A stretch of 45,660 nucleotides of DNA from the IMG/VR virus record IMGVR_UViG_3300033146_001082, positions 1-45,660 of that record, one strand, 5' to 3'. The position numbers were made by a program, and so were the translations under genes. The stretch is from a virus. This document shows, in pieces, positions 1-45,660 of this stretch. The notes below the pieces were generated by a model. That model did no database searches. It was given only the letters and a program-made list of their open reading frames with translations, and was not told the DNA's origin. Positions within the stretch are counted from its first letter, which is position 1; every line of letters begins with the position of its first letter.

Positions 1-3000
1 GTATCGGATAAGTTATTATGTGAATTAATCACACCTTTGATTGCATACCTATATTGTGATGCACTCATACCATCTACATCGACACCCTCTTCCTCGAGGG
101 CTTCGTCGAACAGAGCAGTCAGGTCTTGATATGTCTCTTCCTCAACTTGTTTCCCTTTATTGTATTTCTTGAACAACCGTTTAAAGAAACCATTCTCTTC
201 CTTGTCATCTAACATGTCTGCGATGGTGTCTAGCGTCAAGTTAGCATTTATCCAACTCATAATCCAGTCACCATCTTTAATGCTTGGTATGGTCCTCTTA
301 GCGGCCTTAAAGTCCTCCTCACGAGACTGTTTACGTTCTTTTACATAATCAGTGTCATACTCACCCTGTCTTTCTTCAATGTCCTTAACACGAGCTTCTA
401 ACTTACTAATAGTTTCATTAGATTGTTGTATAGCATCTAAGTTTTTAACCATTGTAGATTTTGGGTCAGTTCCCCATACAACTTCTGTGAATGTAGCATT
501 CTTGAAGTCATTGATTAACTGTTTAACATCTTCTTTAATAGACTCATGATATTTACGCTGTTTCATTTTAGATATCTTACTATCTAACTTACCTTTGCGT
601 TTAGCATACTTTTGTGCTGCATGATAATCCCTAAGGTTTTTAGCACCTAGTGGGCCTTTAGCAAATTCAGCAACCATATTGAGTGGCATAACAGCCTTGG
701 TTGTAAACTTCTTAATCAGTGCAGTGAGTATAGCTTCCTTCTTCTCTGGGTCTGTTTCTTTAGCATATCGTTCAATGGTGACCTTATTTTGTTTAGTTTT
801 CTTATCTGTGTCAGTGGTATCCTCTACGAGTTCCTCTGTAGACAAAGCATCATTAAACTTAACAACAGGGTCATTAACCATATTATTCAACATCTCTGCT
901 GCAAGGTGATTAACCTGAGACTTAGCATCTGGAGAATAATCAAGTAAACTGTCTAAAATGTTTTCCATGAATGTGGTAACGTCACCAGACATTGCACTTT
1001 CTGGGTTTGCTCTAAACATCTCAGCAAAAAATTCATCGGGGTTCTCTGTTACGTTTGATGCCACCTTCTTTTTAAAGTCTGTGTTATCAAAGAACTTAAG
1101 AACTTCCTCCTTATTGTTTAACTTATCTTCTGCCCAACTATTACGCAATTTTGCTCGTTGGTTTGCAGTCAGGATATTATTAAAGTACCAATGCCCTAAT
1201 TCATGTACCAATGCAATAGGATGTTCCTTGTCAGCCACAATAAGGTTTAAATGGTCGTAAAAACGTCCAGCCACCTGATTGTTCTCATCACTTAAAACCT
1301 CCACATTAACGGGCACGTTAGGAGCATTCTCGAACAATCTAACGACAGTATCGAGTTCATTACTCTGTTTCATATCCTTACTGAGCATTCTTGCTATCTC
1401 AGCAGTAGTCTTCTCACCTTTTAATGCACGTTTACGGATTTTCTCTGTAAGTCTATCCATATAATTTAATGAATTGATGAAATTACCCAATTCCTGACCT
1501 TGCATACCACTCATATCATGGGTAGCCATTTGGTCATATAACATAACAGCCTCAATAGGAGATACCTTATCAAAGTCTTTAAAGATTATAGACCTACCAC
1601 CTGATTGCTCAAGTACAAATGCAGCATCGGCTACATTTAGTGTAGTTTCCATATCTGTAAAAGCTGGCTGTTTAGAAATTTCTTCACGCATTTTCAACTG
1701 GCCAATCATATCCATTTCTGTAATGGCTTCAGTACTCAACGCATCAAAGAACTGGTTATTCTCATCGAATGTTACATAATTCTCAGTGTCATATGTATTT
1801 TCATCAAATCCAGAATTCATTGCACCAAACTCTTCACCAAAATTATCGGCAAATGATAGTTCAGCTTCAGCTTCAGAACCAATACTGTTTACGATATCAG
1901 CACTTTCAAATGCTGCCTCATCACCATATGCTCCTTCAGATTCTGCCATCTCATCTTCAGATATTGCTTTAGCAGAATTACCAACATATAGATAATCAAG
2001 TGATTCATCACTGGTTGTGTTGGTTCTCTGTTTACTACCACTGTTTAAATTAACACTAGTATTCTCAGATTCTGATAATGTTCTATCCTCATTTGCTGGA
2101 ATAGCTGATTCTTTAACAGATAATGTGATTACACCTTTTTCTGCTAACGACATCATAGCATAAGGATTGTGTATTGGCTCTTTTATTTCAGTTCTTTTAA
2201 ATATTGCCCGTTTATCCTCTGATACTGTTGCATTCTTTTTAATCAGTGATTTTGATTCCCTACTGATTTTATCAGAATTTGCCATATCTAGTGCAGGTAC
2301 AATAGTATCACCATTTGCTTGGTCAGACAGTATAGTAGCAAGTTCCATAGTCTCTGTTTCATTCAACTTGGCTTTCTTAGCTGCTTTATCGTTATAGGCT
2401 ATTTCCACATCAACTTTACCATTAACCATGGCATTAGTTAATCGTTTTGCTGCATACGACTTCATCTTCTTGATTGGTCCTGTATCTTTGTCATTAGTCA
2501 CAACAAATTTTGTAACATCAATGGCTTTTTTACCAGCATCAATAATAGTGTTCATCATATCCTTAGCAAAACCAGTAGCAGTTGATTTACCAGTACTTAA
2601 CTTTCTATCAGCATCACCAGCGTTCTGTGTTTTCCTATATTCACCAATAAATGTCTGTAACGACTTCTTAAACAGTTTTTGACGTGCACGTTCTTCACCT
2701 TTAAGTGTGTTACTTGTAAGTAGTCCAAGTTTTGCACCTTTACTAGCACCCATAGTATACATAAGAAGATTACGAAGTTTCATAATCTCATCATCAGATA
2801 AATATTCTATGATTCTAAAGTTCTTGGTGAACTCTGTACCAGTAAGAAATTCTTTTACCTGTTTTGGTGTCTTAAGTTTGCTTAACTCTTGTCCTTTTTT
2901 GGTTGCAGTCTTTCTGATTTTACGTCTACCAAAGTCGGTCAATAGTAGTTCAATATAATCTACTGGAGATGTTACCTTTTCCAATGCCTTTTGTTCAGCT

Positions 3001-6000
3001 TCAGTAAACTCATTGATTATATCATTTGTTCTATCAACTGTCATTTTACGCGATACTGTCTCTCCTTGTAGTCCTTCAAGCATAGAATCTAACCAGGCAT
3101 ACACATTGTCCTCTGCAATACGAGAATCGTATCCTACAAGAATCTTATATAGCTTGTTTAAAGTCTTAGCAAGGCTATGGAAGAATGTATCTAATACCCC
3201 TTGTCCCTTTTCAGAGATAACGAAGTATGTGCTGATTCTATCTGCCATATACTCATCGAAACTAGTAAGATATTCTGCAATATTCTCATCGTCACGCATC
3301 ATTTTAGACAAGTCTTTGAAAGATATATCGTTTCTGGCTAATGCGGTAACGGATACACCACTGCCTCTAGAAGTAAGAATGCTGTTCAATGTAGAGGTTT
3401 CTTTTGTGTTTTCTTTCCTCCATTTGTCATAATCTGCCATTATAGCATCACGTGTCTTCTTATCAGCATCAGCAAAATGGTCATTCACTATTACGTGGCC
3501 CATTTCGTGGCCTACTACACGCATAGCTTTAACGCCTTTTAGTGCACTATTCACAACAATAAGAGAATTGCCCTTAAATGTTACAGTATAACCATCAGTT
3601 TTTTCTGTTTCGAACCGATTAATTATTTCACGAGCAACTGTTTGGGTTTTTGTATCATAATTAGACAGTTTTTTGATGTTTATACCAAGATATTCAAGTT
3701 GTCCAATCAGGTCATCACTAACATATACACCAGTAGCATTCTTTTTACCAGCCAGTGTAGACAGGATTGTATTAGCAAATCCATTAAGTTTCTCAATTGC
3801 TGGTGTTCGTTTGAGTGCTTTTTTCTTGGAATATTCTTGTTCTTTCTTAAAAGAAAATTCTTTGAGTTCTGCCTCATTAACCTTTTTCTTGGCATCAATA
3901 ATCTCAGTCAGGTATTCTGTGCCCTTATTACCATTGGTTTTTTCATGTTCTTGACGAAGTTTCACCAATCTATCTAATTCTGTCTTGGCTTCATCAGAGG
4001 CCTTTTTAAGCTCGGTTCCCTTGTCAGTGGTACTCTGCTCCACATTACCCTTAATAGAGGGCTTAACGGGGCTATTAGGGCTCTTTTTAGACTTATTAGA
4101 ACTCTTTTCGTTCGATGTATCTGCTTTTTTGCCCTTTTTGATGGTTTTAGCGACTTGCAAAATGTAATCTTCAAGCTGCTGTTTTTCCTTCCCATTTAAC
4201 TTCTCTCTAGACAGGTTTTTGAGTAATTCTTTGACGTGTTCTGACTTCTGTTCTTCAGTTAAATCAGACACATCTTCACCATTGATTACACGAGAAATAA
4301 AATTATTTTCATTATTTTTCAAAAAAGACTTGACATTATTAGAAAGTTGTGGTACCCTTATATTATTATTATTATTATTATTAATATTATTATCAGTATT
4401 AGTATTATTATTATTATTACTATTACTGTTTTTCTTATTTTCTTTGGTTACTTTCTTTGTTTCTTTACCCTGGGGAGTGTGTTTTCGAACGATTGCTGAA
4501 GCAGTATTCCATTTTGTTGCATCCTCATCTTCGTTCAAAGAACTGGTTATGGTATCCAATTGTTTGGTGACTTTTTCGAAATCTTCTCTAGTAGAATTTT
4601 CATCCAACCCAAACTCTTTAAGTATTTCCATTTCCCTAGAAGTCTTGTCTGATTCTTTTTGGGTTAGAGCATCATTGTACACCACAGTTCTGTGTTTTCT
4701 CAAACTAGACAATTCTTTATCCATTTGCTTCTTCTGCTGAATCAGAGCAGCAGCTTCCATTGACCTTCCAGAATTCTTAGCATCTTGGATATTTGCTGTA
4801 GTGAGTGCAATCATGTCAGATAACTCATCTTTACGATTGTCTACCTCTTCAACTGTTTTTAAATCTGTAACATTTATTGGGTTATATCCAATATCAGTTG
4901 TCATAACGGTCGTGGTATTCCCTGTGGGGCTCGTAGGAGTGGTCTCAATGGTGTTTACAGTGACATCAGGCCCTACGGGTTCAGAAAATGGAGAAACGTT
5001 CATAACGGTGTTGTTAGGGGCATTCTCGGTATTGTCCATTTCAGCCAGTTGTATTTGTATTTGATTAATCCTGTCAGCATTTGCTTCTGGGTCTTTACTC
5101 AACTCCTCTAGTTCAATACGCAATTCTTCTGCACCACCGATAGCTTGACCAGGTGCTTGATTCAAACCAAGTTGTTCTTCAATGGCATCAATCTCAGCAA
5201 TAAGTGCGTTATATTCTTCCTCGTTGTCGACTGGGTCCAAATTATCCAATTCTGCTTGTTTAACTGCGAGTTCACCCTCGAGATTGGTTGTATCTTCTTC
5301 TGAGACCTCCGTAGAGGTGTCTTCCTGGACAGTTTCACCCTCAACAGGTGCTACGGGTTCATTTTGGGTTTCATCGACATTCTCGGTACCTTCTAGGTCC
5401 TCAGCTACTGCTTGCTCACGTTCACCAGTTTTCTCGTTCTTTTTAGCGACTCTATCTTGTTCTGCCTCATACTCGGCAATTTCTTTCATTGCCTGTTTAG
5501 CCAGTTCATTTGTCTCATCACTAAATTCGCCTTCTTCTAACGTATCAGCATCTCGTAGTTGTTGAGCAGATAATCTTTTAGCGGTCTCTTCAGATACACC
5601 TCTACGTTTGAGTTCTTTAACAGAAGACGAATATCTATTAACACGTCCACCAGTGGCAGGAATACCCATTAAAAGGAATGTAGGTAGTGTGGTAGCAAAT
5701 TCCTTAGCACCAGACTTTAAGGTATGTCCTAGTCGTTGTAAGAGTGTCTTATCACTAATGTCGGTAATGCGGTCTTCACCAAATTCCTTTTTTAGTGCTT
5801 CACGCATCTTGTCTGCTTCTGGACCACCTTTTTCCATAACTTCACGAGCATATTCTACAGAACCTTCTGTTGCAATCTTCTGAATACCCTCTTGGAATGC
5901 CTCAAATGATGCATCACCAATATATTGTTTTGCAGTATCCATAATCATCTTTTTGGTCATCTTACTACCAAGCATTTTACCTAGTGCTTTCTTACCGAAT

Positions 6001-7046
6001 ACACCAGCCAATCCTTCAGATAATACTTTCATCTGTAATAACTCTGCAAGTGAGTATGCCGTTGCACCAATATTGGCAGCAGTCTTATGTTCTCTAGGGT
6101 CTATACCAGACATCATCATACCACTCTGAATATCACCTTTACCCTGTAAATATGAACCAAATAAACCACCTGCTACATTACCGCCAGTCATGATTGTGTT
6201 TCCTATGTAATTCTCAATACTTGGGAGCACATTAATTAAACCACCATATAGTTTTTGAGCCAGGTTTTGTTCACCATTACTCAAATGGTCATTTATTTGT
6301 ATTCTGAGTTTATTAAATGCTGCCGCTGATTCTAAATCGTTTGCTGCAATAGCATTAGCAACCATTGTATCAATTTGACCGTTAATTTCACCAGCAGAGA
6401 ACGCTTTACCAGTGAATGATGAACCAGTATCCATAGCTCTATCCATAAGCATATATCGTCTAGCACCATCTATGATTTTACGTTCTTTATCGTAGTCTTC
6501 TACCTTGGTTATTCCAGCCATTTGTTCATCAGATAATTCTTTACGTGTTTTACCTGTTTTGAGTGCTTTTTCAGCACGCTTGATACGTTCCTTGTCATCA
6601 CCATATATTTCAGATAGTTTGTCTGGGTTTTCACGATAATATTCTACGTCATTACCAAGTTTATTACCCAATGTTTTGATTTCATCAAGCATTATAATGG
6701 CTTCCGTTTTCTTTTGCACATCGTGTGCAGCAATACCTTTTCCCCAGTTAACCAGACCCTCACGAAAGCCAGTGTATTGGTCAGTCAACATATCTCCTGC
6801 CATATCGATAGCCTCTTCACCAAAGTCTTTAGCTTGGTTCCCAATATTGGCTATAAGGTTGGATGGTGTCTCTCTAGCAACAGCATAATTGGTATTTTCA
6901 TTAGCTTCTATAGATACGTCATCAGAGGGTAAAAGGTATCCCCCTTCTTCATCTACTGACTCTGATAGCTGTTCTTCATCAGACGGTAAAAGGAGCCCAT
7001 TGGACTCCTCTACATCATCTGGTAGTAAAAAATTATCTTCCATCAT
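1..7046 (-). CDS. Giant virion-type (polyvalent-like) protein with two zincin metallopeptidase motifs, partial
   Basis: The frame stays open for about 2,348 codons from ATG 7046 to the window edge, so the C-terminus is missing. The upstream stop and ribosome site are fused (TAAGGA, then ATG). The N-terminus is acidic, with a repeated LLPSD-type motif in the first 50 residues. A Gly/Met-rich stretch, a long acidic coiled-coil region and a poly-Asn linker (about residues 872-895) follow. HEMGH at 1180-1184 with a downstream DEYMAD (Glu1265) and HELGH at 1948-1952 with EFFAE (Glu2005/2009) have the ligand layout of gluzincin metallopeptidases, so there may be two peptidase domains. It is the last visible gene of the virion operon, after likely internal proteins. 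I infer an injected or internal virion protein of the large polyvalent type, perhaps cleaving host or virion proteins. No RNA polymerase motif is visible. The metallopeptidase call is firm; the virion role is inference. Confidence 0.8.
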   Translation of the reverse strand, partial: MMEDNFLLPDDVEESNGLLLPSDEEQLSESVDEEGGYLLPSDDVSIEANENTNYAVARETPSNLIANIGNQAKDFGEEAIDMAGDMLTDQYTGFREGLVNWGKGIAAHDVQKKTEAIIMLDEIKTLGNKLGNDVEYYRENPDKLSEIYGDDKERIKRAEKALKTGKTRKELSDEQMAGITKVEDYDKERKIIDGARRYMLMDRAMDTGSSFTGKAFSAGEINGQIDTMVANAIAANDLESAAAFNKLRIQINDHLSNGEQNLAQKLYGGLINVLPSIENYIGNTIMTGGNVAGGLFGSYLQGKGDIQSGMMMSGIDPREHKTAANIGATAYSLAELLQMKVLSEGLAGVFGKKALGKMLGSKMTKKMIMDTAKQYIGDASFEAFQEGIQKIATEGSVEYAREVMEKGGPEADKMREALKKEFGEDRITDISDKTLLQRLGHTLKSGAKEFATTLPTFLLMGIPATGGRVNRYSSSVKELKRRGVSEETAKRLSAQQLRDADTLEEGEFSDETNELAKQAMKEIAEYEAEQDRVAKKNEKTGEREQAVAEDLEGTENVDETQNEPVAPVEGETVQEDTSTEVSEEDTTNLEGELAVKQAELDNLDPVDNEEEYNALIAEIDAIEEQLGLNQAPGQAIGGAEELRIELEELSKDPEANADRINQIQIQLAEMDNTENAPNNTVMNVSPFSEPVGPDVTVNTIETTPTSPTGNTTTVMTTDIGYNPINVTDLKTVEEVDNRKDELSDMIALTTANIQDAKNSGRSMEAAALIQQKKQMDKELSSLRKHRTVVYNDALTQKESDKTSREMEILKEFGLDENSTREDFEKVTKQLDTITSSLNEDEDATKWNTASAIVRKHTPQGKETKKVTKENKKNSNSNNNNNTNTDNNINNNNNNNIRVPQLSNNVKSFLKNNENNFISRVINGEDVSDLTEEQKSEHVKELLKNLSREKLNGKEKQQLEDYILQVAKTIKKGKKADTSNEKSSNKSKKSPNSPVKPSIKGNVEQSTTDKGTELKKASDEAKTELDRLVKLRQEHEKTNGNKGTEYLTEIIDAKKKVNEAELKEFSFKKEQEYSKKKALKRTPAIEKLNGFANTILSTLAGKKNATGVYVSDDLIGQLEYLGINIKKLSNYDTKTQTVAREIINRFETEKTDGYTVTFKGNSLIVVNSALKGVKAMRVVGHEMGHVIVNDHFADADKKTRDAIMADYDKWRKENTKETSTLNSILTSRGSGVSVTALARNDISFKDLSKMMRDDENIAEYLTSFDEYMADRISTYFVISEKGQGVLDTFFHSLAKTLNKLYKILVGYDSRIAEDNVYAWLDSMLEGLQGETVSRKMTVDRTNDIINEFTEAEQKALEKVTSPVDYIELLLTDFGRRKIRKTATKKGQELSKLKTPKQVKEFLTGTEFTKNFRIIEYLSDDEIMKLRNLLMYTMGASKGAKLGLLTSNTLKGEERARQKLFKKSLQTFIGEYRKTQNAGDADRKLSTGKSTATGFAKDMMNTIIDAGKKAIDVTKFVVTNDKDTGPIKKMKSYAAKRLTNAMVNGKVDVEIAYNDKAAKKAKLNETETMELATILSDQANGDTIVPALDMANSDKISRESKSLIKKNATVSEDKRAIFKRTEIKEPIHNPYAMMSLAEKGVITLSVKESAIPANEDRTLSESENTSVNLNSGSKQRTNTTSDESLDYLYVGNSAKAISEDEMAESEGAYGDEAAFESADIVNSIGSEAEAELSFADNFGEEFGAMNSGFDENTYDTENYVTFDENNQFFDALSTEAITEMDMIGQLKMREEISKQPAFTDMETTLNVADAAFVLEQSGGRSIIFKDFDKVSPIEAVMLYDQMATHDMSGMQGQELGNFINSLNYMDRLTEKIRKRALKGEKTTAEIARMLSKDMKQSNELDTVVRLFENAPNVPVNVEVLSDENNQVAGRFYDHLNLIVADKEHPIALVHELGHWYFNNILTANQRAKLRNSWAEDKLNNKEEVLKFFDNTDFKKKVASNVTENPDEFFAEMFRANPESAMSGDVTTFMENILDSLLDYSPDAKSQVNHLAAEMLNNMVNDPVVKFNDALSTEELVEDTTDTDKKTKQNKVTIERYAKETDPEKKEAILTALIKKFTTKAVMPLNMVAEFAKGPLGAKNLRDYHAAQKYAKRKGKLDSKISKMKQRKYHESIKEDVKQLINDFKNATFTEVVWGTDPKSTMVKNLDAIQQSNETISKLEARVKDIEERQGEYDTDYVKERKQSREEDFKAAKRTIPSIKDGDWIMSWINANLTLDTIADMLDDKEENGFFKRLFKKYNKGKQVEEETYQDLTALFDEALEEEGVDVDGMSASQYRYAIKGVINSHNNLSD
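4360..4432 (-). repeat. ATT/TTA trinucleotide tract encoding a poly-Asn linker
   Basis: A run of ATT/TTA triplets, broken by a few other codons, encodes an Asn-rich segment (with Ser, Thr, Asp and Ile) near residues 872-895 of the giant protein. It separates the acidic N-terminal half from the first metallopeptidase region. A slippage-prone microsatellite in frame with the gene changes linker length in whole residues. Confidence 0.85.
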
Positions 7047-7057
7047 TATCTATTTCC

Positions 7058-8890
7058 TTAATACAATAGTTTATCTAATTCGGCTTTTTGTTCATCTGTT
7101 AGATTCTTAAGTGCTTTGGTTGTTCCTCTAGAAGTAATAACATAGTAGTTATTATTTTTATCTTTGAGATAACCATTATTTGCACGCTCAATCTTATCAG
7201 AGAAATTAGCCAAGTATTGTTGATTTAATTGGTTACTTGGGTTAGATGCTGGTATTCCCTCAGGGGTAACATTATCTTGTTGCCCAACATTAACACCTAG
7301 TGCGGATTGCATAGCATCACCATTAAATGTTACTTTCTGTTTTCCTTTAGCAGATTCATCATACACACCTATAGGTTTAGCGTTACCACCAGGCACTTTT
7401 AAGTAGATTGGACGTTTACCATCTTCTCCTTGTGCACCCATAACTATATTCTGATTATCAAATTCACTCATTACAATTTCTGCGTCTTCTTGAGACAGGT
7501 TAGATTCTTCAACAATATCCTTTGGAGTTGTCCAACCAATATTCGTTTTTCCGAAGATTGAACCAAGACTCTGTATTGGGTGTTTTATAGAAAAACCAGC
7601 ACTCTGTGCCAAAGGTGTCTCACCAGATATATTAGATGATGGTACTGTTGGGTACCCACCAACAGATGATGGTGCTGCACCTTGTTGTCCAGACTCTGTT
7701 CTAGCCAATTGCATAGATGTGAACTCACCAGTGCTAGGATTAACTGCATCCTTACTCTTAGGATTGGTTTTGGCACTTGTATTGAGCACACCTTTTTGTG
7801 CAATCAGTTCTTGTGTATAACTTTGTTGTGCACCTAATAGTTTAGTGGCTAAATCATCAATTGCTTTTTGTTGACCCTCTGTATATGCTCCACCTTGGTT
7901 GGCTATTTCAAAGTTAGCTTTCATTTGTTCCATTTCTTTTGCATATGAATCAACAAGAGCCTTAGCATTTGCAACAATGTTTTGATTGGTCTTTGGTGTT
8001 GCCGCTTGTGCTTTCTTCTGAGCCGCTAATTTTTGTTTTTCTACTTTAGCTTTGAAGTCACCATCCCAAGCAAGACGTTTACGGTTGTAATAGTCCCAAA
8101 CCTTGTCCTGTACCTCTTTAACGTTGATGTTCGAACCTTTTGCCAATACATTCTCAAAGTCTGCAAGCATGGCTGCCTGTGTAGGCCACATAGACAGGAT
8201 ATCTGCCTTACCATATTTCTTAACTCGTTCATCAATAAGTTTATTTACTGCCGATAAGTTCTCTTTAACCGACTTATCAATGACTTCTTGTTCAAAGTAC
8301 TCTGGTACCTCTAGACGAGCATCTGCAAACGAACTTCGAATCTTTGTTAGGTCTAACTCTCCCTGTTTTTCGAAGTCATCGATTAATAGTTTACCTTTTT
8401 TCCACTTAATTGAGTCTTTGGTTGCATTTGCAAAGTTTTGGTCATTTTGTACAGATTGCATACTTCCCATATATACATAGGTTTCTAAGTCTAAATCTGG
8501 GTTTGCTTGTGCAATCGCATATAGGTTCTTACCTGAACGTTTCAACCAGGTATTGTTGTCTTCACCTTCCATCGGCTTAAACCCATTCTCGTATTCAATC
8601 AGGATTTGTTTATACTCCTCATCTGAAAGGTTTTCCTTACCAGATTTCTGTGCAAAGTATTTTCTAGCACCTTCATCTACATACATAGCATCTAGCATGC
8701 CTGCAAACTCTCTATATCCCTTATCTCGTAGCTCCTGGTCATTCTGTTCATCCTGTTTCAATTTCTGAATCTCAGGAATCTTCCCAACTGCTTGACCAAT
8801 AGTTCCGATACCATCAATAATTCTATCAAAATCAGCAGAGAATGCAGCAGGGTCTACCATTGCTGCTCCATCTATTCTATTAGTAAGCAT
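7058..8890 (-). CDS. Putative internal (ejection) virion protein, 610 aa
   Basis: I do not recognise the family. I chose ATG 8890 because it lies just after the preceding stop (8892-8894) with GGAGAGG 11 bases upstream; the frame extends 22 codons further up, but only inside the preceding gene. The protein is soluble, helical, and rich in Lys, Glu, Gln and Ala. A coiled-coil-like Lys/Ala/Gln region lies near residues 280-360 and a Ser/Gly/Pro-rich low-complexity part near 400-460. The C-terminus is charged. No catalytic motif is evident. It sits between two small internal-protein candidates and the giant protein, the position where podoviruses carry ejection proteins, so that role is inferred from context. 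Its stop overlaps the ribosome-binding site of the giant gene, suggesting coupled translation. Confidence 0.75.
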   Translation of the reverse strand: MLTNRIDGAAMVDPAAFSADFDRIIDGIGTIGQAVGKIPEIQKLKQDEQNDQELRDKGYREFAGMLDAMYVDEGARKYFAQKSGKENLSDEEYKQILIEYENGFKPMEGEDNNTWLKRSGKNLYAIAQANPDLDLETYVYMGSMQSVQNDQNFANATKDSIKWKKGKLLIDDFEKQGELDLTKIRSSFADARLEVPEYFEQEVIDKSVKENLSAVNKLIDERVKKYGKADILSMWPTQAAMLADFENVLAKGSNINVKEVQDKVWDYYNRKRLAWDGDFKAKVEKQKLAAQKKAQAATPKTNQNIVANAKALVDSYAKEMEQMKANFEIANQGGAYTEGQQKAIDDLATKLLGAQQSYTQELIAQKGVLNTSAKTNPKSKDAVNPSTGEFTSMQLARTESGQQGAAPSSVGGYPTVPSSNISGETPLAQSAGFSIKHPIQSLGSIFGKTNIGWTTPKDIVEESNLSQEDAEIVMSEFDNQNIVMGAQGEDGKRPIYLKVPGGNAKPIGVYDESAKGKQKVTFNGDAMQSALGVNVGQQDNVTPEGIPASNPSNQLNQQYLANFSDKIERANNGYLKDKNNNYYVITSRGTTKALKNLTDEQKAELDKLLY

Positions 8891-8891
8891 A

Positions 8892-9269
8892 TTATAGTAA
8901 TCCTCTCCGTTGTGCATTTGCCTGTTTATTAGCCAATTTACCACCCATACCACCAAGCAACGAATTGACCATCTGGTTTTGTTGGTTCATTGCGTTTGCC
9001 TGATTAAAAGCATTTTGTTTATCGCCTAAAAATTCATTACGTCTATTAGAATCCTTCGTTGCCTGAATCTGTTTGTCTGTAAGAGCAAGGCTACGTTGTT
9101 CTAATGACCTATTTTGTTTATCCAATTTACGTTTATACCTTTGTTGTGCATCATAGACAAGTTTTTGTTGTCTTAATGCTTTCTTCTTATTTCCTATAGA
9201 TATTCCACCACCTGCTGCGGCAGACACTCCTGCAATAATAGAAAAAACTGCTGTTACTACTGTAGCCAT
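8892..9269 (-). CDS. Small virion protein with N-terminal hydrophobic segment and coiled coil
   Basis: This 125-residue protein starts with a hydrophobic Ala/Gly-rich segment (about residues 2-25, VTAVFSIIAGVSAAAGGG) and continues as a basic, Gln-rich helix (about 27-95) likely to form a coiled coil. This membrane-active N-terminus plus coiled coil resembles small ejection proteins such as T7 gp14 in general design, but I see no sequence signature to prove homology. Its ATG overlaps the stop of the preceding gene by one base (TAATG), and the next gene starts one base after its own stop, so the three are translationally coupled. A role in forming a channel during DNA ejection is inference from composition and position. 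Confidence 0.72.
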   Translation of the reverse strand: MATVVTAVFSIIAGVSAAAGGGISIGNKKKALRQQKLVYDAQQRYKRKLDKQNRSLEQRSLALTDKQIQATKDSNRRNEFLGDKQNAFNQANAMNQQNQMVNSLLGGMGGKLANKQANAQRRGLL

Positions 9270-9853
9270 TATTGTACCTGTCCTCTCATCTGTAACCCAC
9301 CAGAAACTAGTGATGTTTGATTATTAACTGGTTTCTTACCTTTAACCATGTTTTGTGCCATATCTCTACCAACAGTACTACTATTGGCGTAATTTACAAA
9401 TTGTTGTCCTATCTGTTCCAAATCTTTAGACTTTTGAATAGCCTCTTGAATATTCTGTGCCAGTAGTTTAATCTGGTAGAATTTTTCATCATTTCGTATT
9501 TGTTCAGACAGTTTTTCTTGTTCTTGGTTGATTCGTCTATTGGAGTTTAAGAAATCTTGATATGATTCCTTTTCTGCACGACCTATTTCAGCCATAGATT
9601 GAGCAGTAGCTTCGTCCTGTGCCCTATTAGCCATACCAACTTCTGCTATACCCAACCCTGTTTGAGCTAAACCTTTTAGACCAGTACCTACAGCATCAAT
9701 AGTTCCTGCGGTACTTCCTAAATCAACACCTTCTGGGGTACTTCCGTACCCCCTACTACCATATGTTCCAAGTCCACCACCACCAGTTAAATCAAACTCT
9801 GGTGTGGCAAACGTATTCGCATTAAACGAAAATGCATTATTTGATGCACTCAT
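9269..9853 (-). CDS. Putative internal virion protein, 194 aa
   Basis: Unrecognised protein. The first 60 residues are Gly/Ser/Thr/Phe/Asn-rich and probably disordered, followed by a Gly/Ala helix that could touch membranes (about residues 55-80). A long charged, Gln-rich coiled coil covers about 80-160. The start at 9853 is supported by AGGAGA seven bases upstream. It heads a tight run of three coupled genes ending just before the giant protein. The likely role is a component of the internal or ejection complex, inferred from context only. The 78 bases upstream (9854-9931) hold only the ribosome-binding site and no further gene. Confidence 0.7.
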   Translation of the reverse strand: MSASNNAFSFNANTFATPEFDLTGGGGLGTYGSRGYGSTPEGVDLGSTAGTIDAVGTGLKGLAQTGLGIAEVGMANRAQDEATAQSMAEIGRAEKESYQDFLNSNRRINQEQEKLSEQIRNDEKFYQIKLLAQNIQEAIQKSKDLEQIGQQFVNYANSSTVGRDMAQNMVKGKKPVNNQTSLVSGGLQMRGQVQ

Positions 9854-9931
9854 AAATATCTCCTATTAATAATAGCTAGTTAATGGTGCTGCAAAATCTT
9901 CCCAACTGGCACCTTTTTTCCCTTGTTCGAA

Positions 9932-12454
9932 TTAGCCTTCCATGGCACTTTTTAACATATCGTCCAAATTTATGTTGTTCCTGTCACCCATCCAATCAGA
10001 GCCTATCTTATTGCCATCTACCCATATACCATAATTCATTCTAGATGCCGATTTGCGTGCTGTGGATATACCTATTGAGTGTCGTTTTCCCTTACCATCT
10101 ATAAAACTCAACACATAGCTAGAAGTAGCTCTGTTGTCGTCGCCATCATCACCAGCAGCATCAACACTAGCTACACGTATTGGATAATCAATACCATTAA
10201 TCATAAATACTTCTCCAACTTCTGGGAAACCTTCAAAACGACTGCCGTTTGATGATTGTCTAGCAGTTATTTTGATATTGGACTTTACATTACCATTGAG
10301 CTTCATATCGTTAATTAGTCGTTGATACATTTTTGGGTTTGCCATAGCTAGTTTAGACAGAATAGTATCATATAGAACACCGTTACTTGAATTGTTCATT
10401 AGAGTAGATGATATGTTTTTAAGGGAATCCTTATCAATATATTTGAAGTCCATTTTATCTACCGCTTCATATAAATCGGTTCCACTAAGTGTTAGTAACT
10501 CCTCTGAATCAGCAACTACTTGTTTTTTAGCCGCTTCAACATCTGCTGCATAGTCTGCTTTATTTTTAGCTATTGCGTCTTCACGTCCCTGTGTAACTTC
10601 TTTTGGTGGGTTGTCTACTTTAGTGCGTTCCAATTTATACCATAGACCATCTTCACCTTTTTTATACACATCAGCACTACCAGGAGATACTTTTTCTATG
10701 GTGTTTTCGTCTGTCATAGTATAACTGGTTCTTTTATATCCAACAGTATCACCAACACCCAAATCATCTAACTTGACGTTTTGTCCTAGTGCTACTAAAT
10801 CAACACCTTCACCAATCGGTTTTCCATACTCATACCAAGTTACTCCACTTCTACCAAGTGCACGTCTATATTCTTTAGTGTCTACAGAGCCATCAGCACC
10901 ATATTTTTTAATAGTTACTCTAGTACCACCGTTACTGTATTGTGTTGTGGTATCTCCACTACTAAATGTTCCTTCACCACCATGCGTTTGTCCACCAGCA
11001 TTTGAGGTTCCAGTTGTTCCAGTAGTACCAGTTGTTCCAGTAGTTCCAGTTGTTCCAGTAGTACCAGTTGTTCCAGTAGTACCAGTTGTTCCAGTAGTTC
11101 CAGTTGTTCCAGTAGTTCCATATACGTCTTGAGTGATGGTTCCACCACCTGGTGTTTTTAAAACCAACTGACCATCTTGCATTTCTGGGGTAAAACCATA
11201 TATAATTAATGTTTTTGCTGAATTTGCCTGTGCTTGAATTTCTGGGTTATACCTAGCACCTGGGTTTGCCTCATAGAATGGCTCCATGGCCTTATCAAAC
11301 TTTAGTGCTTTCTCATCATCGTCACCCCATCGCTCAGATTTCATTATTGTGTTTGCCCATGCTCTATGTTCTGGATTTTTTGGGTCGAAATCAGATGTTC
11401 CTTCGTGTTGTGCTCCCCATAGGTCAGACAGTAGGTCTGTTGCACGTTGGTCATTTTGTAGTATGGCTTCAACATCATAATTATCACCATCCAAATAAGC
11501 ACCTCTACCAATTTCAGAAACCCAATTACCAAGAGCAACAGATGCTACATCGTTTCTGTTTTCCCAATATGTACGTTGCATATCACTAAAGTCCATAGAA
11601 CCAAGTCCAGCAGCATTTGCCATCTCATTAACTCTAGCACGGTCTTCTGGATTTGACCAATTGACATATTTAAGTGACTCGTTAAACAGTTGGATATTGC
11701 GTTGTATCTCAGTTTCTTCTATTTGTGATAATCTTGCTGCTGCACTATCTCTACGATTACCAAGGTCTACAGCCATATCAGTTAAACCTTTTTGTCTCTC
11801 AGCTTCTAAGGTTCTTTCTGTTGATTCTTGCATTAGTGCTGAGTTCTCTGGAGACAGTCCTTGAAGCATAGCATTCTGTTCTGCCATACCACGCATTGCT
11901 GCACGTTCTGCTGCTCTTTCCTCACGTTGTTGTTGCATCATTGTGAATAATGTTGGGTCTTCACCAGCAACAACCTGTGATAGATATGATTCTGATTGGT
12001 CCACATATTGACCAGCACGTTCTCCTGGAGTTGCTTGGTCTATTTGTACTTCATTGTGTGGTGTTAAATAATTTCCAGTTGAAGTTGTATCAGTTGTCGT
12101 TGTTGATGGTGTGCCAGTTGGACCACCTTGTGGAGTACCTACTGCTAAATTTGTATCACTTCCACGACCGACACCACTACTGCTTGTAGGTCCCATAGGA
12201 CCAGTAGGTGTGCCAACAGCAAGGTTACCAGCACCGCTTCCGCCTGTATATGACCCACTTGGGTGTCCACCATTTCTTGGTGTTGTCAATGACTCTGTTG
12301 GTGTAGTTGTTGGTTTCGGGTCTTTTTTACCGCAGTATTCTTCGGCGGCACTCCCAGTCAATTCAGAACATGGTCCTGGTGCTCCATATCCTGCACCATT
12401 TCCACCAGCCATCTGACTATTTTCATAATCTCCAGCATAAGGATTTCTACTCAT
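9932..12454 (-). CDS. Large virion protein with Gly-Thr-Thr repeat linker, 840 aa
   Basis: I choose ATG 12454 because AGGAGA lies about eight bases upstream; the frame extends further to a TTG inside a terminator, which is unlikely. Residues 1-150 are Gly/Pro/Thr/Ser-rich low complexity. About 165-460 is helical and Glu/Ala/Arg-rich. A tract of 11 Gly-Thr-Thr repeats then separates a C-terminal part (about 500-840) rich in Gly, Asp and beta-type sequence. No enzyme motif is seen. The gene is preceded by a rho-independent terminator, so it may begin its own transcription unit or rely on read-through. It precedes the three internal-protein candidates. A structural or internal virion role is likely; the exact function is unknown. 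Confidence 0.75.
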   Translation of the reverse strand: MSRNPYAGDYENSQMAGGNGAGYGAPGPCSELTGSAAEEYCGKKDPKPTTTPTESLTTPRNGGHPSGSYTGGSGAGNLAVGTPTGPMGPTSSSGVGRGSDTNLAVGTPQGGPTGTPSTTTTDTTSTGNYLTPHNEVQIDQATPGERAGQYVDQSESYLSQVVAGEDPTLFTMMQQQREERAAERAAMRGMAEQNAMLQGLSPENSALMQESTERTLEAERQKGLTDMAVDLGNRRDSAAARLSQIEETEIQRNIQLFNESLKYVNWSNPEDRARVNEMANAAGLGSMDFSDMQRTYWENRNDVASVALGNWVSEIGRGAYLDGDNYDVEAILQNDQRATDLLSDLWGAQHEGTSDFDPKNPEHRAWANTIMKSERWGDDDEKALKFDKAMEPFYEANPGARYNPEIQAQANSAKTLIIYGFTPEMQDGQLVLKTPGGGTITQDVYGTTGTTGTTGTTGTTGTTGTTGTTGTTGTTGTTGTTGTSNAGGQTHGGEGTFSSGDTTTQYSNGGTRVTIKKYGADGSVDTKEYRRALGRSGVTWYEYGKPIGEGVDLVALGQNVKLDDLGVGDTVGYKRTSYTMTDENTIEKVSPGSADVYKKGEDGLWYKLERTKVDNPPKEVTQGREDAIAKNKADYAADVEAAKKQVVADSEELLTLSGTDLYEAVDKMDFKYIDKDSLKNISSTLMNNSSNGVLYDTILSKLAMANPKMYQRLINDMKLNGNVKSNIKITARQSSNGSRFEGFPEVGEVFMINGIDYPIRVASVDAAGDDGDDNRATSSYVLSFIDGKGKRHSIGISTARKSASRMNYGIWVDGNKIGSDWMGDRNNINLDDMLKSAMEG
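11010..11119 (-). repeat. 9-bp tandem repeat encoding (Gly-Thr-Thr)n
   Basis: About twelve copies of a 9-base unit (ccagttgtt and variants, plus strand) lie in frame and encode Gly-Thr-Thr repeats in the 840-residue protein. The unit alternates in an 18-base super-period (ccagttgtt/ccagtagta or -tagtt). In-frame contraction or expansion would change linker length by three residues per unit. Confidence 0.92.
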
Positions 12455-12495
12455 ACCATTTTCTCCTAATTTTGTGTCTTTATCTATTAGTATAC

Positions 12496-12528
12496 CAAAA
12501 AAAAGCCCAAAAGTCAATGTTTTGGGCC
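12496..12528 (-). terminator. Rho-independent terminator, leftward
   Basis: On the minus strand GCCCAAAA (12527-12520) pairs perfectly with TTTTGGGC (12512-12505) around a short loop and is followed by eight T residues. It lies between the 54-residue coiled-coil gene and the 840-residue gene, so it would cut expression of the internal proteins relative to the upstream genes. Confidence 0.88.
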
Positions 12529-12539
12529 TTAGTCAAATA

Positions 12540-12704
12540 CTACCGTTTCATTTGTAGTCTGATTATTTGGTCATTCATATCGCTTAATTGTTTATTCAAC
12601 TCAGCAATTTTAGAATAAAGACTGTTTATCTCTTTTACTATGTTATTTATATTTGTATCTACATCTTCCGACTTACCAACCAAGAATATATATTGATTTT
12701 CCAT
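12540..12704 (-). CDS. Small coiled-coil protein, 54 aa
   Basis: A short gene begins at ATG 12704, with AGGGG seven bases upstream (inside the end of the preceding gene), and stops at TAG 12540. The protein is almost entirely a heptad-like helix with hydrophobic Ile/Leu spaced by Asn, Lys and Glu (for example VKEINSLYSKIAELNKQL), so a short trimeric or dimeric coiled coil is likely. It lies four bases after the PKD-like gene and just before a terminator, so it ends a transcription unit. It may be a chaperone or small structural subunit; no family is recognised. Confidence 0.72.
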   Translation of the reverse strand: MENQYIFLVGKSEDVDTNINNIVKEINSLYSKIAELNKQLSDMNDQIIRLQMKR

Positions 12705-12708
12705 ATTA

Positions 12709-13983
12709 TTACCCCTGTGGTAAAAAACGTTCTAAATTATTGTAGTACTCGTACAAATATTCCTCAAAACCATCTATAGTTGTTATATCATAGTCGTATT
12801 TTCGTATATCAAACATATGATAGCCTTTTATTAGTGGAAATTCATTACTGAAGTCGCCAACTATATAATATAGCGACCATATACCATCATAATAAACCCT
12901 AGTTGCATCATATCCATTATAAGACAGGATATCTGCTGTGCTCCAGAACATTATTGTACCGTAACCAGTGAATATATCAGTGGTAAAGGTCTTATTAATG
13001 TAAACAGCACTCTCAACAATACCATCAGGCCCATCAAAAGGTCTAAAGTACTCATCGGATGCATATATTGGGTCACCACCTATATTGGCTACAACATCAA
13101 TCATGGTTTTTCCAGTTATTCTATCTACAGCATAATTGCTTCTAGTCAACCAAGCAGATAGGTCTAAAGTATATTCCTCAAACTTATCTATTTCACCAAC
13201 AGTACCACGTTTGAATTTTCTACTCCTACGAAATATCGATTCTATGGTTTCTAATCTATAACCAGATGTTGTTGTATACACACCTATCTGATTGGAATCA
13301 TTATCATGTAGTTTGCTACTCTGATAATAAAACGTTATTTCCTTGGTTGGGTCTATATCAAGCCTAACCTCTTTAGGAACCATCTCATCACCAACAAATA
13401 AACCAACAGATACTTTGAAATCATCTTGAAAATCTGTTTCACCGAATTCTGGATTGAATTTGATTGATGTTTCTTCGTGTGTGACTTCTGATGATTTGAG
13501 ACTTGCTGTCATATCTAATGTTTTAACAAATGTTTCTATTGGATATTGGTCTTTGTCTAAATATCTAGCATCCAACTCAAAACTGTCACCAACATCCAGT
13601 ATGTACTTGTTTCCATCATATACATCATACGCAACAAGAATCTCATTACCATTTAAATCCATAGATATTATCTGTCTATTTGATGCTGGCCATATCCAAT
13701 GTTCTCCAGCATACTCTGACCACCCAAGTCCATAACTCTCATCTATTCCAAATGAAAAGCATTTATGGTTCTTAAGGTATTCAGGTGAAACAGAATCATC
13801 GTTGTATTCCATGATTGTTATATATCTATCTTTAGTCACAGATAGTGTATCACCATTCTCATCAGTAATTTCTAAAGTTACATTATATAATCCATCATCT
13901 AATAGTATATGTGGTGATATATCTGTAGATGTTACTATATCCCCACTAGCATTATCCTCTATAGTCCATAAAAATGTGTACAT
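12709..13983 (-). CDS. Virion-associated protein with N-terminal PKD/Ig-like domain, 424 aa
   Basis: Start ATG 13983 is chosen over a GTG two codons upstream because GGAG lies at proper spacing for the ATG. The first 60 residues look like a PKD or Ig-like beta-sandwich: the segment around YNVTLEITDENGD and VTKDRYITI has the typical strand spacing. The rest is beta-rich, acidic and Tyr-rich with no catalytic motif. PKD/Ig-like domains are common on phage surface proteins, where they bind sugars or decorate the virion. The gene lies between the lysis-like group and the coiled-coil gene. A surface or fibre-associated role is inferred. Confidence 0.68.
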   Translation of the reverse strand: MYTFLWTIEDNASGDIVTSTDISPHILLDDGLYNVTLEITDENGDTLSVTKDRYITIMEYNDDSVSPEYLKNHKCFSFGIDESYGLGWSEYAGEHWIWPASNRQIISMDLNGNEILVAYDVYDGNKYILDVGDSFELDARYLDKDQYPIETFVKTLDMTASLKSSEVTHEETSIKFNPEFGETDFQDDFKVSVGLFVGDEMVPKEVRLDIDPTKEITFYYQSSKLHDNDSNQIGVYTTTSGYRLETIESIFRRSRKFKRGTVGEIDKFEEYTLDLSAWLTRSNYAVDRITGKTMIDVVANIGGDPIYASDEYFRPFDGPDGIVESAVYINKTFTTDIFTGYGTIMFWSTADILSYNGYDATRVYYDGIWSLYYIVGDFSNEFPLIKGYHMFDIRKYDYDITTIDGFEEYLYEYYNNLERFLPQG

Positions 13984-14100
13984 TATCACTCCAATCTTCG
14001 TTTTAATGCGTCTAGGAGCCTCATAAAGCCCGTTTAATTAGTTTAGTGGAGTCTAGGCCCACTGAAAAATAAATGACCTTTATGGGGCCTCTAATAAAGC

Positions 14101-14130
14101 GAGGGGGACCACCACCAATGATACCCCCTC
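14101..14130 (-). terminator. GC-rich stem-loop in late intergenic region
   Basis: GAGGGGG (14101-14107) and CCCCCTC (14124-14130) form a 7-bp perfect stem. Read leftward it is followed by GCTTTATT, a weak U-rich tail; read rightward by TTT. It fits a weak terminator or processing site in the 235-base gap between the DUF1353-like gene and the PKD-like gene. Confidence 0.5.
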
Positions 14131-14133
14131 TTT

Positions 14134-14214
14134 ACAAACAAGTGTGTTACCTAAGATAGCGAATTTCTATGAGGTAACCTGCGCGTCGTGTAACTACTTT
14201 ACACACTCGTTTGT
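14134..14214 (-). other. Nested inverted repeats, possible three-way RNA junction
   Basis: In the minus-strand transcript, outer arms at 14203-14214 and 14134-14145 pair over 12 bases including one G-U. Inside them are hairpins GTTACCT/AGGTAAC (14146-14152 with 14172-14178) and GTGTAA/TTACAC (14188-14193 with 14199-14204, sharing two bases with the outer arm). The wobble pairs only in the leftward RNA, suggesting the RNA form matters. It begins just after the stop of the DUF1353-like gene. The remaining bases to 13984 hold more short GGGCCT/AGGCCC inverted repeats and no gene. Confidence 0.5.
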
Positions 14215-14218
14215 TGTA

Positions 14219-14755
14219 TTAATAGTGAACAACTTCAAATTTCACAAAGCCATTCAACCAGTGTTCTTCTGGATTGTTTTTTCTGTATAAACGTCGTCCT
14301 AAAAAACTTCTAACGCCCATCATCAATCTGCCTTTTACAATCCTTGGTATATGCTTCCACTCAAGCAACTCTCTAAAGATGTTGTTGGCATCTTCAAAGG
14401 GCATTAAGTGTAAAGCAAACAAGGCATCGTGAACTGCTGATGGTATAGAAACATATTGGTTGTGTGCTGTACCATTACAACATCTGAATATAATAGGTAT
14501 ACTGGCTTCATCAAAGATTCCACCAGCAAGATATGTTAGTTTGTATACAACATCTTCATATTGGTACTCTATCCACCAGTCTTCCAAGAATACCTTCAGG
14601 TCTCGTTTAAGCAGCATAGGACGCTTGATATCACAGTAGGGGTATAATACTATACCTCGGTCCTTAAACTGCTCATATTGCGTCTCTCTGACGCTCTCAT
14701 TAGTAGATATGAACTCAACTGGGAGCTCACCACTACATCCTATAACTTTAAACAT
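14219..14755 (-). CDS. DUF1353-like phage protein, 178 aa
   Basis: The central part carries the pattern of DUF1353 phage proteins: GGIFDEASIP at residues 78-87, HDALF at 109-113 and an aromatic/acidic helix FRELLEW at 127-133. Members occur in many tailed phages, often near lysis or tail genes; their activity is not established, though the conserved His-Asp and Asp suggest metal binding. The gene begins two bases after the stop of the one-TM protein and forms a cluster with it and the lipoprotein. Assignment rests on motif memory, so moderate confidence. Confidence 0.68.
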   Translation of the reverse strand: MFKVIGCSGELPVEFISTNESVRETQYEQFKDRGIVLYPYCDIKRPMLLKRDLKVFLEDWWIEYQYEDVVYKLTYLAGGIFDEASIPIIFRCCNGTAHNQYVSIPSAVHDALFALHLMPFEDANNIFRELLEWKHIPRIVKGRLMMGVRSFLGRRLYRKNNPEEHWLNGFVKFEVVHY

Positions 14756-14756
14756 G

Positions 14757-14954
14757 TTATTTGTCCCATTCTATCCAATCGATGTCATCCGCAGTATCTG
14801 GGGCTGATATAACTGGACGTTTAACACTATTGTCTACTGAGACCGTTGATGGTCCCAGTATAACTACACATCCCAGTAGTGTGAAGAAGATTAGCCAGAA
14901 TAACCATGTCAGGCTATCTACCACTATCGACTTCAACACATCCTCTTCCTTCAT
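14757..14954 (-). CDS. Small one-TM membrane protein, lysis-like
   Basis: This 65-residue protein has an acidic/Lys N-terminus, one strongly hydrophobic segment (about residues 12-35, rich in Trp, Leu and Phe) and an acidic Pro-containing tail. ATG 14954 has GGAG six bases upstream. Its first 41 bases overlap the lipoprotein gene in another frame. A single-TM protein paired with an overlapping lipoprotein suggests an inner-membrane spanin or a small holin. However, the periplasmic tail is too short for a typical inner spanin and the gene order is the reverse of Rz/Rz1. Function is inferred from topology and context. Confidence 0.66.
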   Translation of the reverse strand: MKEEDVLKSIVVDSLTWLFWLIFFTLLGCVVILGPSTVSVDNSVKRPVISAPDTADDIDWIEWDK

Positions 14955-15060
14955 TTTTTACTCCAACTTGGTTATTACAGTTATTAACTGTACGTTCTAA
15001 GAACATAACACAACCACTTAATAATACTATAATTAATATACAACCAATTATTATCTTCAT
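14914..15060 (-). CDS. Small outer-membrane lipoprotein (o-spanin-like)
   Basis: A 48-residue protein starts at ATG 15060, with the ribosome site TAGGA formed by the end of the upstream fibre gene; ATG 15063 is also possible. The N-terminus is Lys followed by a hydrophobic stretch ending in the lipobox LLSGC, so Cys17 should be lipidated after signal peptidase II cleavage. The mature peptide has only about 32 residues with two further Cys. The last 41 bases overlap the one-TM gene out of frame, an arrangement typical of spanin pairs. It is not Pro-rich as many Rz1 proteins are. The lipobox implies a diderm host. Confidence 0.68.
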   Translation of the reverse strand: MKIIIGCILIIVLLSGCVMFLERTVNNCNNQVGVKNEGRGCVEVDSGR

Positions 15061-15069
15061 CATTCATTC

Positions 15070-17895
15070 CTATATTGATGAGCCACTTACTCTAATAACT
15101 AAATCAACTGATAAATCTGTCACGTTAAAAAAATCTTTATCAAACTCCACCATAACCATTCTATCTGTTGGTAAGGTTACAGGAGATGCCGATAAATCAA
15201 CAAAAGATGACCCATAAAATTGTGTACCAACAGAAGCAGTTGTCTCAAATATAGAACCCTGATATAAGGTGTTCCCAGCACCATAAGAGTATTGAGTACT
15301 ACTCGGTGAAGAAAAATCGGATATTCGTATTGTTGCATCTGATGCTTGACTTGCAGAATATGAACCACATATTGAAACGATTCCTACCACTTCATATACA
15401 CCATTATCTGGTACGAAAAATCCCAAATCGTGTGTAGCACCAGTATTTCTAGACAGTATAGTGTTTGCTGGTAACGAACCATTGATATAATATTTCGTTG
15501 AGAGCATATGCGTCTTAAGCACTTGGTCGACATATTCCTTATTCGCTATATCACTATCTGCTACAGGTACTGGTAGCAATTTTGTACCATTGGTTGTTGG
15601 GTCTGTAGTATTACCCATAGAAACCCTCTTAGCAGTTATAGACAATTCTGTTTTGTTAGAATCGAGTATTAATTGTACTTGCCCAGGATTTGCTGTATCG
15701 TTGATAGATAGCGTAGACTCTTTAAATCCACCAGAACCATTAGATGTGTTGATATTATTGTTTGGACCAACAGCACCACCGCCACCTGTATAATTATCAT
15801 CAGCATATCCCTTAGTAATTAATGCTGTATCTCCAATAACATCAATTTCTGAATTGGTGATGTCGGAAGATGGGTTCTCTATAATTATTTTGGCTTTTGC
15901 AGAACCATATAGGTCACTTTTAATTGTGGTATTTGCACCAGCAGAACCAGTTATTTTGAAACGTATATTGTTTGGTGTAATATATGTTTCTGTTGCACCT
16001 GTATATGTTTTTATGTTAAGGTCACCTTGACCTATATCAGATATAGCTGAATGTGCCGCAGAATCTGTTACAATTACATTATTTGTTGTTTCATTCCCAT
16101 TATTTGTTACATATTGTAGTGTATCACCACTAGGATGATTATCCACATACTCTTTAGTAGCAATATCATCATTTTCAGTAATCTCAGATAGAGTACAAGC
16201 AGGCAGTTTAGCGGTTCCATCTATATTTAGTCTCATAATAGCATTAACGGCTCCACCACCAGCATCTTCTACAATATCGAGGGCGATACCATTACCAGCT
16301 GCATCATTCAATCCAATAACATTCTCACCACTTGTATCGACACCCATGACTATTTGGTCTTTTACATTGAAGTTTGTCAACGATTTTATTGTGTCTTCAG
16401 AGAATATTTTACCATTGGTTGTGATAGCCTCTAAAATATTTGTTGCAGTATCTGAAACAAGCGGTGTTGCACTAGTACCACCTAAAGCGGTATAAGTAGT
16501 AACTGAAGCGGGAGTTGCGTTTCCACCAGCACCTTGTGCTATACCAGTATTCCAAGCATCACTTGCATCCGAACACATAACCCAATACCAACCAGTATCA
16601 ACCAGGTTGTGGTCAACATCCATAGCATAGTGGTCTGCTGCCACCATAGTGTATATTCCATCATATCCAGGTTCAGCATTAGTGACTTCCATACTACCAG
16701 AAGGTGTGTTATCTACATGCACCTCTAATTTACCTACACCAGTTGTAGATGTTCCAATAGACACCTGTGTGTGGTCAGTAATAGGTTTTAGAGCATCATT
16801 ACCATCGACTTCCCATAGACTAGAACCACCAGAACTGGGTGCAACGTTAGTAGACCTAAAATCCTTAGCAGTGATATCTATCTCAAGTTTTATATCCGAA
16901 ACGGATGTGACTAGTGCACCAAGTAAAGTTATACCTGGGTCTGATAATTCAGATTTGGTATACGAAGCATCTAGAGCGATGTTTGCACTTGGGTTTGTGT
17001 GTACGTTAGAAATCCTAAGATACACATTAATAGGGGCACCATTACCTGTTTGTGTAAAGATGAGTTTGTCGAACTGTGAATCGGTTGCCTGAGTATAATG
17101 GGTTAAACCAAACTCATACTTAATATCATCATAAACGTGGAAGGTATTAAGGTTAAATGCTGGAGCATAAAACTCACTATCAACAACACCAGATATTGAT
17201 GCTGATGAAATACTAGACAGTGTGGCAACATGTAGATATTCACCAACTGCTAGTGTTACGCTTGGTACATATTTACTTTTACCTATACGACGTTCAGCAA
17301 ATTCAATTCCATCCTCAGTACTATTAACTACTGCTGCTTTTCCTGCTCGTGTTGCATAAGTTGCTGGTGTATCTAAAAGGTCTACAAACTCTTTAGCACC
17401 TTTAAATACAACCTCTGCTGTAATGTTCTCATTATTGTTGAGCGTTCCAGCTTCACTGATAAACTGAACAGGTATAGTTGCATATGTGGTGTTATTAACT
17501 GGATTACCAATAACCATATAGGTATAGTGGTCAGTTGTGTTTCTATCTTCTAATGCAATGTAATCTCTATCTTGTAAAGAGTTGATACCATAACTTCTAT
17601 CGTGTCCAGCCGAATCAGTATAACTAATATTGATATGGTCAGTAATAGATGGTGAAGCATTATTCAAACCAGCGTGACCACTTGTAGGGTCTCCTGATGT
17701 AGATGTCGTAAATTTGTAACGTGCTGATAGGACACCAATATCTGCAATGGTGCTATTTATATATGCCTTAATAGCCTTTTCTGTTGGTAGGGTGGTATCA
17801 CTATCTCCCGACAGTGTACCATCCGTAGATACCATGTTTATAGGCTGTGTGTCATTTACAATAACACCGTTTTTTATTTTGAATTCTCCTGCCAT
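15070..17895 (-). CDS. Modular tail fibre or appendage protein, 941 aa
   Basis: ATG 17895 follows AAGGAG at good spacing. The N-terminal 50 residues (PTEKAIKAYI) match the repeated motif found in phage fibre stalks. The sequence is beta-rich, with Asn, Gly, Thr and Ser high and many TKEYV/DNxP-type turns (for example near residues 560, 690 and 780) that mark repeats along a trimeric shaft. A GYDGIYT...WYWVMCSDASDAW...GAGGNATP module near residues 400-470 is shared with the neighbouring collagen-type fibre. The C-terminal ~150 residues form a distinct beta domain that may bind the receptor. It sits directly downstream of the other fibre in one operon. It has no visible lyase motif, so fibre is preferred over enzymatic spike. 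Confidence 0.8.
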   Translation of the reverse strand: MAGEFKIKNGVIVNDTQPINMVSTDGTLSGDSDTTLPTEKAIKAYINSTIADIGVLSARYKFTTSTSGDPTSGHAGLNNASPSITDHINISYTDSAGHDRSYGINSLQDRDYIALEDRNTTDHYTYMVIGNPVNNTTYATIPVQFISEAGTLNNNENITAEVVFKGAKEFVDLLDTPATYATRAGKAAVVNSTEDGIEFAERRIGKSKYVPSVTLAVGEYLHVATLSSISSASISGVVDSEFYAPAFNLNTFHVYDDIKYEFGLTHYTQATDSQFDKLIFTQTGNGAPINVYLRISNVHTNPSANIALDASYTKSELSDPGITLLGALVTSVSDIKLEIDITAKDFRSTNVAPSSGGSSLWEVDGNDALKPITDHTQVSIGTSTTGVGKLEVHVDNTPSGSMEVTNAEPGYDGIYTMVAADHYAMDVDHNLVDTGWYWVMCSDASDAWNTGIAQGAGGNATPASVTTYTALGGTSATPLVSDTATNILEAITTNGKIFSEDTIKSLTNFNVKDQIVMGVDTSGENVIGLNDAAGNGIALDIVEDAGGGAVNAIMRLNIDGTAKLPACTLSEITENDDIATKEYVDNHPSGDTLQYVTNNGNETTNNVIVTDSAAHSAISDIGQGDLNIKTYTGATETYITPNNIRFKITGSAGANTTIKSDLYGSAKAKIIIENPSSDITNSEIDVIGDTALITKGYADDNYTGGGGAVGPNNNINTSNGSGGFKESTLSINDTANPGQVQLILDSNKTELSITAKRVSMGNTTDPTTNGTKLLPVPVADSDIANKEYVDQVLKTHMLSTKYYINGSLPANTILSRNTGATHDLGFFVPDNGVYEVVGIVSICGSYSASQASDATIRISDFSSPSSTQYSYGAGNTLYQGSIFETTASVGTQFYGSSFVDLSASPVTLPTDRMVMVEFDKDFFNVTDLSVDLVIRVSGSSI

Positions 17896-17925
17896 GTTTT
17901 TTCTCCTTGGTTCATTATCCCCAAA

Positions 17926-20103
17926 TTAAACTGTTGCACCTGTAGCGTTAACCCAAGTACTATTAATATACCACGTAGGATATCCATAAGTGGTGTCTAC
18001 CCACATATATCCCTCATCAGGACTTGCGGGTCTACCAGTAGTTGGTCCAACTCCGATAGGTAGTGTGGGTGTTAATTCATCCACATATTTCTTCATTACG
18101 TAGTCGTTATCGACAGTAGGAGCAACATAACTACCACCTCTAATAACATGGTTTGCGACAATGCGTGCATTAGTACTATCAAACAATATTGTGGCATCCT
18201 GACCATCTTTACGCATAGTAATACCAGGAGCCCCAGAATTCCCATCAGTAATGGTAGCATTTGTTGAAGCGTCTCCAACAATAATATCATCAGTTGTTGT
18301 GTTTCCATTTGTAGTAACATCCTGTAGTGTTGGGTTCGAACCAGTTGGTGGGTCTACCCATTCTGTATCATTTCCTGTAGAATCAGTTGCTAACAACTGT
18401 CCAGGTGTACCAGTACCAACGTCAACACCACTCAAACCACCAGTCATTTTCTCTAGTGTAACCAAATCATGGTTATTGGTTATTTCAGATGCATCCATTT
18501 CTGGTGCAGAAACAACTCCCTGTTTTGTTATATGTAAAACAGAAACTTGATTAGATGGGTTCTCCTTATTAACTATATCAAACAGGTTGTTTGTGGATGA
18601 CTTAACAAAAAGACCATTTGTGTCATTAGTGGTCGATTTTCTAAGCGTTATATCATCACCAACTTTAACAGACGTATCACTCCTGATTATATCAGAGGAG
18701 TAAATAACACCGTCAGTATGTATAGCCTCATTTGGAAAGTTTGAATCGTCTGTAACTACTGGGTTCTCAACATGTCCACCAGATGGTGTGTATGGTGTAG
18801 TAGAATCAGGTGTAGAGTTACCACCAGCACCATAAGCTACCGATGTATTCCACTTGTCTGTATCATCAGCACAAAGCACCCAATAATAACTATCTTTAAC
18901 CAGGTGGTGTCCAGCATCTTTTCTAAACCAGTCGTTATTTATTTTTGTATATAGCCCATCATAACCAGTAGGTCCTAATGTTACTATATGCCCACTGTTG
19001 GCATCCTTAGTTATATCAATTTCTAATTCAGCAACACCAGTATATGTTGTTGTTCCTCTACCAATAAAAACGGGTTTGTCATTATTCGGTGTTACAGCAT
19101 CGGCTTCTAAAATCCAATGGCCATTACTAGCAACATAATCAACATATCGTTTTTGTGCGTAATCGTTATCGTTTACTGGTTCTCTATAGGTTTCTCCTAT
19201 GAGAGCACTACTCATTATAAAATGGTCAAATGTTCCATTATATGCAAGATAACCTGCACCATGAGCATCAGTATAGATATGACCAACATCACCTTGTGGG
19301 TTAGCCAGTAGTGTTGTAGTTACTTTATCATAACCATCGATTACGGCAATATCATTTGTTGTTGTATTACCATTATCTGTCACACCTTGTAAGTCAATAC
19401 CAGAAACACTAGATGGGTCTATCCATTCAGTATCAGTTGCTGTACTGTTTGTAGCAAGCAATTGTCCTGGGTTACCAAGTCCTACAGATGGTCCTGGTGG
19501 TCCCTGCGGTCCTTCTGGCCCTTCAGGTCCTTCTGGTCCCTGTGGTCCTAATGGGCCTTGTGGTCCTGCTGGTCCAACTGGACCTTGAATACCCTCTGGA
19601 CCTTGTGGACCTTGAGGTCCTGGGGGCCCGTGTAAGGTTTGGACATCTAGCCACTCAAAATCGGTACCAGCAGAATTCATCGCCAATACGAATGTTGGTG
19701 GGCCCAGAGGGATTAAATCTTGTTTGTCATTCAACTGATTCAATGTGATGAAATCAGTTAGTTCAACACCATCCAATCCTGACACTCTTGATGAAAACGC
19801 TATACTGCCATTAACAGTATCTAACATAACGCTTTCGAAGTTTCCAGCATTGTCTGTAAATTGTAATTCTCTTACAATGTAATCGTGGTATATTTCAATA
19901 TTATTAACATTATCAAATGTAATCATCGGTCTATAGACAATCAGCATGTCTCCATTCCTGTAAACGATATCACTTTCCTGCACACTAGTATTAGTGCCAT
20001 CAGTGATGGTTACAGACAATTGGTGGTCATCCAAATATTGTCTAAGGTCGTCAAATGATGCGTTGATATGAAATATCTTTGCTATTTCTACTATTCCACT
20101 CAT
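17926..20103 (-). CDS. Tail fibre with collagen-like rod, 725 aa
   Basis: ATG 20103 has AGGAGA five bases upstream. Residues 1-155 form an attachment domain. Residues 159-206 are 16 uninterrupted Gly-X-Y triplets (GPP, GPQ, GPE and so on), a collagen-like triple-helix rod. After the rod the motif PGQLLATxS...DTEW and LQxVTxNGNTTTxDI occurs twice (about residues 210-255 and 570-620). The central GYDGLYT...[13 protein letters not shown]...GAGGNSTP module is shared with the next fibre. The C-terminus ([16 protein letters not shown]...[13 protein letters not shown]) resembles end domains seen on many phage fibres. The protein is almost certainly a trimeric host-recognition fibre. How two fibres are arranged on the virion is unknown. 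Confidence 0.88.
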
Positions 20104-20111
20104 TTGTTCTC

Positions 20112-20306
20112 CTATGCGTCTTCGTAAGTATCTTGTATTGCGTTTTCTGCCATAAGCCTATCAAGGATATTCTTATTTTCAAAAAGCAGTTGTGGTGTAA
20201 GTGTTATATAAGAAGGACCTTCAGACACCCTAGGGCGTGCTGTAAAGTCCAAAATCAAGGTTTTCTTGTCCAGTAGTTCGTCTTGTATATTGTTCCTTTG
20301 TGCCAT
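20112..20306 (-). CDS. Small protein overlapping the tail nozzle gene, 64 aa
   Basis: The start ATG 20306 has an excellent site GGGGAGAG seven bases upstream, although the first 77 bases lie inside the end of the 878-residue gene in another frame. The protein is charged and helical with a central Pro-containing segment; I do not recognise it. Its stop overlaps the leader of the collagen-type fibre, whose ATG is eight bases on. Position between nozzle and fibre suggests a small tail or assembly protein. The strong ribosome site and compact tiling argue it is real. Confidence 0.66.
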
Positions 20307-22866
20307 CTATGAACTCTCCCCATATTAATAACCCCGTTTTCTGGTTGTATGCCATAGTTACTCTAGGGTTAAGGTTATTTATTATTGTTTTTTTAATAGT
20401 ACCAGCACTATAGTCCTCCGAATATTTGGTACCGTTAAACAATCTAATACCAGGTTCTGATGTAAAGACAAACATAGACATATTAGGACCGTTGGTTATA
20501 CAACCGTCATTTACAACACCTATACTATCTTCTACCATCTCAGGGGATGGGAAAACGATATATGATGTACCTAATGTTTCATTCACTATCGGTTTTGCTT
20601 GTGATATGTTTATCGCGTATGTTTTCCTTGCAGTAAAAAACACAAGATTTGTTTTCGTTACTCCTATTGCTGTTATCTTATCATTAATAGATGATATCCG
20701 TTGAAATGCCTTATTGTGGTATCCAAGATATCTAAAATCAACAGTGGAACTGTATTCTAATTCTGTTGGTGTCTCATAACTAGAACCAAGCAACATTCCC
20801 GTATTTATCCCTACCAGTCTAAGTGGGGGTAGTGGTCTATACCCTAAGGTATATAATGGCCACACTGAACCATAGCCAGCAGCAGATATATCAGAGATAT
20901 AATCATGCATAGACCGTTCTGTTGGCATATATCCGAATATCTTATGTGTGGAAATCTTATGTTTGGTATATGCATTAACATAATCATGAATAACGTCGGA
21001 TACTATTGTTCCATCTTCTAAAAATAAAGGGCCCCATGCTAACATAGCAGGAATTATACTAGTTCCGTTTATTTCATCAGCATATATCTTATAATATTCT
21101 TCACCGTCTATTATAGTTGGTGTTGTATCAGTATGAATAGTACCAACGGAATCTGTACCAAAAACAAACATACCACCGTCTATAGTGTAATAGTTACCAG
21201 TTTGGTATATCTCAGCCACACCTGTTATAGGGTCATATCTACCAAAAATCGTATCTTGTGATGCCCCACCAGAACTATTTATATATGTTCCTCTAGAACC
21301 TATGGTCGATAAATCAACACCTATAGTTCTATCACCAGTAAAATGCACAAATTGTATTGCTGGTATATCAGCCACCCATCCAAGCACATCTGTTTTATTT
21401 GCTATAGATGGTTCAGTAAACAATGGGGGCTCTTTTGTGTGTGCATAGATGTTCTTACTACGATACACTGAATAATGTGTTGGTTTACTGTCATATTGCG
21501 ATGGGTACTCAAATGTTGTAACAACCGTGTTAATCATTTCTGTAGAACGTCCCTGTATCATACCAGGTGTTATATTAACCAGTGGGGTCCCTTGTGGTGT
21601 AGTCTCTGGTGGTAGAATTGTTATCCTATCTCTAAAATCACTAGATATAAATACTATTTGGTTTGTGTATATAACCAAGAAATCCTTAGAATATGCTTTC
21701 AGTTGACCACTTATTACTCTAGCAACACCATGCATGTCGAATACATCGGTAAAATCCAATAGTAAATGGATGTCGTATGTGTCCCAAGTAGTTTCATCAT
21801 CGGGGTCATCAGTCTCATGTACTTTTCGTATTCGTAAATCTAGTGCATATCGTTGGCCATCAGTATTATAGTCTTCTGGCAATTCTGTTAGACCAGACAA
21901 CATTGTACCATTTGGGTTTATATCGTTTTCAGCAGATATTCTTGTATATTGTTTCTTTGCTTCATTATCGTCATTATCACTTTCCATTGTGGTTGTTGGT
22001 ATAGACTCATGAACAATATAATTATCTTCTGAGAAATCAGTTCTGTTATCTGCGAATGTAGCCATAGTAGTATACGTATAACAATAGTTGTATACAGCAT
22101 AGTCGTTGTTGTTATAAAATTTACTCAATCTGTTTGCTGGGCCATCAACATCCATTTTGGTTAGTTTGTTGTTTAAACCATCAACCAGCTTGTATGAGTA
22201 TATACCATCTGTTGTAAACAATACCACAAATTCCATTATTCTTAGCATTGTTGACCTTGTGTCAGGTAAATCGTATTCCAATATTTTTGTATATTTGCAC
22301 CCACGCTCTTTGTAGAAATCATTACCAATGTGTAAATATGTTGTGTCTGTTTCAAAATCGTAATACGTTGAATGAATACGTTTAAAACATTCCACTTTTT
22401 CTATTTCACCAGTTTGAAAGTCTCTACCGTCGTAATCGGGCATAAGATTTATAGACTTATATCTACCAGACATATGTCTACCATTGTATCCAGTCATTTT
22501 ATACACCAGTACCTCACCAGTAAATAATGTAATTTTTACTGTATCACTGATATATACTGTTGGATGTATTCCAGGGGGTGACGCATTAATAGTCAATACA
22601 CCATCTATGAATTCAAAATCATAATACGATGAATCATACAAATATGTTTCTACTGGCTCTATACCGTTACAGAGCTTAGAGGTACCATTACGGCCTCTTA
22701 TTGAATCTTTATATCCTTTAGCATTAACTAATGCACTAACATACGGAGAAGGTACCTCTACGGTCTTCGTATCGAGTGATAGTCCACCAGAAAAGTCAGT
22801 GGATACTCTTACTATGAGCTCCTCGTTATTTTCTCTTGAAAGAGGTCTGTATGTATTCTTTGGCAT
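20230..22866 (-). CDS. Tail nozzle / tail tubular B-like protein, 878 aa
   Basis: This beta-rich, acidic 878-residue protein begins MPKNTYRPLSREN and carries FSGGLSLD near residue 30, a motif seen near the start of tail nozzle and stabilisation proteins of podoviruses. There is no tape measure gene in the window, and it follows a connector-like gene with a one-base TAATG overlap, as in the gp11-gp12 pair of T7-like phages and the equivalent tail genes of P22-like phages. Tyr and Asp are abundant, with a YSVYRSKN-type segment near 490. The role is the short tail tube or nozzle below the portal. Assignment rests on order, size and composition rather than a diagnostic motif. Confidence 0.72.
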   Translation of the reverse strand: MPKNTYRPLSRENNEELIVRVSTDFSGGLSLDTKTVEVPSPYVSALVNAKGYKDSIRGRNGTSKLCNGIEPVETYLYDSSYYDFEFIDGVLTINASPPGIHPTVYISDTVKITLFTGEVLVYKMTGYNGRHMSGRYKSINLMPDYDGRDFQTGEIEKVECFKRIHSTYYDFETDTTYLHIGNDFYKERGCKYTKILEYDLPDTRSTMLRIMEFVVLFTTDGIYSYKLVDGLNNKLTKMDVDGPANRLSKFYNNNDYAVYNYCYTYTTMATFADNRTDFSEDNYIVHESIPTTTMESDNDDNEAKKQYTRISAENDINPNGTMLSGLTELPEDYNTDGQRYALDLRIRKVHETDDPDDETTWDTYDIHLLLDFTDVFDMHGVARVISGQLKAYSKDFLVIYTNQIVFISSDFRDRITILPPETTPQGTPLVNITPGMIQGRSTEMINTVVTTFEYPSQYDSKPTHYSVYRSKNIYAHTKEPPLFTEPSIANKTDVLGWVADIPAIQFVHFTGDRTIGVDLSTIGSRGTYINSSGGASQDTIFGRYDPITGVAEIYQTGNYYTIDGGMFVFGTDSVGTIHTDTTPTIIDGEEYYKIYADEINGTSIIPAMLAWGPLFLEDGTIVSDVIHDYVNAYTKHKISTHKIFGYMPTERSMHDYISDISAAGYGSVWPLYTLGYRPLPPLRLVGINTGMLLGSSYETPTELEYSSTVDFRYLGYHNKAFQRISSINDKITAIGVTKTNLVFFTARKTYAINISQAKPIVNETLGTSYIVFPSPEMVEDSIGVVNDGCITNGPNMSMFVFTSEPGIRLFNGTKYSEDYSAGTIKKTIINNLNPRVTMAYNQKTGLLIWGEFIDGTKEQYTRRTTGQENLDFGLYSTP

Positions 22867-23429
22867 TAGTAACCTTGCCCTTTCATATACATTATTTTAT
22901 TATTTATTTTCTTTCCTACTCCCCATTGCATTAATGGTAATAGTGCTGTCTTAAACTCAATCCAAGTATTAGATGTTCCATGGTCACTCTCTTCACATTT
23001 TCCAATAACACCTTTAGCTACTGAATCAATGTGATACTCCGCAGGGATATCTAACTGAATATGTTCGGATGTCAACTCAGTTGGGTATCTATAACAGACA
23101 AGTGGGATTTCACCATCACCTGGGTCTTCTTTAAAAATAACTCGTGCTTTATGTGCAGAGGAACCATTTTCTACTATGTAATTATATCCAAATGCCTCAA
23201 CAAATTGAATGTCCCAACCAAAGGAAGGGACATCTAATTCGTAAATGGTTTGACCAGCAACTGTTGTCAACACTGGGTTTCTTCCAGTTGTCTCGTCATA
23301 AACACGCATGAGTTCATTAGGATGCACGAAAACCATTTTCTGTATTTCGTTTAGTAACATCAGCAAAGTCATGCGGTCAAAGTCTGGGCATTTGCGTTGG
23401 ATGTATGTAATCAATCCTGTTGTAGTCAT
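22866..23429 (-). CDS. Head-tail connector / tail tubular A-like adaptor, 187 aa
   Basis: A 187-residue protein of the size and position of the tail adaptor (T7 gp11 or P22 gp4 type), between capsid and nozzle genes. The N-terminal helix region (LITYIQRKCPDF, LLMLLNEIQKMVF) and the following YDETTG...VLTTVAGQTIYELDVP strand pattern are typical of adaptor proteins that begin with a helical bundle and continue into a beta domain. Start ATG 23429 has a GGGAAA site. Its stop overlaps the start of the nozzle gene by one base, so the two should be made in fixed ratio. The role is inferred. Confidence 0.72.
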   Translation of the reverse strand: MTTTGLITYIQRKCPDFDRMTLLMLLNEIQKMVFVHPNELMRVYDETTGRNPVLTTVAGQTIYELDVPSFGWDIQFVEAFGYNYIVENGSSAHKARVIFKEDPGDGEIPLVCYRYPTELTSEHIQLDIPAEYHIDSVAKGVIGKCEESDHGTSNTWIEFKTALLPLMQWGVGKKINNKIMYMKGQGY

Positions 23430-23440
23430 GCGTATTTCCC

Positions 23441-24046
23441 TTATTTATCTTCGTTCTTCTTTTTCTTCTGATTCTCTCGTCGTGATACTGCACGCTTAGT
23501 TGCTGCCCTTGCATCTGCGGTAGACTTAAGAGGTTTTGCTTTTTCAAGTTCCTCCTTCTCTGCACGTAGTTTGGCGAGTTCGGCTTTAGCATCATCTAGT
23601 TCAATCTGTGCTGTATTAAGAACAAGAGTTGGGTCTTGAATCTTACGGGCTTCATCCATGTAACCCATCTTGATTGCAAGCATCTTGATTTCGTTAAGTG
23701 TTGTAGTATCGAGAACAGTACACAGTGGACGCTCAAGTTGAGAAGCAAGGAACTCTCGGTTCTTCTGCGTATCTAGAACATAACCATAACAACGACCTTT
23801 ACCATCTGGATGGAAATCAAGTACACCATCCTTAATGATATTTGGTACAAGTCCAGAGACAGCTTGCTGTCCAGGTACTCGTTTCTCTGCAATAGTGAGT
23901 TCTTCTACACCAATGAATGCTCGTCCAAATGTTAGACGTTTGACATCCATTACTTCAATGAATTTGTATCCTAGTGTGGCAGCGTCATCAATATATTCTT
24001 GTAGACGTTCCTGTGTATCACGATTTTGTAACTTTTTAACAACCAT
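23441..24046 (-). CDS. Putative structural protein with C-terminal coiled coil, 201 aa
   Basis: Residues 1-125 form a globular part of mixed composition, and about 140-201 form a Glu/Ala/Lys coiled coil ending in a highly basic tail (residues 180-201, rich in Arg and Lys). ATG 24046 has AAAGGA at proper spacing. It lies between the major capsid gene and the adaptor gene, separated from the capsid by a strong hairpin. Position suggests a head-completion or head-decorating protein, with the basic tail available for DNA contact. No family recognised. Confidence 0.66.
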   Translation of the reverse strand: MVVKKLQNRDTQERLQEYIDDAATLGYKFIEVMDVKRLTFGRAFIGVEELTIAEKRVPGQQAVSGLVPNIIKDGVLDFHPDGKGRCYGYVLDTQKNREFLASQLERPLCTVLDTTTLNEIKMLAIKMGYMDEARKIQDPTLVLNTAQIELDDAKAELAKLRAEKEELEKAKPLKSTADARAATKRAVSRRENQKKKKNEDK

Positions 24047-24081
24047 TTTATTATCCTTTGGTTTTATTATTAAATGAAATT

Positions 24082-24101
24082 GGGGGTAGTTTCCTACCCC
24101 C
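24082..24101 (-). terminator. Strong hairpin after major capsid gene
   Basis: GGGGGTAG and CTACCCCC form an 8-bp perfect stem closed by a GAAA tetraloop in the leftward RNA, beginning 16 bases after the capsid stop. The downstream run AATTTCATTT is only weakly U-rich, so partial termination or protection of capsid mRNA from 3' decay are both plausible. High capsid dose relative to tail genes fits either. Confidence 0.75.
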
Positions 24102-24116
24102 TAGGTTTACACTAAC

Positions 24117-25475
24117 TTATGCAGTAGTGATTGCTGGAATTGTCCAAGCAAGAACGATAGAACCAGTGTTCTCACGCTCTTTATAGTTTGGATTAGATGC
24201 AGTTGCATCCCAACCAACATTTGTATCGTACTCAACAATAGAGATACCTGATTCACCGAATGCACCAGTACCTTTGTTGTATCCGTAGTTCTGAGTTTCA
24301 GTCTCGAAGTGGAGTTCACGAACAGTCCATTCACAAACAGCCGCTTTACCAAGAAGGAATCCACAGTCAAGTTTCTTATTAACACCAACACCACCAGTGG
24401 TAGGTGCTTTGGTACGAGCATCCTCATTACCAGGATAAAGGAACTCACCAGATACTCCGTTAGGTGTGGCATCAAGGGTTGGGTAACGCTGGTCTTCTAC
24501 AAGAAGAAGTGAACCAACACGACCGAACGCACCAGTGTACTCCATAACATCAGCATCTTTACGAACCATTGCTGTATAGATTTCTCCAAGTTTACCAGAC
24601 TCATTACGCTTAAGTATAGCAGCCTGTGAACTAGGGATAAGAACAACATAGGTCTCTTTACCATCCATACTAATGGGCTCAATGCGAAGATAATTCTTAG
24701 CAAAATACTCAAGAGAAAGAAGATAGTTAAGACTGATATTGTGTTTTTCAGCATCTACTGGGTTACCAGCATCGATATCAGTAAGAGCAGTACCTACAAT
24801 ATCTGCGAAACTCTGAGTATGTGGGTCATAGTTCATACCAGGCTGGTCAGCAATATCAACACCAGAGATAAACCAGTTTTTGTTGAGAGCCTTACGTGTG
24901 AATGGGTTATTCGCACCGTTAAAGGCATTGTTAGTAGTGATTACAGAGTCATGTGTATAGAGAAGTGCTTCACGAATACGAAGTCCGCGGAACTCTTTCA
25001 TATAGAGAGAGATTTGAGGCTGAATGTGCTCAAACACTCCATATACAGACATGTCATTGTAGTTTACACCCCATGCAGTAGATGCTACAGCATAACTATA
25101 CTCGTTATAGAAAAAAGTAGCATACTTAAGTTGCTGAGTATGTTCTTTTCCAATAGGAGTACCAGGTCCAATAGATGGGTTACCCTGGAGAGCCATGAGC
25201 ATAGGGATGGTAACTTGACGGGCACCAGTTGGTACTGCCTCAAGTTTCATAAAGATTGCGTTTGGAACAGAAATCTGTTGACCAGATGCTACAACATCAG
25301 ACCCAAGGTCTTCGAAGATATCATCAAGGAGAGATTCCATTTCAAGTTTCTTATTAAGTGCTTTAAGACGAAGTGATTCGTCAACATTCATAGTAGCCAG
25401 GGTTAATGGGGTGTTTACCGCATCAGCCGCTGGTGACTGAGGAATGCCGTTTTCGGGTGTCCATGATACAGACAT
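24117..25475 (-). CDS. Major capsid protein, 452 aa
   Basis: This is the expected major capsid by place and size: directly after an acidic scaffold-like gene and the portal, followed by a strong hairpin, with ATG 25475 and AAGGA seven bases upstream. The sequence is a balanced soluble protein of 452 residues. After an N-terminal arm of about 30 residues comes a helical region (residues 30-60), then segments such as QLKYATFFYNEYSYAVAST and FRGLRIREALLY that recall the N4-gp56/DUF4043 group of HK97-fold capsids. That family link is from memory and unconfirmed. The protein forms the icosahedral shell around the portal and scaffold. It is not close to the T7 or P22 coat as far as I can judge. Confidence 0.82.
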   Translation of the reverse strand: MSVSWTPENGIPQSPAADAVNTPLTLATMNVDESLRLKALNKKLEMESLLDDIFEDLGSDVVASGQQISVPNAIFMKLEAVPTGARQVTIPMLMALQGNPSIGPGTPIGKEHTQQLKYATFFYNEYSYAVASTAWGVNYNDMSVYGVFEHIQPQISLYMKEFRGLRIREALLYTHDSVITTNNAFNGANNPFTRKALNKNWFISGVDIADQPGMNYDPHTQSFADIVGTALTDIDAGNPVDAEKHNISLNYLLSLEYFAKNYLRIEPISMDGKETYVVLIPSSQAAILKRNESGKLGEIYTAMVRKDADVMEYTGAFGRVGSLLLVEDQRYPTLDATPNGVSGEFLYPGNEDARTKAPTTGGVGVNKKLDCGFLLGKAAVCEWTVRELHFETETQNYGYNKGTGAFGESGISIVEYDTNVGWDATASNPNYKERENTGSIVLAWTIPAITTA

Positions 25476-25489
25476 AATTTATTCCTTTT

Positions 25490-26773
25490 TTAAACCCCTA
25501 GTTGTGCTAGGGCTTGTTCATAACGTTTCCTTAATGCTGGGTTACCATTAATAACATTAGACGGCATGTCTAGAAGTTCCTCAATCTCAGCAGGTGAAAT
25601 CATAGGAGTTTCTGAAACATTAGCCAGTTGGTTATTTGGTATGGTTACAGCAGCATTCTGTTGTGCCGCGAGTTTCTCTTGGAGTCCTTTGGCTGCGTTA
25701 ATCTCTGCTTCAGACAGTGTGGAACTGTATTTAGAAAGTCTAAATGCGTCCTCAAGTGAGCGTTGATTGACTCGATTACCATATTCATCCTGGATAGCCT
25801 CATATTGACCTGTCTGCTTGTTGTATCTTCGGCCATTTTTTAAATCTACAACTTCAGCCAGTTCCATATACACCTTGGCATCGGTGGGGACATCTATTCC
25901 AGCATCGTTGATTACTTTCGCGAATGCTTTCTCTTTATCTGTTTCTGGCATGATTCCAGCACGAATTGCTTTATTCACGACAGACTCGTCATCGGTACCA
26001 ACGAGGTCGACGATACGAGAGTAATAATGATTGTATTCATTATAGATTTCTGAGATATCCTTTTCTGTTCGAAATGTTGGAACCTTCGATTGAAGATTGC
26101 TAATTTCACTAAACAGTTTGCGTTGGGTTTCTTTGTTGGCTCTAATAAGCTCGTCTTGTTCTTGGATTTTCCGACGTTCTAGTTCGGCTTGTTCTAATCG
26201 TTCTAATTTTTCCATCACTGTTTCAAGTTCTGGGGAAGCCGTATTAGACTCCAACTTGTTACGTAGGTCTTGAAGCAGTTTCCTGTTATTTTTAGTCACT
26301 TGGCTGGCGTATTCCAAATCCTCTTCGTCTTCGCCATCAAGTACTAAGGGAGTGCTGCTGTCGAATGCAGGGGTACTAGGGGTTTCCTGTACAACAGCAG
26401 CTTCCTTTTCTTCTAACCTACGTTTTAATTCTTGCATTTCTCGTTTTTGTTCCTCTAGAGTCCGTTTAATCTCTTCAGGAATAACGACATTCGTTTCTTC
26501 TGGTTCATCGGTATCAGACTTGAATGACTGAATCAGTTCATCCTTCGAAAAATCCGATACAGGTTCCTCAGTAGTGACCTCTGGTTGTGTTACTGTAGTA
26601 GGTTCTTCTACTTGTTGTGTAGTTTCTTCTGTACCAACTTCTTGGACTACAGGTTCGTCACGTTCTCCAATAGAAATTTTTCCTGCTAGATACTCGTTAA
26701 CGATTTCTTTATCTCCACCATCAATTGCGGTTTCGATTTCTTCTTTGGTCATTACTTTTAATTCTTCTGACAT
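25490..26773 (-). CDS. Capsid scaffold (assembly) protein, 427 aa
   Basis: The protein is very acidic and Glu/Gln/Thr/Val-rich over residues 1-100, with coiled-coil segments (about 105-130 and 190-230) and almost no Cys or Trp, typical of scaffold proteins removed before maturation. Two adjacent ATG codons (26776, 26773) are possible; the second has better spacing from AGAGG. It is placed between portal and major capsid, the universal scaffold position, and its stop is 15 bases from the capsid ATG. Unlike many scaffolds, no protease domain is visible. It directs assembly of the procapsid; the assignment is from order and composition. Confidence 0.75.
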   Translation of the reverse strand: MSEELKVMTKEEIETAIDGGDKEIVNEYLAGKISIGERDEPVVQEVGTEETTQQVEEPTTVTQPEVTTEEPVSDFSKDELIQSFKSDTDEPEETNVVIPEEIKRTLEEQKREMQELKRRLEEKEAAVVQETPSTPAFDSSTPLVLDGEDEEDLEYASQVTKNNRKLLQDLRNKLESNTASPELETVMEKLERLEQAELERRKIQEQDELIRANKETQRKLFSEISNLQSKVPTFRTEKDISEIYNEYNHYYSRIVDLVGTDDESVVNKAIRAGIMPETDKEKAFAKVINDAGIDVPTDAKVYMELAEVVDLKNGRRYNKQTGQYEAIQDEYGNRVNQRSLEDAFRLSKYSSTLSEAEINAAKGLQEKLAAQQNAAVTIPNNQLANVSETPMISPAEIEELLDMPSNVINGNPALRKRYEQALAQLGV

Positions 26774-26814
26774 CATTTACCTCTTTCTGGGTATTTTTTA
26801 TTATGTGGTCGTTG

Positions 26815-28815
26815 TTACTGTTTAGGTTGTTGTTGCTGTGGCTGCGGTTGTCCTTCACCACCTTGTGCTCCTTGCATTCTAGCCTGAGCCATTTGCATAT
26901 CACCCATTTGGGTTTGTTGCTGTGCTTGTTCTACCTGTGCTTTGGTCTGTTGTACTTGTGCTTCCATCTGTGCGATTTCTGCATTCATACGAGCCTCAGC
27001 ATTTTTATATTCAAGCTCTGAAGCATATTCCATCTTACGCTTATCCTCATCAGACATATCAAGTGTTTTCATGATATTCTTAGTGAGTTGTGCAACAGAC
27101 AGGTATGCCGATTGTGGGAGTGCTCCCATTAACTCTACATTGATAGCCCTATCGGTCAATCGTTGAGTTATTCCATTAGGTGATTTAGATACTATCACCT
27201 TATGTCTTGATAGATTCTTTAAATCGTTTGTAATTACTCTATCACCATCTTCGGTGTATTGAGGGACATTTAATTTAACTGTTTCTTGATTGGTACTATC
27301 TTTGAAGTCCATTGTAAACTCTCTATACACACCACTATATAATTCTTTAGCGAGTTCCATGAAAGCTTCTGCTTTATCGTTCCAATGTTGGTCAATAGAT
27401 TTCATTAGGGTAGACATTGCAATCTCCCCTTGCATTTGTTTACGAGCAAACAGGATTCCAGTCTCATGAGCATTCTCATTCTGACCATCCATAGTTGCTG
27501 TTTGTCGAGATATCTTATCCATCGCATCTGTCATGCGTTGAATGTCTTGATATATCTCACCTTGATATTGTGATTTCTCAATCAGTTGAGTATAACGTCT
27601 ACCAGATGCTAATGCTCCTGGAGCCGTAACAATCTTAGCATTCGGCTTATCAATGTTTTTAATCAATTCTTGCATCATTGCAGGGTCGTTATTAAACATT
27701 GCTGGGTCGAATAACATCGCACCATGTGCAGAGCTACTAATAATGTGGTCTGCTAGAGACTCACGTTTGTTTAGTGTCTGCTGTGCATCTATTAGTAACT
27801 CAACGACACCAGAGTCAATCCCGTTGATTCTAGCAGCACTCCATGGGAAGAACGGAAGTCGTCCTATTTGGATATCTGCTTTACTATCTTCTAGGAGTAA
27901 ATCAGGTGATAATTGTCTACAGGTTGTCGTTACGTGATACTCACGCCTAACAATCCTATGTTTGATGATATCTGCTTGCTTTAAACCGTTCTGTTTTAAG
28001 AATGTGTTTTTATCTTCCTCAGACAGGTCGTCAGGAATTGTCATTTTAAAATCGCCAGATACTGCAACCTCTATTTCTACAGGTACATTCTTTAGGTAGT
28101 GATGTTCGATAACACGGTACAAATCACCATAACTTTCATCTAACTGCAAGTACTGCATAGATGTAGATGATTGGTCGTTTTCGTAATCGCTCTCTCTAAG
28201 TCGTCGTAGTGCAATCTCTTGGTCAATCTTATCTGCTTTTGCTTTATACAACACCTTCATGTCTTCAGCTGTCATGTACGTTACTTTCCATGCACGTTTC
28301 AAGTCTGCTGAATTGTGTGTTTTCCATTCTGGGTCTAAAATGATATGCCCTGGCTGGATTCGTTCAAATCCTATATTGCCCAATGGTGAATACTTCGTAC
28401 TCACTACAATTTGTTCTACCCCTTGGTGTACTAATCCATCAGTCACACACTGAATAAACTCCCTATCCCAATCAAGCAGTTCTTTATCCGAATAGTAAAT
28501 CTGTTTAAGTATCCGAGTTAGTTCAGTCTCTTCTGAATCAACTGGTACAAAATCTATATCCATTTCAGATTTGGCAATATTACCTGCTAGTCCGTCAATC
28601 TTACCTCGTATGAAGTTGTACTGCACTATGTGTCGGTTCTGAGCACTTAATGCAGCGACTGCGGAGTCAGGCCATTGACCGTGGTCGAAACCAGAGTATG
28701 CTGACCATGCACGGTCTGCCATATCTCTATTTTTTTGCGACGCTTCGAATGCTCTATCAAACTCATCTTCCAGATGTCTAATAGAGTATGGAATGTCACT
28801 TCGGTTAATTTCCAT
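26815..28815 (-). CDS. Portal protein, 666 aa
   Basis: The protein has the size and position of a portal: after TerL and a zinc protein and before scaffold. Residues 80-120 (QYNFIRGKIDGLAGNIAKSEMDI) and 150-200 (GNIGFERIQPGHIILDPEWK) are typical of P22-type portals, which bind near-constant sequence in the clip and stem. The C-terminal 60 residues are a Gln/Ala-rich helix ending in Gln-Pro repeats, perhaps the inner barrel or a flexible tail. I use ATG 28815 with GGAG eight bases upstream. A TTG one codon earlier is unlikely. It overlaps the zinc protein by 11 bases. As a dodecamer it forms the DNA channel and docks the terminase and the adaptor. Confidence 0.85.
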   Translation of the reverse strand: MEINRSDIPYSIRHLEDEFDRAFEASQKNRDMADRAWSAYSGFDHGQWPDSAVAALSAQNRHIVQYNFIRGKIDGLAGNIAKSEMDIDFVPVDSEETELTRILKQIYYSDKELLDWDREFIQCVTDGLVHQGVEQIVVSTKYSPLGNIGFERIQPGHIILDPEWKTHNSADLKRAWKVTYMTAEDMKVLYKAKADKIDQEIALRRLRESDYENDQSSTSMQYLQLDESYGDLYRVIEHHYLKNVPVEIEVAVSGDFKMTIPDDLSEEDKNTFLKQNGLKQADIIKHRIVRREYHVTTTCRQLSPDLLLEDSKADIQIGRLPFFPWSAARINGIDSGVVELLIDAQQTLNKRESLADHIISSSAHGAMLFDPAMFNNDPAMMQELIKNIDKPNAKIVTAPGALASGRRYTQLIEKSQYQGEIYQDIQRMTDAMDKISRQTATMDGQNENAHETGILFARKQMQGEIAMSTLMKSIDQHWNDKAEAFMELAKELYSGVYREFTMDFKDSTNQETVKLNVPQYTEDGDRVITNDLKNLSRHKVIVSKSPNGITQRLTDRAINVELMGALPQSAYLSVAQLTKNIMKTLDMSDEDKRKMEYASELEYKNAEARMNAEIAQMEAQVQQTKAQVEQAQQQTQMGDMQMAQARMQGAQGGEGQPQPQQQQPKQ

Positions 28816-29056
28816 CAACTACTCTCCGCTTCTGTAACATACTTATTTTTTCACCGTGTTCAGGTGTAACATTTTTGTATTTGACTATTTCATCTTTTGT
28901 AGACACTTCAAAGAATTGGTTACATATATTACATCTAAATAATGCTCCCTCTTGTCCTTCTACCATCCCTCCAAGTAGGTGCCCACAAACAGAATACGTG
29001 ATTCCACGTATCTGATGAGCCCTCTTGTTTGGACATCTTATCTCTATATAATTCAT
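28805..29056 (-). CDS. Small zinc-ribbon protein, 83 aa
   Basis: Cys8, Cys24 and the pair Cys42/Cys45 (FRCNICNQFFEV), with nearby His residues, suggest a zinc-binding fold of the Com-type found beside structural genes in other phages. It overlaps the portal gene, so the two are co-translated. A GGATGG site precedes ATG 29056, but the start codon also lies inside the -10 box of a strong promoter, so transcripts from that promoter lack the start. The protein may therefore be made only from longer messages. Mu Com is a translation activator; whether this one regulates is unknown. Confidence 0.66.
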   Translation of the reverse strand: MNYIEIRCPNKRAHQIRGITYSVCGHLLGGMVEGQEGALFRCNICNQFFEVSTKDEIVKYKNVTPEHGEKISMLQKRRVVDGN

Positions 29057-29084
29057 TATACCATCCGAATTGTTTGTTTGTCAA
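29055..29084 (-). promoter_or_regulatory. Sigma-70 type promoter, leftward
   Basis: On the minus strand TTGACA (29084-29079) and TATAAT (29060-29055) are 18 bases apart, both perfect consensus hexamers. The -35 box follows immediately on the terminase stop codon and the -10 overlaps the ATG of the zinc-ribbon gene. It would drive portal, scaffold and capsid independently of the terminase genes. The 9 bases upstream (AAAAACTTG) are also shared with the promoter at 33774-33802. Confidence 0.85.
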
Positions 29085-29088
29085 GTTT

Positions 29089-31065
29089 TTACATGGCTAG
29101 GAAGCCCGTATTGGGGTCATTTTCATCAATATATGCTAAATGGTCCATAACAGAATCATTGTGTATTATGGCGTTCTCAGAGGTTAATTCTGATATGACA
29201 TGAAGTAATGCCATACACATACCATATTCTTCTTTCTTCTGATGTGTGTCATCTTTGATTGACCATGTACGTAATTGATTTGCGGTAGTGGTACACTCTA
29301 CAGCAGTTATTAGTCCACCTCTAGCAGCTAGTGCTTCAAGTGTTCTAGTGGCACCATATTCATCATACCCATAAGATTCAGAAATGAATATCCCACTACT
29401 ACTGTAGTTTAAGAATATATCATCGGAACCAGTGTGGAACATAAATTTGTTACCAATAACCTTCTTAAAATGTCCATAACCTTGTATAATATGTAAAATA
29501 TCACTACTATCACCCTCATACTCGTCAAACACACGCAATTCCGTTCCTGTGTAGGTACAGAAGACTGCACTGAGTTTACCTTTCCTATTTAGGAACAATG
29601 AGGCATACATATCACCATGCATTAAATCTTGTGCATAAAAAACAAGTCCATTGGTTGCGTAGTTATATGATTTAATCAGTCGTAGTTCGTTCTCTTTATC
29701 TGCGGTACATAATATTACAGCATCCGCATGGTCTGGAGAACTACCAAAGTCTTTTTTAAATTCTTTCTTTGGTTGTATCTTGATTCTACCAGAAGCATCT
29801 GGTTCCCATTTACGTGTAGCCAGTTCTTCTATAAGAAACCTATTGTTTGGTAGATGTAAATCAGGTAGCATGTCTTTAAATGTACCCCACATCTTAGATG
29901 CTTCGTTGTTATATACCGTGTCGCCTTTACCACCAAAGTTACATGGGACTACTTCAATATCGTGGTCCTCATCTAAATCAAGGTAGTCTGTGACACCACC
30001 ACCAACACCAGTATCGTCAACTTTAACTCTAATGATGTCTTGGTATCCTGTAGCCAATCGTATAGCATCTACATGGTCGAGAACGGCATCGACTACTTGG
30101 TCGGTCGTTGTCTTACCCATGGTGATTAAGTCATCAATGTAGTTGCCATAGCGTGTGGCTATAACAGTCAAGTCGTCACCTTTACGTGCAACGTCGACAC
30201 CTATCTCAATAGGCTCACCCATCTCAAGTTCTCTATACTGAGCAGCATTAACATCCGCAAGAGCGATAAACGCATCTGGGTCTCCAGAAGGAAACTCACC
30301 AAGTACGTGAATCTTATACATATCGTGAACTACTTCACCTCGTACATATTTCTCACGCATCTCTTCTAACCATTCTATAGATACGTTTGGAGATTCCTCA
30401 GCATTAAATGTGAGTTGTTTCCAAATCTTCTTATCTTTGTGGAACGCGTCAAAAAAGAAACCAGAAGTTCTTGCTGGGTTACCCATAGCAATTACTTTGT
30501 TGTTTGGTTTTGTTAATGAACCCTGCATAACATCCCAGATGTTGTCTTCAATACCTGGGGCTTCATCGAGTAGAATCAATAAATGTTCTTCGTGTAAACC
30601 CTGTGCACTTTCCTCCTTAGAGGCTGTACGGGGTTCTGCAAAGGTGTTTTTTGGGTCGGTTTTTAAATATACCTTTTTTGCGGTATGTACAAAGAAGTCT
30701 TTGACCAGCGATACTTTTAACCATTTTGAAACTTCAGGCCATAACACAGAACTTAACTGTGGGAATGATGGTGCGGTTGCTACAACCTGACCACCTTCAA
30801 ACATGCACAGCCACCATATAATTAGCCAAGCAAGCACAGATGTCTTACCGACACCTCGACCAGCCTTAGCAGATACACGACGATTGTGTGCAATTGCCAT
30901 TAACATTTCAACCTGCTGTTCAGATACTTCTAACTCTCCCCCAAACATCTTTGCGTTTTCATTGAATATTATCTCGGTAACGAATCTCACAGGGTTATTC
31001 ATGTATGTGATACGCCTGCGAGGTGTCATTATCGTAGATATATGCTCTTCTGGTAGGTAGTTCAT
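29089..31065 (-). CDS. Terminase large subunit, with long C-terminal extension
   Basis: ATPase: Walker A AKAGRGVGKTS (residues 66-76), Walker B LLILLDEA (162-169) and coupling motif MGNPART (194-200). Nuclease: RNase H-like acidic residues in IGVDVARKGDD (Asp291) and VKVDDTGVGGG (350-356), and the SSPDHADA signature (442-449). The enzyme cuts concatemeric DNA and packs it through the portal. Terminases of this group usually end near residue 460-500; here about 200 residues follow, starting with YNYATNGLVFYAQDLMHGD and MYASLFLNRKGKLSAVF. They look like a second alpha/beta domain. The start overlaps the preceding gene stop by one base. The large-subunit call is certain; the extension's role is open. 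Confidence 0.96.
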   Translation of the reverse strand: MNYLPEEHISTIMTPRRRITYMNNPVRFVTEIIFNENAKMFGGELEVSEQQVEMLMAIAHNRRVSAKAGRGVGKTSVLAWLIIWWLCMFEGGQVVATAPSFPQLSSVLWPEVSKWLKVSLVKDFFVHTAKKVYLKTDPKNTFAEPRTASKEESAQGLHEEHLLILLDEAPGIEDNIWDVMQGSLTKPNNKVIAMGNPARTSGFFFDAFHKDKKIWKQLTFNAEESPNVSIEWLEEMREKYVRGEVVHDMYKIHVLGEFPSGDPDAFIALADVNAAQYRELEMGEPIEIGVDVARKGDDLTVIATRYGNYIDDLITMGKTTTDQVVDAVLDHVDAIRLATGYQDIIRVKVDDTGVGGGVTDYLDLDEDHDIEVVPCNFGGKGDTVYNNEASKMWGTFKDMLPDLHLPNNRFLIEELATRKWEPDASGRIKIQPKKEFKKDFGSSPDHADAVILCTADKENELRLIKSYNYATNGLVFYAQDLMHGDMYASLFLNRKGKLSAVFCTYTGTELRVFDEYEGDSSDILHIIQGYGHFKKVIGNKFMFHTGSDDIFLNYSSSGIFISESYGYDEYGATRTLEALAARGGLITAVECTTTANQLRTWSIKDDTHQKKEEYGMCMALLHVISELTSENAIIHNDSVMDHLAYIDENDPNTGFLAM

Positions 31066-31487
31066 TATATACCTACCTCTGAGAAGCCCTTATAGGTATC
31101 AAAAAGCTCGTTTTCTTCCAATCGCGACTTATTGTATGCCTCTGGGTACTCAAGGTCATATGAGGCTATTAGGTACATAAAAACCCTATTGGCAGAAGCC
31201 TTAGAATTCAGCACCTTCAGGAATTTCTTATCGATATTGCTCTTGTACAATGAGAATATCTTCGCCTGCGTCTCAAATGCATTGCGTTTAGCTGTGTATA
31301 TCCAATGTCTATACTTTTTTACTATTATACATTCCTTTAAACTAATCATTTGCACTTTATTGCCATCGAAGTAAACAATTTGGGGCATATCGAATGGTTT
31401 TATTACTATACCATATAGATTTTTCTTAAAACCCTTATTGAATACTACATAATCAAGTGCTAATACCATCTGTTGTGGCTTTTTCAT
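31065..31487 (-). CDS. Unknown protein between the terminase subunits, 140 aa
   Basis: A basic 140-residue protein with many Lys, Tyr and Phe, begun at ATG 31487 with GAGGAA at good spacing, and joined to TerL by a TAATG overlap. The sequence is mixed alpha/beta: about 10-55 beta, about 60-130 helical. No motif recognised. A gene between TerS and TerL is not standard. It may assist packaging or be an unrelated insert, but the coupled translation points to a packaging role. Confidence 0.7.
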   Translation of the reverse strand: MKKPQQMVLALDYVVFNKGFKKNLYGIVIKPFDMPQIVYFDGNKVQMISLKECIIVKKYRHWIYTAKRNAFETQAKIFSLYKSNIDKKFLKVLNSKASANRVFMYLIASYDLEYPEAYNKSRLEENELFDTYKGFSEVGI

Positions 31488-31489
31488 AC

Positions 31490-32008
31490 TTATTCCTCAC
31501 TGATATCAAAATCATCCAGTGTTACGTGAGTTTCTACCTGTTCAAATTCATTTATTTCAGATTCTACGTCATTTCCTTCATAAATTTCGTTAGCTAAACG
31601 GAATAAACGGTCCGCAGTTGCTCTACGACCACCTGGGTCATCCTCTTGGATGCGGTCTTTGAACATTCCCATGTGTTTTCCTAGTAGTTCTAGGGCACGA
31701 ACACTCGTACTAGAACCTTTTTTACTTACTGCAATGTCTTTAAGCATGTCTGTTACGAATTTCTCGTCCAGATTTTTCGATTCTTGCCTATCTAGAATCA
31801 TTGCTTCCATATAATCCCGAACTACAGGTCGTCTAGCAACCTTTCTAGCATCAGAACGAACTCTAGATGGATTGTGAGATGGTGGTATAGACCAAATCTT
31901 CGCATAAGCCTCTTCTTCAGACAGTCCATCAGTTAGAATATAGTCACAAAAACGTACTTCGCGTTCGCTAAGTTGTCTTCTTTTTGGACTTGTGTTTCTT
32001 CTTCCCAT
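31490..32008 (-). CDS. Terminase small subunit, 172 aa
   Basis: The N-terminal 70 residues are basic and helix-turn-helix-like (SEREVRFCDYILTDGLSEEEAYAKIW), the pattern of small terminase DNA-binding domains. A helical oligomerisation region follows (about 80-145), with an acidic tail (EDDFDISEE type) that may contact TerL. Start ATG 32008 is inside the end of the Lar-like gene in another frame, with GAGGAAGGGAAAG as ribosome site. It recognises the packaging site and recruits TerL. Location in the terminase operon supports the call. Confidence 0.82.
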   Translation of the reverse strand: MGRRNTSPKRRQLSEREVRFCDYILTDGLSEEEAYAKIWSIPPSHNPSRVRSDARKVARRPVVRDYMEAMILDRQESKNLDEKFVTDMLKDIAVSKKGSSTSVRALELLGKHMGMFKDRIQEDDPGGRRATADRLFRLANEIYEGNDVESEINEFEQVETHVTLDDFDISEE

Positions 32009-32246
32009 CTTTCCCTTCCTCGAGTAAGTTGTTGTAGGTGTCTACATCTAAAATAATAGTAGTTCGTGCATTCCACATATCGAGTGACTTCTCAGGTTCG
32101 TCGGAAACAGGTCCAATAGCACCACAATTCCCACAAACTACCTGATATTTACCCGATGCAAATGATTTAACGTCTATTTTCCCATTGCTCTCATCTGAGC
32201 AAAAAGGACATGGTTTAACTTTGATTGTTTTTTTATTCTTCGCCAT
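31968..32246 (-). CDS. Lar-like (restriction alleviation) zinc protein, 92 aa
   Basis: Residues 12-61 carry the Lar family pattern: KPCPFC (Cys13, Cys16), then VVCGNCGA (Cys38, Cys41) and WNAR (58-61). In Lar of the Rac prophage the protein modulates type I restriction; many phage relatives have unproven roles, so the name marks the family rather than function. The C-terminal 20 residues are very Lys-rich and overlap the TerS start by 41 bases out of frame. AAAGGA lies 10 bases before ATG 32246. Its location within a packaging operon is unusual. Confidence 0.8.
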   Translation of the reverse strand: MAKNKKTIKVKPCPFCSDESNGKIDVKSFASGKYQVVCGNCGAIGPVSDEPEKSLDMWNARTTIILDVDTYNNLLEEGKDGKKKHKSKKKTT

Positions 32247-32264
32247 CTATTGTGGTTCCTTTCA

Positions 32265-32510
32265 TTATTGTCCAGTAGGTCTAAACCCTGTGGTTTTTAT
32301 GACCTTTGTGTTTTTCTTGGGTTTTGGTACTGGTGGATTAGCAATCTGTAATTGTGGAGGTTGCATAGCCTCAGAACCAAACATGTTTTTTGTCTTAACT
32401 CCCATTTGCGGCTTCCCAGGCATCCCATTCGGCGGGGTGTCATAGAAATCAGCTTTTGTTTTCATTTCTTGTGGGAGCATTTGTTGTTGTGTAAGCATTT
32501 GCCCATCCAT
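32265..32510 (-). CDS. Small Pro/Gln/Met-rich protein, 81 aa
   Basis: Unrecognised, low-complexity protein, rich in Gln, Met, Pro and Lys and probably disordered. The ribosome site is weak (TTTAGA), so translation may depend on coupling or be low. It lies between the LysM gene and the Lar-like gene in the same operon. A structural accessory role is possible. The 103-base gap upstream (32511-32613) holds an imperfect inverted repeat TTGGGAG/CTCCCAA without a U-run, and no gene. Confidence 0.55.
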   Translation of the reverse strand: MDGQMLTQQQMLPQEMKTKADFYDTPPNGMPGKPQMGVKTKNMFGSEAMQPPQLQIANPPVPKPKKNTKVIKTTGFRPTGQ

Positions 32511-32613
32511 ATTCTAAACTGTTTGTTTTTTGTTAAATGAGGGTTGGGAGAACTCAACCAATTGACGAACTCCCAATCCTTATCATCCACTGCCACCTCA
32601 ACAGTAGGAAATT

Positions 32614-33561
32614 TTACCACTCGTTTTTAACCTTTTGTCCTGCTCTAGCCATGTTTGTTGCTGATGAACCAGCTTTAAAATTATCCAGAGCCTTACCCCA
32701 TACACCTTTTTTCTTTGGTGCCTTCTTCTTCTTAGTAGTTGTTACCTCTGTAGCAACTTGTCCTCCACCGAGACCACCACGATAGCCAGGTTTAGTATAT
32801 GCTGGACGGGATGCTTTACCACCAGGTCCTGTGGAGCCTCCATACTTAGATTTCTTCTTATAGTTTGGCCCACCAGAGATTGTTGTATACCCTTGTGCTG
32901 CCCGCTTAAAATCAGCAGATAGTTCGTCGGCTTTAGTCTGTGCCTTGGTTTTTGTTTTCTTTTTCTTTGTTTTAGTGGCTGGCTTCTTAAGATAATCAGG
33001 TAGGGCTGAGGTTCCCGTACTCTTTTTCTTCTTAGGTGTCACTGTGGTTTTTGTCTTGGTTTTGGTTGGTGTCTTAGTAGTTGTTTTCGCAACAGACCCA
33101 CCGCCTGGGATAGTCAGCTTTCTACCAGCATAGATTTTGTTTTTACTCTTAATACTGGGATTTGCCTTCATAAGTGCCGCAACGGTTGTACCATAACGTT
33201 TAGCCAGTGCAGATAGTGAATCCCCACTCTTAATTGTGTATGATGTGCTCTTACCCGCATTACCACGCATACTGTTATTACGAGGAGCCAGTGATTTTAC
33301 TGATGCCTTCTTCTTTGTGGTAGTCTTAGGTGCAGCTTTGGTAGTCTTCTTAGTAGTCATGGTTGCTTGGGTTGTAGGCTTCTTACGACCCTTGTATGAC
33401 GAACCGATGTGATAGTTTGTGGTTGTGCGACCAGTAGTTGGTGAGGTGTAAACACCTTTTTTGGTCACTACTGCTTCCCCCCGATTGCCCTTACGCATAT
33501 TGCGTTTAGCACGGCGTGTTGCTCTATCGGTTTCCCGTTGAGCCTTAGTTCTACGTGGCAT
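32614..33561 (-). CDS. LysM-domain protein with basic, Lys/Thr-rich tails, 315 aa
   Basis: A LysM peptidoglycan-binding module occupies about residues 107-152 (YTIKSGDSLSALAKRYGTT...IYAGRKLTIPGG). On both sides are very basic Lys/Thr/Arg-rich stretches, including several KKKK-type runs (about 1-105 and 155-280). The last part has Gly-rich and Lys-rich segments resembling histone-like or RNA-binding tails. ATG 33561 follows AGGATGAG; longer starts upstream lack a site. It is the first gene after the main leftward promoter. A lysis, wall-binding or virion role is possible; the charged tails may bind DNA. No catalytic domain is seen, so it is not a complete endolysin. Confidence 0.78.
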   Translation of the reverse strand: MPRRTKAQRETDRATRRAKRNMRKGNRGEAVVTKKGVYTSPTTGRTTTNYHIGSSYKGRKKPTTQATMTTKKTTKAAPKTTTKKKASVKSLAPRNNSMRGNAGKSTSYTIKSGDSLSALAKRYGTTVAALMKANPSIKSKNKIYAGRKLTIPGGGSVAKTTTKTPTKTKTKTTVTPKKKKSTGTSALPDYLKKPATKTKKKKTKTKAQTKADELSADFKRAAQGYTTISGGPNYKKKSKYGGSTGPGGKASRPAYTKPGYRGGLGGGQVATEVTTTKKKKAPKKKGVWGKALDNFKAGSSATNMARAGQKVKNEW

Positions 33562-33634
33562 AATTCTCATCCTTTGTTTAATCAGGTTGTATATACCTGT
33601 CTTAAATATAATATTAATATTGTCTGATAACAAA

Positions 33635-33688
33635 CCCCCCTTACCCCCCATGGGTAAAGAGTTGGAATGTTGTAGACCCAAACCCCCC
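33635..33688 (-). other. G-rich leader, potential quadruplex, leftward RNA
   Basis: The minus strand holds G6, G3, G6 and G6 tracts (33683-33688, 33677-33679, 33644-33649, 33635-33640), with one long middle loop. They lie in the roughly 200-base untranslated leader between the leftward promoter and the LysM gene. In an AT-rich genome such runs are unusual. Whether RNA or DNA quadruplexes form is unknown. The rest of the leader has no gene. Confidence 0.5.
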
Positions 33689-33773
33689 TAGGAAAACTCA
33701 ATCGCACGTTCATATAAGAACCGTTGAGCATATCATGGTACGTATTAGCACATGAATACTGTCTACATATATT

Positions 33774-33802
33774 ATTATACCACGTAAAAAACCCCTTGTC
33801 AA
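33774..33802 (-). promoter_or_regulatory. Consensus sigma-70 promoter for the virion operon
   Basis: On the minus strand TTGACA (33802-33797) and TATAAT (33779-33774) are separated by exactly 17 bases, the consensus layout. AAAAAC precedes the -35, as at 29055-29084. It points to the LysM gene, with a leader of about 200 bases. Reliance on the host RNA polymerase for virion genes is implied. Confidence 0.9.
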
Positions 33803-33817
33803 GTTTTTACATTTGGT

Positions 33818-33931
33818 GGGAAATTTTGGGCGGAGTATTTTTTAGGAAGCGACGGGGATTAGGGGACGTCAAAAATGGATTCGGATTTGAGTTCTCCTTT
33901 TATCGGGATTTTGGGACCTATGGGGTGGGGG
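33818..33931 (+). other. G-tract cluster with canonical quadruplex motif upstream of rightward motif
   Basis: The plus strand has eight G-tracts here: GGG at 33818 and 33828, GGGG at 33854 and 33862, and GGG (33905), GGG (33913), GGGG (33922) and GGGGG (33927). The last four have loops of 5, 6 and 1 bases and satisfy the usual G-quadruplex rule. They end 13 bases before the first 30-bp motif. No gene is present between 33803 and 34001. Confidence 0.6.
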
Positions 33932-33944
33932 TGTGGTAATTCGA

Positions 33945-33974
33945 GTTTCAACATATCCCTCTATATGGTGTAAG
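33945..33974 (+). promoter_or_regulatory. 30-bp repeated motif, copy 1 (candidate rightward promoter/operator)
   Basis: GTTTCAACATATCCCTCTAT followed by ATGGTGTAAG. This is one of three related 30-base copies (others at 35095 and 35778). It lacks a good -35 hexamer, so a phage-specific promoter or a repressor/activator site is more likely than a plain sigma-70 promoter. It starts 57 bases before the first rightward gene. The inner part ACATAT-N6-ATATGgTGT is partly dyad-symmetric. Confidence 0.65.
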
Positions 33975-34001
33975 ATGATTAACCTTTTATTTGGAGTTGA
34001 T

Positions 34002-34172
34002 ATGGAACAAAATGTTCTTATCGAGTTACTCGAAAGTAAGTATAATGCGGTAGAGGAGCAAGACCTCTATTGCGAAGAGAGTGCAGAAGAATCTTTTAAG
34101 GCACAAGAGGCATTCGCTTCTACCTTGAAAGCACTCAAGGCTATTGACCCTGCAAACTACGGTGACCTCTAA
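34002..34172 (+). CDS. Small acidic protein, 56 aa
   Basis: First rightward gene. TTGGAG precedes ATG 34002 at proper spacing; an upstream in-frame start has no site and would lie inside the motif region. The protein is acidic and helical (EQNVLIELLESKYNAVEEQD), without Trp. No family recognised. Tiny acidic early proteins of phages often bind and inhibit host factors, but nothing in the sequence proves this. Confidence 0.7.
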   Translation: MEQNVLIELLESKYNAVEEQDLYCEESAEESFKAQEAFASTLKALKAIDPANYGDL

Positions 34173-34187
34173 GGTCATCGTATAACA

Positions 34188-34221
34188 GGCAAGGGTAACG
34201 ACCGATGATGGTCACCTTGCC
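34188..34221 (+). other. Stable hairpin between early genes
   Basis: GGCAAGG (34188-34194) pairs with CCTTGCC (34215-34221), with an inner stem GACC/GGTC (34200-34203 with 34210-34213) and a six-base loop. There is no U-run, so RNA processing or stability is more likely than termination. Confidence 0.6.
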
Positions 34222-34246
34222 ACTACTTAGATTAAAAGGATTTGAT

Positions 34247-34336
34247 ATGTTAGATATATTATGGTTACTAGGTGTTGTTAGCCTAGCGGTTTTGAACTTT
34301 GTTTATGGAATCTACGTTATTGATAAACGTGGATAA
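34247..34336 (+). CDS. Tiny single-TM membrane protein, 29 aa
   Basis: ATG 34247 has AAAGGA six bases upstream and the frame ends with TAA at 34336. The peptide is MLDILWLLGVVSLAVLNFV followed by a short polar tail ending in Lys-Arg-Gly: one hydrophobic membrane helix with a positive C-terminus, so the C-terminus is likely cytoplasmic. A strong terminator-like hairpin follows five bases later. Function unknown; small membrane peptides in phage early regions can affect host membrane proteins or superinfection. Confidence 0.6.
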   Translation: MLDILWLLGVVSLAVLNFVYGIYVIDKRG

Positions 34337-34340
34337 CCTA

Positions 34341-34369
34341 GAGGGCTTCGGCCCTCACTCTATTTTTTT
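34341..34369 (+). terminator. UUCG-tetraloop hairpin with U-run, rightward
   Basis: GAGGGC-TTCG-GCCCTC forms a 6-bp stem with a cUUCGg tetraloop, followed after a few bases by seven T residues (34363-34369). This looks like a genuine, perhaps leaky, rho-independent terminator after the TM peptide gene. Confidence 0.75.
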
Positions 34370-34396
34370 ATTGAATACCTTAAATGAGGAGTTCTT

Positions 34397-34567
34397 ATGG
34401 TTGACACCATTGGAGATTTCGGTAAGTTCTGTTTGGTAATGATGAACAAGATAGATGATACTCTCATCGTCTATGAGAGGTTCTACACAATGCCAACAGA
34501 GAAAAGAGTTGCCTGTCTAAAGAGAGATGGGTACGTGGTAGTTTTTAAACAAGGGGAGGCACTATGA
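34397..34567 (+). CDS. Small protein of unknown function, 56 aa
   Basis: ATG 34397 follows TGAGGAG at proper spacing and the frame ends at TGA 34567, overlapping the ATG of the next gene by four bases (ATGA). The protein is mixed (VDTIGDFGKFCLVMMNKIDD, then a basic segment and VVVFKQGEA), with two Cys and no known motif. It is tightly coupled to the following broken gene, so the two were probably a functional pair. Confidence 0.66.
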   Translation: MVDTIGDFGKFCLVMMNKIDDTLIVYERFYTMPTEKRVACLKRDGYVVVFKQGEAL

Positions 34568-34723
34568 AGTATATCATAGTGAATGAGAATGACCATAGTG
34601 AATGAGAATGACGATGTTGTCGATGTATACCTCAATGAGGACGAAGCGTATGACTTCGTTGAGGAAGTATTTCTTAATGATGGCAAGTACTTGTCAGTTG
34701 TTGAGAGTGATTTAAATCTTTAA
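34564..34723 (+). pseudogene. Small gene broken by a 19-bp tandem duplication
   Basis: From ATG 34564 the frame reads MKYIIVNEND, then shifts and stops at TGA 34603-34605. Removing one of two identical 19-base units (34575-34593 and 34594-34612) restores an open frame to TAA 34723 coding for 46 residues, acidic and helix-forming (YLNEDEAYDFVEEVFLNDG). The distal frame could still be translated from GTG 34598, giving 41 residues, but only a weak GAG-type site precedes it. It is either a recent loss-of-function duplication or a switchable gene. A sequencing or assembly artefact must also be considered. Confidence 0.7.
34575..34612 (+). repeat. Perfect 19-bp tandem duplication
   Basis: Two adjacent identical copies of catagtgaatgagaatgac. 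The 19-base unit is not a multiple of three and shifts the reading frame of the gene that contains it. Confidence 0.95.
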
Positions 34724-34725
34724 CA

Positions 34726-34741
34726 AGGGCCTTCGGGCCCT
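34726..34741 (+). other. Perfect cUUCGg hairpin after broken gene
   Basis: AGGGCC-TTCG-GGCCCT forms a 6-bp stem with a very stable tetraloop, three bases after the stop codon. No U-run follows, so it probably stabilises or separates messages. Confidence 0.65.
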
Positions 34742-34759
34742 ATTCAAAAAGGACTGGTT

Positions 34760-34954
34760 ATGGATATTAAAATCGATGGTATTCGCAAAACGACTGTGAC
34801 TTTCAACAGTCTAGGGCTAGACAGGTTTGCTAACATTGGTGATGTTATTGTTGCATTGTCTAATGATTATGCAATCAGTGATATCATTTCTACCCACGTT
34901 TTGGACGATGGGATTGCAATACATTACCTATGGAATGAGGTAATTGTCCATTAA
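34760..34954 (+). CDS. Small protein of unknown function, 64 aa
   Basis: ATG 34760 has AAAAGGA six bases upstream. The protein is mixed alpha/beta (MDIKIDGIRKTTVTFNSLG, then a helix and VLDDGIAIHYLW), with alternating hydrophobic residues suggesting several strands. There is no recognised domain. It is flanked on both sides by hairpins, as are its neighbours, giving each small gene its own RNA segment. Confidence 0.68.
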   Translation: MDIKIDGIRKTTVTFNSLGLDRFANIGDVIVALSNDYAISDIISTHVLDDGIAIHYLWNEVIVH

Positions 34955-34972
34955 AGGGGCCTAAGAGCCCCT
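34955..34972 (+). other. Hairpin after 64-residue gene
   Basis: AGGGGC and GCCCCT form a 6-bp stem immediately after the stop codon, around CTAAGA. There is no clear U-run. Confidence 0.6.
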
Positions 34973-34981
34973 ACATGGCAC

Positions 34982-35043
34982 GTTAGGGTAGTTAGAGGTA
35001 CTTTGGTATCCCTAACACCTTAACTGCTCTTCTAGGTACCTCT
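34982..35043 (+). promoter_or_regulatory. Interleaved inverted repeats, possible pseudoknot or attenuator
   Basis: GTTAGGG (34982-34988) can pair with CCCTAAC (35010-35016), and AGAGGTAC (34994-35001) with GTACCTCT (35036-35043). The second helix starts inside the first loop and ends outside it, so the pairs form either an H-type pseudoknot or two competing hairpins. A T-run (35050-35054) follows. The surrounding 194 bases between genes (34955-35148) hold no coding frame. Confidence 0.55.
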
Positions 35044-35070
35044 ATGACGTTTTTAAATAACTACACTCAA

Positions 35071-35086
35071 ATAAGGAGGAAAGCCG
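35071..35086 (+). repeat. 16-bp direct repeat upstream of motif copy 2
   Basis: ataaggaggaaagccg is repeated exactly at 35755-35770. In both places it lies 7-8 bases upstream of the 30-bp motif. It resembles a strong ribosome-binding site, but no start codon follows at a useful distance. Confidence 0.85.
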
Positions 35087-35094
35087 ACTAATAC

Positions 35095-35124
35095 GTTTCA
35101 ACATATCGCTCTATATGATGTATC
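35095..35124 (+). promoter_or_regulatory. 30-bp repeated motif, copy 2 (candidate promoter/operator)
   Basis: GTTTCAACATATCGCTCTAT followed by ATGATGTATC, very close to copy 1, including TTAACC a few bases downstream. It lies 24 bases ahead of ATG 35149. A TATGAT could serve as -10, but no -35 is seen. Confidence 0.65.
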
Positions 35125-35148
35125 AGTTAACCCTAACTTGGAGTGATT

Positions 35149-35700
35149 ATGGCACTAACTCGCCTATCTTCAGTTAAAGCCCACGAGACTAACGTGTCTC
35201 GTAGCATTCAGGCTAAGAAGCCTAAGCAATTTCGTACCGTTCGTGCAACCGTTAAAAAAGTTGGCACTAAATACGGTAGCCCTATCCTTACCGACGGTAA
35301 GACCATTTGGGTTAAAATTGCTAACCGTGAAATCGTTGTGGATTCAGTCCTTGACGGTGAAATTGAAATTATGCTTTGGGTATTGGCTAACGCCAACGAC
35401 CTTGAAGCGAAACGTACACTTAAACAACGTGCTAAGGCACGTAAGGCAAAACGCCAACAGGCTGAATCACGTAAGGAAGCTTATCGTGCAACTATCAAAC
35501 GTATGAATGAAGTTGCCGAAAAACGTGAGCAGCAGGAATACAAGCCACGTGTATCATACGACCTTAATGAAGAGGTTGTTGGTATGACGTTTGAAGACGG
35601 TGATGCAAAAGAGAAACGTATCGAAGAGAATGAAATCAAAATGGTACGTGGTTGGAACTACAAGGATATTGATATCAACAAGACCTACTTGGAAATGTAG
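35149..35700 (+). CDS. Basic protein of unknown function, 183 aa
   Basis: ATG 35149 follows TTGGAG at good spacing; a GTG two codons earlier is too close to that site. Residues 30-85 form a beta-type domain (TVRATVKKVGTKYGSP, TIWVKIANREIVVD) that could be a small barrel; residues 90-140 are a long Arg/Lys/Ala/Glu coiled coil; the tail is acidic. The total is basic, so nucleic-acid binding is possible. No family recognised. Just after the stop a hairpin with a T-rich tail ends the unit, so motif copy 2 plus terminator appear to frame a single gene. Confidence 0.72.
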   Translation: MALTRLSSVKAHETNVSRSIQAKKPKQFRTVRATVKKVGTKYGSPILTDGKTIWVKIANREIVVDSVLDGEIEIMLWVLANANDLEAKRTLKQRAKARKAKRQQAESRKEAYRATIKRMNEVAEKREQQEYKPRVSYDLNEEVVGMTFEDGDAKEKRIEENEIKMVRGWNYKDIDINKTYLEM

Positions 35701-35710
35701 GTCGGAAAGG

Positions 35711-35746
35711 GAAAGGGCTTCGGTCCTTTCTCTATTTATTTTTGGT
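35711..35746 (+). terminator. Terminator after 183-residue gene
   Basis: GAAAGGG (35711-35717) pairs with TCCTTTC (35724-35730) including one G-U, around a CTTCGG loop. It is followed by TCTATTTATTTTTGG, T-rich enough for termination. Confidence 0.72.
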
Positions 35747-35754
35747 CCCCAACG

Positions 35755-35770
35755 ATAAGGAGGAAAGCCG
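35755..35770 (+). repeat. 16-bp direct repeat, second copy
   Basis: Identical to 35071-35086 and again just upstream of the 30-bp motif (copy 3). The repeated pairing of the two elements suggests a duplicated control cassette. Confidence 0.85.
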
Positions 35771-35777
35771 TACACTA

Positions 35778-35826
35778 GTTTCTACATACTCCTGTATATG
35801 GTGTAAGGTCGCTTCGGTGGTCTTAC
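35778..35826 (+). promoter_or_regulatory. 30-bp motif copy 3 followed directly by a hairpin
   Basis: GTTTCTACATACTCCTGTAT followed by ATGGTGTAAG (35778-35807). GTAAGGTC (35803-35810) overlaps the end of the motif and pairs with GGTCTTAC (35819-35826), with two G-U pairs. A T-rich stretch follows (CTCTTTTACATTTTTAATT). No gene is near downstream, so this copy may start a short non-coding RNA or an attenuated message. Confidence 0.55.
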
Positions 35827-35918
35827 TGCTCTTTTACATTTTTAATTGTTGTTTTTTGCTTTTAGTGCTTTTTATGCACACTATTTAGGTAGCAAATTAT
35901 GATAATTATACTTGTTTT

Positions 35919-35941
35919 GCATACTTATAGAGTATGCTTTT
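35919..35941 (+). terminator. Stem-loop with T-run in gene-poor stretch
   Basis: GCATACT (35919-35925) and AGTATGC (35931-35937) form a perfect 7-bp stem with a five-base loop followed by TTTT. It could end RNA started at motif copy 3, giving a transcript of roughly 130 bases. The stretch 35942-36157 shows no supported gene. Confidence 0.5.
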
Positions 35942-36157
35942 GATAGTAGTTCGTTCGTGCAAGGTAGCAACCATATTTTCGGTGTGAAAAACACTCAAAA
36001 TCGGCTGTAACCCGCATGAACAGTAGGATTGAGCGAACTCGCAATTCCCTCATTTTACCCGTAACACCATCAAAAGCGAAATATAAGTCACTACAAATCA
36101 AGTACATAACGAAAGTCAAGGGAATACTACATTGTAAAATGTATATACACCTTGCCG

Positions 36158-36316
36158 TACATAGGAATTAGTCGCATTAGCCGTCTATGTATAGAGTAAC
36201 CTGTGCTTATACTCTAGCCAAGTATTAACAGGTAGTAGAATGTACCTACTGATTGGACATAGCATATAGTCTGTGCTGAATAGACTGAATAGTTAGGGAT
36301 ATACTAGGAATACCCT
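36158..36316 (+). ncRNA. Candidate structured RNA or control element, five consecutive stem-loops
   Basis: In series: TACATAG/CTATGTA (36158-36164 with 36185-36191), TAGAGTA/TACTCTA (36192-36198 with 36210-36216), AGGTA/TACCT (36230-36234 with 36243-36247), AGTCT/AGACT (36268-36272 with 36282-36286), and AGGGaTAT/ATACCCT (36295-36302 with 36310-36316). No coding frame with a ribosome site covers them. They lie in an 805-base gap (35701-36505). Each stem is short, so chance cannot be ruled out; direction is assumed from neighbouring genes. A small TGGC/GCCA hairpin and ATACCC/GGGTAT repeat lie further on, before 36506. Confidence 0.38.
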
Positions 36317-36505
36317 TGAGGTGGCATTGCCAATAAAAATACAATGCTAGCTCCCTACCCATACCTTGAGACGAATACCCTAACCAACGGGTATACTATG
36401 AACTTGGTTGTAAGTGGTGGGGGCTTCTATAAACTAACCTATGGCGGTCACAAGTCCGTATACAAAATAGTGAGTGTAGAAGCATTTTTTAAACAAGGAG
36501 TTGTT

Positions 36506-37099
36506 ATGTCTAAAATGACATTAGAACAAGCCCGTGAGTTAATCCGCAAGGAAAATGAGGCAAAGCGTGCAGAACGCATTGCAGAACTTGTACAGACAGT
36601 AGAGGGTACTGCTGAGTACTCACACGGGGACAAACCCGATGAGGTCGTGTTCATTGAGAACGAAGCAATCATCGAAGAGAAAACAGGTGTAGCCATCAAT
36701 GCCCACGAAGAGGGTGTGCGTCTTGGCAAGGAAAAGACCCGTCAGCGTGTTATTGAGGCTATTGCAGAGATTGAGCGAATTACTGCGTCCCTTGAGAACC
36801 AAGTGTTGCTTACTGATGCCCGTATCAAAGGATTTCGCAAGAAAGTTCTTAAATACCGTGCCTATGCCAACTATCTTGCAAGTAAAAACCTTGATGATGT
36901 GAAGCCCGTAGTAGATGTAATCCGTCCTATCAATGATATGATTGCATCATTAAAGGAGTATTTTGCTGACGAACGTAATACTGCGGTTGTTAAGGAACTT
37001 GGTGGTAAATCCGTAGTCAACGGCATTATGAAGAGTGCCTATGCTTATGAGCGTGCTCTTAAGGCTAAAGCCCTTAAAGATGCAGCAAAGGCCGCTTAA
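36506..37099 (+). CDS. Coiled-coil rich protein, 197 aa
   Basis: ATG 36506 follows AAGGAG at ideal spacing; an in-frame start 162 bases earlier has no site. The protein is alpha-helical and Glu/Ala/Lys-rich (LEQARELIRKENEAKRAER), with further helices near 95-125 and 150-197, including AYERALKAKALKDAAKAA at the end. It could be a dimerising nucleic-acid or host-factor-binding protein. No family recognised. The 128-base gap after it holds hairpins and the ribosome site of the next gene. Confidence 0.72.
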   Translation: MSKMTLEQARELIRKENEAKRAERIAELVQTVEGTAEYSHGDKPDEVVFIENEAIIEEKTGVAINAHEEGVRLGKEKTRQRVIEAIAEIERITASLENQVLLTDARIKGFRKKVLKYRAYANYLASKNLDDVKPVVDVIRPINDMIASLKEYFADERNTAVVKELGGKSVVNGIMKSAYAYERALKAKALKDAAKAA

Positions 37100-37150
37100 G
37101 TACCGATGTCTTGGGAGTGGACACTAACTACTCCTACCCTTGTAAATGCA

Positions 37151-37167
37151 GTACCTTGACGTGGTAC
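37151..37167 (+). other. Hairpin between early genes
   Basis: GTACC (37151-37155) pairs with GGTAC (37163-37167). GGAGT/ACTCC just upstream (around 37115-37135) forms another stem. There is no T-run; probably a processing or stability element. No gene lies in 37100-37227. Confidence 0.45.
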
Positions 37168-37227
37168 GGGGGCTTTAAACTAAAACTGCACGACAAAAAG
37201 GCAGAAACGTAAACACAGGAGGTGTCC

Positions 37228-37434
37228 GTGACACTAATGGAAGCACTACGCAAAATTGAAGACCGATTCGGAATCTACACGGCAACAGGTGCGGAAATCT
37301 ACTCCGTACAAGCAGGGAAACAACTGTGGACAAAAGTTCACTGCTTTAAGACCCTATTTGGGTTCGCTGAAACTGACGAGGGGTTCAATCATTGGAACAC
37401 AATAATGTCCGAGATGGACAGAATGGAGTATTAA
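37228..37434 (+). CDS. Small protein of unknown function, 68 aa
   Basis: I choose GTG 37228 because AGGAGG (37217-37222) lies five bases upstream; GTG 37222 is inside that site and ATG 37237 is too far. The protein has an N-terminal helix (LMEALRKIEDRFGIYTATG) and aromatic-rich middle (WTKVHCFKTLFGF), no known domain. Its stop overlaps the next ATG by one base, starting a chain of tightly coupled small genes leading to the NAD salvage pair. Confidence 0.66.
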   Translation: MTLMEALRKIEDRFGIYTATGAEIYSVQAGKQLWTKVHCFKTLFGFAETDEGFNHWNTIMSEMDRMEY

Positions 37435-37556
37435 TGGAAGAGTTAGTAAAACAGTGTGATGAGCGTTGGGAAAACTCTCAATGCACTGACCACAACTGCA
37501 CAAACTGCCCTATTAAAGCACAAATGGATGCAATAAACAAGGAGAAAAAATGCTAG
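37434..37556 (+). CDS. Cys-rich mini protein, 40 aa
   Basis: ATG 37434 overlaps the upstream stop (TAATG) and the frame ends at TAG 37556, seven bases into the next gene. The peptide carries Cys8, Cys17, Cys22, Cys25 and a C-terminal Cys40, including QCTDHNCTNCPIK, so a small zinc-binding knuckle is plausible. The translational coupling on both sides argues it is real in spite of its size. Function unknown. Confidence 0.6.
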   Translation: MEELVKQCDERWENSQCTDHNCTNCPIKAQMDAINKEKKC

Positions 37557-37831
37557 TACAAGACCTTGCTATTAAAGCCTGTTTTGACTTCGTTGATGAT
37601 ATCAACCAAGAGTACTTAGTCGACATGTACCCCGTAAAGTGGGGTGCAGACCAAATCACCGTAGAGGTCGTAACCATTCCACGTGATGGGAATGCAAAGA
37701 CCAAAGTTTACAATCTTAACCGCAACGGCCACTACTTCTATACCCGTAGTCCGTATCTCACTGGCCTACTTATGAGTACTGGCTGTTTCAAGTTCAAGCC
37801 ACGTGAAACCTGCCTAGAGGCAAAAATTTAA
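37550..37831 (+). CDS. Unknown protein, 93 aa
   Basis: ATG 37550 follows AAGGAG inside the end of the mini-protein gene. The sequence begins with a helix (VQDLAIKACFDFVDDINQEY), then strands with VKWGADQITVEVVTIPRD. It has three Cys and no known family. It belongs to the run of small genes upstream of the PRPP synthetase gene. Confidence 0.68.
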   Translation: MLVQDLAIKACFDFVDDINQEYLVDMYPVKWGADQITVEVVTIPRDGNAKTKVYNLNRNGHYFYTRSPYLTGLLMSTGCFKFKPRETCLEAKI

Positions 37832-37841
37832 GGAGGAACCA

Positions 37842-38186
37842 ATGGAACCAATTATTAGCCCCTGGATTGTGTATATTATCGGAATTATCGATAATCTCCA
37901 AACACTATTAGTTGCAGTAATAATAATCTTAGGATTTGCAACCGTTGTATATGTCGGTATCTCCACAGATTCTGGGAGAGCCCCGAATAAACGCCTAGTT
38001 GGTACAATGGTAGTCGGTGCTTTTTTAATGATGTTATTATCTGTAATGATACCTAATAAGAAAATCATGATAGCAATGGTGGTAGCCAACGAAATTACTT
38101 ACGACCGTGCTGAAATGGTCGGTGGTGCAATAAGCGATTTTAAAAATGAAATAGTTAAACTAATTGATGAAAATGAAGGAGAATAA
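37842..38186 (+). CDS. Two-TM membrane protein, 114 aa
   Basis: ATG 37842 follows AAGGAGG at good spacing. Hydrophobic helices lie near residues 8-42 (the first probably one long or two short segments: WIVYIIGII, LLVAVIIILGFATVVYVGI) and 54-71 (MVVGAFLMMLLSVMIP). A Pro/Lys loop lies between them and a charged cytoplasmic tail follows. It has holin-like dimensions, yet lies in the early arm far from other lysis-like genes, so a host-membrane or superinfection role is as likely. Function unknown. Confidence 0.7.
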   Translation: MEPIISPWIVYIIGIIDNLQTLLVAVIIILGFATVVYVGISTDSGRAPNKRLVGTMVVGAFLMMLLSVMIPNKKIMIAMVVANEITYDRAEMVGGAISDFKNEIVKLIDENEGE

Positions 38187-38187
38187 T

Positions 38188-38559
38188 ATGGCAACAATAG
38201 CATATCCAACCCGTGAAAACTATGGGTACGATGAGTTCGTATTCATTGGTGAGACTAGACAAGTAGGTCGTGGAGAGTTCTATCTCTATGAAAACCAGAT
38301 TTGTAAGGCGTTTAAATACGACCTCACACGTAACAAGTATCCAATCCTTGAGCCTGTAATCAAGTATATAAGCAAAGAAAGTGAGGCACGTAAGTGGTGT
38401 AAGGCAAACGGCGACCGAATCGTATCCTATGACCATAATTTATTTTATGCAGAATGCTTATCGTGTGGGCATTGGGAAGAGTACAAGGTTCTCACCTATA
38501 TGGGTGAGAATGGTATGAAAGTATGGAAACCTCTTAGTGAATTTGAGGTGGCTAAATAA
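38188..38559 (+). CDS. Unknown protein with CxxC, 123 aa
   Basis: ATG 38188 has AAGGAGA at good spacing and follows the preceding stop by one base; an earlier in-frame ATG lies inside that gene. The sequence is Tyr/Glu-rich with a helix SKESEARKWCKANGDR and the motif CLSCGHWEEYK near residues 92-102, a possible half zinc site or redox pair. No family recognised. Confidence 0.68.
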   Translation: MATIAYPTRENYGYDEFVFIGETRQVGRGEFYLYENQICKAFKYDLTRNKYPILEPVIKYISKESEARKWCKANGDRIVSYDHNLFYAECLSCGHWEEYKVLTYMGENGMKVWKPLSEFEVAK

Positions 38560-38560
38560 T

Positions 38561-38716
38561 ATGGAGACTTATATTGAAAACAGGCATTATAAATTAGTAC
38601 CCGTTTCTGAGGTTCAGACTTACTTAGACAAGCACTGGGAGCTGTATGGTAGCCCAGTGTATAACGTAATGAAAAATGAGACATATCAAGCAATAGTTAA
38701 AGGAGAGTGGAACTAA
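38561..38716 (+). CDS. Small protein, DUF1737-like, 51 aa
   Basis: ATG 38561 is two bases after the preceding stop and the TAA at 38714-38716 overlaps the ATG of the PRPP synthetase gene by one base. The pattern HYKLVPVSEVQTYLDKHW...YGSPVYN...YQAIVKG resembles the DUF1737 layout (YKLV, a helix, a W/G turn and a final strand). The family is of unknown function. The match is from memory, so tentative. Confidence 0.62.
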   Translation: METYIENRHYKLVPVSEVQTYLDKHWELYGSPVYNVMKNETYQAIVKGEWN

Positions 38717-39546
38717 TGGATAATTATGAAAACACGTTCACGGTTACGACACAGCCGTACGATATTAAAATCGTGGATTCGCTTGGGAATGACGTGGAGT
38801 ACACTCACTTCACCTTTAGTGGTGGTGAAGAGCAAGTACGAATTGAGCCGTTTGATGTTAATGCGTGTACTATTCACGCTAAACAATTGACATCAGTTGG
38901 CATTGCCGTGCTTGAATTACTAACCAATGCACTCTATTACATGGACAAGAAAGTTACTATATTTATGCCTTACCTACCCTATGCACGGCAAGACCGTGTG
39001 TGTAGTCCTGGTGAGGCTAATGCTTTGAAATCATTCTTGTCTAAGTTTACCGTTGAGGAATTGGTAGCAGTGGATGTGCATAATCCAAGTGCTGCTAAAC
39101 AGGTATTAAACATCCCGTTCTCCAAAAATCTCATTTGGGAATTGGAACAGCAACATTTTGATGTTCTTGTTGCTCCTGATAAAGGGGCACGAGGACGGTG
39201 TGAGGTAATTGCCAAAGAACTTGGTATTTCATTTGTGATTATGGCTGAGAAAGTCCGCAATCCCGATACGGGAGTCATTGAGAAGACAGTAGTGAGTGAG
39301 GAAGACCTTGCTCTGCTAGATGAAAAACGTGTACTGATTTACGATGACATATGCGATGGGGGTCGCACGTTCATAGAACTTGCAAAAGTTCTTAAATTGG
39401 GCAACCCTTATGCTATCTCTCTAGCAGTTACACACGGTATATTCTCCAAAGGTATGGAGCCGATTATGGAGGATATCGACTACGTCTACACCACTGACAG
39501 CATTTGTCATTTCGAACATGATTTTTTAACAGTAGTACCAGTATAG
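38716..39546 (+). CDS. prs: Ribose-phosphate pyrophosphokinase (PRPP synthetase)
   Basis: This enzyme makes PRPP from ribose-5-phosphate and ATP. Motifs: PYLPYARQDR (residues 85-94), DVHN (120-123), the PRPP-binding loop RVLIYDDICDGGRT (205-218) and THGIFSKG (239-246). Length is 276 against about 315 for bacterial Prs, with some shortening at the N-terminal half; the catalytic flexible loop near residues 178-190 (EKVRNPDTG) lacks the usual KRR. ATG 38716 follows AGGAGAG and overlaps the DUF1737-like stop. The next gene, ten bases on, is NAMPT and uses PRPP, so both are best read as one pathway. A phage copy supplies PRPP when host pools run low or after NAD is destroyed. Confidence 0.93.
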   Translation: MDNYENTFTVTTQPYDIKIVDSLGNDVEYTHFTFSGGEEQVRIEPFDVNACTIHAKQLTSVGIAVLELLTNALYYMDKKVTIFMPYLPYARQDRVCSPGEANALKSFLSKFTVEELVAVDVHNPSAAKQVLNIPFSKNLIWELEQQHFDVLVAPDKGARGRCEVIAKELGISFVIMAEKVRNPDTGVIEKTVVSEEDLALLDEKRVLIYDDICDGGRTFIELAKVLKLGNPYAISLAVTHGIFSKGMEPIMEDIDYVYTTDSICHFEHDFLTVVPV

Positions 39547-39555
39547 GAGATTTTT

Positions 39556-41031
39556 ATGATTAAAGCTATCAACTGCATTGACTTTTACAAGGCAGACCAC
39601 AAATCTCAGTATCCAGTTGGGACTGAGTATGTTTACAGCAACTTTACACCGAGAACTGGCAAGTATGCTAGTACTGACTTAGGTGGTGTGATTAACTTTG
39701 GGTTACAGGGGTTCATTAAATGGTTCTTGGTAGAGACTTGGAACAATACGTTCTTTGCTCGTCCCATTGAGGAAGTACGTAAGGAATACCAACGTCGTCT
39801 AGACAATGCTCTAGGGCCTGGTGCAGTAAACACCGAGCATATCGAGGCGTTACACAACTTAGGTTACCTGCCAATTGAAATCAAGGCTTTGCCTGAGGGA
39901 GCACTAGTCCCCTACGGTGTACCTGTACTGACTATCGTGAACACTCGTCCTGAGTTCTTTTGGATTACAAACTATCTCGAGTCTGTTATGAGTGCTGAGT
40001 TATGGAAACCAATGACTTCTGCAACAACTGCCCGTGCATATCGTATTGTATTTGAGAAATATGCTGAAGAAACAGGATACGACAAGTCCTTTATTGATTG
40101 GCAAGGACACGACTTTAGTTTCAGAGGAATGGGTGGCGTATTTGACTCAATGGCAAGCGGTGCTGGTCACTTAACGTCTTTCACAGGAACTGATACTCTT
40201 AGTGCCATTGATTATCTCGAAGAGTACTACGGTGCAGACAGTGATAAAGAGATGGTCGGTGGTTCAGTACCTGCCACAGAACACTCAGTGATGTGTATGG
40301 GGGGTACAGGTGAGGATGAGTTTGAGACATTCAAACGTCTTATCACGGAGGTTTATCCAACGGGAATTGTCTCTATTGTCTCTGACACATGGGACTTATG
40401 GGAAGTTCTTACAGACTATCTTCCACGTCTCAAGGAGGAAATCATGGCACGAGACGGTCGGGTGGTCATTCGTCCTGATAGTGGTGACCCTGTGGATATC
40501 ATCTGTGGTGATGTAGACAGTGATTTGAGTGAGTCCTCACCTGCCTATAAAGGTGTCTACGAACTCCTATGGGATACATTTGGTGGCACTATTAATGAGA
40601 AGGGTTATAAAGTACTTGATGGTCACGTAGGGGCTATCTATGGCGACTCTATCACGCTTGAGCGTCAAGACGATATCTTGTCTATCCTTGAAGCCAAAGG
40701 GTTCAGTGCAAGTAATCTCGTTCTTGGTATTGGTTCTTTCACCTACCAATATGTCACTCGTGACACTCATGGGTTTGCTATGAAAGCGACCTATGGTGTT
40801 GTGAATGGTGAGGGACGTGAGATTTACAAAGACCCAGTGACTGACGACGGTATGAAGAAAAGTGCTAAGGGTTATCTACGTGTCGACAAAGTGGATGGTA
40901 CTTATGTACTTACAGACCAAGTAAGTAAGGATGAGGAACAGAAAGGAGAACTTGAGACAGTATTTAAAGATGGTGTCTTGGTTAAGGAATATACACTTAA
41001 CGAAATTCGTGAGCGTATTAAGAATCAATAA
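39556..41031 (+). CDS. nadV: Nicotinamide phosphoribosyltransferase (NAMPT)
   Basis: The enzyme condenses nicotinamide with PRPP to give NMN. Typical NAMPT blocks are present: NFGLQGFIKW (47-56), FFWITNYLESV (134-144), HDFSFRGMGG (185-194, with the Asp that selects nicotinamide), VPATEHS with the catalytic His243, RPDSGDP (306-312) and SFTYQYVTRDT (394-404). At 491 residues it is full length. The ribosome site AGGAGA overlaps the stop of prs. Known families of phage NAD salvage (NARP2) pair NAMPT with an NMN adenylyltransferase. None is in this window, so NMN must go to a host enzyme or to a gene outside the window. Confidence 0.94.
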   Translation: MIKAINCIDFYKADHKSQYPVGTEYVYSNFTPRTGKYASTDLGGVINFGLQGFIKWFLVETWNNTFFARPIEEVRKEYQRRLDNALGPGAVNTEHIEALHNLGYLPIEIKALPEGALVPYGVPVLTIVNTRPEFFWITNYLESVMSAELWKPMTSATTARAYRIVFEKYAEETGYDKSFIDWQGHDFSFRGMGGVFDSMASGAGHLTSFTGTDTLSAIDYLEEYYGADSDKEMVGGSVPATEHSVMCMGGTGEDEFETFKRLITEVYPTGIVSIVSDTWDLWEVLTDYLPRLKEEIMARDGRVVIRPDSGDPVDIICGDVDSDLSESSPAYKGVYELLWDTFGGTINEKGYKVLDGHVGAIYGDSITLERQDDILSILEAKGFSASNLVLGIGSFTYQYVTRDTHGFAMKATYGVVNGEGREIYKDPVTDDGMKKSAKGYLRVDKVDGTYVLTDQVSKDEEQKGELETVFKDGVLVKEYTLNEIRERIKNQ

Positions 41032-41040
41032 CCTTTCTTT

Positions 41041-41060
41041 GGGGCATCGGTTGATGCTCC
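41041..41060 (+). other. Hairpin after nadV
   Basis: GGGGCATC pairs with GATGCTCC (one G-U) around GGTT, nine bases after the stop. The following sequence is not clearly T-rich, so it may modulate read-through into the amidoligase operon. Confidence 0.6.
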
Positions 41061-41098
41061 CTTGTAAGTTTATTGAATATTATGTTCGAGGAGGAACA

Positions 41099-41272
41099 AT
41101 GGAAGAAAAAATGATTAAGCGAGCAATCGCTACGCAAGAACTACGTCATGAACAACGTAGACTGGAAATTGAACTACTTGATGAGGAGTCAAATATCAAA
41201 ACGCTTTACAAAATGGACGAGGCTGAGGCCTATGCTTATGCTATTGACGTATTAGGAGGAAATGATGAGTAA
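41099..41272 (+). CDS. Small helical protein ahead of the amidoligase operon, 57 aa
   Basis: ATG 41099 has GGAGGAA five bases upstream. The protein is a charged helix (KRAIATQELRHEQRRLEIELLDEE), followed by an acidic tail. It overlaps the amidoligase start by eight bases, so translation is coupled. It could be an accessory subunit or simply the leader gene of the operon; no family recognised. Confidence 0.68.
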   Translation: MEEKMIKRAIATQELRHEQRRLEIELLDEESNIKTLYKMDEAEAYAYAIDVLGGNDE

Positions 41273-42014
41273 CTATTCCATTGAATATTATGAAAACACT
41301 AGAAAAATATACGGTAACGTATATAAAGATGGAACTCGTGTTAGTGAATTGGATGCTAACAAACGTGGAAAACTTCTTGGTATGGAAATGGAAGTCGCAT
41401 TGATGCGTAAACCTAGAGGGTATAACAAAAACGTTGATACACTTCTGCCATATTTACGAGACATTCATTCAGATACCACTGCTGGTGGTAGATATAGTCC
41501 TGAGATTGTTACACGCAAACTGACAAAAGAAGAGATGTATGAAGTGTTGCCACTTCTTGCAAAAATTGGTAGACATAACGTGAAGAACAACTATAGAGCT
41601 GGTGTTCATATTCATATTTCGCACGAGTGGTATAAAGATAGTAGCCATCTTGAGCGAATGGCGTACCTATTCTTTAAGCATCCGATTGTTGGTAGAAAAA
41701 TTGGTTATAGACCAGCATCTGGATTCAATAGTGATATTTCTGAATTGCATACTGTGCTTTCACGAAAAGGCCCGTTTAGAAATAATATTAAAGGGACGAA
41801 CAGTCGCTATTTATTTCGTTCAGTCACACCATACGGTACGTCAGAATTTCGTATGTTCAATACTACTGGCAGTGTTACACAACTTAAGCGATACATTGAC
41901 GATATCTTCTATCTGTTGGAATATACAGAAAAGGCATCGTTTAGTGATATCGATAAACTAAAAGGGTTCAAGCGTTCAATATTAAAAAGAAAACATATGA
42001 AGGGATTTAAATAA
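41265..42014 (+). CDS. Amidoligase (COOH-NH2 ligase), short form
   Basis: The 249 residues match the amidoligase_2 pattern (glutamine synthetase-like fold): LGMEMEVAL (38-46, metal-binding GxExE), SPEIVT (78-83), AGVHIHIS (112-119) and the Arg/Glu strand SEFRMFN (193-199). Such enzymes activate a carboxyl group with ATP and join it to an amine, forming amide or peptide bonds. I use the second of two ATGs (41265), placed better from AGGAGG. It is followed directly by a GGCT-like gene and a glutamine amidotransferase, a set known to travel with amidoligases in bacteria and phages. The substrate is unknown. The basic tail (KRSILKRKHMKGFK) could contact nucleic acid or a protein. Confidence 0.88.
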   Translation: MSNYSIEYYENTRKIYGNVYKDGTRVSELDANKRGKLLGMEMEVALMRKPRGYNKNVDTLLPYLRDIHSDTTAGGRYSPEIVTRKLTKEEMYEVLPLLAKIGRHNVKNNYRAGVHIHISHEWYKDSSHLERMAYLFFKHPIVGRKIGYRPASGFNSDISELHTVLSRKGPFRNNIKGTNSRYLFRSVTPYGTSEFRMFNTTGSVTQLKRYIDDIFYLLEYTEKASFSDIDKLKGFKRSILKRKHMKGFK

Positions 42015-42367
42015 TGTTAGTATTTACATATGGTAGTCTTATGAGAGGGCTACATAACCACGTTTTTATGGAAGAATCGAACGGGAAATTTGTATCGGAA
42101 CATACTATTGATGGGTTCGAATTGCACTCTGTTGGGGATTTTCCAGCGATAAAAAAGGGTGATGGGGAGATTAAGGGGGAATTGTATGATGTCAAAGATA
42201 CTGGCCATCTCGATTATTTAGAAGGTATCAGTAGCAACCTATATAAACGGGTGATGATTGGAGAAATCCTCGTATATGTCGGGGATAGAGTATTCGATTA
42301 TGGGACCAAGAAACTTTCCCATGGCGATTGGCGTAAACATATAGAAGGAGCAACACAATGTGCCTAG
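42014..42367 (+). CDS. Gamma-glutamylcyclotransferase-like (AIG2/GGCT) protein
   Basis: The 117-residue protein holds the GGCT signature YGSLMRGLHN (6-15), then FPAI (43-46), GELYDV (55-60) and DYLEG (67-71), where Glu70 is the expected general acid/base. GGCT-fold enzymes release 5-oxoproline from gamma-glutamyl amines or peptides. Here it is sandwiched between amidoligase and glutamine amidotransferase and overlaps both (one base with the former, ten with the latter). It may remove gamma-glutamyl groups added by the ligase or regenerate amine. Known operons of this type predict a role in peptide-like modification. Confidence 0.9.
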   Translation: MLVFTYGSLMRGLHNHVFMEESNGKFVSEHTIDGFELHSVGDFPAIKKGDGEIKGELYDVKDTGHLDYLEGISSNLYKRVMIGEILVYVGDRVFDYGTKKLSHGDWRKHIEGATQCA

Positions 42368-43185
42368 CAATCTGTACACCAGCATTAAATGCTTATGATG
42401 ACAATGTTGACGAATTCGATTACGATTGGATTCGCAACGCATGGCCAACCAATCCAGACGGTGCAGGATTTTCCTATGCGTCTGTTGATGGTAAAGTACA
42501 CATCAAAAAAGGGTACACCGATTTAGAAGAGTTTATCGCCAATCTTGATTGGTATAGATATGCTAACCCTATGTGTAATTTTCTTATACATCTTCGTTGG
42601 GCTAGTGCTGGTGAGATTTCAGAAGAAAACACTCACCCGTTCTATATTGGTGAAACAAACACAGCGTTCATTCACAACGGTACCATCTATCCGATGAAGC
42701 CAAAAGGTGATGATAAACGTAGTGATACACAAATTTTTGCAGAATTTTTAACAGAATTACCAGAGGAGTGGTATAAGGATGCTGGAATTACTGAACTTGT
42801 TGAAGACTTCCTTGGGAGTAGTAAGATAGCACTGATTGATTCATATGGAGATATCTACATTTTTAATGAACATCTCGGTGAGTATGTAGGAGAAACTTGG
42901 ATGTCAAATGATTATTACACTGGAGACTATATTCGTAATGACAAAGGTGTAAAAATTAAGAAACCTGTAGAGGTTGAGCCAGAGGTTGAGCCAGAGGTTG
43001 AAATGGAGGAAACGGTAACACAACCATTACAGTTCCCAGAACCATTAGAGCACTATGGTGAAGGAGAGTGTGCATATTGTGGATGCATGCTTGAGACCCC
43101 AGACGAAAAACATGAAGGTATTTGTATAAATTGTGCCATTGATATTCAATATGGATATGGCCTTGGCGGATTAGGAGATTATTAA
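42358..43185 (+). CDS. Class II glutamine amidotransferase with C-terminal zinc ribbon
   Basis: Cys2 (MCLAI) is the N-terminal nucleophile exposed when Met is removed. HLRWASAG (78-85), HPF (93-95), HNGTI (106-110) and SDTQIF (122-127) complete the class II site that hydrolyses glutamine to glutamate and ammonia. After residue 200 comes an EVEP tandem repeat, then CAYCGC (238-243) and CINC (256-259), a zinc ribbon. No synthetase domain is fused, so ammonia must pass to a partner, most likely the adjacent amidoligase. The start overlaps the GGCT-like gene by ten bases. The second copy of this pair follows downstream. Confidence 0.92.
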   Translation: MCLAICTPALNAYDDNVDEFDYDWIRNAWPTNPDGAGFSYASVDGKVHIKKGYTDLEEFIANLDWYRYANPMCNFLIHLRWASAGEISEENTHPFYIGETNTAFIHNGTIYPMKPKGDDKRSDTQIFAEFLTELPEEWYKDAGITELVEDFLGSSKIALIDSYGDIYIFNEHLGEYVGETWMSNDYYTGDYIRNDKGVKIKKPVEVEPEVEPEVEMEETVTQPLQFPEPLEHYGEGECAYCGCMLETPDEKHEGICINCAIDIQYGYGLGGLGDY

Positions 43186-43186
43186 T

Positions 43187-44869
43187 ATGTATTATGCAGT
43201 ATTAAATGACAGTGATTTTGTACCAATGGTTGACGGTGAAGAAGTTCATCGTTCATTAGAATTGGTTGCAGGAAATATTATACCACTTGAACGGATTAAT
43301 AGTCGATGGTTTAAGAAGGCATCTAATGGCGTAAGAGTCCATAAGAATTGGATAAGCAAAGTGGTTGAATTGGTAGATGATGAATACTACATTCTTGATA
43401 GTGTACTTTATTCTCATAGAACTGAACGATGTCTGATATCCGAAGATGTGTCGTGTAGAAGACATGCACTAGATGGTGATATACGTCTAACGACACACAG
43501 TCTAGAAGCCATTGAAAGATTTGCTAGAAATTCTCGTTTAAACAGTCGTGCAACTAAGTGTCAATGTGGAAAATATCACCCACGGACCGAGTATCGGTTC
43601 GCGTGTTCATGTGGCAATATTCCACATAGAAAAATATCTGAAATATTCGATTTTATAGATGCCAATGGCGACTATTCGTTTGCGGGAAGTGGGCAGAGAA
43701 TATTACGGTTCAGCGAAGAAACTTATATCATTGATAATGAGCTAATAGAAACCAATACTGTATCTTTGTGTTCTGAATGTAATGTGGCATTTTTCAATGT
43801 GAGCAGAGAAGATTTAGAGTATGAAGATGAGTATGGTGATTATGTTGTTGATAGTAGCGTAATGGCTCGTGTATTGTCAAACCCAGATATTGTATACCAT
43901 GATGACGATTTTGATGTACCGTTTAATCGTTGTAAGATACACTCTAGACCATCAAGTGCCCCATGCTCTGTGTGTGGTACATCGGTCAATATTGAAGATG
44001 CCATGAGTGATAATGGTTCGTATATGTGTCATTCATGTTACCGTGATGTACAACGATTCAAGATACGTAATTATTCATACGTTCCAGACCCACTTATTTT
44101 CTACAAAGCAACAACAGAATCAGATATTCAAGACAGTGACTTGGTATTTCGTGGTGTTGAGATGGAAGTTGAAGTACATAATGAAAATCGTGGTAAACAA
44201 ACTACCGCTAAAATGTTTGCTCGTGCAGTCAATGAGATACTTCCGAATTTTATCTATATGAAATCGGATGCATCTATTGATGGTGGTTTTGAGATTGTAA
44301 CCCATCCATTTACCGATGCGTGGCGATTAGAGAACGCTGATAAATTACAGCAGATGTTTGATTTAATGGAGGAATACGATTTACGTGCTGGTAATGAGCA
44401 TGGTGTAATCAGTTGTGGTATGCACGTTCATGTGTCTACTGGACCTATTGACCCATCAATACTATTTAAAGTGTCGAGCTTTATCTATGGTAACAGAAGT
44501 GAAGTTCTGTTGATGGCAGACAGATTCAATCGTCGTCGTGTTAGTCGTTATTGTTACTTCCCAGACAATCTTACTGATACAGATTTCCGTGAGATGGGTA
44601 GTGCTAAACGGAATAATGGTAAGATTGAACACCATGCAGCATTGCAGTATACTCCTCGAACGTTGGAGTTTCGTATCTTTGATGGTACTGCAACAATGCA
44701 TCGATTCACAAAGAATATGGAATTCATTGCTGCTGTGTTTGAGTATGCCAATTCTGTGGATACTATGACATTTGCTGGGTTCCTTGAATTCATTTCAATG
44801 AGTTCATATGATGAGCTCATATCAGATGTTTCATATAAACAACGTGATTTACGTAAGAAAGGTTATTAA
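43187..44869 (+). CDS. Amidoligase with long zinc-ribbon N-terminus, 560 aa
   Basis: The C-terminal half is an amidoligase: RGVEMEVEV (322-330), GGFEIVTHP (366-374), CGMHVHVS (410-417) and TLEFRIFDGT (492-501). The N-terminal 300 residues carry Cys pairs CQC (125-127), CSC (140-142), CSEC (195-198), CSVC (260-263) and CHSC (281-284), enough for two or more zinc ribbons, possibly docking to a partner or nucleic acid. It starts one base after the stop of the amidotransferase. The two amidoligases share motifs but differ in length, so they are paralogues with probably different substrates. Such a zinc-rich fusion is unusual. Confidence 0.88.
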   Translation: MYYAVLNDSDFVPMVDGEEVHRSLELVAGNIIPLERINSRWFKKASNGVRVHKNWISKVVELVDDEYYILDSVLYSHRTERCLISEDVSCRRHALDGDIRLTTHSLEAIERFARNSRLNSRATKCQCGKYHPRTEYRFACSCGNIPHRKISEIFDFIDANGDYSFAGSGQRILRFSEETYIIDNELIETNTVSLCSECNVAFFNVSREDLEYEDEYGDYVVDSSVMARVLSNPDIVYHDDDFDVPFNRCKIHSRPSSAPCSVCGTSVNIEDAMSDNGSYMCHSCYRDVQRFKIRNYSYVPDPLIFYKATTESDIQDSDLVFRGVEMEVEVHNENRGKQTTAKMFARAVNEILPNFIYMKSDASIDGGFEIVTHPFTDAWRLENADKLQQMFDLMEEYDLRAGNEHGVISCGMHVHVSTGPIDPSILFKVSSFIYGNRSEVLLMADRFNRRRVSRYCYFPDNLTDTDFREMGSAKRNNGKIEHHAALQYTPRTLEFRIFDGTATMHRFTKNMEFIAAVFEYANSVDTMTFAGFLEFISMSSYDELISDVSYKQRDLRKKGY

Positions 44870-44870
44870 T

Positions 44871-45660
44871 ATGTGTATTATTGCAGTAAATAAGATGGAC
44901 AAAGGTATCATCTCAGAGGAACGATTTAACCAGATGTGGCTTAGAAACAGTCATGGTTTTGGTATGATGTGGAAGCAGGGTGATGTGGTCAATGTATACA
45001 AGACATTGGCTAAAGACACGGCCTATGACACATACAAGCGTGTGTTCGATAACCGTGAGGGTGATATTGTTCTCCACTTCCGCATCGCTACTCAGGGACA
45101 TGGTATCGAAAATGTCCATCCGTTTAAAGTTAAAGACGACCTACATATGTGTCATAACGGCATCATTACTCAGTGGTCGAAGTCTGAACATAAGAAGACT
45201 GGTAAATCGGATACACGTCTATTCATTGAGAATGTTGTTGCTAAAGTAGACAATGTTAAGTATGAACTACGTAAACCATGGTTGCAGACAATGTTGGCGG
45301 ATTATGTATCTTCTGATAAACTGGCTTTCCTTGATAATAGTGGTATTGCAATCATAATCAACGAAGCTCGTGGTGTTTGGGATGATGGTAACTGGTATTC
45401 AAATACATCATACAAACCATATGTTGCGACAACAAGAACTACATATAACTATGGATACACTTGTGAACTGTGTAATAAGAAAATGAAATGGGGTGAATAT
45501 ATCCTTATTACACACAAATCAAAAAGTGCAAAAATCTGTTTAGATTGTATCCCGTTCTATAGCCTTAAGGAGATTGCCAATGAAGTAGATGTGCCTGAAA
45601 AGGTATGGGAGATTGGTAATGTGTATAAAGAGTATGATAAAATAGAATATAAGAAAGAGG
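44871..45660 (+). CDS. Second class II glutamine amidotransferase with zinc ribbon, partial
   Basis: The frame runs from ATG 44871 off the right edge (263 codons seen). MCIIAV gives the Cys2 nucleophile, and HFRIATQGH (about 64-72), VHPF (77-80), HNGII (91-95) and KSDTRLF (110-116) form the class II site. Near residues 203-230 CELC and CLDC make a zinc ribbon like that of the first copy. It starts one base after the second amidoligase. The pair amidoligase plus amidotransferase thus occurs twice in succession. The C-terminus is missing. Confidence 0.9.
   Translation, partial: MCIIAVNKMDKGIISEERFNQMWLRNSHGFGMMWKQGDVVNVYKTLAKDTAYDTYKRVFDNREGDIVLHFRIATQGHGIENVHPFKVKDDLHMCHNGIITQWSKSEHKKTGKSDTRLFIENVVAKVDNVKYELRKPWLQTMLADYVSSDKLAFLDNSGIAIIINEARGVWDDGNWYSNTSYKPYVATTRTTYNYGYTCELCNKKMKWGEYILITHKSKSAKICLDCIPFYSLKEIANEVDVPEKVWEIGNVYKEYDKIEYKKE

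Follow-up and report, generated by a model that had tools for sequence, protein, structure and literature searches.

Paired amidoligase and glutamine amidotransferase genes with a gamma-glutamyl cyclotransferase gene in a tailed-phage operon

The window analysed here, i.e., the whole stretch of 45,660 nt of the IMG/VR virus record IMGVR_UViG_3300033146_001082, ends in five consecutive and coupled genes on the plus strand (41262–45660). They encode, in this order, an amidoligase (AL1), a gamma-glutamyl cyclotransferase (GGCT), a glutamine amidotransferase (GAT1), a second amidoligase (AL2) and a second amidotransferase (GAT2). The features of the region are as follows:

41099–41272, plus strand: 57-aa ORF of unassigned function, which heads the gene run and overlaps AL1 by 11 nt
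41262–42014, plus strand: AL1, short amidoligase of 250 aa (Pfam Amidoligase_2, alignment A4, structure model)
42014–42367, plus strand: GGCT, AIG2-like gamma-glutamyl cyclotransferase of 117 aa (PF06094, YtfP structure, alignment)
42358–43185, plus strand: GAT1, class II (Ntn) glutamine amidotransferase (GATase_6, catalytic residues)
43069–43134, plus strand: C-terminal zinc-ribbon-like motif of GAT1, C238/C241 ... C256/C259 (Cys-pair motif)
43187–44869, plus strand: AL2, zinc-ribbon amidoligase of 560 aa (Pfam Amidoligase_2, alignment, model)
43769–44038, plus strand: zinc-ribbon-like part of AL2, C195/C198, C249, C260/C263, C281/C284 (Cys columns in alignment A5)
44126–44866, plus strand: GS-fold ligase domain of AL2, residues 314–560 (model, structure comparison)
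44871–45660, plus strand: GAT2, class II glutamine amidotransferase whose gene runs off the contig (relatives and catalytic residues)
45462–45548, plus strand: zinc-ribbon-like motif of GAT2, C198/C201 ... C223/C226 (Cys-pair motif)

The boundaries of the reading frames bear out the operon of five overlapping or abutting genes given in the preliminary description. AL1 and GGCT overlap by 1 nt and GGCT and GAT1 by 10 nt, while gaps of 1 nt separate GAT1 from AL2 and AL2 from GAT2. Shine–Dalgarno-like motifs are present ahead of the operon genes. GAT2 begins with ATG at 44871 and continues for 263 codons with no stop, running into the contig end. The frame of the 57-aa ORF (41093–41269) had no Pfam or PHROG match. 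The terminase, portal and tail genes are located on the strand opposite to the operon; the host element is a tailed phage, and the operon is placed among its early genes. A chance origin of the five-gene set was excluded because family matches were obtained in all five reading frames.

Both amidoligases exceeded the Amidoligase_2 (PF12224) gathering cut-off of 22 bits, AL1 with 23.2 bits (E 7e-5) and AL2 with 32.8 bits (E 9e-8), and they thus fall inside the family to which they had been ascribed. AL1 also scored 39.9 bits against profile A2, which was built without it. The alignments containing AL1 (A4, n = 28) and AL2 (A5, n = 33) showed that the active-site motifs GxExE, D..S, GxHxH, R and ExR are kept, invariant or nearly so; the conserved residues of AL1 are G40-E42-E44, D71, E81, G114-H116-H118, R150, E195 and R197. 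AL2 consists of an N-terminal zinc-ribbon-like region, whose Cys columns are at least 90% conserved in A5, and a C-terminal GS-fold domain, and AL1, unlike AL2, has no zinc ribbons. The model of AL1 was of moderate confidence only (pLDDT 70); it matched YbdK in Foldseek (E 9e-5) and glutamine synthetase in the structure comparison (Z 9.6 over 175 residues). The GS-fold domain of AL2 was modelled with pLDDT mostly >90, while residues 1–250 gave a poor-quality model. AL2 resembled glutamine synthetases (Z 12.2 over 214 residues), YbdK (Z 11.5) and glutamate-cysteine ligase (Z 11.5), and all structure matches listed for the two ligases were GS-type enzymes. By Pfam, alignments and models, AL1 and AL2 are both GS-fold COOH-NH2 ligases with a predicted ATP-dependent activity.

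GAT1 was recognised by GATase_6 (28.8 bits against a cut-off of 27, E 1.4e-6), whereas GAT2 remained under the Pfam cut-offs (GATase_4, 17.4 bits against 23; GATase_6, 16.6 against 27) and matched phage GATs at 2e-17. GAT2 was assigned to the class II GATs because of these phage relatives and its complete catalytic residues: Cys2, Arg80, Asn107, Gly108 and Asp123 were invariant in the 14 aligned GATs, GAT1 and GAT2 included. Profile A3, which also included both, matched GlmS structures at 5e-14. From the two models proposed earlier for these proteins, GATase_6 recovered GAT1, and GATase_7 matched no protein of the window. At least two CxxC motifs were present in the C-terminal tails of 68 of the 93 GAT matches.

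The GGCT scored 61 bits against PF06094 (cut-off 22.8, E 2e-16) and matched the YtfP structure 1xhs (E 1e-8). Its YGSL motif at positions 6–9 and the acidic Glu70, which in this protein is part of LDYLEG, were kept in the five sequences aligned (the GGCT and four phage GGCTs). The family assignments of the five proteins, as first described, therefore hold according to Pfam, relatives and alignments and, for the ligases, also models; the same is true of the intact catalytic motifs, which the alignments of ALs, GATs and GGCT confirmed in all five. The GGCT gene adjoins AL1 and not AL2. We tie it to the AL/GAT chemistry on the basis of a protein of phage ctfjg026 (MW202828) that fuses GAT with GGCT and follows an AL-like protein, AL–GGCT neighbours in loci L095 and L044 and published sets of AL and GGCT (PMC3485107, PMC11253131, PMC11318856).

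Judging from the conserved residues, the N-terminal Cys of GAT1 and GAT2 would hydrolyse glutamine and free ammonia. The ALs, whose fold and residues are given by models and alignments, would activate a carboxyl group with ATP and metal and join the ammonia to it, yielding a carboxamide, and the GGCT would release gamma-glutamyl groups as 5-oxoproline. This generic chemistry, put forward in the preliminary description, in which a glutaminase supplies ammonia to an ATP-dependent ligase, is supported by the families, the conserved residues and the GS fold. The enzymology as a whole probably comprises two amidation units that depend on glutamine, together with an enzyme that trims gamma-glutamyl groups. 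From gene order, it is likeliest that AL2 works with GAT2 and that AL1 belongs with GAT1 and the GGCT. The zinc-ribbon-like sequence motifs in AL2 and the GAT partners would suit a stable two-protein assembly.

An AL followed by a GAT is common in phages, while a double pair with GGCT is uncommon. One scan with alignment A2 found AL2 relatives encoded in at least 532 candidate stretches. In 80 IMG/VR loci chosen by the AL alone, a GAT was located directly behind the AL in 76, and three more were cut by the contig end; the distance from AL stop to GAT start was ≤60 nt in 87% of loci. All 38 non-redundant contigs with a zinc-ribbon AL encoded a GAT, but just two a GGCT; a RimK-like ATP-grasp gene was present near the pair in three, and none of these relatives carried two AL–GAT pairs and a GGCT in one contig. 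The tandem order AL–AL–GAT in phage loci L015 and L016 indicates that one GAT may serve two ALs. At the nucleotide level, the operon had no match in 50,697 phage records. Single-sequence scans of viral_contigs with AL2, AL1 and GAT1 also gave no matches, because the peptide patterns were too specific; the alignment A2 scan did succeed.

The 106 representatives of neighbour genes comprised only replication, packaging and integration genes and gave no clue to the target, and no DNA-modification or biosynthetic gene stood out among them. An Adps-Namat-like (NAD+-reconstitution) pair is present upstream of the operon in the same phage. No link between this pair and the operon was found, and a general association of NAD+ genes with AL–GAT pairs was rejected, as no homologue was located within 5 kb of the 80 loci.

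According to PMC5498523, this kind of gene set has been known since Iyer et al. 2009, who proposed peptidoglycan-peptide modification for phage modules, and the "peptidoglycan modification cassette" of phiEco32/LUZ24/RIO-1 podoviruses is there attributed to Iyer et al. 2009 and Hardies et al. 2013. Like the window, the cassette (phiEco32, LUZ24/PaP3/tf/UFV-P2, RIO-1, PSA-HP1) has an AL, a class II GAT and a GGCT in the early region of tailed phages; the window differs in the zinc ribbons of AL2 and in having two ALs, each closely followed by a GAT (with the GGCT between AL1 and GAT1). StenR_269 carries a comparable but larger set, which shares the two ligases and two GATs. Within the window, which breaks off in GAT2, no ATP-grasp or PF14395 COOH-NH2 ligase was matched; the GS-like ligases of StenR_269 likewise go unrecognised by PF14395. 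A zinc-ribbon AL directly followed by a GAT is also present in mycobacteriophage Marvin (gp105–gp106) and OM43 phages MEP401/MEP402, with identities of 25–27% for AL2 and 30–34% for GAT1, but these have a single pair and no GGCT annotated or matched alongside. As in AL1–GGCT, an AL is located beside AIG2/GGCT in Bacillota Tn6164 (Orf22–23), Terrisporobacter TPDSL_ph1 and C. clostridioforme phi13, likened by their published descriptions, and in L095. The ligase of L095 is of the canonical Amidoligase_2 type (5.7e-53); AL1, by contrast, is divergent, shorter and has a GAT behind. In phage ctfjg026, a single protein carries the GAT, the GGCT and, C-terminally, a Cys-pair motif; unlike the window, this phage has one fused set, and its AL-like protein reads CGGHITIG against the family CGxHxH. 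The folds of MurT–GatD, a Mur ligase and a class I GAT, are unrelated to those of a GS-fold ligase and a class II GAT. What MurT–GatD has in common with the proposed AL–GAT mechanism is the two-protein, glutamine-dependent logic of turning a carboxyl group into a carboxamide, in its case on peptidoglycan glutamate (PMC3267633, PMC5871853).

Duplication and specialisation had been suggested; AL1–GAT1 and AL2–GAT2 would then have arisen from one pair by tandem duplication within the phage lineage. The gene order is identical in both units, and genuine AL duplicates occur in other phages (L044 and the L039/L059 lineage). However, AL1 and AL2 are only 24% and GAT1 and GAT2 26% identical, nearer GAT relatives exist in other phages (38% identical for GAT1, 35% for GAT2), the domain make-up of the ALs differs, and the GGCT is beside AL1 only. 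The AL and GAT trees gave sisterhood neither support nor rejection (AU tests, p 0.166 and 0.199), being indecisive because of long branches. Duplication was thus not borne out, and we regard it as improbable. As AL1 has no ribbons and AL–GGCT and AL–GAT pairs occur alone, a joining of two modules is just as plausible.

The targets named in the preliminary description (a host wall precursor, nucleotide, defence protein or virion protein) are speculative. The leading guess for the modified molecule, a tentative one, is a cytoplasmic envelope precursor, e.g., a peptidoglycan peptide. It is possible, if short of probable, that the operon is a reduced podoviral peptidoglycan modification cassette, which alters wall precursors in the cytoplasm at their peptide side chains; with similar reserve, other phages, or the lytic enzymes of phage and host, might be hampered, as in superinfection exclusion. 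Zinc ribbons are unusual in wall-precursor enzymes, which counts against this reading. The enzyme classes match the cassette of RIO-1, phiEco32, LUZ24 and PSA-HP1 (PMC5498523, PMC3890496, PMC11945000), StenR_269 has a GGCT, two GATs, two GS-like ligases, an ATP-grasp and an AL, and the three contigs with a RimK-like gene close to the pair point the same way. Yet the peptidoglycan role of the cassette is a prediction in the literature (PMC5498523), at the search sensitivity applied, no ATP-grasp or PF14395 ligases were matched in the window and most AL–GAT contigs, and GGCT is rare beside the pair.

It is somewhat doubtful that the zinc ribbons of AL2 and the GATs recognise a protein, of the host or of the phage, and that carboxylates of its Asp/Glu residues or its C-terminus are amidated; so is the purpose this might serve, altered host takeover or defence evasion. 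The Cys pairs hardly vary within the AL2 group and are frequent in the GAT tails, and the Foldseek matches of AL2 include PafA, a protein ligase with the GS fold, and the depupylase Dop; these two are, however, among many GS-fold matches and have no specific common feature with AL2, no protein target is known, and the ribbons may merely hold the complex together. It is unlikely that a nucleotide, sugar or peptide metabolite is amidated and that the GGCT removes a protecting gamma-glutamyl group, like BtrG in butirosin synthesis. The GGCT and ligase logic of BtrG/BtrJ and the position of the NAD+-reconstitution pair directly upstream favour such a metabolite, but the 80 loci have no NAD-pathway gene within 5 kb, and the neighbour representatives lack a standout modification or biosynthetic gene. 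A further reading, quite doubtful at present, treats the zinc-ribbon AL–GAT as a widespread, self-contained phage system apart from the wall cassette, in which the ribbons would select a macromolecule, either a protein or a nucleic acid, and nitrogen from glutamine would be used to amidate its carboxylates; two such units and a GGCT would be present here.

Three papers mention both amidoligases and zinc ribbons, none of which, judged by title, deals with this system, and literature searches gave no assayed reaction for any phage AL–GAT member; to our knowledge, none has been assayed. AL–GAT pairs are frequent in phage genomes, and their reaction is a predicted one. The two-gene form, mostly free of other cassette genes, is a small testable unit for the question of the target, and it lets the wall-modification proposal of 2009 be put to the test.

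The last five genes of the early region, which lies on the plus strand and reaches the right end of the contig, encode two amidoligases (AL1, AL2), two class II glutamine amidotransferases (GAT1, GAT2) and a gamma-glutamyl cyclotransferase (GGCT). Neighbouring genes overlap or abut, as the preliminary description had it; the start given there for the set, 41099, is that of a 57-aa ORF, and AL1 starts at 41262. GAT2 leaves the contig after 263 codons; therefore, the operon may extend further.

Genes of the operon at the right end of the window
41099-41272, plus strand, 57-aa ORF with no assigned function, heading the run
41262-42014, plus strand, AL1, amidoligase
42014-42367, plus strand, GGCT, gamma-glutamyl cyclotransferase
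42358-43185, plus strand, GAT1, class II glutamine amidotransferase
43187-44869, plus strand, AL2, amidoligase with a zinc-ribbon-like N-terminal region
44871-end, plus strand, GAT2, class II glutamine amidotransferase, 263 codons to the contig end

The Pfam search placed AL1 and AL2 within Amidoligase_2, GGCT within GGACT and GAT1 within GATase_6/GATase_4, all above the cut-off. GAT2 scored under the cut-off and was kept because it matches phage glutamine amidotransferases at 2e-17 and carries the catalytic residues (C2, R80, N107, G108 and D123, invariant in 14 of 14 aligned GATs, GAT2 included). Both ligases contain the GxExE, D..S, GxHxH, R and ExR motifs, which vary little or not at all across the 28 and 33 sequences aligned, and a profile from which AL1 had been left out still gave it 39.9 bits. 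According to the structure models, both have the glutamine-synthetase fold: the AL1 model (pLDDT 70) matched YbdK at 9e-5 and glutamine synthetases with Z 9.6, and the AL2 ligase-domain model (pLDDT mostly over 90) matched glutamine synthetases with Z 12.2. In GGCT, YGSL and the acidic Glu70, common to four phage GGCTs, are intact. The two amidoligases and the intact catalytic motifs proposed earlier were thus confirmed, and of the two proposed amidotransferases GAT1 is assigned by Pfam, GAT2 by its phage matches and residues.

The zinc-ribbon-like region of AL2, whose cysteines are at least 90% conserved within the AL2 group, is absent from AL1, so the two are different kinds of amidoligase, not simple copies. 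GAT1 and GAT2 each end in a C-terminal four-cysteine motif; tails with at least two CxxC motifs occur in 68 of 93 GAT matches. The duplication with specialisation suggested previously found no clear support: identity is 24% over 213 residues between the two ALs and 26% over 197 between the two GATs, while GAT1 is 38% identical to the GAT of locus L057 and GAT2 35% to that of L015. An ancient duplication behind the AL1-GAT1 and AL2-GAT2 pairs is possible, given these low identities, the unsupported placements of both pairs in the trees and sisterhood tests that neither reject nor establish it (p-AU 0.166 and 0.199); the same AL tree recovered true duplicates in L044 and L039/L059. A merger of two modules, one of the AL-GGCT type and one of the AL-GAT type, fits the data equally well.

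Scanning IMG/VR with seven AL2-type sequences gave at least 532 relatives, the best 80 of which, picked by AL alone, were kept. A GAT lies directly 3' of the AL in 76 of the 80 loci, a biased estimate for all phages since these are best-scoring and include near-duplicates; in three the contig breaks off, and in one the GAT lies further on. The AL stop and GAT start are at most 60 nt apart in 87% of cases. All 38 non-redundant contigs have a GAT (exactly one in 37). A second strong AL is present in five of them (G002, G003, G011, G014, G021), one further contig, G028, has a canonical Amidoligase_2 as its second AL, and two have a GGCT; two AL-GAT pairs plus a GGCT occur in none of the 38. Named phages with AL-GAT pairs are Marvin, MEP401/402 and podovirus ctgrD200. 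Tandem AL-AL-GAT, one GAT behind two ligases, was seen in L015, L016, L039 and L059. The closest relatives of GAT1 among the matches listed are the L047/L057 GATs, and the ALs of these loci carry GFENE in place of GxExE.

GGCT is tied to AL/GAT chemistry by an AL-GGCT pair in G028, a contig with a separate AL-GAT pair as well, a GGCT close to AL-GAT-AL in L044, and a natural GAT-GGCT fusion with a C-terminal four-cysteine motif in phage ctfjg026 (L007:4050-7050, MW202828.1), located behind an AL-like protein with CGGHITIG at the CGxHxH position. In published elements, AL also adjoins GGCT (PMC3485107, PMC11253131, PMC11318856).

The gene set is of an already described kind. Amidoligase, GAT, GGCT, ATP-grasp and COOH-NH2 ligase genes occur together in phage sets described by Iyer et al. 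2009, as cited in PMC10580990, PMC11318856 and PMC11253131, and in work on the podoviral peptidoglycan modification cassette (PMC5498523, PMC3890496, PMC11945000). Phage StenR_269 has a GGCT, two GATs, two GS-like ligases, an ATP-grasp and an AL. The window, up to the contig end inside GAT2, gave no ATP-grasp or PF14395 (COOH-NH2 ligase) matches. An ATP-grasp gene does lie near AL-GAT in 3 of the 38 contigs with a zinc-ribbon pair, suggesting a gradation from the simple pair to the larger cassette. Such a gene is close to the zinc-ribbon pair in L047, L057 and L014.

With a gene truncated at either end, the complete IMG/VR record (45,660 bases, G+C 39%) is a fragment; it has no terminal repeat in the size range 12-399 bases. 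A 2348-aa ORF (1-7046, minus strand) runs off the left end, and the right end, 45660, cuts GAT2. Packaging, portal, head and tail genes, all on the minus strand, fill the left part of the contig up to about 33 kb; residues about 150-275 of the protein at 17926-20103 (minus strand) resemble phage tail-fibre and collagen-like minor tail families. Among the early genes, a 51-aa frame (38561-38713, plus strand) had a DUF1737 match below threshold (1.6e-4). Prs-like and Nampt-like genes (38707-41031, plus strand) lie directly upstream of the operon. Judged by sequence, they are very likely the Adps-Namat pair (NARP1), which would reconstitute NAD+ against NAD-depleting defences: the Nampt-like protein scored 577 bits to the phage Namat structures 9W5X/9W5W versus about 230 bits to human Nampt, and its GSFTYQYVTRD aligns with Namat G390, S391, F392, Y396, T398, R399 and D400.

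Neither the census of neighbouring genes around AL-GAT loci nor a search for NAD genes, absent within 5 kb in the 80 loci, pointed to a target. Folds, residues and gene order, as read from sequence and structure models, are the basis of a mechanism in which the GATs would release ammonia from glutamine, the ALs would activate a carboxyl group with ATP and then form an amide, and GGCT would take off gamma-glutamyl groups. The substrate modified by the phage may be a wall precursor, a protein or a small metabolite.
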